Shown here piece by piece: positions 1 to 51,791 of a DNA stretch of 51,791 nt (positions are counted from its first letter, which is position 1; every line of letters starts with the position of its first letter). The position numbers and the translations under genes are program-made. Below the pieces are notes generated by a model. That model was not told the DNA's origin and made no database searches. It was given only the letters and a program-made list of their open reading frames with translations. This stretch comes from Sulfuricurvum sp. GTDB lineage: Bacteria > Campylobacterota > Campylobacteria > Campylobacterales > Sulfurimonadaceae. Where the stretch lies: contig NZ_JAQTQR010000009.1 in assembly GCF_028712165.1 (NCBI RefSeq), forward strand, positions 1 through 51,791, in the 5' to 3' direction.

Positions 1-1
1 T

Positions 2-28
2 GTGAAGAAGCGTAAATTAGTTGCATAA
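2..28 (+). CDS. Possible 3' end of an upstream gene
   Basis: One frame reads a short basic tail, VKKRKLVA, followed by TAA at 26-28. Another frame stops at 13-15, so the frame is not certain. Too little is present to name the protein. An intrinsic-terminator-like hairpin lies about 120 bases downstream, which fits a gene ending here. Confidence 0.3.
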   Translation: MKKRKLVA

Positions 29-395
29 GATAGTTTGCGGATGTATTTATCTGTACATAACTACTAGAAATAGAGCTGATTGGTATGTGGTACAATTCGG
101 GTATATGACTGTGGGAATATGATGTAATTCCCCACAACCCTCTCTGAAATCCCCTGTTTTAGGGGTTTTCAATCCTCTAAAATATTTTTTCTATCCTATT
201 TAAATCATCATTTGAATTTTTCATTCTTTTTCTTCACTCGAGCGCGGAGTACAAATAGGCAGCTAAGAAAGGTATCGATCGGTAATTAGTCTCTTTTTTA
301 TCTTTTAAAATCATGTTTATCCTCAGATTGGATATATAGATATATAACTGTATAAATATTAATCAATTCATAGTCTTTTGATATTGCCAAATCAG
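29..395. other. Long intergenic region upstream of the guanidine operon
   Basis: I see no convincing gene here. It holds an imperfect inverted repeat around 111-135 (GTGGGAAT and ATTCCCCAC arms), a terminator-like hairpin at 147-169, and then AT-rich sequence leading to the operon promoter. A TACAAT box at 91-96 upstream of the two hairpins could start a short non-coding transcript of roughly 70 bases, but this is weak. Confidence 0.4.
147..169 (+). terminator. Candidate intrinsic terminator
   Basis: The arms CCCCT and AGGGG enclose a GTTTT loop, flanked by AAAT on the left and TTTT on the right. The T run is short, so strength is uncertain. It would end transcription entering from the left edge. 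Confidence 0.5.
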
Positions 396-396
396 C

Positions 397-402
397 TATA
401 AT
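397..402 (+). promoter_or_regulatory. -10 box of the guanidine operon
   Basis: TATAAT preceded by GC and followed by a T-rich stretch; transcription would start near 408-410. There is no clear -35 box, as is common in Campylobacterota. The same box sits at the same distance from the conserved leader of the porin gene (11966-11971, minus strand), which supports it as the real promoter of both units. Confidence 0.7.
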
Positions 403-421
403 TTTTGCATGTAGAAAATTC

Positions 422-439
422 GGGGGGATTATATCTCCC
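422..439 (+). promoter_or_regulatory. Conserved leader hairpin upstream of the riboswitch
   Basis: GGGGGAT (423-429) pairs with ATCTCCC (433-439) across a three-base loop, with one G-U pair. The segment is almost unchanged in the porin leader (11929-11946). Its position, just after the inferred start of transcription and before the aptamer, suggests a 5'-stabilising hairpin or an extra part of the RNA switch. Function unknown. Confidence 0.5.
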
Positions 440-454
440 AATATTGTTTGACAA

Positions 455-542
455 ATGGATGCTAGGGTTCCGACTGAAAAGTGCTGGTCCGAGAGCATCC
501 GGCCTCGTAAGCGGCTACACGGAGGGATAAAAGCCCGGGAGA
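455..542 (+). promoter_or_regulatory. Guanidine-I (ykkC) riboswitch aptamer
   Basis: The segment carries the hallmark conserved blocks of the ykkC/guanidine-I class in the right order: CTAGGGTTCCG at 462-472, CTGGTCCGAGAG at 484-495, a variable hairpin, ACACGGAGGGATAAAAGCCC at 517-536 and the terminal GGGAGA. Known members bind free guanidinium and turn expression on. The 3' GGGAGA also forms the left arm of the terminator at 537-564, the usual arrangement in which ligand binding prevents termination. It lies 50 bases upstream of an operon for guanidine breakdown, which independently supports the assignment. Confidence 0.95.
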
Positions 543-564
543 GAGATATTTCTCCCCGTTTTTT
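537..564 (+). terminator. Riboswitch-controlled intrinsic terminator
   Basis: GGGAGA (537-542) pairs with TCTCCC (551-556), followed by CG and six T residues (559-564). It overlaps the 3' end of the aptamer, so folding of aptamer and terminator should exclude one another. Expected output: termination without guanidine, read-through with it. Confidence 0.85.
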
Positions 565-591
565 CTCGATACACCGTTTAGGAGGATTTTT

Positions 592-1710
592 ATGACACAT
601 TCATTCACTCAGTGCACATCTGCTGCAGGCTCAATCAAACATACATCATCAAAGCTTTCCACCCGTATTTCATTGGCTGTTTTGGCTTTAGCCGTCGCAT
701 CTACGACAGCGTTTGCCGCTCCGAAAACCCACTTTAAAGTTGCATGGACCATTTATGCCGGCTGGATGCCGTGGGATTACGGTGCCCGAAAAGGGATCGT
801 TAAAAAATGGGCCGATAAATACGGTATTCAAATCGATGTCGTTCAGCTCAACGATTATGTTGAATCGATCAATCAATACAGCGCCGGATCGTTCGACGGA
901 TGCGTTATGACCAATATGGATGCATTGACGATCCCGGCTGCGGGCGGGGTTGATTCGACTGCTGTAATTATCGGAGACTATTCAAACGGGAATGACGGGA
1001 TCGTCTCGAAAACTGCCAAAAGTATGAAAGAGCTTAAAGGGCAGAAAATCAATTTGGTTGAATACTCGGTTTCTCATTATTTGCTGGAGCGGGGACTCGC
1101 TTCTGCAGGAATGAGCGCCAAAGATGTCAAAACAATCAATACGTCCGATGCGGACATCGTTTCGGCATTCAATTCGCCTTCTATGAAAAATGTGGTGACA
1201 TGGAATCCGCAGCTGGGCGAAGTCAAAAAAGTGCCGAATGCGACCCTTTTGTTTGACTCGAGCAAAATCCCGGGTGAGATTATCGACATGATGGTTGTAA
1301 ACACCCAAACTCTCAAAGACAATCCAAAACTGGGTAAAGCGCTGACCGGCGCATGGTATGAGATTATGGGAATTATGTCCAAAAACGATGCCAAAGGGAT
1401 TGAAGCTCGGACGTTAATGGCAAAAGCTTCAGGGGCATCACTCAAAGATTATCAATCACAGCTCACAACCACCAAAATGTTTTATACGGCTGCAGAAGCT
1501 CAAAAGTTTACGGAAGATCCTAAACTCATCACGACGATGGGAGATGTAAGCAAGTTTTCATTTGCCCATGGACTCTTAGGAAGCAAAGCCAAAAATGAAG
1601 GCTTTATCGGTATGACGTTCCCGGCAAATAAAACGCTCGGAAATACTAAAAATACTAAGCTTCGATTTACTTCGGAATATATGAAACAAGCGGCAGAAGG
1701 GAAACTGTAA
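592..1710 (+). CDS. ABC transporter substrate-binding protein, probably guanidine
   Basis: A 372-residue exported solute-binding protein of the NMT1/TauA-like family usually labelled 'putative urea ABC transporter, substrate-binding'. It has a long polar start (about 24 residues), a hydrophobic segment and a probable cleavage after AFA near residue 42. The mature part begins with the family-typical AGWMPWDYG block and then GIVKKWADKYGI. The ATG at 592 follows a good ribosome site (AGGAGGA at 580-586). First gene of the riboswitch-controlled operon; permease and ATPase follow directly. The family is commonly tied to urea carboxylase-like clusters; here the riboswitch points to guanidinium as the bound solute. 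The ligand itself is not provable from sequence. Confidence 0.88.
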   Translation: MTHSFTQCTSAAGSIKHTSSKLSTRISLAVLALAVASTTAFAAPKTHFKVAWTIYAGWMPWDYGARKGIVKKWADKYGIQIDVVQLNDYVESINQYSAGSFDGCVMTNMDALTIPAAGGVDSTAVIIGDYSNGNDGIVSKTAKSMKELKGQKINLVEYSVSHYLLERGLASAGMSAKDVKTINTSDADIVSAFNSPSMKNVVTWNPQLGEVKKVPNATLLFDSSKIPGEIIDMMVVNTQTLKDNPKLGKALTGAWYEIMGIMSKNDAKGIEARTLMAKASGASLKDYQSQLTTTKMFYTAAEAQKFTEDPKLITTMGDVSKFSFAHGLLGSKAKNEGFIGMTFPANKTLGNTKNTKLRFTSEYMKQAAEGKL

Positions 1711-1713
1711 TCC

Positions 1714-2523
1714 ATGCGTCTGATCAATCTGAACGCTGGACGGTTTTCACCGCTTTTAAAGATACTGCCGTTTGTGATTCTCGGGTTGGTCTATTGGATT
1801 GCAGCAGATGCACGTCATGCGCTGAACCCGGAAGACAAGCTTCTTCCGACATTTGAAGCACTCGGAGATGCCATCAAAACGATGGTAATGGAACCGGATG
1901 AACTGACGGAAGAGCCGATTTTATATACCGATACAATAGCAAGCCTTACCCGGATCGCAAAGGGTCTGGGGATTGCGACGGCTATTGGCTTGATTTTGGG
2001 GATTGTTCAGGGGACATTACCGCTGTTTCGATCACTCCTTTCACCGTTTTCAGCGGCAATATCGTTGATACCGCCGATTGCGATATTACCAATATTATTA
2101 GTGGTGTTCGGAATGGAAGAGTCGGCTAAAGTGGCATTGATCGCGATCGGTGTCGCTCCGTTCTTGGTCCGTGATACGCAGCAGCGTTCTATGGAACTTT
2201 CCGAAGAGCTGTTGATCAAAGTGCAAACGCTTGGGGCATCGACATGGCAGATCATTGTACGTGTGGTCTTGCCGCATGTCATGCCTCGTCTTTTGGATGC
2301 TTTGAGACTCTCTTTAGGATCGGCATGGCTGTTTCTGATCACTGCGGAAGCGATTGCTTCATCGGAAGGGTTGGGTTATCGGATCTTTTTGATGCGCCGT
2401 TACATGGAGATGGATGTGATCTTGCCGTATGTCGCATGGATTACGTTATTGGCATTTCTGATGGATTGGGTACTCGCAGTGATTATCCGTAAAGCATTTC
2501 CATGGTATCGGAAGGAGAAGTAA
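1714..2523 (+). CDS. ABC transporter permease, probable guanidine importer
   Basis: A 269-residue inner-membrane protein of the BPD_transp_1 (SsuC/TauC-like) type. A hydrophobic N-terminal segment is followed by a loop rich in acidic residues (about 30-65), then about five more membrane segments. The cytoplasmic coupling loop that contacts the ATPase lies around residues 165-185 (the TLGASTWQIIVRVVLPHVMP block). It starts three bases after the binding-protein gene ends and its stop shares one base with the ATPase start (TAATG), so the three are made together. Role: the channel that moves the solute delivered by the upstream binding protein. Confidence 0.88.
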   Translation: MRLINLNAGRFSPLLKILPFVILGLVYWIAADARHALNPEDKLLPTFEALGDAIKTMVMEPDELTEEPILYTDTIASLTRIAKGLGIATAIGLILGIVQGTLPLFRSLLSPFSAAISLIPPIAILPILLVVFGMEESAKVALIAIGVAPFLVRDTQQRSMELSEELLIKVQTLGASTWQIIVRVVLPHVMPRLLDALRLSLGSAWLFLITAEAIASSEGLGYRIFLMRRYMEMDVILPYVAWITLLAFLMDWVLAVIIRKAFPWYRKEK

Positions 2524-3299
2524 TGAGTTATCTGCAAATACGCAATGTATGGAAAACATACGATGACAATGTCATTCTCGAAAAACTCAATTTTACGATC
2601 GAAAAAGGGGAGTTTTGTACCCTTATCGGACCTTCCGGATGCGGTAAAAGTACCTTTTTGCGGATGCTGCTGGGACAGGATACCCCATCACGCGGAACAA
2701 TTCTGCTGGAGGGGGAACCGCTCTCTGCAGAGCCGGGGAGTGATCGCGGGGTTGTATTCCAAAAATACACCCTGTTTCCACACCTTAAGGCATTGGAAAA
2801 TGTGATGTTGGGATTGGAAATGGAACACTCTCCTTTACTGGGCAAAGTATTCGGAAGCACACGCCGCAGAATCAAAGAGGAAGCGATGGCAATGCTGGAA
2901 TCGGTCGGATTGGAACAATCGGCGCTCAAATATCCTTCCGAGCTTTCCGGGGGGATGCAGCAGCGTCTCTCCATCGCACAGGCGTTGGTGAAAAAGCCCA
3001 AAATTTTGCTGCTGGATGAACCGTTCGGCGCATTGGATCCGGGAAGCAGAGCGGACATGCAAGAGCTTGTCCGAGGATTATGGAAAATGTACGGGCTGAC
3101 TGCTTTTATGGTCACACACGACGTAAAAGAGGCCTTTGAACTGGGGACGCGATTGCTGGTCTTTGATAAAGTCCGACATGATCCTCAAGCACCGAACGCA
3201 TACGGTGCTACGGTCGTCAATGATATTAAACTGGATAAAAATAAACGAAAAAATAAAGGAGAAGAGAATGTCGAAAAATATGAAACCACTATTGCCTGA
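2523..3299 (+). CDS. ABC transporter ATP-binding protein, probable guanidine importer
   Basis: A 258-residue ATPase with complete motifs: Walker A GPSGCGKST at residues 36-44, Q-loop FQK near 79-81, signature LSGGMQQR at 141-148, Walker B ILLLDEP at 161-167 and the switch His in MVTHD at 196-200. The start at 2523 is chosen because it follows AGGAGAAG and overlaps the permease stop; an upstream in-frame ATG (2502) would lie inside the permease. The lysine-rich tail (about 236-258) overlaps the next gene by 32 bases, suggesting coupled translation. It drives the importer formed with the two preceding genes. Confidence 0.9.
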   Translation: MSYLQIRNVWKTYDDNVILEKLNFTIEKGEFCTLIGPSGCGKSTFLRMLLGQDTPSRGTILLEGEPLSAEPGSDRGVVFQKYTLFPHLKALENVMLGLEMEHSPLLGKVFGSTRRRIKEEAMAMLESVGLEQSALKYPSELSGGMQQRLSIAQALVKKPKILLLDEPFGALDPGSRADMQELVRGLWKMYGLTAFMVTHDVKEAFELGTRLLVFDKVRHDPQAPNAYGATVVNDIKLDKNKRKNKGEENVEKYETTIA

Positions 3300-4032
3300 G
3301 ACGGTCCTCTTTGATGAGGTGCTGGTCGGAGGCGGACGCTGGAGTAAAATCATCCGCAAAGGACAGGTTCTGCGAATCGTGAATACGGAAGCGACAAGCG
3401 GCCTTTCGGCACTTTTTTACAATGTGCATGAACGGACAGAACGGTATAACGCTGCCGATACGGTCAAGATTCAATACAACGCGTATCTCAAAGAGGGCAA
3501 AGCGCTCTATTCGGATATGGGACGTATTTTGATGTCGATCATCACCGACAGCTGTGAAACCCATGACACAGTTTGCGGCTATACCATGGCTGCTGATATC
3601 GCAGGACTTTGCGGAATCGGAAACTATCAGAGCAAACGCAACTGCTATTACAAAAACGATTTCGATAATTTCCTGGTGGAACTCGGAAAATACGGAATGG
3701 GGCGCCGTGACATCATGCCGTGTCTTAATCTTTTTTCCGATGCACGAATCGGTGATAGCGGAGAGCTGATTTATCGTGATGATTCCGTACCAGCGGGAAG
3801 TTTTATCGAACTGCGTGCAGAGATGGATGTATTGGTCATTCTTTCCAATACGGTGCATGTACTGAGCACGAATCAATCGTACGATGTGAAACCGGTCAGT
3901 CTGATCGTGTATCAGGGTGAAGAGGCGGCAGCCGATGACATGTGCGTGATCGATTCGGAACGAAGCGAACGTGCATTTGTAAACACCAAAAACTATATGA
4001 AACAGTTTATTCAAGGATACAGAAATGTCTGA
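3268..4032 (+). CDS. DUF1989 protein (UAAP2 type), carboxyguanidine deiminase subunit
   Basis: A 254-residue protein of the DUF1989 / 'urea carboxylase-associated protein 2' family. Work on guanidine metabolism has shown that the paired DUF1989 proteins of such clusters form carboxyguanidine deiminase (CgdAB), which hydrolyses carboxyguanidine to allophanate plus ammonia. The motif C96-x2-H99-D100-T101 is shared with the next gene (C97, H100) and is a likely metal or active-site element. The start ATG follows AAGGAGAAG and lies inside the end of the ATPase gene. The gene overlaps its partner by eight bases, consistent with a hetero-oligomer made in equal amounts. The exact subunit name is not assigned here. 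Confidence 0.85.
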   Translation: MSKNMKPLLPETVLFDEVLVGGGRWSKIIRKGQVLRIVNTEATSGLSALFYNVHERTERYNAADTVKIQYNAYLKEGKALYSDMGRILMSIITDSCETHDTVCGYTMAADIAGLCGIGNYQSKRNCYYKNDFDNFLVELGKYGMGRRDIMPCLNLFSDARIGDSGELIYRDDSVPAGSFIELRAEMDVLVILSNTVHVLSTNQSYDVKPVSLIVYQGEEAAADDMCVIDSERSERAFVNTKNYMKQFIQGYRNV

Positions 4033-4666
4033 GATGATTACGGTCGATTTGACCATAAACGAACCTATTTATGATGAAACGATCCCTGCCGGAGAACCTT
4101 GGTATCGAGTAGTCAAAGCCGGTGAAGTACTGCGGATCGTCGATTTGGAAGGGTGCCAGGCGGTGGATACCCTTTTTTACAATGCCAATGACGTCACGGA
4201 ACGCTACAGTGCTCCGCAAACGATCGTACGCCAAAAAAATATTTTTGTCGAAACCGGGACAGAACTGGTTTCCAATCTGGGAAATACGATGATGAAAGTG
4301 ATCAGTGATACCTGCGGTCGTCACGATACACTGGGCGGTGCATGCAGTGCCGAGAGCAATACTGTCCGTTATGCGCTGGACAAACTCGATATGCATTCGT
4401 GCCGGGATAATTACCTTTTGGCCTTGGGACAGATGGGGATGGACAAGCGTGATCTAGTGAGCAATATTAACTTTTTTATGAATGTTCCGGTAGAAGCAGA
4501 CGGGACATTGGCCATTATCGACGGGATATCGAGCCCGGGAAGTACGATCGAGCTGTTTGCCCTGATGGATACCTTGGTTTTGATCTCCAATTGTCCGCAA
4601 CTCAATAACCCGTGTAACGCCTTTAATCCGAGTCCTGTTCGATTGAGTATCTATAAACCTGTTTGA
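4025..4666 (+). CDS. DUF1989 protein (UAAP1 type), carboxyguanidine deiminase subunit
   Basis: A 213-residue paralogue of the preceding protein; both share the N-terminal pattern RIV(D/N)xE, a 'LFYN' block, the C-x2-HDT motif (C97, H100, D101, T102) and an aspartate-rich 'MGM(D/G)(K/R)RD' block. It is the 'urea carboxylase-associated protein 1' type and should form carboxyguanidine deiminase with the upstream subunit. It differs from UAAP2 in the C-terminal part, which is shorter. It is separated from the carboxylase gene by only 35 bases. Confidence 0.85.
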   Translation: MSEMITVDLTINEPIYDETIPAGEPWYRVVKAGEVLRIVDLEGCQAVDTLFYNANDVTERYSAPQTIVRQKNIFVETGTELVSNLGNTMMKVISDTCGRHDTLGGACSAESNTVRYALDKLDMHSCRDNYLLALGQMGMDKRDLVSNINFFMNVPVEADGTLAIIDGISSPGSTIELFALMDTLVLISNCPQLNNPCNAFNPSPVRLSIYKPV

Positions 4667-4701
4667 TAAGAATTGATAAATTTTTCATGTGAGGAAAAAA
4701 A

Positions 4702-7700
4702 ATGTTTGCCAAAGTACTGATTGCCAACCGTGGGGAGATTGCATGCCGCATCATCCGTACACTTAAAAAAATGCAGATCGGTTCGGTTGCGGTTTATTCG
4801 CATGCCGATGCCGGATCGCTTCATGTGATGATGGCCGATGAATCGGTATGTTTGGGTGAACCGCCAGCCAAAGAGAGTTATTTGGATAGCGAAAAAATCA
4901 TTCAGGCGGCAAAAGATACCGGAGCGGAAGCGATTCATCCCGGGTATGGCTTTTTGAGTGAAAATGCGGCATTTGCACGCCGATGTGCGGAAGAGGGAAT
5001 CATTTTTATCGGTCCGACCCCTCGGCATATGGAAGAATTCGGCCTTAAACATACGGCACGTTCTATGGCAAAAGCCCAAAACGTTCCACTGCTGCCGGGG
5101 ACGGAGCTGCTTGAAAATGTAGAAGAAGCTCTAAACGCAGCCGAAACGATCGGCTATCCGGTGATGCTCAAAAGCACGGCCGGCGGCGGCGGAATCGGGA
5201 TGCAGCTGTGCTACAGCGCCGATGAGCTCGAAAACGGATTTGAATCGGTTGGCCGTCTCAGTAAAAGCAATTTTTCTCAAGGGGGAATCTACCTCGAAAA
5301 ATTCGTCGCTTCAGCCCGCCATATCGAAGTACAGATCTTTGGTGACGGCAAAGGGGATGTGATAGCACTGGGAGAACGGGACTGTTCGCTCCAGCGCCGT
5401 AACCAAAAAGTGATCGAAGAGACGCCGGCACCGGGATTATCCGAAGAGATCAGGGACGCATTACGCACTGCTGCTGTGAATCTGGCACGCTCTGCATCCT
5501 ACAAATCAGCGGGAACGGTAGAGTTTGTCTACGACACGACGGAAGAAAAGTTTTATTTCCTCGAAGTCAATACTCGCTTGCAGGTCGAACATGGTGTCAC
5601 GGAAGAGATCTACGGTGTGGATTTGGTCAAGTGGATGATTCTCGAAGCTGCCGAAGAATTGGGCGATACGTTGACGAAACAGTATGTGCCAAGCGGCCAC
5701 TCGATTCAAGTCCGTGTCTATGCGGAAGATCCGCTGAAAAACTTCCAGCCCAGCTCCGGAGTTTTGAGCGAAGTGGTATTGCCTGAGGGTGTGCGCTGTG
5801 AAACATGGATTGAGCGCGGCAGCGCTATCTCTCCGTATTACGATCCTATGATCGCCAAGCTCATCGTACATGCGTCTACACGTGAGGAAGCGATTGAATC
5901 GATGATTTCGGCGCTTCGAAAAACGACCTTGTACGGGATCGTGACGAATCTCGGGTATTTGGATTTTGTATTAGGACAAGAGGTCTTTGCAAAAGGAGAG
6001 CAGACGACAAAGTATCTGGGAACACTCAATTATTCGCCAGATATTGTCGAAGTGATCAAACCGGGAACCCATACGACGATCCAATCGGCTCCCGGACGGA
6101 TCGGCTACTGGGATATCGGTGTTCCGCCCTCAGGTCCGATGGACTCACTCTCATTCCGTTTGGGAAATCGCCTTTTAGGCAATGATGAAAAAGCTCCCGG
6201 CCTTGAAATGACAGTGACGGGATCGACACTGAAATTTCATTATCCGACACGGATCGTCCTGACCGGGGCACAGATGAAGGCGCAGCTAAACGGTGTAGAG
6301 GTTCCGTATTGGGAAACAATCGAGATTGTCGGAGGTGATGTCCTTAAAATGGGGATCATTGAGGGAGACGGTGCCCGCACCTATTTGCTGATTGACGGCG
6401 GATTTAATGTGCCGGAATATCTTGGAAGTACGGCAACATTTACACTGGGTGAGTTTGGCGGTCATGGCGGGCGTATTTTACAGATCGGCGATCAGCTGAG
6501 TACCCATATCAGTGACACACAGAAAACCCCGGCAATCCTCGATGCCGCATTGCGCCCGCAAATGGCCAAAGAGTGGAAAATCGGGGTGATTTACGGACCT
6601 CACGGAGCACCTGATTTTTTTAAAGAGGAGTATATCGAGACGTTTTTTGCAACCGATTGGGAAGTACACTATAACTCGAACCGTACGGGAATCCGTCTCA
6701 TCGGTCCTAAACCGCTTTGGGCGAGAGAAGACGGCGGAGAAGCAGGGTTGCACCCTTCGAACTTGCATGATAACGCCTATGCGATCGGAACGGTTGACTT
6801 TACGGGAGATATGCCGGTTATTTTAGGTCCGGACGGCCCAAGTCTGGGCGGTTTTGTCTGTCCTGTGACGATTGTCGGTGCGGAATTGTGGAAAATGGGA
6901 CAATTGGGTCCAAAAGACAGAGTCCGATTCGTTCCGATGGCGTATGATGATGCGGTTTTAATGGAACGTGAACTAGAAGAAAAGATCGTAACACTGGATG
7001 GATCATTGCCGACTCTTCCGGTGTCAACGGTTGTCGATCCGATCGTAGCGGAAATTGCTGAAAATGATCGTCATGATACGGTTCGTATCCGTTTGTCCGG
7101 GGATCATAACATTCTGATCGAATTTGGTCCTATGGAGCTTGATCTGACGCTGCGTTTTCAAGTACACGAACTGATGCGCCGTCTCGAATCTGCGGAGGAT
7201 GCTCGATTAATAGATCTTACTCCGGGGATCCGGTCGCTGCAGGTTCACTATGACAGTCAGAAGCTCCCTTTGAGCGAGTTATTGGCTCGAATCGAGAGTG
7301 AACTCTCACAAATGCCGGCTACCCGGGACATTATCGTCCCAAGCCGTACGGTTTATCTTCCCCTCTCGTGGGATGATCCCTCTACGAAACTGGCGATTGA
7401 GAAGTATATGCAGTCGGTACGTGATGATGCGCCGTGGTGCCCGAGTAATATCGAGTTCATCCGACGGATGAACGGCCTGGAAAGTATCCAAGATGTCCAA
7501 AATATCCTCTTTGAAGCGGAATATCTTATTATGGGATTGGGGGATGTCTATCTGGGAGCTCCTGTTGCTGTTCCTGTCGATCCGCGCCACCGCTTGGTTA
7601 CGACCAAATACAATCCTGCCCGTACCTGGACACCTGAAAATGCGGTAGGAATCGGCGGTACCTATATGTGTGTTTACGGTATGGAAGGCCCCGGCGGATA

Positions 7701-8301
7701 CCAGTTCGTCGGACGGACCGTACAGATGTGGAACCGGTATAAATCGACGACTGATTTTAAACCGGGGAAACCGTGGCTATTGGAATTTTTTGACCGTATC
7801 CGTTTTTATCCGGTTGCCCAAGAGGACCTGGCTCAAATGAGAAAAGATTTTATCAACGGGACCTTCTCTTTGAGAATCGAAGAGGGAGAGTTCTCTTTGG
7901 CAGAGTACCTCGGATTCCTTGAAACGAACAGCGAATCGATCGCCGCATTCAAGCATATTCAGCAGGAATCGTTCAAGGAAGAACGCGAACGTTGGGAGGC
8001 ATCGGGTATTTCAGCCTATGTGAGCGAAACGCTCGAAACGAATGATGAGAGTGATTTCGCGGAAGTTCCTTCAGGGTGTGAAGCGGTTTCAAGTTTTCTC
8101 TCAGGTAATGTCTGGGAAATTTCGGTCAAAGTCGGCGACCGTGTTACGGAAGGCGATACGCTTGTCGTTATCGAAGCGATGAAATCGGAAGTGATGATCG
8201 AGTCTCCCGTCAATGGTGAAGTAGTACAGATTTTATGTACACAAGGCGATACCGTTCATACGGGAAATACCCTCATCATTATCAAAACAGAAGGTGTATG
8301 A
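4702..8301 (+). CDS. Guanidine (urea-type) carboxylase, biotin-dependent
   Basis: A 1199-residue single-chain carboxylase without the fused allophanate hydrolase of fungal urea amidolyase. Biotin carboxylase domain about 1-450, with ATP-grasp glycine loop GGGGIGM (161-167) and active-site block E288-V-N290-T-R292. Carboxyltransferase region about 455-1080, made of KipA-like (AHS2, starting with [19 protein letters not shown]) and KipI-like (AHS1) parts. Biotin carrier domain about 1120-1199 with the biotin site EAMKSE, K1161. The carboxyltransferase motif reads VDFTGD (D699); as I recall, true urea carboxylases tend to have Asn here and guanidine carboxylases Asp, which fits the riboswitch and the DUF1989 partners. 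Reaction: guanidine + bicarbonate + ATP to carboxyguanidine. The start follows GTGAGGAAAAAAA. Cytoplasmic. Confidence 0.92.
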
Positions 8302-8642
8302 TGAACAGCTGGATTTTATTGGCCTTGGCTATTTTACTGGAAGTTGCCGGAACGACGTCGATGAAACTTTCCGACGGGATGCAAAAGATTTTCCCGACAG
8401 TTATGATTTTTGTCTTTTATGCGATGGCATTTGTATTAATGCCGTTTGTGATGAAAAAAATTGAGATGAGTACAGTTTATGCGATCTGGACAGGTGCTGG
8501 GACGGTAATGGTGACCGTGATAGGGATTGCCTATTTTAGTGAGTCATCCAATCCGATCAAACTGGCCAGTATCGCTCTAATCGGGCTTGGAGTCGTGGGA
8601 CTTCATTTTGCAGAACGCAGTTCACAAGGAGGGTTAGGATGA
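8301..8642 (+). CDS. Small multidrug resistance (SMR) family transporter
   Basis: A 113-residue protein with four membrane segments. The essential glutamate is E14, and the YAIWTGAG block of segment 3 is present. I chose the second of two adjacent ATG codons: AAGGTG at 8291-8296 then has proper spacing and E14 aligns with EmrE numbering. It shares one base with the carboxylase stop and overlaps the allophanate hydrolase by four bases. Operons under this riboswitch class often carry guanidinium exporters (Gdx) of the same family. Here the segment-1 motif is EVAGTTSMK, with Gly three residues after the Glu as in the Qac/EmrE subtype rather than the Trp of Gdx, so the substrate could be guanidinium, a substituted guanidine or another cation. 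Confidence 0.85.
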   Translation: MNSWILLALAILLEVAGTTSMKLSDGMQKIFPTVMIFVFYAMAFVLMPFVMKKIEMSTVYAIWTGAGTVMVTVIGIAYFSESSNPIKLASIALIGLGVVGLHFAERSSQGGLG

Positions 8643-10387
8643 GTCAATTAAAAACGATCAGTGATTATCTGCATCAATATCGGGTGGAAGGTCGTGGCGT
8701 CAGAGAAGTGATCCAAAGTTGTCTCAATGATTCAAAAATGTATGACGACAAGAACATATGGGTTACCAAAGCGGACGCTTCCTTCCTTGAGCCGTATTAT
8801 CTCCGTTTGGAGTCGCGTGATCCTAGCTCATTGCCGTTATTCGGTGTCCCGTTTGCGGTAAAAGACAACATCGATGTTGCGGGGATGAACACAACGGCGG
8901 GATGTGCAGAATTTTCCTATCTCCCGAGTGAACATGCGTTTGTGGTGCAACAGCTGATTGATGCCGGTGCGATTCCGATCGGAAAGACCAATCTGGATCA
9001 GTTCGCCTCAGGACTTGTAGGGACACGCAGCCCTTATGGGGAGGGGATCAACCTGTTTAATCCCGATTACATCTCCGGAGGCTCGAGTTCAGGGTCTGCG
9101 TTGGCTGTGACCGCGGGAATCGTCCCTTTTTCTCTGGGTACCGATACGGCAGGTTCGGGTCGTGTCCCTGCCGCGTTCGGAAACATCGTCGGATTAAAAC
9201 CGACACGCGGGGCACTTAGTATACGGGGTGTTGTCCCTGCGTGTAAAAGTCTCGATTGTGTCGCTATCTTTGCACAAAACTGCGAAGATGCCGGACGTGT
9301 TTATGATCTGTGCAGCATCGTGGATGACGAGGACTCTTTTTCACGTTCGAAAAGTTGCATCACTCCGTTCGGAGGGACGTTTCGCTTCGGAGTACCGGGA
9401 GCGGATCAGCTGGAATTTTTCGGAAACCGTGCATACGAAACCTTATTTTGGGAGAGTGTTGAAAAACTCGAATCGTTAGGGGGTATCCGATGCGAGATTG
9501 ATTTTACCCCTTTTATGGAGAGCGCAAAACTGCTCTATCACGGACCGTGGATTGCTGAACGCTACTGCGGGATAAAAGAGTTTGCCGAAACTCAGAGTGA
9601 CGCGATGCTGGATGTGACACGTGGGATTATCCTCTCCGGTGCCAAACCGAGTGCTATCGACGCCTTTGAAGGGTTCTACCGCCTATCAGAACTCAAGAAA
9701 GTTAGTGAGGGGATAATGGCTTCGGTCGATATGATCGTGACCCCTACGGCCGGAACAATTTACCGTCGTGATGAGATTCGCGAACAGCCTCTCGCATTGA
9801 ATACGAATCTCGGCTATTACACCAATTTTATGAATTTGCTTGATCTAAGCGCGTGTGCTATTCCTGCAGGATTTACCCCTGAGGGGTTACCGTTTGGTGT
9901 AACCCTTGCCGCACCCGCTTGGAATGAACATTCTCTTTTAAGTGTCGGTGCAAAACTGCATACTTCGTCGGGACATACAAGCGGCCTTATCGAAGCGAGC
10001 AAACCGAAAACAGTGACATTAGCCGTTTGCGGCGCTCATATGTCCGGTCTTCCACTGAATCATGAACTGACCAGTCGTGGAGCAAAAATGGTAAAGAAAT
10101 CTTCCACCGCTCCGCAGTATCGATTTTTTGCGCTGGAAAGTTTTACACCTCCGCGTCCCGGCCTTATTCATGTTCGCAGCGGGGGTTCCCACATTGAAGT
10201 GGAAATTTGGGAGATGCCATCAGAAGAGTTCGGATCATTTTTCAACGGAGTTCCGCCTCCATTAGCACTGGGAAGTTTGATATTGGCCGATGGTAAAGTT
10301 GTCAAAGGATTTCTTTGTGAGGGATACGCAGTTGACGGTGCCAAAGAGATTACAGCATTAGGTGGATGGAGAAATTATTTAGAATAA
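8639..10387 (+). CDS. atzF: Allophanate hydrolase
   Basis: A 582-residue amidase-signature enzyme that hydrolyses allophanate, giving two ammonia and two CO2 overall. The Ser-cisSer-Lys machinery is visible: K75 in FAVKDN, the Gly/Ser loop SGGSSSGS (146-153, containing the cis-Ser) and the nucleophile S173 in DTAGSGR. Residues 1 to about 440 are the amidase domain; the rest (about 455-582, beginning LAVCGAHMSGLPLN) is the C-terminal domain typical of AtzF, absent from plain amidases. Its length fits the free-standing family. Last gene of the operon; the start overlaps the SMR stop by four bases. It completes the guanidine route: carboxylase, deiminase, allophanate hydrolase. Confidence 0.95.
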   Translation: MSQLKTISDYLHQYRVEGRGVREVIQSCLNDSKMYDDKNIWVTKADASFLEPYYLRLESRDPSSLPLFGVPFAVKDNIDVAGMNTTAGCAEFSYLPSEHAFVVQQLIDAGAIPIGKTNLDQFASGLVGTRSPYGEGINLFNPDYISGGSSSGSALAVTAGIVPFSLGTDTAGSGRVPAAFGNIVGLKPTRGALSIRGVVPACKSLDCVAIFAQNCEDAGRVYDLCSIVDDEDSFSRSKSCITPFGGTFRFGVPGADQLEFFGNRAYETLFWESVEKLESLGGIRCEIDFTPFMESAKLLYHGPWIAERYCGIKEFAETQSDAMLDVTRGIILSGAKPSAIDAFEGFYRLSELKKVSEGIMASVDMIVTPTAGTIYRRDEIREQPLALNTNLGYYTNFMNLLDLSACAIPAGFTPEGLPFGVTLAAPAWNEHSLLSVGAKLHTSSGHTSGLIEASKPKTVTLAVCGAHMSGLPLNHELTSRGAKMVKKSSTAPQYRFFALESFTPPRPGLIHVRSGGSHIEVEIWEMPSEEFGSFFNGVPPPLALGSLILADGKVVKGFLCEGYAVDGAKEITALGGWRNYLE

Positions 10388-10412
10388 AAAGCCCTACACT
10401 TTCAGTTCTCAT

Positions 10413-10439
10413 CAGCAGGTGTGTTTATCCAGCCTGCTG
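10413..10439. terminator. Inverted repeat after allophanate hydrolase
   Basis: CAGCAGG (10413-10419) pairs with CCTGCTG (10433-10439) over a 13-base loop, 26 bases after the atzF stop. No T tract follows, so it is a 3'-end stability hairpin or a weak terminator for the operon. Confidence 0.4.
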
Positions 10440-10531
10440 TAGCCGCATTAAACTTCACTACTCTCCCTTATTTCAATCATTTTTATAGATATTTGTAAAG
10501 TATAAACATTTAGGGGAATAAAGATTCAAAT

Positions 10532-10547
10532 GACCGCCGAAGCGGTC
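10532..10547 (-). terminator. Terminator hairpin of the porin gene
   Basis: On the minus strand GACCGC and GCGGTC enclose a TTCG tetraloop, an unusually stable hairpin, followed by an AT-rich tail (ATTTGAATCTTT). It lies 13 bases after the porin stop. It may also protect the 3' end of the operon transcript coming the other way. Confidence 0.65.
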
Positions 10548-10560
10548 TAAAGAAGATCGA

Positions 10561-11778
10561 TCAAAATTTATACGTTAGATAAACTTGAATGTTATTGTAG
10601 TATTTAGCATCGTTATAATCATTGGCTTTAGAGTAGACATACGCGAGACTTGTGTCCAGTGAACCAAAAGATTTAGCTGCTGTTGCTGTATATTCACTCA
10701 TATCATTATTGCCATTTTCTGCACGCTGATTAACATCTGTATAAAAGAATCCAAGAGAGACGATATCAGGAATGTTGTAGAGTGCAGTCACATTATAGGC
10801 GCTCACACCTGCGGCACCTACATAGCCAAAATTCCACCATGCTTCGGTATAAAGCTTTGACTGCGCTCCGCCATTGCCGCCCGTGGCCAAGTTGGCGATT
10901 TGAAAGTTGGATGATCCGTCTTTATCTGTTTGAGAAATTGCAGCGCTTAATGTGAGGTTTTCAATACCGGTGTACCCGATTTTAGCGGCAAACGCTTTGG
11001 AATTGTCCGATGAATCGAGCATATTATCCGGGTTTAAAACAGCTGCCTGAACTCCAAACGTCATTCCGGAATACTCCGTATCTCCCTGAATCCAGTATGC
11101 TTTAGCCGTATTTTTGAGTTCGTAGAACCATGCTTGAAGTTCAGTGCCGTTCAAAGATTTATTTTTGGCACCTACGACATAGGCCCCTTCATAAAACTTC
11201 TTGAATGGATTTTTTAATCTTCCTGAGTCGGTAATCGCCGGATTGACAGATGCGAATCCGTTAACGCCATTGCCCTTGTCGATATAGGCTCCGATAAGTG
11301 TCGTATCCGACAAGTCGGTATTTTCAACTAAAACAGCATCAAACGTATTAGACGCGATATTCCAAAGTTCGGTAAAAGCAAAAGGGGTATCAAGGCTCTG
11401 GCGACCAAGGGTTATCGCTGTTTTATCCAATACATTTTTATTGATGTAAACCTCGCTCAACCAGACTTGGCTTCCCATCATCCCGGTTGCCCACGGTGCA
11501 TTGGCAATATTGCCGCCCATATTTGCCGTGGCTAATCCCGTACCGGCGATTTTTCCTTTGAATCCGGCTCCCAGATCGGCACCGACACCCATATCAAGAC
11601 CGAATTGAGCGAATGCTCCTTCTTTGTTAAAAAGGCTAGGACGGTTAGTCCCATCCGGAGATCCGTCTACCGTGCCGTAAAAGAATTTACCGGCACCGGT
11701 AACTTCTATGTTTTCGACAGCAAAAGATGACGTGCATAACAACAATGACGCCAATAAACTTATTTTTCTAACTCTCAT
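10561..11778 (-). CDS. Outer-membrane porin under guanidine-I riboswitch control
   Basis: A 405-residue exported beta-barrel protein. The signal peptide is residues 1-19 or so (RKISLLASLLLCTSSFA, then V). The mature part alternates polar and aromatic residues as in barrel strands, with many Gly/Asn/Asp turns, and ends in Phe (YLTYKF), the outer-membrane insertion signal. It resembles the OprD-like porins of Campylobacterota. The ATG at 11778 follows TAGGAG. Its 5' leader is a near copy of the guanidine operon leader, including the aptamer and terminator, so it should be made when guanidine is present. Inference: it lets guanidinium (or guanidino compounds) across the outer membrane; OprD porins are known for basic amino acids such as arginine, which carries the same group. 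The pore's selectivity cannot be read from sequence. Confidence 0.88.
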   Translation of the reverse strand: MRVRKISLLASLLLCTSSFAVENIEVTGAGKFFYGTVDGSPDGTNRPSLFNKEGAFAQFGLDMGVGADLGAGFKGKIAGTGLATANMGGNIANAPWATGMMGSQVWLSEVYINKNVLDKTAITLGRQSLDTPFAFTELWNIASNTFDAVLVENTDLSDTTLIGAYIDKGNGVNGFASVNPAITDSGRLKNPFKKFYEGAYVVGAKNKSLNGTELQAWFYELKNTAKAYWIQGDTEYSGMTFGVQAAVLNPDNMLDSSDNSKAFAAKIGYTGIENLTLSAAISQTDKDGSSNFQIANLATGGNGGAQSKLYTEAWWNFGYVGAAGVSAYNVTALYNIPDIVSLGFFYTDVNQRAENGNNDMSEYTATAAKSFGSLDTSLAYVYSKANDYNDAKYYNNIQVYLTYKF

Positions 11779-11802
11779 AATGACTCCTAAACGGTTTTTG
11801 AG

Positions 11803-11832
11803 AAAAAACTGGGAGAAATATCTCTCTCTCCC
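11803..11832 (-). terminator. Riboswitch-controlled terminator of the porin leader
   Basis: On the minus strand GGGAGA (11832-11827) pairs with TCTCCC (11816-11811), then AG and six T residues (11808-11803). The left arm is the 3' end of the aptamer, as in the operon copy; the loop is two bases longer here. Confidence 0.85.
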
Positions 11833-11914
11833 GGGCTTTTATCCCTCCGTGTAGCCGCTTACGAGGCCGGATGCTCTCGGACCAGCACTTTGCAGTCGGA
11901 ACCCTAGTATCCAT
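11827..11914 (-). promoter_or_regulatory. Second guanidine-I (ykkC) riboswitch aptamer
   Basis: On the minus strand it has the same ordered conserved blocks (CTAGGGTTCCG, CTGGTCCGAGAG, ACACGGAGGGATAAAAGCCC, GGGAGA) as the aptamer at 455-542, with only a couple of substitutions (GATGCTAG becomes GATACTAG, CTGAAAAG becomes CTGCAAAG). It controls the porin gene. The level of identity, covering also the variable hairpin, points to a recent duplication of the regulatory leader. Confidence 0.95.
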
Positions 11915-11928
11915 TTATTGACAATATT

Positions 11929-11946
11929 GGGAGATATATTCCCCCC
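11929..11946 (-). promoter_or_regulatory. Conserved leader hairpin upstream of the porin riboswitch
   Basis: Copy of the hairpin at 422-439: a G-rich arm and ATCTCCC, with one base changed next to the loop that widens the loop but keeps six pairs. Conservation with pairing retained suggests the hairpin matters for the transcript. Confidence 0.5.
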
Positions 11947-11965
11947 GAATTTTCTACATGAAATA

Positions 11966-11971
11966 ATTATA
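11966..11971 (-). promoter_or_regulatory. -10 box of the porin gene
   Basis: TATAAT on the minus strand, at the same distance from the conserved CATGTAGAAAATTCGG block as in the operon. Sequence similarity between the two leaders begins at about this box, so promoter and riboswitch seem to have been copied as one unit. Confidence 0.65.
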
Positions 11972-12109
11972 GTTTAATAAATAGAATATCTAGAAAGTAA
12001 ATCGATTAATTTTTAAACAATAATAGGACTCACCTATAAATCGATTTAAAACGCTGTCGTTTAGGTTATTTGGCTAGAATAGGTCTATTATCCTTCTAAG
12101 GAGGCATAG

Positions 12110-13894
12110 ATGATTCCATTCATAAATTTCAATCTCATACCGATACAATTTGATCATATCACTTCCGACATCGGAATTGATATACTCCAGAATATTGCTC
12201 AGCCATCCACACTAATGTGGATGGGAACTATTGCCACGCTGATTGTCATTACATGGTTTGTTCGGTTAAACATGGCACATTTCTGGAAAAATTCACCTAT
12301 TATTCCGATTTTTATTGCCTCATTTTCCCCTTTTTTAATCATGAATGTGACCCTTTATGCGCTCAGTGAAGAACCTTCTAACAGTGTATTACTGATCTTG
12401 CATTCTATTGTCTCTTTTTGGTTAGCAATGTCGCTTCTTAGAATACCTCTCAAAATATTAAACTTTTTTAATCGCAGACTCTTTTACATTGCAAGTACTT
12501 TTTTCGCTCTATCCGGGGTCATTTTACTCTTCAAACAACTCAGTGAAATAGCCTCCAGTCATTTTTATTTCGATGCAGTCTCCCTCTTTACTCTGCTTGA
12601 AATTCTCTCAAAACTGGGGATTATCACGGGGCTTTACTTGTATGGTCATATGCTTTTACCTACGTTACTGACACGATGGTCATATCTTTTTCCTTCATGG
12701 ATATCCATATGGGTACTGCGCTTCTTATTACGGACACTTTTTTTAATAACCGCATTGCTATGGCTTGTAAATATTCTTACCATCTCGCTCAAAGCTTTGA
12801 TGCTAATTTTTATCGGATCGGTACTCATCGGGATTTTGGTTATGATTCGCAATCGTACCGAGTGGCTGATGAATACTCTTTACCAATCTCTATACTATAC
12901 ACCCTTAGAGCTAGAGAACATTTCATACCATTTCCAAAAAAGTGTCTTACTATTGTTAGTGCTCTTTGTTTACAAATTGACTCCGTATTTTAGTGAGCTG
13001 CAACGATTATCAGAAACATTTCAATCGGTCATTCTTGTTAAGACATCATTGCTGGACCTTTCACTGCTGCAGTTGATCAGCGCCGTTTTTGTCTTTAATC
13101 TTCTCTATAGCATTCTCTTTGTCATTTCCAAACGGATACGGGTGTTTCGGACATTTCGCAACAGTATCAATGCCAAATCGATTGAAGCACTGACTCTCAA
13201 TATTGGCCTACTGGTGATTTTAACCTTTGCTTTTATCCAAATGGACATCTCTTGGCATGTTTTTATCCCGATTGCGGGAGCTCTTGGGATTGGATTCGGA
13301 TTCGGGCTTCAGACGATTTTGAATAACTATATGAGCGGATTTATTGTTCTGTATGCAAAAAAATTACGGATCGGTGATATTGTCGAGCTTCCGGGAAATG
13401 CCGGCCGAGCTGTAGGGAATAGTGGGGATACCATTATCGGCACCGTCGAAACCATCGATATTCTCTCTACAACGCTCAAAACCGTCGACGGGATCGAGAT
13501 TTCTATTCCGAACTCTTTTTTTATTGCCGAAAAAATCATTAACTATTCTCAAACATCCCCTTTTGTACGAATTAAAATCGCTGTCGGTGTTGATTATGCT
13601 ACGGATTTGGATCTTGCTGAAAAACTGATTATCGAAGCGATGGATGAGTGCGATGATATTGAGCAGTCGATGGCGAAAGGGGTCATATTTACCCAATTTG
13701 GTTCCAGCTCTCTCGATCTGGCCCCCTATTTTTGGATCAATATTCGAACGGTAAAGGCACTTGGAATTCTCAAAGGGGAACTCATGAGTCACATATTAAC
13801 TAAATTCCGTGAGCACGGCATTTCGATCCCGTTCCCGAGAAGCGATATTACGATTCGCAACCCGCTCACGGTTCAAACGCATACGGAAGAGTAA
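12110..13894 (+). CDS. MscS-family mechanosensitive channel
   Basis: A 594-residue inner-membrane protein. About the first 370 residues are mostly hydrophobic and predict many membrane segments, far more than E. coli MscS. The conserved pore-lining helix and beta domain lie about 385-594, with GALGIGFGFGLQ at the helix and KKLRIGDIVEL opening the beta domain, then the cytoplasmic alpha/beta part. It is thus one of the large MscS-like proteins that release solutes on osmotic downshock. The ATG follows a strong ribosome site (AAGGAGG, 12098-12104); a possible -10 (TAGAAT) is at 12075-12080. Divergent from the porin. No evident functional link to guanidine. Confidence 0.88.
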   Translation: MIPFINFNLIPIQFDHITSDIGIDILQNIAQPSTLMWMGTIATLIVITWFVRLNMAHFWKNSPIIPIFIASFSPFLIMNVTLYALSEEPSNSVLLILHSIVSFWLAMSLLRIPLKILNFFNRRLFYIASTFFALSGVILLFKQLSEIASSHFYFDAVSLFTLLEILSKLGIITGLYLYGHMLLPTLLTRWSYLFPSWISIWVLRFLLRTLFLITALLWLVNILTISLKALMLIFIGSVLIGILVMIRNRTEWLMNTLYQSLYYTPLELENISYHFQKSVLLLLVLFVYKLTPYFSELQRLSETFQSVILVKTSLLDLSLLQLISAVFVFNLLYSILFVISKRIRVFRTFRNSINAKSIEALTLNIGLLVILTFAFIQMDISWHVFIPIAGALGIGFGFGLQTILNNYMSGFIVLYAKKLRIGDIVELPGNAGRAVGNSGDTIIGTVETIDILSTTLKTVDGIEISIPNSFFIAEKIINYSQTSPFVRIKIAVGVDYATDLDLAEKLIIEAMDECDDIEQSMAKGVIFTQFGSSSLDLAPYFWINIRTVKALGILKGELMSHILTKFREHGISIPFPRSDITIRNPLTVQTHTEE

Positions 13895-13902
13895 ACTATA
13901 AA

Positions 13903-14898
13903 TTATTCACTGTCGCTGTCAGTAGAACTGATCGCTTGTCTGTTTTCCCAAATCGAATGTAAAAAGGCAACAGATATCAATCCGATACCGATCGTACCTG
14001 TCACCATTTCACTGATATGCGTTGTGATTTTCATGAGCATGATGATAGCCAAAATCCCGATTGCATAATGGGCACCATGTTCGAGATAACGGAATTCCGA
14101 AAGGGTTTTATGTTCGACAAAATAGAGGGTAATACTCCGCACGAACATAGCTCCGACCCCTAGACCGATCATAATAATAAAAATATTGCTGGTAAGGGCA
14201 AATGCTCCGATTACACCGTCGAAACTGAAACTTGCATCCAATACTTCCAGATAGATAAATCCGGCAATCCCGCTTTTGACCGTATCGGAAGAGAGAAAGT
14301 GATCCAGCATATTAAGAAGCGAGTGAAGCAGAACACCGTACATAAAGGCCAATACGACACCAAAGTCTTGTGTAAGATGCCCTAACCCGATCCCAACCAT
14401 AATCGCGGTAATCAGCTCAATATTTGCTACCCCGGAAAACTGTTCCATCATTTTGGAACCTTCCACAAAGGTGACCCATTTGACATCATGTTCCTGAAAA
14501 AAGAAATCCAAAAATACCATGAGCAAAAAAGCGCCCCCGAAGGCGAAAATGGTCGTTTCGGTTGTTTTGAGGATTGCTTCATACCGATGGGGTTCATCCA
14601 TAGCCACCTGGAGCGTCTCAAAAAGCCCCATACCTGTTACAATCGAAACAATCGCCAACGGAAACAAAAGCCTCATCCCAAACACCGCAATCGGCATACC
14701 GAAAAGGATAAACCGCTCTTGCCACACCGGTTCCATCGTCTCTAAAATTTTGGCATTGACTACGGCATTATCAAACGAAAGCGATATTTCCAATACAACC
14801 AATAAGGCGGCAATATAAACGCCCTCTAGTCCCCCCAAAAAATATCCGGCAATCAGCCCAATAGCAAGAATAATAAAAGAAGTATAAAAATAGCGCAT
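13903..14898 (-). CDS. DUF475 / TerC-like integral membrane protein
   Basis: A 331-residue protein with about nine hydrophobic segments. The family-typical SLSFDNAVVNA block (about residues 39-49) carries the acidic residue conserved in TerC-type proteins, and a second VLDASFSFDGVIGAF block appears near 215-230. TerC/DUF475 relatives are linked to metal (for example manganese) export or tellurite resistance; the substrate here is unknown. The gene follows the oxygenase gene by 34 bases on the same strand and ends eight bases from the MscS stop (tail to tail). Confidence 0.8.
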   Translation of the reverse strand: MRYFYTSFIILAIGLIAGYFLGGLEGVYIAALLVVLEISLSFDNAVVNAKILETMEPVWQERFILFGMPIAVFGMRLLFPLAIVSIVTGMGLFETLQVAMDEPHRYEAILKTTETTIFAFGGAFLLMVFLDFFFQEHDVKWVTFVEGSKMMEQFSGVANIELITAIMVGIGLGHLTQDFGVVLAFMYGVLLHSLLNMLDHFLSSDTVKSGIAGFIYLEVLDASFSFDGVIGAFALTSNIFIIMIGLGVGAMFVRSITLYFVEHKTLSEFRYLEHGAHYAIGILAIIMLMKITTHISEMVTGTIGIGLISVAFLHSIWENRQAISSTDSDSE

Positions 14899-14932
14899 TG
14901 CTACCCTTGAAATAAAGATAGGAAATTATAGC

Positions 14933-15628
14933 TTAAGTGTGGGCATTATGCCATTGTACGAGGCTGAGGCGATATCCTGATTTTACAGGGAGTACTTCGT
15001 GAGAGAAATAAGGGTTGCTAAAAAATACCACCATATCGCCTGCTTCGGGTCGCAAGGTGATCGTATTGCCTGAGGCATCACACAAATAATTGAAAAGAAG
15101 TTCACCCCCGCTGAAATGGTCGGTATCCGTCGGATTGGGAGTGTATGAGGTGGTAAATAATACTGTAGTGAGTTTTCGCTCGGGTGCTACGGTACGAAAC
15201 CCGACCGTATTGCCATTATGATCTTGCAGTTCGCTCGCATCATCACTGTGCCTGACATAAAATGAACCGCTCTCATACCCTAATACTTGGACATCGGTAG
15301 AGGTACTGAGCGAAAGGGCAAAAAAATCCTCAATCTCTTTTCTCACCGCTTCAAAACGGCGATCGTACACAGCTCGATGTTCAGAAGAAAGGGTATGAAT
15401 ATCTGTTTTACGGATAGTTGTATCAAGAGAACGCCCTCGAAGTTCTGCCTGTACCGCTTCTTTATCCTCTAAAGCCGCTGCGGTAATCGCACGGCACTCG
15501 TGAGGACTAAGTACCCCTTCGATGACCATATAGGGGAAATCCTGATAGGGATTCGGGAGACGTTTAGTAGGAATATTCATTCCTAGCAATTCATCTCGCG
15601 CGTAAACATAATTGCTGATTTGATGCAC
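14933..15628 (-). CDS. 2-oxoglutarate/Fe(II)-dependent oxygenase
   Basis: A 231-residue protein of the prolyl-4-hydroxylase-like family. The iron-binding triad is visible: H127 and D129 (RHSDD) and H210 (FSHEV), with R220 (GYR) placed to bind the 2-oxoglutarate carboxylate; FSGGELLF at about 172-179 is the usual strand before the second half. The substrate is unknown. It directly follows exbD, three bases apart. PiuC-type relatives are often found beside TonB-dependent iron uptake genes, so a link with the ExbBD energising complex is possible, but no TonB or receptor gene is in this window. Confidence 0.8.
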   Translation of the reverse strand: MHQISNYVYARDELLGMNIPTKRLPNPYQDFPYMVIEGVLSPHECRAITAAALEDKEAVQAELRGRSLDTTIRKTDIHTLSSEHRAVYDRRFEAVRKEIEDFFALSLSTSTDVQVLGYESGSFYVRHSDDASELQDHNGNTVGFRTVAPERKLTTVLFTTSYTPNPTDTDHFSGGELLFNYLCDASGNTITLRPEAGDMVVFFSNPYFSHEVLPVKSGYRLSLVQWHNAHT

Positions 15629-15630
15629 GG

Positions 15631-16017
15631 TTATTTCTGCTTGTCGGTGACGATATAGAGTTGCTCGTGTCCGAGACGTTTTAAGACATCCATGACTCCG
15701 ACAAAATTTTGAAATGCCGCTTCTTTATCGCTGTAAAGTACTACCGTCATATTCTTGCCGCCTTCGCTGACACGCTGTTCAAATTGTTCCAGACTCACCT
15801 GCGTTTTTTCATCGATCCACAGAGTACCGTCTTTTTTGATTGTCAACTTCATCTCACTCGGTTTATGTTCGGCTGCCGTCCCTTTGGCTTCCGGCAGATC
15901 GACAGGGATGAGCCCCGTTCGGATAAACGTTGCGGTCGTCAAAACCATCACCAAAAGAACCAGCATGATATCGATGAACGGGATAACGTTGATCGTATCG
16001 ATACGCTTCATTCTCAT
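15631..16017 (-). CDS. exbD: ExbD/TolR-family biopolymer transport protein
   Basis: A 128-residue protein with one membrane segment near the N terminus and the essential membrane aspartate D16 (PFIDIMLVLLV), then a periplasmic domain from about residue 40. It works with ExbB/TolQ to use proton flow for energising an outer-membrane process. It lies four bases after exbB. Confidence 0.88.
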   Translation of the reverse strand: MRMKRIDTINVIPFIDIMLVLLVMVLTTATFIRTGLIPVDLPEAKGTAAEHKPSEMKLTIKKDGTLWIDEKTQVSLEQFEQRVSEGGKNMTVVLYSDKEAAFQNFVGVMDVLKRLGHEQLYIVTDKQK

Positions 16018-16021
16018 AAAA

Positions 16022-16474
16022 TTACCCTCGTTTTTGGTGAGCGTTGATATCCCACTGAGCTAAAAGACGCTCCATTTTACGAAGCAGAATATTGTAAAAC
16101 ACAATAGCAGGTATGGCAACTACGAGGCCCATTGCAGTCGCTTTCAGTGCCAAAGCAAGACCTGTCATGATTTTCTTCGGATCGACGGCACCGACATCTC
16201 CGAGCGTATAAAAGGTGATCATAATCCCCAAAACGGTTCCAAGGAGTCCGACATAAGGAGCGTTTGAGCCGATCGTAGCAATCGTACTGACATTGTTGCC
16301 TAAATCGAGTTCGAGTTCCTCTTTCGTCTCATAATCACCGATACGAACCGAACCGTACGCCATCATTCTCTCAATAAAAAGCCATAGTGAGACGATACTC
16401 ATCAGTACCAATATACCGATAATCCCATAATCCACTGCCGAATGTGCAAACTCCAACCAGCTACTGTTTTCCAT
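16022..16474 (-). CDS. exbB: ExbB/TolQ-family proton channel protein
   Basis: A 150-residue MotA/TolQ/ExbB-type protein with three hydrophobic segments (about 13-33, 75-95 and 110-132) and the family block NAPYVGLLGTVLGIM. I place the start at the ATG at 16474 (MENSSWLEF), after AAGGAAA; a longer reading would add 21 charged residues and overlap the kinase more. It overlaps the histidine kinase stop by 14 bases. ExbB plus ExbD form the proton-driven motor for TonB-type transport; no tonB is visible nearby. Confidence 0.87.
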   Translation of the reverse strand: MENSSWLEFAHSAVDYGIIGILVLMSIVSLWLFIERMMAYGSVRIGDYETKEELELDLGNNVSTIATIGSNAPYVGLLGTVLGIMITFYTLGDVGAVDPKKIMTGLALALKATAMGLVVAIPAIVFYNILLRKMERLLAQWDINAHQKRG

Positions 16475-17309
16475 TTTTTTCCTTTTTTTTAAATTCAAGT
16501 TTGACGCATGTCCCGTCTCCCACTTTGGAGGAGACATGCAGATTAATATGATGACGATCGCAATACCGTTTCACAAGACTTAGCCCGATTCCATATCCCG
16601 GTATTGTAGTATCATTTTGGAAATAACGATCATAGATTCGCATCAAAGTGATCTCATCCATCCCGATTCCCTGATCACAAATGCTCAGAACGCAATTGTA
16701 CAGTGTAATAGTAATATGCGGATTGTGAGGAGAGTATTTAACACAGTTTTCGACTAAATTATCGATGACCTTTCCAAATCCGATTCGATCCAAACTGACG
16801 TCGCATGATTCCAGTACAACTTCCCACTCCACGGCAGGATAAAGAGCGCGCAAAAACCCCAAACGCTCCTCAATGACATCTCGCAGCTCAAAAGATTCGA
16901 TCTGCTCACGTTCCGTCTGTTTTTTTATCAGATAATCGAGTTCATTGTACCGCTCTTTCAACATCTCCGCCGCCGTCTCGATTCGCTCAAGGCGCTTGAG
17001 AGATTTTTCGTCATCATGCGTTTTACGGAGCATTTGGACATTGGCCGTGATCGTGTTGATCGGAAGATTCAACTCATGCAATGTCTCTTTTGAAAAACGT
17101 TCCAAATGCTCAAAATGCTCCCTCAACGGCGTGATCGCAATTTTAGCCAAAACACCTCCTGCAACAAGGGTGATCAGCAAAGAAACAAATACGATAATTC
17201 CCCAATGCTGAACACCTAATATCTGATGCACGTAATAGATCCCGGTGATCAAAATAGCGGTTGTTGTCACATACAACGAGGCTAGTGCGATGGTAAAACT
17301 ACGGAACAA
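16461..17309 (-). CDS. Sensor histidine kinase
   Basis: A 282-residue kinase with two N-terminal membrane helices (about 7-28 and 36-58) and almost no periplasmic loop, so it probably senses something in or at the membrane. Phospho-acceptor H78 in the block TLHELNLPINTI; ATP-binding domain with N box (NLVENCVKYSP), G1 (DQGIGM) and G2 (GYGIGLSLV). It overlaps the response regulator gene by 11 bases and exbB by 14, so the pair and ExbB are co-translated. The signal is unknown. Confidence 0.87.
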   Translation of the reverse strand: MFRSFTIALASLYVTTTAILITGIYYVHQILGVQHWGIIVFVSLLITLVAGGVLAKIAITPLREHFEHLERFSKETLHELNLPINTITANVQMLRKTHDDEKSLKRLERIETAAEMLKERYNELDYLIKKQTEREQIESFELRDVIEERLGFLRALYPAVEWEVVLESCDVSLDRIGFGKVIDNLVENCVKYSPHNPHITITLYNCVLSICDQGIGMDEITLMRIYDRYFQNDTTIPGYGIGLSLVKRYCDRHHINLHVSSKVGDGTCVKLEFKKKEKNGKQ

Positions 17310-17961
17310 GACGATACCCTACCCCGCGTATATTAACAATCGACTCACTGCCGATCTCTTGTTTGAGACGATTTACATAAACCCGTATAGCACCGTCACT
17401 GATCATTTCCGATGGGTTCCAGAGGGTATCCATAATCATCTCTTTTGTCACTATTTCCCCGGCATTACGGATAAAAAGGGACATCAACTGATACTCTTTT
17501 AGCGAGAAAGGAATCTCCTTTCCCGCTAACAAAATACACTTGTGCAATTCATCGAGACACAATTCTCCTATACACAGACGATTTTTCCCTTTGCTGCGGC
17601 GCAATAAAGCGTGTATACGAACCAGCAGTTCATCCGTATTAAACGGTTTTTTGAGATAATCATCCGCTCCGATTTCAAATGCCTGAGAAATTTTTTCAAT
17701 CTCTTGGTGGGATGTAAGATAGATCGTAGGAGTGGTATCATTTGCACGACGAAGCTCTTTTAATAGTGACAAACCGTCTATGAGAGGGACATTAATATCA
17801 AGAAGATAAAGATCAAAATGATTTTTGTACGTCTCATCGAGCGCTTCTTGCCCATTACGGCAATGAATCATTTCAAATCCCTCTTCTTCGAGGAGGTCCA
17901 TAATCGATTCACCGAACAGCAAATCGTCTTCAAGAAGCAAAATTTTAGTCGACACGCTCAA
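17299..17961 (-). CDS. OmpR-family response regulator
   Basis: A 220-residue regulator with a receiver domain (phospho-acceptor D55 in LLDINVP; acidic pair E11-D12-D13; KKPF near 104-107) and a C-terminal winged-helix domain (about 125-220, ending IRGVGYRLVP). Partner of the adjacent kinase. It overlaps the dihydroorotase stop by 17 bases, an unusual tie of a signalling pair to a pyrimidine gene. Targets unknown, perhaps this operon. Confidence 0.9.
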   Translation of the reverse strand: MSVSTKILLLEDDLLFGESIMDLLEEEGFEMIHCRNGQEALDETYKNHFDLYLLDINVPLIDGLSLLKELRRANDTTPTIYLTSHQEIEKISQAFEIGADDYLKKPFNTDELLVRIHALLRRSKGKNRLCIGELCLDELHKCILLAGKEIPFSLKEYQLMSLFIRNAGEIVTKEMIMDTLWNPSEMISDGAIRVYVNRLKQEIGSESIVNIRGVGYRLVP

Positions 17962-18952
17962 TCGCCCATCGGAGTGTTTCTCCCGCCTTCATCGGAACAA
18001 CACTGCCATAGATTTCAGGAACCACAAAATCATGTTTTACCAATACCACCTCTTTAAATTCGGCACAAATTCCGTAAATTTGTTGGGCGTTATCGCTGAT
18101 AAATGCTTGGAGATTATCCAGTTTATGGTGTGCATCAAATACTTCACACAACAGCTGCAGTGCAATTGGAGCGGTAAACACCCCTGCTCCGCATCCGCAC
18201 GATTCTTTCATATGTTTCGGGTGCGGCGCGGAATCAGAACCAAACATCACTTTCGGATGAGCATCCAATGCAACTTTAAGCAGCGCAGCACGGTCTTCAG
18301 GACGTTTGGCGATAGGTTTGCAAAACAAATGAGGACGGAGCATTCCGCCGGCAACATCATCGAGAGTAATCATCAAATGGTGGACCGTGATAGTCGCATA
18401 AAGATTATCATATCGATCAAGCATATCTACCGCTTCTTTGGTCGTAATATGTTCCATCACGATTTTAAGTTTCGGGAAGTTGGATGCCAGCATCTCATAG
18501 ACGCTCATAAATTCCGCTTCGCGATCCATAACAAAACCATTTGTCTCACCATGTACTGAGAGTATGATCCCTAAATCAGCCATCGCTTCAAGGGTAGTAC
18601 GCATCGATTCAATATCAAAGCTTGAAACACCCCCCTCTGAGTTGGTCGTTACACCGCTGGGATAGAGTTTGATTGCGGTGATCTCATCTGCCACGTCTTC
18701 CAAAAAAGCACGGCTGTAATTTTGGTAAAACAGTGTCATGTAGGGTTCAAAATCATCCCGTCCAATCGCATGTTTGATCCGCTGTTTATACTCTTTGACC
18801 ATCTCTTTTGAGGTTACAGGGGGGACGAGATTTGGCATAACAAGTGCACCGCTAAAGCTATAAGAGGTGAGTGGAGCGACCGTTTCGAGCATTTCTCCGT
18901 CACGTAGATGGACATGCATATCTAATGGCATGGTTAATGTAATTGTTTTCAT
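17945..18952 (-). CDS. pyrC: Dihydroorotase
   Basis: A 335-residue class II (E. coli PyrC-like) dihydroorotase, catalysing ring closure of carbamoyl-aspartate in pyrimidine synthesis. Metal motif H13-V-H15 in DMHVHLRDGE, the lysine of AIKLYPSG near 94, further metal ligands in VHGETNG and EHITT, and the catalytic Asp region FGSDSAPH. It starts one base after the phosphohexomutase gene stop, so both are in one transcript. Confidence 0.93.
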   Translation of the reverse strand: MKTITLTMPLDMHVHLRDGEMLETVAPLTSYSFSGALVMPNLVPPVTSKEMVKEYKQRIKHAIGRDDFEPYMTLFYQNYSRAFLEDVADEITAIKLYPSGVTTNSEGGVSSFDIESMRTTLEAMADLGIILSVHGETNGFVMDREAEFMSVYEMLASNFPKLKIVMEHITTKEAVDMLDRYDNLYATITVHHLMITLDDVAGGMLRPHLFCKPIAKRPEDRAALLKVALDAHPKVMFGSDSAPHPKHMKESCGCGAGVFTAPIALQLLCEVFDAHHKLDNLQAFISDNAQQIYGICAEFKEVVLVKHDFVVPEIYGSVVPMKAGETLRWAIERVD

Positions 18953-20326
18953 TTAGTGTACCTTTAACTGATGTTGAGCTTCTAGGATCAAGACATTAAG
19001 GGCTTCCTCATAACGTACCGCTTCAGCTTGTTCCGTTGATTCAAAACGTGTTACAAGAACAGGAGTTGTATTGCTGGCACGCACCAAACCCCACCCCTTT
19101 TCAAAAATGACCCGAACCCCATCCACTTCGATGATATCACGAATAACAGGAAAATCTGCCGGAGGAGTATGTAAAAGTTCTTTCAGTTTGGCAATGAGCG
19201 GAAATTTTTCCTGTTCCGTTGTTTTAACCTTGATCTCTTCGGTAGAAAAAACTTGCGGTAATTTTGCAATCTCGGCATCCAAATCGATACCTTCTTGAAT
19301 CAGTTCAAGCATTCGCAATGTCGCATATATTGCATCATCGTAGCCAAAATAACGATCGGCGAAAAAAACATGTCCACTAACTTCACATGCCAAATCAGCA
19401 TGGAGTTCTTTCATTTTGACTTTTAGATTTGAGTGCCCCGTTTTGTACATCACGGCTGTCGCTCCGCGTTCACGCAATATGTCATACATTACTTGTGAAC
19501 ATTTCACTTCACCGATAATGGTAGGATTCTTCATCTTAAGAGCAAACAAGATCGCCATCATGTCCCCTTTTATGTTGTTGTTAGGGGTCAATACTGCAAT
19601 GCGATCCGCATCTCCGTCATAGGCAAAAGCGATATCACCCTCACCCGCCAAAAGTTTTTTAATGTCTTCGAGATTATGTTCCTCGCTCGGATCGGGGTGG
19701 TGGTTCGGAAAAGTTCCGTCAGGATCGACATACATCCCTTTGCTCTTCAGATCAAGTGCGTTAAAAATATCCTCAATTGCTAATCCTGCAACACCGTTAC
19801 CGCAGTCATATACAATCCGTTCTTTCATTCCGCGTAAATGTCCGAATGATTCGACCATAAAAGTTTTGTACCGACTTAGGGCATCAATTTCTATTACTTG
19901 ACGCTCAACCCTCGGAGGAAAAGGCAATGCCTCGATTGTCCGCCCAAGTGCGTAAATCGATTCACCGAAAAAAGGGGCTTTATTGATCGTAATTTTAAAT
20001 CCGTTATATTCACTCGGGTTGTGCGAACCGGTAATCATCACCGAAGCACACGGGGTTATCCCCTCAAAACTTTGGTAATTGCAAAAATAGTTAACCGGAG
20101 TCGGAACCATTCCCATCCCCAGTACTTTCATCCCCCCTGAATTGAGTCCGTTGGTTAAGTAATCAAAAAGAATCGGTGAATGTGACCGTGCATCGTATCC
20201 GACAGCAACGTATTCACCGTACTCTTTCATCTCTTTCGCTAAGGCATACCCCAAACGGGTAATTGTTTCTTCGTTTAACTCTTTCTCATAAATCCCGCGG
20301 ATATCATATTCACGATAAATAGACAT
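18953..20326 (-). CDS. Phosphomannomutase/phosphoglucomutase
   Basis: A 457-residue alpha-D-phosphohexomutase of the AlgC/ManB type. Active-site serine in MITGSHNPSEYNG (about 96-108), metal loop DGDADR near 227-232, sugar-binding block EVSGHVFF and phosphate loop RASNTTPVLV close to the end. I start it at the ATG at 20326 (MSIYREYDIRGIY), which has AAAGGG upstream and matches the family N terminus. Role: interconversion of hexose 6- and 1-phosphates for surface sugar and nucleotide-sugar synthesis, consistent with the polysaccharide locus in the window. Confidence 0.92.
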   Translation of the reverse strand: MSIYREYDIRGIYEKELNEETITRLGYALAKEMKEYGEYVAVGYDARSHSPILFDYLTNGLNSGGMKVLGMGMVPTPVNYFCNYQSFEGITPCASVMITGSHNPSEYNGFKITINKAPFFGESIYALGRTIEALPFPPRVERQVIEIDALSRYKTFMVESFGHLRGMKERIVYDCGNGVAGLAIEDIFNALDLKSKGMYVDPDGTFPNHHPDPSEEHNLEDIKKLLAGEGDIAFAYDGDADRIAVLTPNNNIKGDMMAILFALKMKNPTIIGEVKCSQVMYDILRERGATAVMYKTGHSNLKVKMKELHADLACEVSGHVFFADRYFGYDDAIYATLRMLELIQEGIDLDAEIAKLPQVFSTEEIKVKTTEQEKFPLIAKLKELLHTPPADFPVIRDIIEVDGVRVIFEKGWGLVRASNTTPVLVTRFESTEQAEAVRYEEALNVLILEAQHQLKVH

Positions 20327-20387
20327 AAAACCCTTTCGTTTAAACAATAACCGATTATACAATGCGAACAGTAAAAGAGTATATTAT

Positions 20388-20402
20388 GGGGCGAAAGGCC
20401 CC
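20388..20402 (-). terminator. Hairpin after the second ammonium transporter
   Basis: GGGGC and GCCCC enclose a five-base loop; on the minus strand an AT-rich segment (ATAATATACTCTTTT) follows. It sits between the amt stop at 20436 and the mutase start at 20326, so it probably separates the two units. Confidence 0.5.
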
Positions 20403-20435
20403 GTAGAAGAATAGTAAAGAAGTGTTACAAAAGTG

Positions 20436-21614
20436 TTAAATGGCGCGTTTAAATTCAGGATACGCTTCAAGTCCGCATTCGCTGACATCGAGCCCTTGCT
20501 GCTGTTCTTCATCGGTTGCACGGAAAGGAAAGACTTTATTAATAAGATAGATAATGACAAAAGAGACGGTGAATACAAAAATTGCAATTTCAGCCACCCC
20601 TTTAAGTTGATTCATAAAGGTGATATTTTTCACCGCATTACTCGCAAAAATTCCTACTGCAAGTGTTCCCCAAATACCATTGACTAAATGTACTGACAAT
20701 GCCCCAACCGGATCATCAATGCGCACCTTATCAAATAAAGGAATGGCAAGAACAACCAAAAGACCTCCGATAAATCCTACCGCCAATGCATCATATAGAG
20801 TAAATAAATGTGCACCGGCCGTAACAGCAACCAACCCGCCAAGTGCCCCATTGAGAATCATCGTAATATCAAAAAGTTTATAGCGGGCATATATCATAAT
20901 ACCCGCTGAAATTGCCCCTGCAAGACCGGCAACATTAGTATTAAAAATTGTCAGCGCTACGCTATCAGCAGCCTCTTTCGTTGCTATCGATCCAACGGAA
21001 CCGCCGTTAAATCCGAACCATCCGATCCACAACAGCATCGCTCCTAAAACAACCAAAGGTATATTTGAAGCCGGGATAACACGCATTTGATCACCAACGT
21101 AACGGCCTTTACGAGACCCAATCACCAAAATCGCCGCAAGTAATGCCCATCCACCGGTAGAGTGGATAACAGTAGAACCGGCCAAATCAACCATATTAAT
21201 ATCAAACAGTGTATCTTTAAGCCAATCACTTCCCCAACTGATATTCACTGCTGTAGGATAGATCAGTGCACCCATGATTACCGTAAACAGTGTAAGAGGA
21301 AGCAATCTGGCTCGCTCTCCCACCCCACCGCTCATAATGTTGATCGCTTTACCGACAAACGCCATTTGAAACATAAAAAAAGCCCATTTACTCATGGTAG
21401 TCGTTTCAGCATCACCAAATGCCAAATGAAATCCGATCAAAATAAATGCCATTGATGCAACTGCATAGATCATTACATTGACGGTCAAAACGCTTGAAAC
21501 GTTCTTTGTACGAACCAAACCTGCCTCGAGCATCGCAAAACCGGGAACCATTAAAATAATCAAAGTGATTGAAAAAAGAGTAAAGAGAGTATCGATAACG
21601 TAGGCAGTATCCAC
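20436..21614 (-). CDS. Ammonium transporter, second copy (Amt2)
   Basis: A 392-residue Amt/Rh-family channel with about eleven membrane helices and no signal peptide. Both pore histidines appear present (STVIHSTGGW and SVHLVNGIWG). The start is GTG at 21614 after AAAGGTG. It is preceded by a PII gene and a palindrome (21684-21698). It differs clearly from the first transporter (22057-23400), so the two are not a recent duplication; they may differ in affinity or be regulated differently by the two PII proteins. Confidence 0.9.
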   Translation of the reverse strand: MDTAYVIDTLFTLFSITLIILMVPGFAMLEAGLVRTKNVSSVLTVNVMIYAVASMAFILIGFHLAFGDAETTTMSKWAFFMFQMAFVGKAINIMSGGVGERARLLPLTLFTVIMGALIYPTAVNISWGSDWLKDTLFDINMVDLAGSTVIHSTGGWALLAAILVIGSRKGRYVGDQMRVIPASNIPLVVLGAMLLWIGWFGFNGGSVGSIATKEAADSVALTIFNTNVAGLAGAISAGIMIYARYKLFDITMILNGALGGLVAVTAGAHLFTLYDALAVGFIGGLLVVLAIPLFDKVRIDDPVGALSVHLVNGIWGTLAVGIFASNAVKNITFMNQLKGVAEIAIFVFTVSFVIIYLINKVFPFRATDEEQQQGLDVSECGLEAYPEFKRAI

Positions 21615-21683
21615 GCAACACCTTTAATTTGAGATAAAGGTGTGCATTATATATCCAAACAAATGGATTTAAGAAGAAGAAGT

Positions 21684-21698
21684 GATTAAAATTTAATC
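21684..21698. promoter_or_regulatory. 15-bp palindrome upstream of amt2
   Basis: GATTAAAATTTAATC, perfect dyad except the centre base. Nearly the same palindrome is upstream of the other amt gene (23499-23513). A further GATTAAA half-site is at about 21703-21709. Candidate operator for nitrogen control; alternatively part of a weak terminator of the PII gene that ends at 21705. Confidence 0.45.
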
Positions 21699-21704
21699 AA
21701 ATGA

Positions 21705-22046
<342 letters not shown>

Positions 22047-22056
22047 TCATTCCTTC

Positions 22057-23400
22057 TTATAGGTTAAATCCACGTTCACCGTGTACTGATTCATCCAAAC
22101 CTTGGCTCTCTTGTTCTTCGTTAACACGTGAACCGCCAGTTAATGCCATTGCGATAAAGTAAACGATGACCGTACCGATCAATGTAAACACTCCTACAAC
22201 AAGGACCGACTGAAGTTGAACCATGACTTGTCCCATACGGTCATCTGATGCTTTAAGCGGACCGTCCCATAATAATGCTTTATCGTTAAGAGCGAAGATA
22301 CCGGTAGCAATCGCACCCCAAAGACCTGCAAGGAAGTGAACTCCGAATGCATCCAAAGAATCGTCGTAACCCAATTTTTTCTTAAGAGCCGTTACACCGA
22401 AGAAAGCGATCAATGCACCCATGATTCCGATGATAAATGCACCGGATACTCCAACGAATCCCGCAGCAGGCGTAATCGCAACCAAACCAGCGATAGCACC
22501 GGAAGCAGCACCTAGCAATGTCGGTTTTTTGAACACTGCATACTCAATTGCGATCCATGTCAATGTTGCAACAGCTGCAGCAATCGTTGTAGTCAAGAAA
22601 GCAACACCAGCGATAGCGTTTGCACCGAATGCAGAACCGCCGTTGAATCCATACCAACCAAACCATAGCAAACCAGCACCGGCAGCAGTCAAGATAACAC
22701 TTGCAGGTTTCATCGCAGTTTTAGGATAACCTGAACGTTTACCAAGCAATAATGCAAGAACAAGACCAGCCAAACCACCGTTCATATGGACAACCGTACC
22801 ACCGGCAAAGTCAAGTGTACCTAGGTTGAAAAGGTAACCTCCACCCCATACCATGTGCGTAATCGGAGCATAAACAACGACTGTCCAGATTGCCGCAAAA
22901 ACCATCCAAGTTGAAAATTTCATACGTTCAATAACCGAACCCGCAGCAATTGCGATCGTAATGGCCGCAAATGTCCCTTGGAAGACAACGAAAACGTATT
23001 TTGGATAAAGCTGACCGAGATCAACACTTGCAAATTCAGTCCAGCTGATACCGCTAAGCATTACATTGCCGAATCCACCGATGACTTGATTCATCGAACC
23101 GTCCATTGTACCAAAAGCAACCGAATAACCAGCAACTACCCATGCAACAAAACCGACTGCAAATGCACCGAATACCATAGCGTATGTATTAAGAACGTTT
23201 TTCGCTCTTGTCATACCGCCGTAGAACAGTGCCAAACCGATTGGCGTCATCAACATAACCAATGCTGTCGACATCATCATCCATGCTGTATCACCAGAGT
23301 TGAGTACCGGTTCCGCAGCTGCAGCAACAGCAGTTGCGTTTGCATCATCAGCAAATGCCGATACGCCCAATAGCGATAAAGCTAAAAGCCACTTTTTCAT
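22057..23400 (-). CDS. amtB: Ammonium transporter, first copy (Amt1)
   Basis: A 447-residue Amt-family transporter with a cleavable signal peptide (MKKWLLALSLLGVSAFA, cut near residue 17) followed by eleven membrane helices. Pore histidines lie in GGTVVHMNGG and GVHFLAGLWG; the motif YGGMTRAKN is typical of the family. The ATG follows AAGGAGAAAA. Transcribed from the promoter region at about 23410-23460 (TACAAT on the minus strand), with a palindrome at 23499-23513 further upstream. Together with PII it forms the ammonium uptake and sensing unit; it also would recapture ammonia lost from guanidine breakdown. Confidence 0.94.
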   Translation of the reverse strand: MKKWLLALSLLGVSAFADDANATAVAAAAEPVLNSGDTAWMMMSTALVMLMTPIGLALFYGGMTRAKNVLNTYAMVFGAFAVGFVAWVVAGYSVAFGTMDGSMNQVIGGFGNVMLSGISWTEFASVDLGQLYPKYVFVVFQGTFAAITIAIAAGSVIERMKFSTWMVFAAIWTVVVYAPITHMVWGGGYLFNLGTLDFAGGTVVHMNGGLAGLVLALLLGKRSGYPKTAMKPASVILTAAGAGLLWFGWYGFNGGSAFGANAIAGVAFLTTTIAAAVATLTWIAIEYAVFKKPTLLGAASGAIAGLVAITPAAGFVGVSGAFIIGIMGALIAFFGVTALKKKLGYDDSLDAFGVHFLAGLWGAIATGIFALNDKALLWDGPLKASDDRMGQVMVQLQSVLVVGVFTLIGTVIVYFIAMALTGGSRVNEEQESQGLDESVHGERGFNL

Positions 23401-23498
23401 TTTTTCTCCTTATGTTTGGACTTTTTAATCGGTCCGTATTAACGTAAATGTCAGGTACCATTGTACAGAGTAATTTAAAAGCAATAGCGCAAATTATT

Positions 23499-23513
23499 GA
23501 TTAAATTTTAATC
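23499..23513. promoter_or_regulatory. 15-bp palindrome upstream of amt1
   Basis: GATTAAATTTTAATC, dyad with a variable centre base, about 100 bases upstream of the amt1 start and outside the inferred -10 region. It matches the palindrome before amt2 (arms GATTAAA and TTTAATC, one central base apart). Shared position upstream of both transporters suggests a regulator-binding site. Confidence 0.45.
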
Positions 23514-23603
23514 AGTTTTAGAGATGAATTAAAAAACATATGATTTTTTATCTATAAGGAAAGAGAATAAGTCTTTATTAAACGAATGAGTGATAATTTA
23601 GAT

Positions 23604-23631
23604 CTTGCAATGAACACGATCTCATTGCAAG
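23604..23631 (-). terminator. Strong hairpin downstream of PII copy 2
   Basis: CTTGCAATGA (23604-23613) pairs perfectly with TCATTGCAAG (23622-23631) over an eight-base loop: a 10-bp stem 16 bases after the PII stop. The following minus-strand sequence is AT-rich but lacks a T run. Likely terminator or 3' stabiliser separating this gene from amt1. Confidence 0.6.
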
Positions 23632-23647
23632 AAGATTGATTTGCAGA

Positions 23648-24028
<381 letters not shown>

Positions 24029-24084
24029 TTATTTAACTAATTTAGCAAATCAAAGCGCTTTTTAGATTTTAAGGCTCATTCGGT

Positions 24085-24090
24085 TATAAT
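24085..24090 (+). promoter_or_regulatory. -10 box of gyrA
   Basis: TATAAT preceded by GGT, 32 bases before the gyrA ATG; the ribosome site is GGGG at 24113-24116. Confidence 0.55.
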
Positions 24091-24121
24091 CAGCCATATT
24101 ATCTTCACTTTTGGGGACCGC

Positions 24122-26605
24122 ATGAACGATCTGCTAGACAACAGCGAAATAAATGACATTAATATAGAAGACACACTCAAGAGCAGTTATCTTGATTACT
24201 CGATGAGTGTTATCATCGGGCGTGCCCTTCCAGACGTCCGAGACGGTCTTAAGCCGGTACATAGACGTATTTTATATGCCATGGACAAACTTAGCCTTTC
24301 CGCAGGTGCTAAATATAAAAAATCAGCCCGTATCGTCGGGGATGTCATCGGACAGTATCACCCGCACGGTGACACTTCCGTTTACGATGCACTGGTTCGT
24401 ATGGCGCAACCATTCGCAATGCGTGCACCACTGGTAGACGGACAAGGGAACTTCGGTTCAGTCGATGGAGACAGCGCTGCGGCTATGCGTTACACCGAAG
24501 CGAGAATGACACGTTATGCGGGAGAACTTCTCAAAGATCTTGAAAAAGATACCGTTGATATGATTGAAAACTACGACGGCACAACCTTCGAGCCTGAAGT
24601 CCTTCCGACACGTGTACCGAACCTTATCATTAATGGTTCATCCGGTATTGCCGTCGGTATGGCAACGAATATCCCTCCACATAATCCAAATGAAGTTTTA
24701 AGTGCACTGGTTCATCTTATGGATAATCCCAATGCATCGCTTATCGAGATTATGCAATTTATCAAAGCTCCCGATTTTCCTACGGGAGGAACCATTTACG
24801 GTAAAAAAGGGATTTTAGACGCATATGAAACCGGTCGCGGACGCATCCGTATCCGTGCCAAAACCCATATCGAGAAAAAATCGAATAAAGACGTTATCGT
24901 TATCGATGAACTTCCGTATCAAGTCAACAAAGCACGCTTGATCGAAACCATCGCCGATTTGGTTAAAGACAAATTCATCGAAGGTATCTCTGAGATCCGT
25001 GACGAATCCGACCGTGAAGGTATCCGTGTCGTTATCGAGCTTAAACGTGATGCGATGAGTGAAATCGTCCTTAACAACCTTTATAAATCGACCAATATGG
25101 AGACAACGTTCGGGATCATCATGCTCTCGGTCTTCAACCAAGAGCCGCGTGTCTTCACCCTATTGGAGATGTTGGGGCACTTTATTAATCACCGTAAAAC
25201 AGTTATTATCCGTCGTACTATTTTCGATCTCGAAAAAGCAAAAGCCCGTGCACATATCTTGGAAGGTTTGAAAAAAGCCCTCGATCATATCGAAGCGATC
25301 ATCAAACTGATCCGTGCAAGCAATGACGGTGAAGCGGCTAAAAATGGCTTGATCTCAGAGTTTGGATTTTCACCGATCCAAGCTCAAGCGATTTTGGATA
25401 TGCGTCTCCAACGCCTTACAGGCTTGGAACGTGATAAAATCGAAAATGAACTCAAAGAGATTTTGGCACACATCGAATACCTTGAAAGTATTCTACGCAG
25501 CGAAGAGGTTCTCAAAGATATTATCAAAGGGGAGTTTGTTGAGCTTGTCGAGCAATATAATATCCCTCGTGTTACCGATATCGAAGACAACTACGATGAT
25601 ATCAACATCGAAGATTTGATTCCGAACGAGCCTATGGTTGTTACAATCAGCCACCGCGGATACATCAAACGTGTTCCTCTCGTTGCATACGAGAAACAAA
25701 TCCGTGGTGGTAAAGGTAAAATTGCCGTTACCACCTACGATGATGACTTTATCGAAAAATTCTATACCTGTAACACCCATGATACCTTGATGTTTGTCAC
25801 CGATCGCGGACAACTTCACTGGCTCAAAGTGTATAAAATACCGGAAGGGTCACGTACAGCCAAAGGGAAAGCGGTTGTTAACCTTATCAACCTTGAAGCG
25901 GATGAAAAAATTCGTTCAATCATTCCTACAACCGATTTTGATGAGAGTAAATCTCTCGTCTTCTTTACTCAAAACGGTATCGTCAAACGTACTGCATTGA
26001 GTGAATTCTCTAATGTACGAAGCAACGGTGTCCGAGCTATCGTTCTGGATGATGATGATGCACTGATCACGGCGCACATTGCAAATGAAGAGACCAAATA
26101 TCTCTTTATCGTGACTAAATACGCACAATGTATTAAATTCGAAATCGAAAAAACCCGTGATCAGGGACGCAGTACCCGCGGTGTTCGCGGTATCAAGTTT
26201 AAAATAGACGGTGACGTCGTTGTCGATGCCAATATCATTAAAAGCGATGAAGAAGAGATTCTCATGGTCAGTGAAAAAGGAATCGGAAAACGAACCACTG
26301 CGGAAGAGTACCGTCTCACAAACCGTGCCGGTTCAGGTGTTATCGCTATGAAACTCAACCAAAAAACCGGAACTACGGTTGTTGGGTGTCTGATGGTTGA
26401 TGAGAGTATGGATATGATGGCCCTCACCAAAGCAGGCAAAATGATTCGTGTCGATATGCAAACGATTGCCAAATCGGGACGTAATACCAGCGGTGTGTAC
26501 ATTATCAAAGGTGATGATGTCGCGAGTATCTCACGTTGTCCGAAAAAAGATGAAGAGGAAGAAGAATCCGAAGGATCGGCAGAGGGAACCCTAGAGTTGG
26601 AATAG
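24122..26605 (+). CDS. gyrA: DNA gyrase subunit A
   Basis: An 827-residue type II topoisomerase subunit that introduces negative supercoils with GyrB. Catalytic tyrosine Y124 in [10 protein letters not shown]. The quinolone-resistance region reads [12 protein letters not shown] with T85 and D89, the usual susceptible-type residues for Campylobacterota (Thr at the Ser83-equivalent). Breakage-reunion domain about 1-500; C-terminal beta-pinwheel about 515-805 with repeated blocks and a GyrA box-like QIRGGKGK near 529-536. It ends in an acidic tail. Full length; single gene unit. Confidence 0.97.
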
Positions 26606-26653
26606 TATTTGCTATTCATTAGCAACTATTCCAAACCCCTTCAAGGAACCAGA

Positions 26654-27112
26654 ATGAGACTATCTGCTGCTCTCGCCCTTTTGCTCAGTGTAACTGCACT
26701 GCAAGCGGGTATTTTTTCGAGTGATGAATCCTCTGAACAAAAAGTCAAATGTGTCTACAGCGGCACCGATGGCAATTGTGTTGAACCGATTTTACGATCG
26801 CAAAATGAGCTTGTTATCACCGTCACAGGTCAAGGCGTTGCCCCATCCGTCACATCCTCTCCTGCCCAAGCGTATGCACTCGCTAAACGTGCCGCAATGG
26901 TGGATGGATACCGTCTCATCGCAGAACGGGTCAAAGGGGTACAGGTCGAAGGCCAAGACACCATCAAAAATATGATGCTGCAACAATCCAGTACCAAAAC
27001 ATCGGTCGAAGCGATCGTTCGCGGAGCCAATATTCTCAATACCACATTCAAAGAGGGCCTGTGCGAAGTCGAAATGGAAATCGCCCTTTCGTATTCACGA
27101 GTCTTACACTAA
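26654..27112 (+). CDS. LPP20-like exported protein
   Basis: A 152-residue protein with a signal peptide (MRLSAALALLLSVTALQA, cut before GIF). There is no lipobox cysteine at the cut. After a short linker containing two cysteines (KCVYS and NCVEP) comes a domain (about 55-152) resembling the LPP20 family of Helicobacter/Campylobacter envelope proteins: AYALAKRAAMVDGYRLIAE followed by a VEAIVRGA block. I start at 26654, after CAAGGAA, since it gives a clean signal peptide. It overlaps the next gene by 52 bases and lies upstream of flgR. Function unknown. Confidence 0.72.
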   Translation: MRLSAALALLLSVTALQAGIFSSDESSEQKVKCVYSGTDGNCVEPILRSQNELVITVTGQGVAPSVTSSPAQAYALAKRAAMVDGYRLIAERVKGVQVEGQDTIKNMMLQQSSTKTSVEAIVRGANILNTTFKEGLCEVEMEIALSYSRVLH

Positions 27113-27465
27113 TCTCGATCCTCTCTTACGGAGCCGAAAACTATTATATAGGATATCGGCTCACCACTAAAAATGCTCAGCCTATTGAAGAGACTTTTTC
27201 CCTCTCCAAAGCAATGCAGCCCTGTCCTAAAAATCACGGATCTGCATTATCGCTTCAACGCCATGACGATGAATCTCTTGAAATGGTTCTAAACCGTGAT
27301 CGAACCCTCTTTTTAGAGTATGCCGCTTCACAGGATTTTCGTCTCAAAAGCGATGAAACCCTCACCTCTACCCAACTTAAAAGCATTCAAACCCTCACCC
27401 TTCCGACACAATGTTATGCAGTCGAGTTTAATGGAGACTTGGTTACAATCACCCTACTCAAATAA
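27061..27465 (+). CDS. Small exported protein of unknown function
   Basis: A 134-residue reading frame starting with GTG at 27061, inside the end of the preceding gene. The start is supported by AAAGAGGG five bases upstream and by a signal-peptide-like N terminus (basic, then PFVFTSLTLISILS, then YGA). The mature part has two cysteines (PCPKNHG and QCYAVEF) that could form a disulfide. I recognise no family. It ends nine bases before flgR, so it is likely cotranscribed with it and may serve the flagellar or envelope system. Confidence 0.6.
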   Translation: MRSRNGNRPFVFTSLTLISILSYGAENYYIGYRLTTKNAQPIEETFSLSKAMQPCPKNHGSALSLQRHDDESLEMVLNRDRTLFLEYAASQDFRLKSDETLTSTQLKSIQTLTLPTQCYAVEFNGDLVTITLLK

Positions 27466-27474
27466 GGGGGGCGA

Positions 27475-28629
27475 ATGAAAATAGCCATTGTCGAAGATGA
27501 TATCAATATGCGTAAATCACTGGAGATCGCGATGGGCGATTATGCTAAATACGATGTTCATACCTTTAAAAGCCCTCGAGATGCCCTTAAAAAACTAGAC
27601 GATTCTTTCGATCTGATCATCAGCGATATCAATATGCCTGGTATGGATGGGATTGAGTTCGTTAAAACACTCGGAGGCAAATACGAGGTAATTATTATCA
27701 CAGGCAATGCAACCCTCACCCGCGCTATCGAATCTATCCAACTGGGTGTTAAAGATTTTCTCCTCAAGCCTTTCGAAATTGAAACCCTGATTACAGCGAT
27801 TGAACGCAGTATGACTGTGAGTAAAAAAACACCCAAAGATTCATCACTGCCTACTCCAACCAATAGCACCTTTTTAGGCAGTTCTCCTGCATTAGACAAA
27901 CTTCTCAGCCGTATTGCCAAAGCCGCAACCACCGATGCCAGCATTATGCTGCTCGGAGAGAGCGGTGTCGGAAAAGAACTCTTTGCCCGTCACATTCATG
28001 AAAGTTCATCCCGTGCTTCCAAACCTTTTGTCGCGATCAATATGGCAGCAATCCCGGACAATCTAATAGAGAGTGAACTGTTCGGTTTTGAAAAAGGTTC
28101 CTTTACCGACGCATGCGAAAGCAAAGCAGGACAATTCGAACTGGCCGAAGGCGGAACCCTTTTTCTCGATGAAATCGCCGAAATGCCCTACCCTCTCCAA
28201 GCTAAACTGTTACGCGTTTTGCAAGAGCGCGAAATTCGCCGTTTGGGTGCTTCCAAAAACACCAAAATCGATGTCCGAATTATCACGGCAACCAATGCCG
28301 ATCTTCATACCAAAATTACCGAAGGGAAATTTCGCGAAGATCTCTATTACCGTCTAAACACTATCCCCTTGCATATTCCTCCGCTACGCGAACGGCGCGA
28401 AGAGATACTCTCCATCGCCGAATCGGTACTCATCCAAAACTGTGCCCAATACGGGTTTGAGACCAAATCATTTACACTCAGTGCCCGTAATGCATTGGAA
28501 CAATACAACTGGCCCGGAAATATCCGTGAACTTATCTCAGTTGTCGAACGTTCTGCTATTTTGAGCGACGGAGCTATAATCGATACCGAAGACCTTTTTT
28601 TAGAAGCACGGGGATTGGGGAGGATATAA
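27475..28629 (+). CDS. flgR: Sigma-54-dependent response regulator FlgR
   Basis: A 384-residue NtrC-type activator. Receiver domain 1-120 with phospho-acceptor D51 (SDINMPGMDG); AAA+ domain about 133-370 with Walker A GESGVGKE, Walker B GGTLFLDEIAEM and arginine-finger region REDLYYRLNTIPLHIPPLRER. It ends shortly after the AAA+ domain and has no C-terminal Fis-type DNA-binding domain, as in Helicobacter pylori FlgR, so it would activate sigma-54 flagellar promoters from solution. The sigma-54 contact loop, normally GAFTGA, reads GSFTDA. The start follows AAGGGGGG. Confidence 0.88.
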   Translation: MKIAIVEDDINMRKSLEIAMGDYAKYDVHTFKSPRDALKKLDDSFDLIISDINMPGMDGIEFVKTLGGKYEVIIITGNATLTRAIESIQLGVKDFLLKPFEIETLITAIERSMTVSKKTPKDSSLPTPTNSTFLGSSPALDKLLSRIAKAATTDASIMLLGESGVGKELFARHIHESSSRASKPFVAINMAAIPDNLIESELFGFEKGSFTDACESKAGQFELAEGGTLFLDEIAEMPYPLQAKLLRVLQEREIRRLGASKNTKIDVRIITATNADLHTKITEGKFREDLYYRLNTIPLHIPPLRERREEILSIAESVLIQNCAQYGFETKSFTLSARNALEQYNWPGNIRELISVVERSAILSDGAIIDTEDLFLEARGLGRI

Positions 28630-28685
28630 AGCTTGCCTCTCTTCAGAGCCAGAATAATTTCAATCCCCTACAAGCCTTCATTCGA

Positions 28686-28691
28686 TATAAT
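28686..28691 (+). promoter_or_regulatory. -10 box of asd
   Basis: TATAAT in the gap between flgR and asd, 52 bases before the asd start. No clear -35 box. Confidence 0.45.
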
Positions 28692-28743
28692 CGCGTAAAA
28701 ATATTTACGGGTGACTTCTATTCATCCCCAAGGAAAGCTTCCT

Positions 28744-29772
28744 ATGAAACGTTATAACGTTGCTATCGTCGGTGCCACCGGTGCTGTCGGAGAAGAAATT
28801 TTACGCATTTTCGAAGAGATCGATTTTCCTCTTGCCAAACTTGTCCCTTTGGCCAGTGCACGCAGTGCAGGAAGTACCGTTACATTCAATGATAAAGAAC
28901 TCGTAATTAAAGAGTTGACACCAACCGTATTTGATGAAGAAGCCATTGAAATCGCTCTTTTCAGTGCCGGCGGCAGTGTATCGGCAGAATTTGCCCCTTA
29001 TGCCGCTGCGGCAGGTGCAGTCGTCATCGATAATACCAGTCATTTCCGTATGTATGAGGACGTCCCTCTTGTCGTTCCTGAAGTCAATCCTGAAGACATC
29101 GCACAATGGCGCAACCGCGGAATCATTGCAAACCCGAACTGTTCTACCATCCAAATGGTTCAAGCACTCAAACCTCTCGATGATGCATACGATCTGCAAC
29201 GTATCGATGTCAGCACCTACCAAGCTACCTCAGGTGCAGGTAAAACAGCTATGGAAGAGTTAGTTGAACAAATGCAGGCCTTTTTTGCATTTAAACTCGA
29301 TAGTGTGGAACCTAAAAAATTCCCTCACCGAATCGCCTTAAATGCTATTCCGCAAATCGATTCATTCACCGATAACGGCTATACCAAAGAAGAGCTCAAA
29401 ATGGTGAATGAGACCCAAAAAATCATGCACAAAGAGATCGAAGTGAGTGCAACCTGTGTCCGTATCCCGACATTGCGCGGTCATGCCGAAACACTGACTC
29501 TTACGTTTGACGGTGCGGTTGATGCTAATGAAGCACGAGAGCTTTTACGAAAAGCTCCAAATATCATTATTATGGACACTCCGGAAGAGAGTATTTATCC
29601 AATGCCGTCACTGTGTATGGATCAAAATGAGACATTCGTAGGACGTATCCGCAATGATATCTATCGAGAAAATGTACTGCACATGTGGGTTGTAGCCGAT
29701 AATCTACGTGTCGGAGCTGCCACAAATGCCGTTCGAATCGCCCAAAAATGGGTAGAAATGCAAGGAGAATAA
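28744..29772 (+). CDS. asd: Aspartate-semialdehyde dehydrogenase
   Basis: A 342-residue enzyme reducing aspartyl phosphate to aspartate semialdehyde, the branch point to lysine/diaminopimelate, threonine and methionine. N-terminal NADP-binding loop GATGAVGEE (10-18); nucleophile C133 in NPNCSTIQ; catalytic His in RGHAET. The start at 28744 follows AAGGAAAG and leaves the NADP loop at its usual position; an upstream in-frame ATG would add 11 non-conserved residues. Confidence 0.95.
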   Translation: MKRYNVAIVGATGAVGEEILRIFEEIDFPLAKLVPLASARSAGSTVTFNDKELVIKELTPTVFDEEAIEIALFSAGGSVSAEFAPYAAAAGAVVIDNTSHFRMYEDVPLVVPEVNPEDIAQWRNRGIIANPNCSTIQMVQALKPLDDAYDLQRIDVSTYQATSGAGKTAMEELVEQMQAFFAFKLDSVEPKKFPHRIALNAIPQIDSFTDNGYTKEELKMVNETQKIMHKEIEVSATCVRIPTLRGHAETLTLTFDGAVDANEARELLRKAPNIIIMDTPEESIYPMPSLCMDQNETFVGRIRNDIYRENVLHMWVVADNLRVGAATNAVRIAQKWVEMQGE

Positions 29773-29774
29773 TC

Positions 29775-30299
29775 ATGAATTTGATCGAAAAAATATTTGA
29801 ACACGGACTTTGGAACTCACGTTTCATCATCGTCTTAGCGGTAATTTTCGGTCTTGTCGGGGCAGTTTTACTCTTTGCGATTGCCAGTATTGATATCTTC
29901 CAAACTGCCGGATACGTTATCAATACCTATGCAACCCATGCGCATCCGGAACACTTTCACGAAGAAATTGTCGGCGGTATTATCGGTGCGGTTGATTTAT
30001 ATCTCATCGGTGTCGTTATGATCATCTTCTCTTTCGGTCTGTATGAACTCTTTATCTCTGATATTGATCCGGCAAAAGACGAAGATGGGAAAGAAAATCA
30101 ACTTTTGGCGGTTCACTCTCTGGATCAACTCAAAGACAAGATTTCAAAAGTCATCGTGATGGTTCTTGTCGTCGGTTTTTTCCAAAAAGTAGGACATACC
30201 GTATTTACTGGTGCGTTAGAACTATTTTATCTTGCACTCTCGATCACGGCCGTTGCCGTCGGTCTTTATTTTCTTAGCAAAGTAGGTCATCATGAGTAA
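29775..30299 (+). CDS. UPF0114 (YqhA-like) membrane protein
   Basis: A 174-residue protein with four hydrophobic segments (about 15-38, 60-85, 115-133 and 140-165). The ending of the second segment, [11 protein letters not shown], is characteristic of the YqhA/UPF0114 family, whose function is not established. It begins two bases after asd and overlaps hemE by eight bases. The cytoplasmic loop (about 90-115) is highly charged. Start at 29775 follows AAGGAGAA. Confidence 0.82.
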
Positions 30300-31335
30300 G
30301 ATTTTCGTAGATGCGTGTTTCGGGAAAGAGACACCTTATACCCCTGTATGGATGATGCGTCAAGCAGGACGTTATCTTCCGGAATACATGGAAGTTCGCA
30401 AACGTGCCGGAAACTTTTTAAACCTTTGTCATGCACCTGATATGGCAGCGGAAGTAACCATCCAACCTGTAGATATAGTCGGAGTGGATGCGGCGATTTT
30501 GTTCAGCGATATTCTGGTCGTTCCGAACGAAATGGGGATGAAACTCGATTTCATCAAAGGGGAAGGTCCTGTTTTTGAAAACCCTGTTGCAACGGAAGAA
30601 GATTTAGATGCACTTATCGGTGGAGATGAAGCGGCATCTAAACTCACCTATGTCTACGACACCATCAAAATTTTAAGAGCGCAGCTCGATGCACGTGATG
30701 ACAACAAAGCTCTTATCGGATTTACCGGTGCACCATGGACACTGGTAACCTACATGATCGAGGGGCAAGGGACAAAGACGTACAACATTTGTAAAAAAAT
30801 GATGTATTCAAACCCTGAACTTCTCCATAAAATCCTCCGTAAAGTGACCGAAGTGGTTAAACTTTACATGGAAAAACAGATTCAGTCAGGTATCGATGTC
30901 GTACAAATCTTCGACAGCTGGGCTGCTGCAATCGAACCGAGTAAATACGATGAGTTCTCATGGAGCTACATGGTGGAAATCGCGGAGTATTTAAAAGAAA
31001 AATATCCGCATGTTCCGGTTATTATGTTCCCGAAAGGGATCCCGGCATTTTTGGACAAAGTGTACGGAAACTTCGATGTGTTCGGAGTCGACTGGAGTAC
31101 CCCTATGGCGTTAGCCAAAGAAAAACTCGGGGATCGTTACGTTCTCCAAGGAAATATGGAGCCATGCCGTTTGTACTCAAAAGAACAAACAACCGCGTGC
31201 GTCGAAGCAATCCAAGAGATCATGGGCGGCAAACGTCATATATTCAATCTCGGTCACGGAATTCTCCCGGATGTACCTGTTGAAAATGCTCAGCATTTTG
31301 TCTCTGAATGCCAACGTGTGAGCAAAAAAGCCTGA
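30292..31335 (+). CDS. hemE: Uroporphyrinogen decarboxylase
   Basis: A 347-residue enzyme that decarboxylates uroporphyrinogen III to coproporphyrinogen III in haem synthesis. Conserved N-terminal motif [13 protein letters not shown], catalytic aspartate in FSDILVVP, the block [13 protein letters not shown] and the C-terminal [11 protein letters not shown] are all present. Typical length. Overlaps the YqhA-like gene by eight bases. Confidence 0.96.
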
Positions 31336-31337
31336 TT

Positions 31338-32276
31338 ATGTCTACCATATTCGGACCTGTGCATTCACGCCGTTTCGGCGTTTCGCTCGGGATCGATCTC
31401 TCGTCTAGGGTTAAACAATGCAATTTTGACTGTCTCTACTGCGAACTTGCCCCTGCACCCGCAATGATACATCAGCATACCATCACTCCCGTAGAAGCCG
31501 TTATTGCGGATTTAAAAGAAGCTCTGGCCAAACACCCCTCTATTGATGTCATAACGATCACTGCAAACGGCGAGCCGACCATGTATCCCTATTTAAATAC
31601 ACTGATCGAACAAATCGACACGATCAAAGGGAACATTCAAACCCTGATTCTCTCTAACAGTGCCTGCCTGAACGATGAGAAAGTTTTCAATTCTCTTTTA
31701 AATCTGGATCAAGTTAAACTTTCGCTCGATGCGGCAACTCCCGAAACATTCAAAAAAATCGACCGTCCGGCTGAAGGGATCGAGATTGGTGAGATCATCG
31801 CAAGTATCACACGATTTTCTCATGTATTTAAAGGAAAGCTTTTTTTGGAAATATTGTTCGTCAAAGGGATCAATGATTCCCTCAGTGAAATAGAAGCGCT
31901 TAATAGTGCTTTACTCGGGATTCACTGTGAACGTATCGATATCGGCACGATCGATCGTCCTCCGGCATATGCAGTTCAAGGATTGCGTTTTGAGGAGCTG
32001 TATGCTCTCTCGCACCATTTTGATCCGACACTTCCGATTCATATCGTTTCACGTACCCATGCACAAGCAACTCCGAGCAGTTACAGCGATAGCGATATCC
32101 TATCAACACTCGATAAGCGTCCGCTCACCCGTGATGATATCGATGCCCTCTTTGATTCTGAATCTAAAGAACGCTTCCAAATTCTCCTGAATCAGGGGAA
32201 AATTCTCCAAATCGAACGTTCAAACGTAATCTTTTTCACTCCAAGTGAAAATATAAACCGAAAACGCTCTAAATAA
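31338..32276 (+). CDS. Radical SAM protein
   Basis: A 312-residue radical SAM enzyme of the wyosine-related/'Fe-S oxidoreductase' type. Cluster-binding cysteines C28, C32 and C35 in the CNFDCLYC motif; GGE-type block TITANGEPTMYP binds SAM; the core barrel is about residues 20-230. The C-terminal region (about 255-312) looks like a winged-helix-type extension (LTRDDIDALFDSESKERFQ). Substrate unknown. It starts two bases after hemE (ATG at 31338). Confidence 0.82.
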   Translation: MSTIFGPVHSRRFGVSLGIDLSSRVKQCNFDCLYCELAPAPAMIHQHTITPVEAVIADLKEALAKHPSIDVITITANGEPTMYPYLNTLIEQIDTIKGNIQTLILSNSACLNDEKVFNSLLNLDQVKLSLDAATPETFKKIDRPAEGIEIGEIIASITRFSHVFKGKLFLEILFVKGINDSLSEIEALNSALLGIHCERIDIGTIDRPPAYAVQGLRFEELYALSHHFDPTLPIHIVSRTHAQATPSSYSDSDILSTLDKRPLTRDDIDALFDSESKERFQILLNQGKILQIERSNVIFFTPSENINRKRSK

Positions 32277-32287
32277 CCCCGTTTTTA

Positions 32288-32316
32288 TTGACAATTTAGC
32301 CTTCATAACGTATAAT
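32288..32316 (+). promoter_or_regulatory. Promoter of the tandem tRNA-Asn genes
   Basis: TTGACA at 32288-32293 and TATAAT at 32311-32316 with a 17-base spacer, a consensus sigma-70 promoter. It is the strongest one seen in the window, as expected for stable RNA genes. Confidence 0.85.
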
Positions 32317-32333
32317 TACGCCCTCATAAACAT

Positions 32334-32408
<75 letters not shown>

Positions 32409-32433
32409 TTTTATGATACTTCTATTTTTCTGT

Positions 32434-32508
<75 letters not shown>

Positions 32509-32519
32509 CTTTTTTTAGC

Positions 32520-32546
32520 AAAAACCCCTATCTTCTTGGGATTTTA
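32520..32546. terminator. Bidirectional intrinsic terminator
   Basis: AAAACCCC and GGGATTTT arms around a nine-base loop give T runs on both strands. It can end the tRNA transcript from the left and the marR-type transcript from the right. Confidence 0.7.
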
Positions 32547-32576
32547 TGCACTACTTTTTTTATTCTTTTACTGTTT

Positions 32577-33005
32577 TTAACTTTTTAAATTCTGATACAT
32601 CAATTCCAGTAAATTGGCCAATTCTTCTTTTTGCTTTTTATTAACCCCATTTAACGCTTTATCCATAACATTCTCACCCATTTGAATCAGAACATTTCTA
32701 AGCTTCTCTCCTTCCGGAGTTATTTTAATAATATAGGCTCGTCTATCGTTCTCTTTCGGTACACGTTTTACAAGCCCTTTTGCCTCCAGTTTATCCAGCA
32801 TCAGAGTAAGGTTGGATTGTTCAAAATAGGTGTCTTGGGCTAACTCTTTCTGTGTACAGTCATCTTTTTCGCTTAATCGGATTAAAATCACGCGATGGGC
32901 ATAAGAAAGGTCATATGGTTTGAGTACGTTTTCAAACTCTTTTTTGAGTACGTTTCTCACCTTTGCTATGAGAAACACGATTGACTTATCCGATTCAAAA
33001 CCCAT
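32577..33005 (-). CDS. MarR-family transcriptional regulator
   Basis: A 142-residue winged-helix protein. Helix-turn-helix and wing lie about 45-100 (QKELAQDTYFEQSNLTLML, then LVKRVPKENDRRAYIIKIT with the conserved D-R-R wing). The C-terminal helix gives dimerisation. Ligand and targets unknown. The neighbouring receiver-like gene is 17 bases upstream on the same strand, so the two are likely one unit. Confidence 0.88.
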   Translation of the reverse strand: MGFESDKSIVFLIAKVRNVLKKEFENVLKPYDLSYAHRVILIRLSEKDDCTQKELAQDTYFEQSNLTLMLDKLEAKGLVKRVPKENDRRAYIIKITPEGEKLRNVLIQMGENVMDKALNGVNKKQKEELANLLELMYQNLKS

Positions 33006-33022
33006 AAAAATCCTTTTTGCCC

Positions 33023-33418
33023 TTATATTCGATTTGTCTCCGCATCATAATGATCACATTCATAACCCCTGAACCCTTCTACCATTCGGACGATATTTTT
33101 TATCGGTGTCGGATTAAATAAACGACGAATATGATGATTATTCACACAATCTTCACATCTCGGTATAACACATTGGATAGCATCGCTAACGACCAAAATA
33201 GACTGATCAGGACTTATCTGAAGAATATGATCGATACATTGTTGGCCGTTTTCGATATTGTGATCAATAATGACAACATCATATTTCCCTTTTTGATAGG
33301 TGATAAAAACTTCACCCAGTGTAGAAGCAGTATCAACTGTTCCCTTTATCGCTTCTTCTAACAACATTTTCCGGGTTTGAAGCTGAAAGCCGCTTCGATC
33401 TATCATTAATAATTTCAT
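33023..33418 (-). CDS. Degenerate, Cys-rich stand-alone receiver-like protein
   Basis: A 131-residue protein with a CheY-like pattern: strand 1 ends MIDRSG (D7, instead of an acidic pair), strand 3 ends VVIIDHN (D52, possible phospho-acceptor). The usual lysine at the end of strand 5 is missing (RRLFNPTP). Five cysteines are present, three of them in C83-x4-C88-x2-C91 followed by NNHH, and C121 near the end; this may be a metal or redox site. No output domain. It likely works with the MarR regulator transcribed after it. Function unknown. Confidence 0.65.
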   Translation of the reverse strand: MKLLMIDRSGFQLQTRKMLLEEAIKGTVDTASTLGEVFITYQKGKYDVVIIDHNIENGQQCIDHILQISPDQSILVVSDAIQCVIPRCEDCVNNHHIRRLFNPTPIKNIVRMVEGFRGYECDHYDAETNRI

Positions 33419-33479
33419 GTTGTTATTATTGCGAAAGAACCGTTAAAGTTGATTAAACCGATCTACAATCTTCTTTGAC

Positions 33480-33485
33480 TATAAT
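33480..33485 (+). promoter_or_regulatory. -10 box of the rfbA operon
   Basis: TATAAT 31 bases before the rfbA start; ribosome site GCGGAGG at about 33504-33510. Likely first promoter of the surface-polysaccharide locus. Confidence 0.6.
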
Positions 33486-33515
33486 TACTTTAAATATGAG
33501 TTTAGCGGAGGCAGT

Positions 33516-34382
33516 ATGAAAGGGATTATTTTAGCGGGTGGTTCAGGAACTCGACTTTATCCGATCACTAAGTCAATTAGTAAACAGCTTTTACCAATCT
33601 ATGACAAACCCATGATTTTCTATCCTCTATCTGTTCTGATGCTGGCTGGAATACAAGAAATATTAATTATTTCTACACCCCAAGACATCGGTAAGTTTGA
33701 AGAGATGCTTGGAGATGGTAGTTTATGGGGATTAAAACTAAGCTATAAAATTCAACCTTCTCCCGACGGATTGGCCCAAGCATTTATACTTGGTGAAAAC
33801 TTTATCGGTAATGACACTGTATGTCTGATTCTCGGTGACAATATTTTCTACGGACAAGGCTTTTCTCCTTTACTAAGAGAATGTGCCAATCTAACAAACG
33901 GAGCAGTAATTTTCGGCTATCAAGTCAAAGATCCTTCAAGATTCGGCGTTGTAGAATTTGATGAAAACCGTAAAGCAATATCAATTGAGGAAAAACCTTC
34001 TAAACCCAAATCAAATTTTGCCGTTACAGGGCTTTATTTTTATGATAATCAAGTTATTGAAATTGCTAAGAATGTTAAGCCATCAAATCGTGGAGAATTG
34101 GAAATTACATCTATCAATGAAGAATACCTCAAGAAAGGAGAGCTTAGGGTTGAACTTTTAGGTCGTGGATTTGCATGGCTTGATACAGGAACTCATGATT
34201 CTCTACTTGATGCAGGTCAATTTGTCCAAACGATTGAACATCGTCAAGGATATAAAATTGCATGCTTGGAAGAAATTGCCTATAATCAAAAGTGGATTAC
34301 CAAAGAAGAGGTACTTGAAATAGCAAAACCGCTTAGTAAAAATGGGTACGGTGAATACTTAAAAGCATTGGTCAATGAATGA
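33516..34382 (+). CDS. rfbA: Glucose-1-phosphate thymidylyltransferase
   Basis: A 288-residue RmlA-type enzyme making dTDP-glucose from glucose 1-phosphate and dTTP. Signature [11 protein letters not shown] (8-18) and [20 protein letters not shown] holds the metal-binding Asp; EEKP at about 157-160. Complete. Overlaps rfbB by four bases (ATGA). Starts the polysaccharide locus. Confidence 0.96.
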
Positions 34383-35392
34383 ATACTATCTTAGTTACAG
34401 GATGTGCCGGATTTATCGGGAGTAATTTTGTTCCTTATTTTCTTCGGAAATATCCTGAAATCCAACTTATCAATCTTGACCTGCTTACCTATGCCGGAGA
34501 TATAACTAATCTTTCAGAAATCGAAGGCAATGAGCGCCATATCTTTGTTCAAGGGGATATATGTGATCGAACTTTGGTTGAATCTCTTTTCACACAGTAT
34601 GACATTCGTGGTGTAATTCACTTCGCCGCAGAAAGTCATGTTGATAACTCGATCAAAAATCCCGGTGTATTTATCCAAACAAATGTCAATGGCACCTTTA
34701 CCTTAATCGATGTCGCTTACAGATTTTGGATGGAAAAACCATTCATTTACAAACATGGGTATGAAGGATGCCGTTTTCATCATATTAGTACCGATGAAGT
34801 ATATGGAACGCTCGGAGAAACGGGCTATTTTAACGAAGAGACTCCCTATGCACCCAATTCACCTTACAGTGCGAGCAAAGCGGGAAGCGATATGATCGTT
34901 CGTAGCTATCACCATACATATGGAATGAATACGGTCATTACTAACTGCTCCAATAATTATGGTCCAAAACAGCATGATGAAAAACTAATCCCGACTATTA
35001 TTCGTAAAGCTCTTTCCGGAGAAAATATCCCTATCTATGGTGACGGTAAAAATATCCGTGATTGGCTTTATGTCCTGGACCATTGTAAAGGAATCGATCT
35101 GGTCTTTCACACTGGAAGAAACGGAGAGGTCTATAATATCGGAGGACGGAATGAGCATAATAACAATCAAATCGCCGAACGAATCTGTATATTGCTGGAT
35201 ACTCTAAAACCTAGAACAGATGGTGAAAGCTATAAACAGCAGATCACCTACGTCCAAGATCGTGCCGGACATGATCGACGTTATGCCATTGATGCGACCA
35301 AAATCGAGACAGAACTGGGATGGAAAGCAGATGAGAATTTCGATTCGGGTATCATTAAAACTATCCAATGGTATTTTGGAAAATATACATGA
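34379..35392 (+). CDS. rfbB: dTDP-glucose 4,6-dehydratase
   Basis: A 337-residue short-chain dehydratase (RmlB) making dTDP-4-keto-6-deoxyglucose. NAD loop GCAGFIGSN (8-16), catalytic STDEVYG and Y-x3-K (YSASK). Genes rfbC and rfbD for finishing rhamnose are not in the window, so the end sugar may be another 6-deoxyhexose or the remaining genes lie elsewhere. It overlaps the next glycosyltransferase start by four bases. Confidence 0.95.
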
Positions 35393-36324
35393 ATCCAATA
35401 AACATACCTTTTATTTCACTTATCTGCCCTTGCTATAATGAACAAGAGGTTATCGGTTATTTTCTCTCCTCTGTTACCCCTATTTTAGAGTCGTTCAAAA
35501 AACCGTATGAGATTATCTTTATCAATGACGGCAGTCGGGACAATACCTTTAATGTTCTCCTGGATGCAAAAAGGGATTATCCCAATATCCGTATAATCAA
35601 TCTCTCCCGAAATTTCGGTAAAGAAGCGGCGATGACCGCCGGAGTCGATGTGTGCCAAGGTGAAGTTGTCATTCCCATCGATGTCGATCTCCAAGACCCT
35701 CCCGAATTGATCAAAGATTTTATCCGAGAATATGAAAACGGCTACGATGTCGTGGTGGCAAGAAGGGTTGATCGGACGTCTGATTCTTTGGCTAAAAAAC
35801 TGAGTGCGTCATATTTCTATAAACTGCACAATAAGATCTCACACGTTAGCATCCCAGATAATGTCGGCGACTATCGGCTGATGAGTCGAAAAGTAGTCAA
35901 AGAGCTTCAAAAACTCCCCGAGAACCAACGTTTTATGAAAGGGCTATTCGCATGGGTCGGATTTAAAACAGCGGTTGTCGAATACGTACGTCCGCCGCGC
36001 AAAGCCGGCAACACCAGTTTTAATGGTTGGAAGCTATGGAATTTTGCACTGGACGGTATCACCAGTTTTAGTACCGTTCCTTTGAGAATTTGGCTCTATA
36101 TGGGAATGATTATCGCCTTTTTGGCATTTATCTATGGCAGTGTCATCATCGTCAAAACCCTAATTTACGGAATCGACAGCCCGGGATATGCCTCTCTTAT
36201 CACCATTATCTTATTTATCGGCGGTATCCAGCTCATGGGTATCGGAATTTTGGGAGAATACATCGGGCGTATTTATATGGAGTCCAAACGCAGACCGGCA
36301 TACATTATCGAAAATGAATATTAA
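35389..36324 (+). CDS. GtrB-type undecaprenyl-phosphate glycosyltransferase (GT2)
   Basis: A 311-residue family 2 glycosyltransferase with a GT-A domain (about 8-230: SLICPCYNE, the INDGSRD block and the D-x-D-like VDLQDP motif) and two C-terminal membrane helices (about 235-260 and 268-295). This is the layout of GtrB/DPM1-like enzymes that charge undecaprenyl phosphate with glucose. The start at 35389 overlaps the rfbB stop (ATGA). The next gene encodes a GtrA flippase-type protein, completing the usual pair. Confidence 0.88.
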   Translation: MNPINIPFISLICPCYNEQEVIGYFLSSVTPILESFKKPYEIIFINDGSRDNTFNVLLDAKRDYPNIRIINLSRNFGKEAAMTAGVDVCQGEVVIPIDVDLQDPPELIKDFIREYENGYDVVVARRVDRTSDSLAKKLSASYFYKLHNKISHVSIPDNVGDYRLMSRKVVKELQKLPENQRFMKGLFAWVGFKTAVVEYVRPPRKAGNTSFNGWKLWNFALDGITSFSTVPLRIWLYMGMIIAFLAFIYGSVIIVKTLIYGIDSPGYASLITIILFIGGIQLMGIGILGEYIGRIYMESKRRPAYIIENEY

Positions 36325-36706
36325 CGCGATGATTACAAAACTCTATCACAGCAAACTGATCCGTTATGCAGTGATAGGAGGAACTTCAACGCTGATCCAT
36401 CTAAGCATCGCTTTTCTATGGCTCTATGCTGTTAACAAATCGTTCTTTTTTGCCAATGCTGCCGGATTTTGCGTTGCATATCTATTTTCCTATACGGTGC
36501 AATCACGGTATGTTTTTCTCCATCCCCTCTCCCTCCCAAAAGCATTTCGCTATTTTCTAGTTCAATTCGGAGCCCTTTTAGTCTCATTGTTTCTTTCTGA
36601 TATGCTAGTTGGGTATAATAGTTATATAAAGACGCTCATCGTTGTTATACTGTTGCCATTGATAACATTTGTTATACATAAACTTTGGACGTTTCGTCGT
36701 CATTAA
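36314..36706 (+). CDS. GtrA-family membrane protein
   Basis: A 130-residue protein with four membrane segments and the family pattern RYAVIGGTSTLIHL and TFVIHKLWTFRR at its C terminus. GtrA proteins are thought to flip the lipid-linked sugar made by GtrB. It overlaps the upstream gene by 11 bases. Confidence 0.86.
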   Translation: MNINAMITKLYHSKLIRYAVIGGTSTLIHLSIAFLWLYAVNKSFFFANAAGFCVAYLFSYTVQSRYVFLHPLSLPKAFRYFLVQFGALLVSLFLSDMLVGYNSYIKTLIVVILLPLITFVIHKLWTFRRH

Positions 36707-36715
36707 AGGAGACTT

Positions 36716-38023
36716 TTGCAGCCTAATATCCTTGAAAAAAACTTCACGTTTCTCTTTACTCTCGGATTACTAATTGGCTTATTTTTTTCCTTCCTTTACG
36801 CAGATCATCAGATACTGATGGGGGATCATTTTCAGATGCTCCAGAAAGGCTATCTCGGAGCCAAAAACGGTATATGGATGGGGTATGGGAATGCTGCCAG
36901 TGTCGTCGGAAATGTCCCCGGTACCCTCTCAGCATTGGTTATCGGCGTCCCTCTCATGGTATGGGATTCGCCATGGGCACCTATGGTATTTCTAATCACA
37001 CTGCATTTGATCTCTTTTCTCCTCTTTGACTCTGTCATCAAACATATTTTTAACCCTACGATCCGTCTGGTGTTTTTACTTCTGTATTGGCTCAATCCAT
37101 GGTTTTTATATGAAAGTATGCTCTATAATCCTTCGTATCTTTTCGTCTTTAGCGCTTTGCATTTTTGGTCGGCATATCACATGCGCGAAAATAAATCATT
37201 CGGCTATACCTTTATCCATGTTCTTTCGATAGCGATGGCGATGCAGCTGCATTATTCGTGGATTATCCTCGCACTGATTTCTTTCTATCTTTTCCTACGA
37301 GGTGTTATCAAAGTCAACTGGTTTGCGATTCTAAGTGCCCTGATTGTCACCGTAGCATCATTGATCCCCTATTTTCATGATTATCTCTCCCACCCCGAAA
37401 TCCGACAAAATCCCGGAAACAAAGACGGAGCACGCTATATCGGATGGGGACTTGTGCACGTTTATCCCATCTTAAAGGCTATCCTCTACTGGTTCCGATA
37501 TGCTTCATTCTTCTTTAGTAACAAAGAGATTCTCGGCACTACGTTCGATTGGATTTCGACTTCTGTACAAATACAAAAAGCGACAGTATTCTCCTACAGA
37601 GCGATCGTTGATATTATCGGTGTCATAACCGTTTGGATAGCCTTAAAAGCAAACGGCTATAGCTGGAAAAGCATTAAGCCTATCGCTTTTTCACGATCTG
37701 TACCTCCCTCACCGCTGCAGTGGCTACTGCTTTACAGTGTCGGTGCCTTTATCGCCATTATTATCAGTGCTGGGCTCTCACCGATCGTATTTAGTCACTG
37801 GCATCTGATTATCGCATTTGGATTTGCATTATTCCCGATTTTGGTTTTTGTCGATCACTACCGTCAAAATAATACCCAACGGTTTTTGGTGTACCTCCTC
37901 GCGACTTTTATTTATTTCGGGTGTGTCAATCTGATCGCGGCAAATGACGGTGAAAAGTTTTCTCGAAAAGTAAACTATCAAACCCAAACGATTGAATACA
38001 TTCAAACACAATTGAGGTATTAA
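36716..38023 (+). CDS. Multi-span membrane glycosyltransferase (GT-C type)
   Basis: A 435-residue membrane protein with about eleven hydrophobic segments. The first extramembrane loop (residues about 28-50, YADHQILMGDHFQML) with acidic residues is where GT-C enzymes of the GT39 type place their catalytic acid. Start is TTG at 36716 after AAAGGAGA. Following GtrA and GtrB, it is the likely third component that transfers the lipid-linked sugar onto the polysaccharide on the periplasmic side. A truncated second copy of its last 59 codons lies at 43086-43265. Confidence 0.7.
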   Translation: MQPNILEKNFTFLFTLGLLIGLFFSFLYADHQILMGDHFQMLQKGYLGAKNGIWMGYGNAASVVGNVPGTLSALVIGVPLMVWDSPWAPMVFLITLHLISFLLFDSVIKHIFNPTIRLVFLLLYWLNPWFLYESMLYNPSYLFVFSALHFWSAYHMRENKSFGYTFIHVLSIAMAMQLHYSWIILALISFYLFLRGVIKVNWFAILSALIVTVASLIPYFHDYLSHPEIRQNPGNKDGARYIGWGLVHVYPILKAILYWFRYASFFFSNKEILGTTFDWISTSVQIQKATVFSYRAIVDIIGVITVWIALKANGYSWKSIKPIAFSRSVPPSPLQWLLLYSVGAFIAIIISAGLSPIVFSHWHLIIAFGFALFPILVFVDHYRQNNTQRFLVYLLATFIYFGCVNLIAANDGEKFSRKVNYQTQTIEYIQTQLRY

Positions 38024-38776
38024 GTGCAAAAAGAATTTTTATTACTGGAAGAAGTGATAAAAGAAAAATCCAAAGATGGACCAGTTTATTATATAGCCAA
38101 CCCCGGAAATTACGGAGACTCCCTGATACGCTATGCGACGCTAAAATTTTTTCGTGACATCGGTTTGAATTTTACAGAATTAAAATCATTCAAAATGAAA
38201 AAGCGTGAATGGTGGCCTACCCTATTCCAATCCAATGCCACATTAATATTTGGCGGTGGCGGAGCATGGTGCAATTTATGGAATCATGAAAAGTTAGTAA
38301 AAAAGATAAGCAAACGTTTTAGACATGTCATTGTTTTGCCCTCTACTTATGAAATAACTCCCTCCATTTCCAACGCAACGTTTTTTTGCCGTGGTAAGTT
38401 TGAGAGTAAAGAGTACCTCCCGGAAGCTTTGTTTTGCCATGATATGGCATTCTATCTAGGGAACATCTCAGCACCTGAGGGAAACGGAACCGGCTATTTT
38501 TTCAGGACAGATAAAGAGAGTGCCAACAAGGTGGAAATACCCCCATCAAACCATGATATCAGTGCTATAGGAGATCATAACACACCGATTTATTCTTTTT
38601 TCGATGAGCTTGCACAATTTTCCATTATAATGACAGATCGATTGCATGTTGCTATAGCATCCAGCCTGATGGGCAAAGAAGTACATCTATATGCAGGTTC
38701 TTATTTCAAAAACAAAGAAGTTTTTTTGTCTACTTTAAAAGAATATTTCCCTAATGTTCTTTTTCATAACGGTTAA
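38024..38776 (+). CDS. Polysaccharide pyruvyltransferase-family protein
   Basis: A 250-residue protein with the pattern of the CsaB/ExoV pyruvyltransferase family: N-terminal NPGNYGDSLIRYATLKFF, LIFGGGGAWCN in the middle and TDRLHVAIASSLMGKEVHL near the C terminus. It would add a pyruvate ketal to a sugar, or be a related transferase. Starts with GTG immediately after the preceding stop. Shorter than the usual family length of about 300, so the assignment to a precise reaction is open. Confidence 0.78.
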   Translation: MQKEFLLLEEVIKEKSKDGPVYYIANPGNYGDSLIRYATLKFFRDIGLNFTELKSFKMKKREWWPTLFQSNATLIFGGGGAWCNLWNHEKLVKKISKRFRHVIVLPSTYEITPSISNATFFCRGKFESKEYLPEALFCHDMAFYLGNISAPEGNGTGYFFRTDKESANKVEIPPSNHDISAIGDHNTPIYSFFDELAQFSIIMTDRLHVAIASSLMGKEVHLYAGSYFKNKEVFLSTLKEYFPNVLFHNG

Positions 38777-38785
38777 AGGCTTTTA

Positions 38786-39763
38786 ATGGCTCCAAAAGTA
38801 AGTGTTATCCTCCCCGTTTATAATGTTGCAGCATATCTCGAAGAGTGTCTGGATTCTATACTCTCACAAGATCTAAACGATATCGAAATTATCTGTGTCA
38901 ATGACGGCAGTACCGATACTTCTTTAGAGATACTCCAGCATTACGCGTCTAAAGATTCAAGAATCATCCTTTTCAACAAAGAGAATAACGGAGTGGGCAG
39001 TGCTCGTAACACCGGTTTGCAACAAGCAAAGGGGGAGTACATTTTCATCTCTGACAGTGACGACTACCTGCTTAAACCGACTGCTTTATTCCTTCTATAC
39101 ACTACTGCGTCCGAACAAAATTTAGATATTTTGAGTTTCGATTTTACCTTGGTCGGTGAAATAGAAAGCGAATATCGCTCGAAAAGCAAAGCAAATATCA
39201 TCAGTGATGGAAAAGAATTTTTAATACAGAGTGACAATATCGTGATGGTATGGAACAAGCTGTATAAACGAAGCTATCTCGATTCCATTCATTTTCTTTA
39301 TGCTGAGATTATCTATGAAGATGATGAATCTCTGCCAAGACTTTATATCAATGCTTCGCGAGTTATGCATCTTGACACGCTCCTATACGCCTACCGCCAA
39401 CGTTCAAACTCGATCATGAGACAAAAAATTTCTCTCAAACATTTTCATGGTCTTGCTGCTGTAATTGCAAGCTATAACACACTCTTCCAAAAAGAATCAC
39501 ACAGTGGATTTCGAAAATACCTCAAAAAACGCCTTTACGACTATCTCTTTCGATTCTATTATTTATCGCTCAATTATCGAGAATTCCCTGAAACGGCACA
39601 AATCTATAATGAGATCAAAAGGAATCTTTCCCTCTCAAAATTAGACCTGTTTTTTATCCATAATGATGAAAAATTCATCGTATCGACTCAAATAAAAAAT
39701 GAAAACAAATTTGCCCACCCTATGATTTATACGTTCAGAAAACTCAGAAAAATATTTTTTTAA
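38786..39763 (+). CDS. Glycosyltransferase family 2
   Basis: A 325-residue GT2 protein of the EpsJ/WfgS kind. GT-A domain about 1-210: SVILPVYNVAAYLEECLDS, NDGSTDTS, the D-x-D motif SDSDDYL and the acidic EDDESLPR catalytic block. The C-terminal part (about 215-325) is basic and helical. Starts 9 bases after the preceding gene. Acceptor and sugar unknown. Confidence 0.88.
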   Translation: MAPKVSVILPVYNVAAYLEECLDSILSQDLNDIEIICVNDGSTDTSLEILQHYASKDSRIILFNKENNGVGSARNTGLQQAKGEYIFISDSDDYLLKPTALFLLYTTASEQNLDILSFDFTLVGEIESEYRSKSKANIISDGKEFLIQSDNIVMVWNKLYKRSYLDSIHFLYAEIIYEDDESLPRLYINASRVMHLDTLLYAYRQRSNSIMRQKISLKHFHGLAAVIASYNTLFQKESHSGFRKYLKKRLYDYLFRFYYLSLNYREFPETAQIYNEIKRNLSLSKLDLFFIHNDEKFIVSTQIKNENKFAHPMIYTFRKLRKIFF

Positions 39764-39780
39764 TACGTTCAGGAGAGACT

Positions 39781-40852
39781 GTGTCAACCAAACAACCGAC
39801 CGCTATTATTTGCCTCTCTCACCATTCCGGAGGGATGGAAATCGACAGTATCAAGTTAGCAAAAAAACTAAGTGCCCACGTTCCGATCACACTTATAGCC
39901 AAAACGAACTGCTTTATCGCAAATTCCAAAGACGACTATGCAGGGTATAACAATATTGAGCTCGAAACCATTTCTTTTCGATCTTCTATGAGTTTGTCAA
40001 TCGTTTTAGGCGTACGGCGCATTGTGCAGGACAAAGGGATCAAAAATATAATTTTTTTCGGTGCAAGTGAACTCAAATCACTCTATTTCTCATTCCTTGG
40101 ACTTGATATCAACCTCATCGTCCGCCACGGTACGACCAAGTCCCGCCCAAAAAAAGATTGGTTTCACCGTCTAATTTACAGCAACGTTAATACTCACATC
40201 TCTATCTGCAAACATTTGCAAAAAAATGTCGAACACATCATCCCTTTTGGGAAGCAGACCAAATCGGTCATGATCTATCCCTCTTTAGAACTTTCAAAGA
40301 TCGAAAAAGCACCCCATGATACCCTTACTCTCATCCATGTAGGCAGAATTGCAAAAGGTAAAGGACAAGCCGATGCGATCCAAGCGTGTGAAATCCTCCA
40401 TAAAAAAAGGGATCGATTTTATTTTTTATCTTGTAGGAGGATTTGATGCACGTTATGAACAACCGTTTATGGAACTCTATAATTCCCTACCCTACAAAGA
40501 AAAAATCATACTTGTCGGATTTACAAAAAATGTTTCCGAGTATTATGCAAAAGCCGATATTTTTCTCTTTCCGAGTCACGGAGAAGGTCTGAGTAACGCC
40601 TTTTTGGAAGCTCTTGCCAATAATTTGGTCTGTATCACTTATAACAATACCTCATTCCCTGAGCTCCAAAAACTTGGGTTATATTGTCATTTATGCGACA
40701 ACCGAAATATCGAATCCGTCAAAAATACTTTATTGGAAAGTGGCACCCATCTTTCTGAAGAAATATCATCCGCTTCCGCTAACCGACAGATAATAGAACA
40801 TATCTTTAACACAGAGCGAGTGATCAGGGATTACCTCACGTTGTTAAAATAA
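39781..40852 (+). pseudogene. Glycosyltransferase (GT4-type) split by a frameshift
   Basis: Two overlapping frames together make one GT4 enzyme of about 356 residues. The first frame (GTG start at 39781, after AGGAGA) runs through an N-terminal Rossmann half and into LIHVGRIAKGKGQADAI, and leaves frame at 40446. The C-terminal half resumes in the next frame at 40409 with GIDFIFYLVGGF and contains the SHGEGLSNAFLEALA donor-binding block, ending at 40852. The break lies in a run of seven A residues (40402-40408); removing one A restores a continuous frame. It is either a real inactivating mutation, a sequencing error, or a slippage-corrected or phase-variable gene. Confidence 0.8.
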
Positions 40853-40858
40853 AAAACG

Positions 40859-41941
40859 TTACGGCTCCATTAATTCCATATATGTACGCATAATGGTTTC
40901 AGGCAAAAATCTATCCATCAACGTATTAGGGATAACATAAGGGTTACAATAGACCATCTGTAGAGCTTCCGAGAGTTTTTCTGCATTATTAATAGGAACC
41001 AAGTACTCTACAAGTGAGTCTGTCATAATTTCATTCGGTCCTGATTTGCAATCGGTACTGACGACAGGAGTCCCAAGCATCAACGCTTCTACGATAACAT
41101 TACCAAAGCCCTCATATTCAGAGGACATTACCAGCATCTTTGCATTTTTTATGACTGGAAACGGATTCTGGATAAATCCGCATATTATCACCTTCTCTTT
41201 CACTCCAAACTCATCAATCCATGCGATGATCCTATCTCTCTGGTTTCCGTCTCCAACCAGTACCAGCTTTGTATCGAGGCCTGAGAAGGCAAATGCTTTT
41301 AGTAAAATATCATGACGTTTTGCCGGGTCAAACCGTCCGACATGGACGATATAGTCGTCCTCTTGAACCGGATTTGGTTCTAACGCCAAACGAGCTATAC
41401 GCTCACGATCAATCGGGTTATAGATCGTTTGTATGGATTGAGGTTTAACCCCTATGGTCGTCAGCAGATCATCTTTGATCCCATCAGAAACTGTGATAAT
41501 ATTCAGCCCGTTGTAAATCTTGTGCAATGAACGTTTTTTAAAAAAAAGTCTTACCCCTTTTCGGTTTTTAAATGCGGTCTGGGAGAGTGTCGAATGGATA
41601 CAATGATAGAGGTTCGGATGATTATATCCACGCATCAATCTCGTTGCTTTTTGCAATTCAACCAGTATCAAATCATACTCATAGCCGTTTTCTTTGATGA
41701 GATTATCTATCTTGCGATGGAGTTTGTTGCGATATCGTGTGTAATCCATAAACGATTTTTTAAAATCTAGGATATGAAGATTTATCTCACTCGGAATTCC
41801 CAATAGGACAACATTGTCACATACTATCAGATCCACATCATATCCGTTGTCCACAAATCTCCGGGCAAGCGTGAGGGTGATTTGCTCAGCCCCCCCTATT
41901 CCCATCGAATCAATAACGAATAAAATATTTTTATTCTGCAA
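40859..41941 (-). CDS. Glycosyltransferase family 4
   Basis: A 360-residue GT-B enzyme. N-terminal GIGGAEQITLTLARRF, linker, then the donor half with HVGRFDPAKRHDILLKAF and the E-x7-E motif in SSEYEGFGNVIVEALMLGTP. Similar to WbpH/LPS-core type transferases. Convergent with the frameshifted gene, six bases apart. No strong ribosome site. Confidence 0.88.
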   Translation of the reverse strand: MQNKNILFVIDSMGIGGAEQITLTLARRFVDNGYDVDLIVCDNVVLLGIPSEINLHILDFKKSFMDYTRYRNKLHRKIDNLIKENGYEYDLILVELQKATRLMRGYNHPNLYHCIHSTLSQTAFKNRKGVRLFFKKRSLHKIYNGLNIITVSDGIKDDLLTTIGVKPQSIQTIYNPIDRERIARLALEPNPVQEDDYIVHVGRFDPAKRHDILLKAFAFSGLDTKLVLVGDGNQRDRIIAWIDEFGVKEKVIICGFIQNPFPVIKNAKMLVMSSEYEGFGNVIVEALMLGTPVVSTDCKSGPNEIMTDSLVEYLVPINNAEKLSEALQMVYCNPYVIPNTLMDRFLPETIMRTYMELMEP

Positions 41942-42017
41942 ATTTTATCCCATATATGTTTTTAGAAATTTTATCCGAAAGAGCTAAAAAGCGAGCATAA
42001 ACAGTTTAAAATTATTT

Positions 42018-42938
42018 CTAAATATTGAGCAATTCCTTCAACTTCGCCTTAATCTTTCTTCTCTTTTGTTTAATCCGTGCTCTCCACTCTTTATATAAGA
42101 CCTTCAGCTTATCTTTGTGTAAAGCTCCTGCCCATGGCGTTTGAAGCAGATATACCCCATATTCTACATTTGATGGATGTTTACATGTATAAGAGTCAGG
42201 CTTTATCCAGGTAAAATGGATGATATAAGGGTTATTAAGACACTCTTCAAATTCATTCTCTGAATAATCAGTCTGAATAAAAGATTCGAAATCGTATATA
42301 TTTGCGATCTGGTTCCATTTTGGATGAAGAAGCTTCCATTTGTTTTGCAATATTACATTCAATGCGTCTTGATCATGAAAAAACATTCTCTCATGTTCAT
42401 TGCTGGCAAATTCAAGAACCTTATGAGGAATATTATCCTCTCGCCATTTATTACAATTGATCAATAGCATACCGGAATTAAAATACGGTGCCGTTTCCGG
42501 CATACCAAGCGCACGGTTTCGACTCCGGTCCATCATAGGTTCCCGAACTGCCATCAAATACCAATCTTCGATATTGACATCATAAAGTTGGGAGATATCC
42601 TGCTTAATGAGCATGTCGCAATCCAAATAAAGCACTTTTCCAACATCTATAATATCAGGAATAAGTACTCGCGCATACGTAACAGGAGAAAGTATATGAC
42701 CCCTCAAATATACTTTTTCAAAAAGAGAAGCATCTATTATAAGAAATTCAATTTCTTTTGCAAATTTTTCTACGATCGCTCGCAATCCCGCTTTATTTTT
42801 CTTACTCAGTTTGACAATCATGACATGAACAACAATCTCTCTAAGTGGATCAGCATGTTCCAAAAGAGAAAGTAGAGCAACGCTCAAATGTTTGACATAA
42901 TTATCATCGCATCCAAATGCTATGTGAATCGTATCCAA
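42018..42938 (-). CDS. Glycosyltransferase family 8
   Basis: A 306-residue LgtC-like retaining transferase. GT8 features: HIAFGCDDNYVKHL at the N terminus, the D-x-D motif in VLYLDCDMLI, a FNSGMLLINC block, the DQDALN motif, and the C-terminal HFTWIKPDSYTCKHP. It ends in a basic tail (KQKRRKIKAKLKELL) probably binding the membrane. Likely adds glucose or galactose to an LPS core or O-antigen. Confidence 0.9.
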   Translation of the reverse strand: MDTIHIAFGCDDNYVKHLSVALLSLLEHADPLREIVVHVMIVKLSKKNKAGLRAIVEKFAKEIEFLIIDASLFEKVYLRGHILSPVTYARVLIPDIIDVGKVLYLDCDMLIKQDISQLYDVNIEDWYLMAVREPMMDRSRNRALGMPETAPYFNSGMLLINCNKWREDNIPHKVLEFASNEHERMFFHDQDALNVILQNKWKLLHPKWNQIANIYDFESFIQTDYSENEFEECLNNPYIIHFTWIKPDSYTCKHPSNVEYGVYLLQTPWAGALHKDKLKVLYKEWRARIKQKRRKIKAKLKELLNI

Positions 42939-42942
42939 TTTT

Positions 42943-43075
42943 TATCCCCTCTCTACAAATGTTTGAAACGTTGCTAAAACAAGCTCAACTAATGGGATCG
43001 AACCATCCACATTATGTACATCGCTATGCATCTTAGGATTCAGTAAATACCGGTACGGAACGGCTGGAAAAAAGT
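42943..43075 (-). pseudogene. 3' remnant of a GT9 (heptosyltransferase-family) gene
   Basis: Read on the minus strand, this gives about 43 codons ending in TAA at 42943. They begin FFPAVPYRYL and continue through DVHNVDGSIP and VFVERG-like residues. The start matches the GIFFNTVPYRYWPRDGL segment of the intact GT9 gene at 50608-51630, and the positions of the following blocks agree. No upstream part is present: the sequence stops at a junction with the remnant at 43086. Confidence 0.65.
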
Positions 43076-43085
43076 TCCGACCGCT

Positions 43086-43265
43086 TTTATCGATCACTAT
43101 CGTAAAAATAATACGCAACGGTTTTTAGTGTACCTCCTCCCAACTTTTATCTGTTTCTGGTGTATTAACCTCATTGCAGCAAATGACAGTGAACAGTTTT
43201 CTCGAAAAGTAACCTATCAAACCCAAACGATTGAATATATTCAGAGCCAATTAAATAAAGAATGA
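43086..43265 (+). pseudogene. 3' remnant of the GT-C membrane glycosyltransferase gene
   Basis: On the plus strand 59 codons and a TGA reproduce the last residues of the gene at 36716-38023: FIDHYRKNNTQRFLVYLL, then INLIAANDSEQFSRKV and TYQTQTIEYIQSQL. Most residues are identical; substitutions are scattered. The fragment begins abruptly next to the GT9 remnant on the other strand, which marks an old recombination or deletion junction. Confidence 0.85.
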
Positions 43266-43298
43266 CGATGATTACAGTACTTTATTAATAGCTTCCTT

Positions 43299-44390
43299 CT
43301 AAAGCAATCCATTTCGAATTAAAAAATTTGAAATATACCGTTTAATTTTATATCTCAAACTTGTTTTTATTTTTATTTTACAAGTAGAAGATTCCGATTC
43401 TATTGAATCAAAATAATCTATTAGCAATCCTTTAAAATACATACTGGCACACATTTCAACATCTTCCGCTTCGCCCCAAGCAATTTTATCATTATATGGA
43501 GATTCCAATATAATATTTTTATTAAAAATTGTCAAACCTCCATCAATATATGGGACCCTTTTTTGCATATAATATAAAAAATCATGAGTAATATTTCCAG
43601 CAGGAATTCCATCAACAGGATATTTTATAATATCATATGAAGTAATTAAACTAAAATCTAAATATTTTTCTTTAGACCCTTTTTGATCTACTAAAACTTT
43701 AGTGGTTGAAAGATCAAATTTTTTCTTGAATGTCTCCATCGCAAAATCTTTTGCATATAAAATACGAGTGTGACTGATTGCAACAATATTATATTTTGTT
43801 TGTAAAAATAAATAATTTTTTTTAGCCGTAATCAGAAATCTTTTATTCGAAGTTAAATCATAAGGTATATAGTATATATTTTTGGAGTTGAATTGTGTTA
43901 AATAATCATTAGCTTCAAAATTAGAAGGGCCACAAATTAAAATTTCATATTCATAGTGATTCAAATTGATATTTTCTAGAATGCTTAAAATTGAATTCGT
44001 CAATTGTTCTTCTTCATTATTAGCTGCACCGTAGATGATCCCGAATGAGAACCCATTATTGGTATATCTATCCTGAATTTTTTTAGCTTTTAAATATCCT
44101 TTCGAATCATCTAACTCAACTAATTCAATATCATCTCCTAAAGATTTAAAAAACTCTAATCTTACTTGCCAAAAGGCAATGCGTTTATGTGAAGCTTTTG
44201 AGTTTTTAGAAAAATCTTCCTCAATAATTAAACTTCCATTAATTTTTAATGCCCAAAAAGCATATTTTATTGCATATCGCATTACTCCTAAATACTTCAA
44301 TAAACTAGTATCAATTACGACTTCGTCATATTGATCATAAACAAATTGAATGGTATAAATATCCTCTATAGCCCTAATAGTAAATTGCAT
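43299..44390 (-). CDS. AT-rich protein with glycosyltransferase-2-like domain
   Basis: A 363-residue protein. Residues about 1-115 recall the C-terminal half of a methyltransferase-like fold (EVVIDTSLLKYL and ALKINGSLIIEED) but with no clear SAM site. Residues about 120-350 look like a GT-A glycosyltransferase: FGIIYGAANNEEEQL, then YEILICGPSN, and the acidic WGEAEDVEMCASMYFKG motif typical of the C-terminal catalytic part. Codon use is much more AT-rich than the flanking genes and no good ribosome site is seen, suggesting recent acquisition. Function in surface glycan synthesis is likely from context only. Confidence 0.6.
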   Translation of the reverse strand: MQFTIRAIEDIYTIQFVYDQYDEVVIDTSLLKYLGVMRYAIKYAFWALKINGSLIIEEDFSKNSKASHKRIAFWQVRLEFFKSLGDDIELVELDDSKGYLKAKKIQDRYTNNGFSFGIIYGAANNEEEQLTNSILSILENINLNHYEYEILICGPSNFEANDYLTQFNSKNIYYIPYDLTSNKRFLITAKKNYLFLQTKYNIVAISHTRILYAKDFAMETFKKKFDLSTTKVLVDQKGSKEKYLDFSLITSYDIIKYPVDGIPAGNITHDFLYYMQKRVPYIDGGLTIFNKNIILESPYNDKIAWGEAEDVEMCASMYFKGLLIDYFDSIESESSTCKIKIKTSLRYKIKRYISNFLIRNGLL

Positions 44391-44614
44391 TTATATAACC
44401 TTTTATATAATATTTTTTATTTGTTTTTCGTTGAATGCAATAATTACTTTCACTGTGATTCCAAATATACGATACATCTAAGTTCTCCATTCTTGTAGCT
44501 TATTTAAAAAAACTTAGAAAATAACTTTTTCTTTTCAGATTGATAAGGATATCATGCTACAATATGCAATTAAATTAAAAAAAACTATTTTTCTAAAATT
44601 ATAGTCTATAAAGA

Positions 44615-45595
44615 ATGACAATGGTTTCAACGAGTGATATTTCTGTTGTTGTACAAGGCCCTATTAATGAGTTTACAAGACGGACATTGCAATCAGTCCG
44701 TGAAATTTTACCTGGGGCTGAACTTATACTTAGTACATGGAAAGAAAGTGATCTAAAAAATCTTGATTATGATACGCTAAAATTAAATGATGACCCAGGA
44801 GGATATGAATTTTGCCTCGATTGTGGCCAATTGTATAATGTGAATAGATTGATTGTCAGTACACGTGAAGGTGTTAAAATTGCTAAAAGACGTTATGTAC
44901 TAAAACTAAGATCTGATATGGAACTTCATAGCAATGATTTTATCAATTATTTTCATTCTTTTCCGACTAAAACGAAATATACATTTTTAAACAAAAAAAT
45001 ATTAATTGGAAATATATATACAAGAAATCCGCATCATAGTTACGACAAAATGCTTTTTCACATTGGTGATTTTTTTTATTTTGGTTTGAAAGAAGATATC
45101 TTAACGATTTTCGATATTGAACTAGCATCTCAAAATGTTGCTTTATACTTTCGAGATCATAAGTTCAATCCAAAAGAGAACACAAAAATATTTTGTAAAT
45201 ATTTTCCAGAACAATATATTTGGATTTCTTTTATACAAAAATTTCATCCAATTAATATAGAACATCGATTTGATTCAAACAAATATCTAATAGATTTACA
45301 TGATAAGATACTAGTATCAAATTGTATTTTGATTGACTTAAAAAAAAGTGGCATTGATTGTTTAAAATATCCCATCAATAAAATAAAAGATAAAGACTTA
45401 ATCTCTCAGAATGACTATATCTATCTTTATAATAAGATATGTAATGAGAAGATAGATTTAGAATCTTTTATATATTTTGCAACAAAAAAAGTCTTTTATT
45501 ATATGAAACTTTTCTATATGGTGATAAAATACCCTGAACGACGAATCAGACACTATATAAGAGGTAAACTCAATAGGACAACAAAGAAGATATAA
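44615..45595 (+). CDS. WavE-family LPS/glycan biosynthesis protein
   Basis: A 326-residue protein with the WavE (LPS core, Vibrio) pattern: VVVQGPINEFTRRTLQSVR, LILSTW, DDPGG, then VKIAKRRYVLKLRSDMEL. These are the acceptor/donor blocks of a glycosyltransferase-like fold. The C-terminal third is basic and aromatic and may bind the membrane. Strongly AT-rich. Two ATG codons (44615, 44621) are possible starts. It shares one base with the next gene. Confidence 0.78.
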   Translation: MTMVSTSDISVVVQGPINEFTRRTLQSVREILPGAELILSTWKESDLKNLDYDTLKLNDDPGGYEFCLDCGQLYNVNRLIVSTREGVKIAKRRYVLKLRSDMELHSNDFINYFHSFPTKTKYTFLNKKILIGNIYTRNPHHSYDKMLFHIGDFFYFGLKEDILTIFDIELASQNVALYFRDHKFNPKENTKIFCKYFPEQYIWISFIQKFHPINIEHRFDSNKYLIDLHDKILVSNCILIDLKKSGIDCLKYPINKIKDKDLISQNDYIYLYNKICNEKIDLESFIYFATKKVFYYMKLFYMVIKYPERRIRHYIRGKLNRTTKKI

Positions 45596-46227
45596 TGATT
45601 ATTCTCTCGCATCGAGGCTTCTGGAAAGAAGTGGATGAAAAAAACTTAGAAGTTGCATTTGAACGTAGTTTTTCACTTGGGTTTGGAACCGAAACTGATA
45701 TCCGTGATTATAAAGGAGAGTTAGTTATCTCACATGATATCGCAAATGAAAATTGTATCAGTGTATTTAATTTTCTTGAAATTTATATGAGCTATAACTT
45801 ATCTGTACCTTTGGCCTTAAATATTAAAGCTGATGGCCTACAAACTAAACTCAAAGAGTTATTGGATCACTTCAAAATTACTAACTATTTTGTCTTTGAC
45901 ATGTCAGTTCCTGATAGTTTAGGCTATATTAAACAAGGGATTAATACTTTTACACGCCAAAGTGAGTACGAAAAAGAACAACCATTTTATGAAGAAGCTT
46001 GCGGGGTGTGGCTTGATGAATTTCATACTCACTGGATAACGAAAGAAATTATTGAAAATCATCTTAAAAATAAAAAACAAATTTGTATAGTTTCTCCTGA
46101 TTTACATAAACGAGATTACAAGAATGAATGGGTTCATTATAAAGAAATAGAAAAAGAGCTAGGGGTCATGAATCTTATGCTCTGTACTGATTATCCAGAA
46201 GAAGCAAAGGAATTTTTCTATGAGTAA
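45595..46227 (+). CDS. Glycerophosphodiester phosphodiesterase-like protein
   Basis: A 210-residue protein of the GDPD/PLC-like barrel fold. The N-terminal HRG (H6, R7), the metal ligands E33-x-D35 (TETDIRDYKG) and H47-D48 (ISHDI) match the family; the C-terminal CTDYPEEAKEF block fits the usual barrel end. Shorter than typical GDPDs. Cytoplasmic, with no signal peptide. First of six genes coupled by overlaps in a sugar-activation cassette; may act on a glycerol-phosphate or related phosphodiester in glycan building. Confidence 0.75.
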   Translation: MIILSHRGFWKEVDEKNLEVAFERSFSLGFGTETDIRDYKGELVISHDIANENCISVFNFLEIYMSYNLSVPLALNIKADGLQTKLKELLDHFKITNYFVFDMSVPDSLGYIKQGINTFTRQSEYEKEQPFYEEACGVWLDEFHTHWITKEIIENHLKNKKQICIVSPDLHKRDYKNEWVHYKEIEKELGVMNLMLCTDYPEEAKEFFYE

Positions 46228-46855
46228 AATTAAAGCCGTCATCTTTGATATGGACGGAGTATTAATCGAGGCAAAAGATTGGCATTATGAAGCCCTAAAT
46301 AAAGCATTACAGCTTTTTGGAATGGAAATAAGCCGTTACGACCACCTCGTAACCTATGATGGACTTCCTACCAAAAAGAAACTAGAAATGCTTACTGCTG
46401 AACGAGGTCTTCCAAAAGGGCTCCATACGTTTATTAATGATATGAAGCAGCAATATACTATGGAAATCGTCTATGCCGAGTGCAAACCAAAATTTAATCA
46501 TGAATATGCCCTTTCAAAGCTGAAAAATGCAGGGTATCATATGGCAGTATGTTCAAATTCTATCCGAAATACGATCGAAGTTATGATGCAAAAAGCCTCT
46601 TTAGAGTCCTATTTAGACTTTTATATCTCAAATCAAGACGTCACACACGGTAAACCTGATCCTGAAATGTATAATAAAGCAATCAGTAAAATGGGATTAG
46701 CCCCAGAAGAGTGTATGATTGTTGAAGATAATGAAAATGGAATCAAAGCTGCACGAGCAAGTGGAGCTCACGTCATGGAGGTTGAAACCGTTGAAGATGT
46801 TAACTACGAGAATATTAGTCAACACATTAAAAAATTTGAAATGAGTATAAAATGA
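46220..46855 (+). CDS. HAD-superfamily phosphatase or phosphomutase
   Basis: A 211-residue HAD protein of the beta-phosphoglucomutase-like subfamily. Nucleophile D10 and acid/base D12 in VIFDMDGVL; motif II around VCSNSIRNT; Lys in GKPDPEMY; metal aspartates in IVEDNENGIKAARASG. Cap domain about 16-90. Overlaps its neighbours by eight and four bases. It would dephosphorylate or isomerise a sugar phosphate made or used by the adjacent nucleotidyltransferases. Confidence 0.85.
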   Translation: MSKIKAVIFDMDGVLIEAKDWHYEALNKALQLFGMEISRYDHLVTYDGLPTKKKLEMLTAERGLPKGLHTFINDMKQQYTMEIVYAECKPKFNHEYALSKLKNAGYHMAVCSNSIRNTIEVMMQKASLESYLDFYISNQDVTHGKPDPEMYNKAISKMGLAPEECMIVEDNENGIKAARASGAHVMEVETVEDVNYENISQHIKKFEMSIK

Positions 46856-47580
46856 TCAATATCCTCATTCCTCTTGCAGGAAGAAATCAATTTTTTCCTG
46901 AAACCGAGTACCCATATCCAAAATCATTAATCGAAATTAATGGTAAAACAATGATTGAACATGTTATTGATAATTTTGCTACAATCCAAAAAAAGAAACA
47001 ATTTATTTTTATTGTTAATTCAGAAGAGTGTAAAAAATATCATTTGGATAATATACTTTACCTTTTGACCGATCATTCGTGTAAGGTCATTAAAATTGAT
47101 CGAGAAACAAAAGGTGCGGCTTGTAGTGCCATGATGGCAATTGAGTATATTAATAACGAAATGCCGTTGATCATCACCAATGCGGATCAGATTTTTGATG
47201 AAAATCTAGGCGAGTTGATTAACCATTTTCATGGAAATGATGCCGGAGTTCTGACATTTGAATCCGTTCATCCTAGATGGTCATATGCTCGTGTTGATGA
47301 CAATAAACACATCACTGAGACAGCTGAAAAACGACCGATTAGCAAACATGCAATTGCCGGTTTCTACTACTTTGCAAAAGGATCAGATTTTATTAACAGT
47401 GCAATGCAAATGATAAAAAAAGATGCTAATGTTAATGGAGTGTATTTTATTGCTCCGGTACTTAATGAAATGGTGCTGAGTAATAAGCAAATGAAAATTA
47501 TTCCTATAGCAAACAATCACTACCATACTTTTTATACTCCTTCTAAAATCTATGAATATGAAAGAAATACCCAATGCTAA
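46852..47580 (+). CDS. Nucleotidyltransferase-like protein with altered signature
   Basis: A 242-residue sugar-nucleotidyltransferase fold protein, a paralogue of the gene at 48234-48968. The usual GxGxR(x)nPK nucleotide loop is replaced by LAGRNQFFPETEYPYPKSL: the PK is present but the Gly-x-Arg part is not. The metal region NADQIFDE resembles the NSDQIVD of the paralogue. It could still transfer a nucleotide, or bind it without catalysis. Overlaps the NTF2-like gene by seven bases. Confidence 0.75.
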   Translation: MINILIPLAGRNQFFPETEYPYPKSLIEINGKTMIEHVIDNFATIQKKKQFIFIVNSEECKKYHLDNILYLLTDHSCKVIKIDRETKGAACSAMMAIEYINNEMPLIITNADQIFDENLGELINHFHGNDAGVLTFESVHPRWSYARVDDNKHITETAEKRPISKHAIAGFYYFAKGSDFINSAMQMIKKDANVNGVYFIAPVLNEMVLSNKQMKIIPIANNHYHTFYTPSKIYEYERNTQC

Positions 47581-47909
47581 AAATATTGACCACTCAATAC
47601 ATAAAGGCTTTTGATACCAAAGACATAAAAAGTATCGAACAACTTTTATCAAAAACATTTGCATTGGAAGACCCGGTTGTCAAACGAATCGAAGGTAAAA
47701 GAGAAGTGTTAAAAGCTATCCAAAGTATATTTGATTCATGTGAGAAACTCAATTTCAAAGCAAAAAATATTTATCAAGATCATATGACAACTATTATTGA
47801 ATTTATTTTACAACTTGATGAAACCATTTTAACCGGTACTGATATCATTGAGTGGAATGAGCAAAATCAAATGACTGAATTACGAGCATATCTGGATATC
47901 CCAAAATGA
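47574..47909 (+). CDS. NTF2-like (SnoaL-type) small protein
   Basis: A 111-residue alpha+beta protein with the NTF2/SnoaL-2 pattern: N-terminal helices (QYIKAFDTKDIKSIEQLL), ALEDPVV, then a curved sheet ending in RAYLDI. Such folds serve as isomerases, hydratases or binding proteins. It is sandwiched between two nucleotidyltransferase genes and overlaps both neighbours. Exact role unknown. Confidence 0.7.
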   Translation: MLKILTTQYIKAFDTKDIKSIEQLLSKTFALEDPVVKRIEGKREVLKAIQSIFDSCEKLNFKAKNIYQDHMTTIIEFILQLDETILTGTDIIEWNEQNQMTELRAYLDIPK

Positions 47910-48241
47910 AAACAGCCAAACTTGAAGATATGATCAAAGGATGGTTTGTCGGTAACTTCGAACCGTCTCTTTTAAAAACAAACGATGTTGAAGTAGCAGT
48001 TAAAGAATACAAAAAAGGCGATTGTGAAAAACGCCACTATCACAAAGTTGCAACTGAAATTACCGTGGTTGTCAGCGGTCGCATTCGAATGAATGGTGTA
48101 GAATATTCTAAAGGGGATATCATCATTATTGAACCGGGAGAATCAACGGACTTTGAAGCACTTGAAGACAGTGTCAATTCCGTCGTCAAATACCCAGGTG
48201 CGACCAATGATAAATATTTAGGAGAACCCGCGAATGATTAA
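47906..48241 (+). CDS. Cupin-domain protein
   Basis: A 111-residue single-domain cupin. Motif 1 is RHYHKVATEITVVVSGRI (H-x-H-like with the Glu after it) and motif 2 begins GDIIIIEPGESTDF. Could be a sugar-nucleotide isomerase/epimerase or metal-binding protein in the cassette. Overlaps the next gene by eight bases. Confidence 0.78.
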   Translation: MKTAKLEDMIKGWFVGNFEPSLLKTNDVEVAVKEYKKGDCEKRHYHKVATEITVVVSGRIRMNGVEYSKGDIIIIEPGESTDFEALEDSVNSVVKYPGATNDKYLGEPAND

Positions 48242-48968
48242 TATTGTTATACCTATGGCAGGATTAGGTAGCCGCTTTGCTAAAGCAGGATACGAAAAAC
48301 CAAAGCCGTTCATTGATGTAGCCGGTAAACCAATGATTGTACGGGTATTGGACAACTTGTCATATCCAGAAGCGCGGTATATCCTGATTGCAAGAAAAGA
48401 GCATATTGAAAAAGAGCAAGAACTTGTAAAACAAATCGAGCAAGAATACAATGCAATATTTATCCCTATTGATAAACTGACAGAAGGAACAGCCTGTACT
48501 GTCCTTTATGCTCGCAAATATATCAATAATGATTACCCTCTGTTGATTGCCAATTCTGATCAAATTGTCGATATAAATATTAGTGATTTCATTGATGATT
48601 GTATCAATAGAAATCTTGATGGTTCAATCTTAACCTTTATAGATGAGCATCAAGATCCAAAATGGTCATTTGCTAAACTGAATGAAAATGATCTTGTAAG
48701 TGAAGTAAAAGAAAAAGTAGTTATTTCGGAGTATGCAACTGTTGGTATTTATCTTTACTCAAAAGGTAATGACTTTATAAATGCAGCGATCGATATGATC
48801 ATTGAGAATGATCGCGTTAATAATGAATTTTATACTTGCCCTACCTATAATTATGAAATCGCAGAAGGGAAGAAAATTGGTATTTTTAATATTGATTTCA
48901 AACAAATGCATGGAATTGGTACACCGGAAGATTTAAAGAGTTATTTAAAAAATGCAGCAATATTATGA
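48234..48968 (+). CDS. Sugar-phosphate nucleotidyltransferase
   Basis: A 244-residue NTP-transferase of the RmlA/GalU-like fold. The nucleotide loop MAGLGSRFAKAGYEKPKP (Gly-x-Gly-x-Arg and PK) is intact; NSDQIVDINI holds the metal-binding Asp. Related over most of its length to the degenerate protein at 46852-47580, so this member is likely the active one. It would activate a sugar or polyol phosphate as a nucleotide derivative for transfer by nearby enzymes. Confidence 0.85.
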   Translation: MINIVIPMAGLGSRFAKAGYEKPKPFIDVAGKPMIVRVLDNLSYPEARYILIARKEHIEKEQELVKQIEQEYNAIFIPIDKLTEGTACTVLYARKYINNDYPLLIANSDQIVDINISDFIDDCINRNLDGSILTFIDEHQDPKWSFAKLNENDLVSEVKEKVVISEYATVGIYLYSKGNDFINAAIDMIIENDRVNNEFYTCPTYNYEIAEGKKIGIFNIDFKQMHGIGTPEDLKSYLKNAAIL

Positions 48969-49017
48969 AGGCTTTCTCGAATAAATTGAAATTTCACCAA
49001 TTCAGTAGAGTTCTAAA

Positions 49018-49566
49018 ATGATAGGAACACTTTTTTTTAAACGTTTGAGAAACAAAATTAAAATCCAAAAAAACAACCATATAACAATTGGTAATGATGT
49101 TGGATTATCCGGATGTACAATTATCATTAAAGGGCAAAATAATCATCTCATAATCAATGACGGTTCAAGACTAAGAAATATGACAATTGAAATTGTTGGG
49201 AATAGCTGTTCTATAAATATTGGAAAAAACTGTATCATTGGACAGGGATGCTATCTCAGTGCTAAAGAAGAAAATATTCATTTACAGATAGGTGAAAATT
49301 GTATGTTCTCACGTAATGTCAATATTTTAACTTCTGATGGGCATCCGATTTTTCACAATGAGACAAGAATCAATCCTGCTCAAAGTATCATGGTCAAAAA
49401 TAAAGTTTGGCTAGCGGATAATGTAACCGTATTAAAGGGTGTCAGTATTGGTGAAAGTTCTGTTGTTGGAATACACTCGTTGGTAACAAAGTCCATGCCC
49501 TCAAATTCAATAATCGTAGGCATACCGGCAAAAGTGATCAAAGAAAATATTATTTGGAAGTCATAA
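49018..49566 (+). CDS. Hexapeptide-repeat acyltransferase
   Basis: A 182-residue protein with left-handed beta-helix (hexapeptide) repeats: turns begin about residue 20 (NHITIGNDV, GNSCSINIGKNCIIGQG) and end with the family's VGAHS-like block VVGIHSLVTKSMPSNSIIVGIPAKVIKEN. Most likely an O-acetyltransferase of the WcaF/LbH type that decorates the surface glycan. A gap of 49 bases follows the cassette. Its 3' end overlaps the convergent GT9 gene by 17 bases. Confidence 0.88.
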   Translation: MIGTLFFKRLRNKIKIQKNNHITIGNDVGLSGCTIIIKGQNNHLIINDGSRLRNMTIEIVGNSCSINIGKNCIIGQGCYLSAKEENIHLQIGENCMFSRNVNILTSDGHPIFHNETRINPAQSIMVKNKVWLADNVTVLKGVSIGESSVVGIHSLVTKSMPSNSIIVGIPAKVIKENIIWKS

Positions 49567-50611
49567 CTTTTAACAATTCTAAACACTTTTTTATTGTTTC
49601 TTCAGTACTGAATCCTTCAAGTGTATTTTCTTCTGTTGATGATGAACGAATAATTGCTTGCAATTCGCTTCGAGGGCCCCATTCTGATATGTGTTCATTA
49701 TTATCACGATATATACCAACTATCGGAGTATTTATTGCAGAGGCTATATGGATGATACTAGTATCCGGCGTTATGACCAAAGTAAAAACACGCATGAGTT
49801 CTGCAACATCAAAAATCGAATCCGTTTGGTAAGATAATTGACAATTTAACAATTTATATTTTGAGATAATTGATTCTAACTCAAGACGTCTTTGAGGTAA
49901 AGACAACAAAATTATTTTGTAATCATTCAATCCTTTTATGATCTCAACAATTTGTTTTTCATATAAATTACGTGTTAAACTACTTGCATCCACATTCAAT
50001 CCAATAATAATATTGCTCTTTACTGAATGAATAAATTGTTCTGCTCTTTTTGATTTTTCATAATCCTTTGGGAACTCCATTGTAGTATCAAAATGCTCAA
50101 TATTGATTAAATACAATAAACCACATAATTCCTCTACCATGTGTTCTTTTCCAACATCAGGGGTATATACTTTATCATAAAAAGAAATTTCTTTTTTTTC
50201 TATACCATATCGTTTTTCAACTCCTAATCCAATTATCCATTTTGGGTTTAAAAAAAGGATTGTCATTGATTGATCAAATCTTAAAGGCATGGCATCAATA
50301 ACCAAATCATAATTCCGAAATTTCATTTTTAAAATTTCTATCCATGTTTTTATAAACTGCCGTTTTTTATATTTTATAAATACTTTATTCACATAGGGAA
50401 GTTTTTCAAATAAAAAATCACAATGAATAGTAGCAAATACATCAATCTCAAAATGTGGATAGGCCTTCTTTATCTCACGCAAAAGAGGAAAAGCACATAT
50501 AGCATCACCGATACGCGCATTTCTAATTACCAGAACACGTTTTACTTTTTTAGGGTCAAATACTTCTTTTCTTTTCCTAATCTGTTTTAATAACCAACCT
50601 TTCAAACTCAT
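49550..50611 (-). CDS. Glycosyltransferase family 9 (heptosyltransferase-like)
   Basis: A 353-residue GT9 enzyme. N-terminal VLVIRNARIGDAICAFPLLREIKK is the acceptor half hallmark (the RxxxGD-type motif); the C-terminal ITPDTSIIHIASAINTPIVGIY is the donor-binding block. Heptosyltransferases of this family add heptose to lipid A-Kdo or O-glycans; the substrate is not certain. Overlaps the upstream GT9 by four bases on the minus strand. Confidence 0.87.
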   Translation of the reverse strand: MSLKGWLLKQIRKRKEVFDPKKVKRVLVIRNARIGDAICAFPLLREIKKAYPHFEIDVFATIHCDFLFEKLPYVNKVFIKYKKRQFIKTWIEILKMKFRNYDLVIDAMPLRFDQSMTILFLNPKWIIGLGVEKRYGIEKKEISFYDKVYTPDVGKEHMVEELCGLLYLINIEHFDTTMEFPKDYEKSKRAEQFIHSVKSNIIIGLNVDASSLTRNLYEKQIVEIIKGLNDYKIILLSLPQRRLELESIISKYKLLNCQLSYQTDSIFDVAELMRVFTLVITPDTSIIHIASAINTPIVGIYRDNNEHISEWGPRSELQAIIRSSSTEENTLEGFSTEETIKKCLELLKVMTSK

Positions 50612-51630
50612 ACAATGCCTCTAATTGTTTTCAAATGAACTGAAGCAATCTCAAAAACATCTTCGGGAGTCGGTACAGTATGATTTTCTCCAAAAGCAAT
50701 CTCATGTAACCCATCTCTAGGCCAATAACGATAAGGAACCGTATTAAAGAAAATTCCAACAGTTGGAGTATTAACCGTGATAGCCATATTTCTCACACCA
50801 GTATCATTACAAATGACCATAGTAGCTTTTCCAAGATATTCCATCGCTTTTTCATACGGTAAAACTTCTTGTTTTTCAATATTGTTTAAATTGGAAAGCT
50901 GTTCAATAATATCATCAACTTTTTCATGCTGATCTAACCCATCAAGAAAAATATGTCTATAATGAGGGAAAGCGGTTGCCATTTTCCATCCAAGGTCTAT
51001 AAAGTTATTTTTAGGCCAAGTTTTTCCATCATTCGAAGCACTGGTAAAATAAATAATATAAGGATTTGCATTATTCACTTCATAATTAGGAAATCCATAA
51101 TCAAAAGGTCTCTGTGTTTTCGCTCCTAAAATACATAGTTGATGCAGCATTGTTTCTGTCTCTAAAACCAAATCTGAACGTTTGACAGTTACATGATAAA
51201 AAAAGTTTTCTAGACTTCGATAGGGAAAACCTATTTTTAAAGAAGCTTTATTTAAAATACAAACCCATTTTGAAACATTAGTATTTGCTAAATCGAAAAT
51301 GATATCTTGATTTCCTAATTCTTTGATTTGATTAAAACGTTCAAAAATTGAAGTTTTTTTACCATTACGCACTTTTTCTACAACATGGATACTATCTACC
51401 ATATCTACAGGTGCTCCGTAACTTCGGGTATCTATGAGGCTTAAAGTAATTTTTGCATTTGGAAAAAAACGTTTAGCTTCATTAATAAAAACGCGTGTTA
51501 AAACTTGATCTCCAATAGCACCATGACGTATAATAGCTATCTGGTTAACTTCTTCACGCTGAAGTGCTTGAGCATTTTTCCACCCTTTTTTTGATGCCCA
51601 GGCTGCGCCTCTTTGAAACCATAAATACAT
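50608..51630 (-). CDS. Glycosyltransferase family 9
   Basis: A 340-residue GT9 protein. N-terminal IAIIRHGAIGDQVLTRVFI, mid-region ITLSLIDTR, and C-terminal VICNDTGVRNMAITVNTPTVGIFFNTVPYRYW. Start ATG at 51630 follows AGGGGA. The C terminus resembles the remnant at 42943-43075. The pair with the preceding GT9 suggests two successive sugar additions. Confidence 0.86.
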   Translation of the reverse strand: MYLWFQRGAAWASKKGWKNAQALQREEVNQIAIIRHGAIGDQVLTRVFINEAKRFFPNAKITLSLIDTRSYGAPVDMVDSIHVVEKVRNGKKTSIFERFNQIKELGNQDIIFDLANTNVSKWVCILNKASLKIGFPYRSLENFFYHVTVKRSDLVLETETMLHQLCILGAKTQRPFDYGFPNYEVNNANPYIIYFTSASNDGKTWPKNNFIDLGWKMATAFPHYRHIFLDGLDQHEKVDDIIEQLSNLNNIEKQEVLPYEKAMEYLGKATMVICNDTGVRNMAITVNTPTVGIFFNTVPYRYWPRDGLHEIAFGENHTVPTPEDVFEIASVHLKTIRGIV

Positions 51631-51639
51631 TCAATTCCC

Positions 51640-51791
51640 CTATATAACCTGTAAAATTTTTGCAAGTAACATAAACTGTTTTTGACTTTCAAACATTTCC
51701 ATCGCTTTGAGTTGTCCCGCTTTTGCGAACTCAAAACGTATATGAGTATCATACGCAAGTCTCTCTAATTTAACGCTCAAATCATCGCTGT
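51640..51791 (-). CDS. C-terminal part of a protein running off the window edge
   Basis: Minus-strand reading frame cut by the right edge: about 50 codons ending AKILQVI with TAG at 51640. The visible part (FEFAKAGQLKAMEMFESQK and QFMLLAKILQ) is helical and resembles the closing helices of GT4 glycosyltransferases, but too little is present to be sure. Its end lies nine bases before the GT9 start, which suggests one transcription unit. Confidence 0.6.
   Translation of the reverse strand, partial: SDDLSVKLERLAYDTHIRFEFAKAGQLKAMEMFESQKQFMLLAKILQVI

Follow-up and report, generated by a model that had tools for sequence, protein, structure and literature searches.

Guanidine operon and convergent porin gene

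The DNA analyzed here (the window; 51,791 nucleotides) is the complete contig G000:C22 of a 2.72-Mb Sulfuricurvum genome that is 99.9% complete. Two matches to the guanidine-I riboswitch model RF00442 were found in this genome, both inside the window. The plus-strand match (451 to 543; 80.4 bits) heads an operon that encodes, in order and on the same strand, an ABC importer (592 to 3299; TIGR03427 equivalog and Pfam matches) made up of a substrate-binding protein (SBP; 592 to 1710), a permease (1714 to 2523), and an ATPase (2502 to 3299); UAAP1 and UAAP2 (3136 to 4666; TIGR03425 and TIGR03424), which according to the literature are carboxyguanidine deaminase subunits; a urea/guanidine carboxylase (4702 to 8301; TIGR02712, 1849 bits); an SMR-family exporter, likely of the Gdx type (8235 to 8642; PF00893); and an allophanate hydrolase (8639 to 10387; TIGR02713). 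The start of UAAP1 in the ORF list lies too far upstream, and the true start of the SMR gene is probably internal. With importer, UAAP1/UAAP2, carboxylase, and allophanate hydrolase under a guanidine riboswitch, this is a guanidine carboxylase assimilation cluster, and its gene set is that of the guanidine carboxylase pathway known from the literature (PMC12186494). In the guanidine operons of other genera of the family (L042, 902 to 7127; L117, 689 to 7928; and others), extra uncharacterized genes of about 260, 283, 295, and 337 codons sit between UAAP2, the carboxylase, and the allophanate hydrolase, which is there split into two genes; the window operon lacks these extra genes and has the SMR gene and a one-gene allophanate hydrolase. 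Elsewhere in the window, two tandem tRNA-Asn(GTT) genes (32334 to 32408 and 32434 to 32508) lie 25 bases apart and have identical covariance-model scores.

An earlier note, made from the letters of the window alone, had described an outer-membrane porin gene that adjoins this operon and has its own guanidine-I aptamer in front of it, and this observation was confirmed. The porin gene (10561 to 11778, minus strand) is an open reading frame of 405 codons with a signal-peptide-like start, MRVRKISLLASLLLCTSSFA (signal peptide at about residues 1 to 20), and a C-terminal Phe; the genome has about nine further porin genes. Searches of Pfam, NCBIfam, and PDB sequences returned nothing for the protein, and the Pfam OprD family PF03573 was not matched even at an E value of 1, although 14 of 22 relatives match that family weakly and a profile built from the 22 weakly reaches two OprD-type structures, 5DL6 and 4FRX. 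An AlphaFold2 model computed from the window protein and proteins of related loci has 18 strands (pLDDT 77, pTM 0.77), and a Foldseek search with it returned Campylobacter jejuni MOMP as the best hit (5LDT, E = 7.6e-20), followed by Occ channels. The model thus identifies the protein as an 18-stranded porin of the MOMP/OprD fold, the barrel that it has in common with C. jejuni MOMP (PorA) and the OprD/Occ channels; identity to these proteins is at most about 19%, and "OprD-like" is valid at the level of the fold only. Porins of the window genus have dN/dS values of 0.05 to 0.08 and are under purifying selection.

The earlier note had argued from OprD-like porins that take up arginine, with its guanidino group, to a guanidinium porin. 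This analogy fails because OccD1/OprD requires a carboxylate on its substrate, and agmatine, a cation that has the guanidino group but lacks the carboxylate, is only a slight competitor of arginine uptake (PMC3260308); guanidinium has no carboxylate, and the nearest solved structure is the Campylobacter MOMP rather than an OprD channel.

The porin leader and its predicted switch

Aptamer, terminator, promoter, and ribosome-binding site of the porin gene follow one another in the expected order on the minus strand. The aptamer (11826 to 11918) was matched by cmscan over model positions 1 to 107 at 75.9 bits (E = 8e-12), above the gathering score of 63, so that the complete guanidine-I aptamer that the earlier note had placed at 11914 to 11827 was correct to within a few bases. 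Its core elements CTAGGGTTCCG, GGTCCGAGAG, and ACACGGAGGGATAAAAGCCCGGGAG are kept, and in an alignment of 23 aptamers the core columns are invariant; the window copy has one A.C mismatch in P1. The intrinsic terminator was likewise found where it had been described (11803 to 11832), with a stem from 11832 to 11811 and a T run reaching 11803; the scan returned one terminator, compared with 0.2 expected in shuffled sequence. Its 5' arm, GGGAG, overlaps the 3' end of the aptamer, so that the two elements have this motif in common, as expected of an expression platform coupled to the aptamer. A -10 box TATAAT lies at 11966 to 11971, identified from the sequence and from its fixed spacing to an upstream operator across leaders, and the ribosome-binding site AGGAG at 11788 to 11784. 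Guanidine control of the porin would follow from what is established for this riboswitch class.

A strand 5' of each aptamer is complementary to the 3' arm of the corresponding terminator and to part of its U tract; in the window, 11934 to 11954 (minus strand, GAAAATTCGGGGGGAATATAT) can pair with 11803 to 11822, and 414 to 434 with 545 to 566. The pairing takes the form GAAAATTCGGGGGGA against UCUCCC..UUUUUUC in the window genus and AAAACAUG..GAGGUU against AACCUC..CGUGUUUU in the remaining genera, the strand changing along with the terminator between genera. Cognate duplexes average -23.4 kcal/mol, compared with -15.3 kcal/mol for swapped ones (0 of 5,000 permutations as low) and -10.5 kcal/mol for a reversed-arm control. 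The difference persists in the non-Sulfuricurvum leaders alone (-21.6 versus -16.9 kcal/mol; 0 of 5,000 permutations) and is weak among the 11 similar Sulfuricurvum leaders alone (282 of 5,000); two porin leaders, those of G143 and G282, show weaker pairing. The upstream strand, which the Rfam model does not cover, is a candidate antiterminator that would enclose the aptamer and would fit an ON switch.

Distribution, origins, and nitrogen control

Guanidine-I aptamers are present in 24 of 397 genomes of the class and in 25 of 228 genomes of the family. A search for aptamers upstream of porins in related genomes, which the earlier note had suggested, found the arrangement repeated: 8 of the 25 family genomes carry two aptamers, and in all eight the second directly precedes a porin. 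These are the window genome, G362, and G448 of the same genus, in which the porin is convergent to the operon, and G116 and G368 (g5) and G143, G282, and G507 (g2), in which the order is aptamer-porin-aptamer-SBP-operon. In six further genomes the guanidine locus includes a porin that lacks its own aptamer: in G406 and G465 it lies immediately 5' of the operon aptamer, with no second aptamer at the gathering score, and in all four g6 genomes (loci L117, L118, L119, and L120; near 9838 to 11273) it is the last gene at the operon, about 173 bp past a small allophanate-hydrolase-like gene. In total, a porin is found at the guanidine locus in 14 of the 25 genomes. It is evidently dispensable, since only three of the eight guanidine-I Sulfuricurvum genomes in the set have it. 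Among 80 named loci of near relatives of the porin a guanidine operon with aptamer was present in one only, that of G406.

Outside Campylobacterota, where guanidine-I aptamers were only sampled, seven plasmid records encoding a relative of the binding protein were read, of which five carry a guanidine operon (Azospirillum, Caballeronia, Pantoea, Asticcacaulis, and Novosphingobium), and no porin was found near any of these five operons of Alpha-, Beta-, and Gammaproteobacteria. The Vibrio and Klebsiella plasmid matches to the binding protein (at most 44% identity) proved not to be guanidine operons, and no relative of the porin or of the binding protein was found on viral contigs. On the plasmid of Novosphingobium sp. 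EMRT-2 (L230), a TonB-dependent receptor gene (6258 to 8669, minus strand) is transcribed divergently from the operon of the guanidine importer and carboxylase; this locus gave no match to a guanidine riboswitch at the gathering score, and the receptor is possibly another outer-membrane solution for guanidine.

In a maximum-likelihood tree of 30 porins, the aptamer-controlled porins of the window genus do not join those of g2 and g5, and forcing all of them into a single clade costs 69 log units (p-AU = 2e-7). In a tree of 40 leaders, the porin leaders of the window genus fall among the operon leaders of that genus and those of g2 and g5 fall beside the operon leaders of g5, g2, and g72; a single clade of porin leaders was rejected (p-AU = 2.7e-46). 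With two porin clades, and with porin leaders that group with the operon leaders of their respective lineages, the trees indicate that the aptamer-porin wiring arose at least twice, most simply by each lineage placing a copy of its own operon leader before a different porin. We claim two origins and not three because the porin tree does not reject a clade that joins the window-genus porins with the operon-end porins of g6 (p = 0.47). The two leaders of the window are 90.6% identical over 191 nt, the similarity extending from the -10 box as far as the ribosome-binding site. The porins closest to that of the window (59% identity) are found in other Sulfuricurvum as tandem duplicates, next to a porin whose gene comes after an enoyl-ACP-reductase-like one (named from its sequence by eye); this suggests a housekeeping porin type, duplicated in tandem, as the source of the window porin.

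Most of the 40 leaders carry the palindrome TTGATTAAAATTTAATCAA, or a close form, centered 40 bp before the -10 hexamer. In the window it stands as TTGTTTAAAAATTAATCGA before the porin (12002 to 12020, minus strand) and as CTGTATAAATATTAATCAA before the operon (348 to 366, plus strand; 14 of 19 consensus matches). The consensus was derived partly from guanidine leaders, and the fair support for it therefore comes from other sites. Near matches in the window genome precede amtB-glnK (23497 to 23515), a second amt gene (21682 to 21700), and glnA on contig C125 (G000:C125:14262); further matches stand beside siroheme-type and MoaC genes, and the matched positions include C83:2852 and C116:14641. 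The aptamer-less porins at guanidine loci match at 15 of 19 positions (G406), 17 of 19 (G465), and 15 of 19 (two g6 porins tested); 15 of 19 is reached in 0.7% of random 320-bp stretches, and 3 of 23 other porins have the operator. One porin that lies apart from the guanidine operon and is second in a tandem pair (L106; G425:C1:310101-311336) has an 18-of-19 match with a -10 box at the right spacing. The palindrome is a candidate operator of a nitrogen regulator in Campylobacterota, at which a nitrogen-starvation activator would act. Because it is common to guanidine-locus porins, amtB-glnK, the second amt gene, and glnA, it suggests control by nitrogen starvation together with guanidine, i.e., assimilation rather than detoxification.

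Role of the porin in guanidine use

We consider it likely that the locus encodes a regulon for using guanidine as a source of nitrogen, with an outer-membrane channel of its own, the porin, that raises permeability to guanidinium. Low nitrogen would switch on both promoters through the common palindromic operator. When guanidine is absent, the terminator at 11832 to 11803 would form and porin transcription would stop; when it is present, the aptamer would hold the GGGAG of the terminator 5' arm while the strand 5' of the aptamer could pair with the 3' arm, and the porin would be made. The 18-stranded MOMP-type porin would then make the outer membrane more permeable to guanidinium, and the coinduced binding protein and ABC importer would bring it into the cell, to be carboxylated and deaminated before the allophanate is hydrolyzed. 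The sequences themselves show the regulatory anatomy and that it is conserved; passage of guanidinium through the porin is what we infer. The earlier note had proposed the porin as the outer-membrane step of guanidine uptake, and this part of the proposal gains from the conservation of the arrangement, its second independent origin, and the operator that it has in common with nitrogen-assimilation genes, even as the arginine argument falls away. The porin is probably the outer door for guanidine as nitrogen food.

How specific that door would be is a separate matter. As a small ion, guanidinium should get through ordinary porins, which counts against the need for a special one, and the chances come close to even that the porin is a guanidine-induced general channel, for cations or small solutes overall or mainly for related compounds such as methylguanidine or urea, without selectivity for guanidinium. 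The two recruited porins are unrelated, the window porin appears to come from a housekeeping type by way of tandem duplication, and no acidic pore of the kind that would mark guanidinium selectivity was found, the window porin being no more acidic than its paralogues and the net charge of the recruited porins being ordinary for the family; were any porin enough, however, there would be little need for an extra guanidine-controlled one, let alone twice. A guanidine-inducible, guanidinium-selective channel that joins the binding protein and ABC importer in a dedicated two-membrane uptake route under double control (nitrogen-starvation operator and guanidine ON riboswitch), evolved at least twice in Campylobacterota by leader copying, is a tentative reading that we hold to be the less probable of these two.

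A role in detoxification, in which the SMR exporter puts guanidine into the periplasm and the riboswitch-induced porin lets it leave the cell, draws on the SMR gene within the same operon and on the frequent control of exporters by guanidine riboswitches (PMC12186494). We think it unlikely: the porin leader has its operator in common with amtB-glnK, amt, and glnA, the tandem-porin genomes have the assimilation operon but no match to the window SMR protein near the porin, and the induction of genes for import and degradation implies that uptake prevails. Assimilation fits better. That the leader was duplicated by chance before a bystander porin with no part in guanidine use would agree with how recent the copy looks and with the absence of the porin from most operon-bearing Sulfuricurvum, but it seems very improbable given that the wiring arose separately in other genera, that the porin is under purifying selection, and that every part of the switch is intact in three species.

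A porin is nowhere mentioned in the limited sample of guanidine literature covered (a 2025 review and papers on comammox, methylguanidine, and Nitrospirales genomics), which does not deal with how guanidine crosses the outer membrane, and a literature search joining guanidine riboswitches with porins returned nothing relevant. A guanidine-responsive porin would be new to the guanidine regulon, and what is unexpected is that it originated twice. A porin under riboswitch control, with a second origin, suggests that natural guanidine use can be limited by how permeable the outer membrane is, and it names a testable gene; it also illustrates how a riboswitch regulon may grow, a whole promoter-riboswitch leader being duplicated onto a new gene, and the common operator offers a handle on nitrogen control in Campylobacterota.

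Control of an outer-membrane protein by a riboswitch has a precedent in the cobalamin riboswitch, which controls the outer-membrane receptor BtuB. In both cases a riboswitch would control the outer-membrane uptake step for its own ligand or a related compound, but BtuB belongs to the TonB-dependent receptors and is turned off by its ligand, whereas the window protein would be a diffusion porin switched on by its substrate. The guanidine carboxylase operons of Raoultella, Klebsiella michiganensis, and Vreelandella (PMC12186494, PMC12508155) have the same aptamer class as the window, together with importer, carboxylase, deaminase, and allophanate hydrolase genes and a terminator-type switch; the window differs from these in a second aptamer, placed to control a porin.
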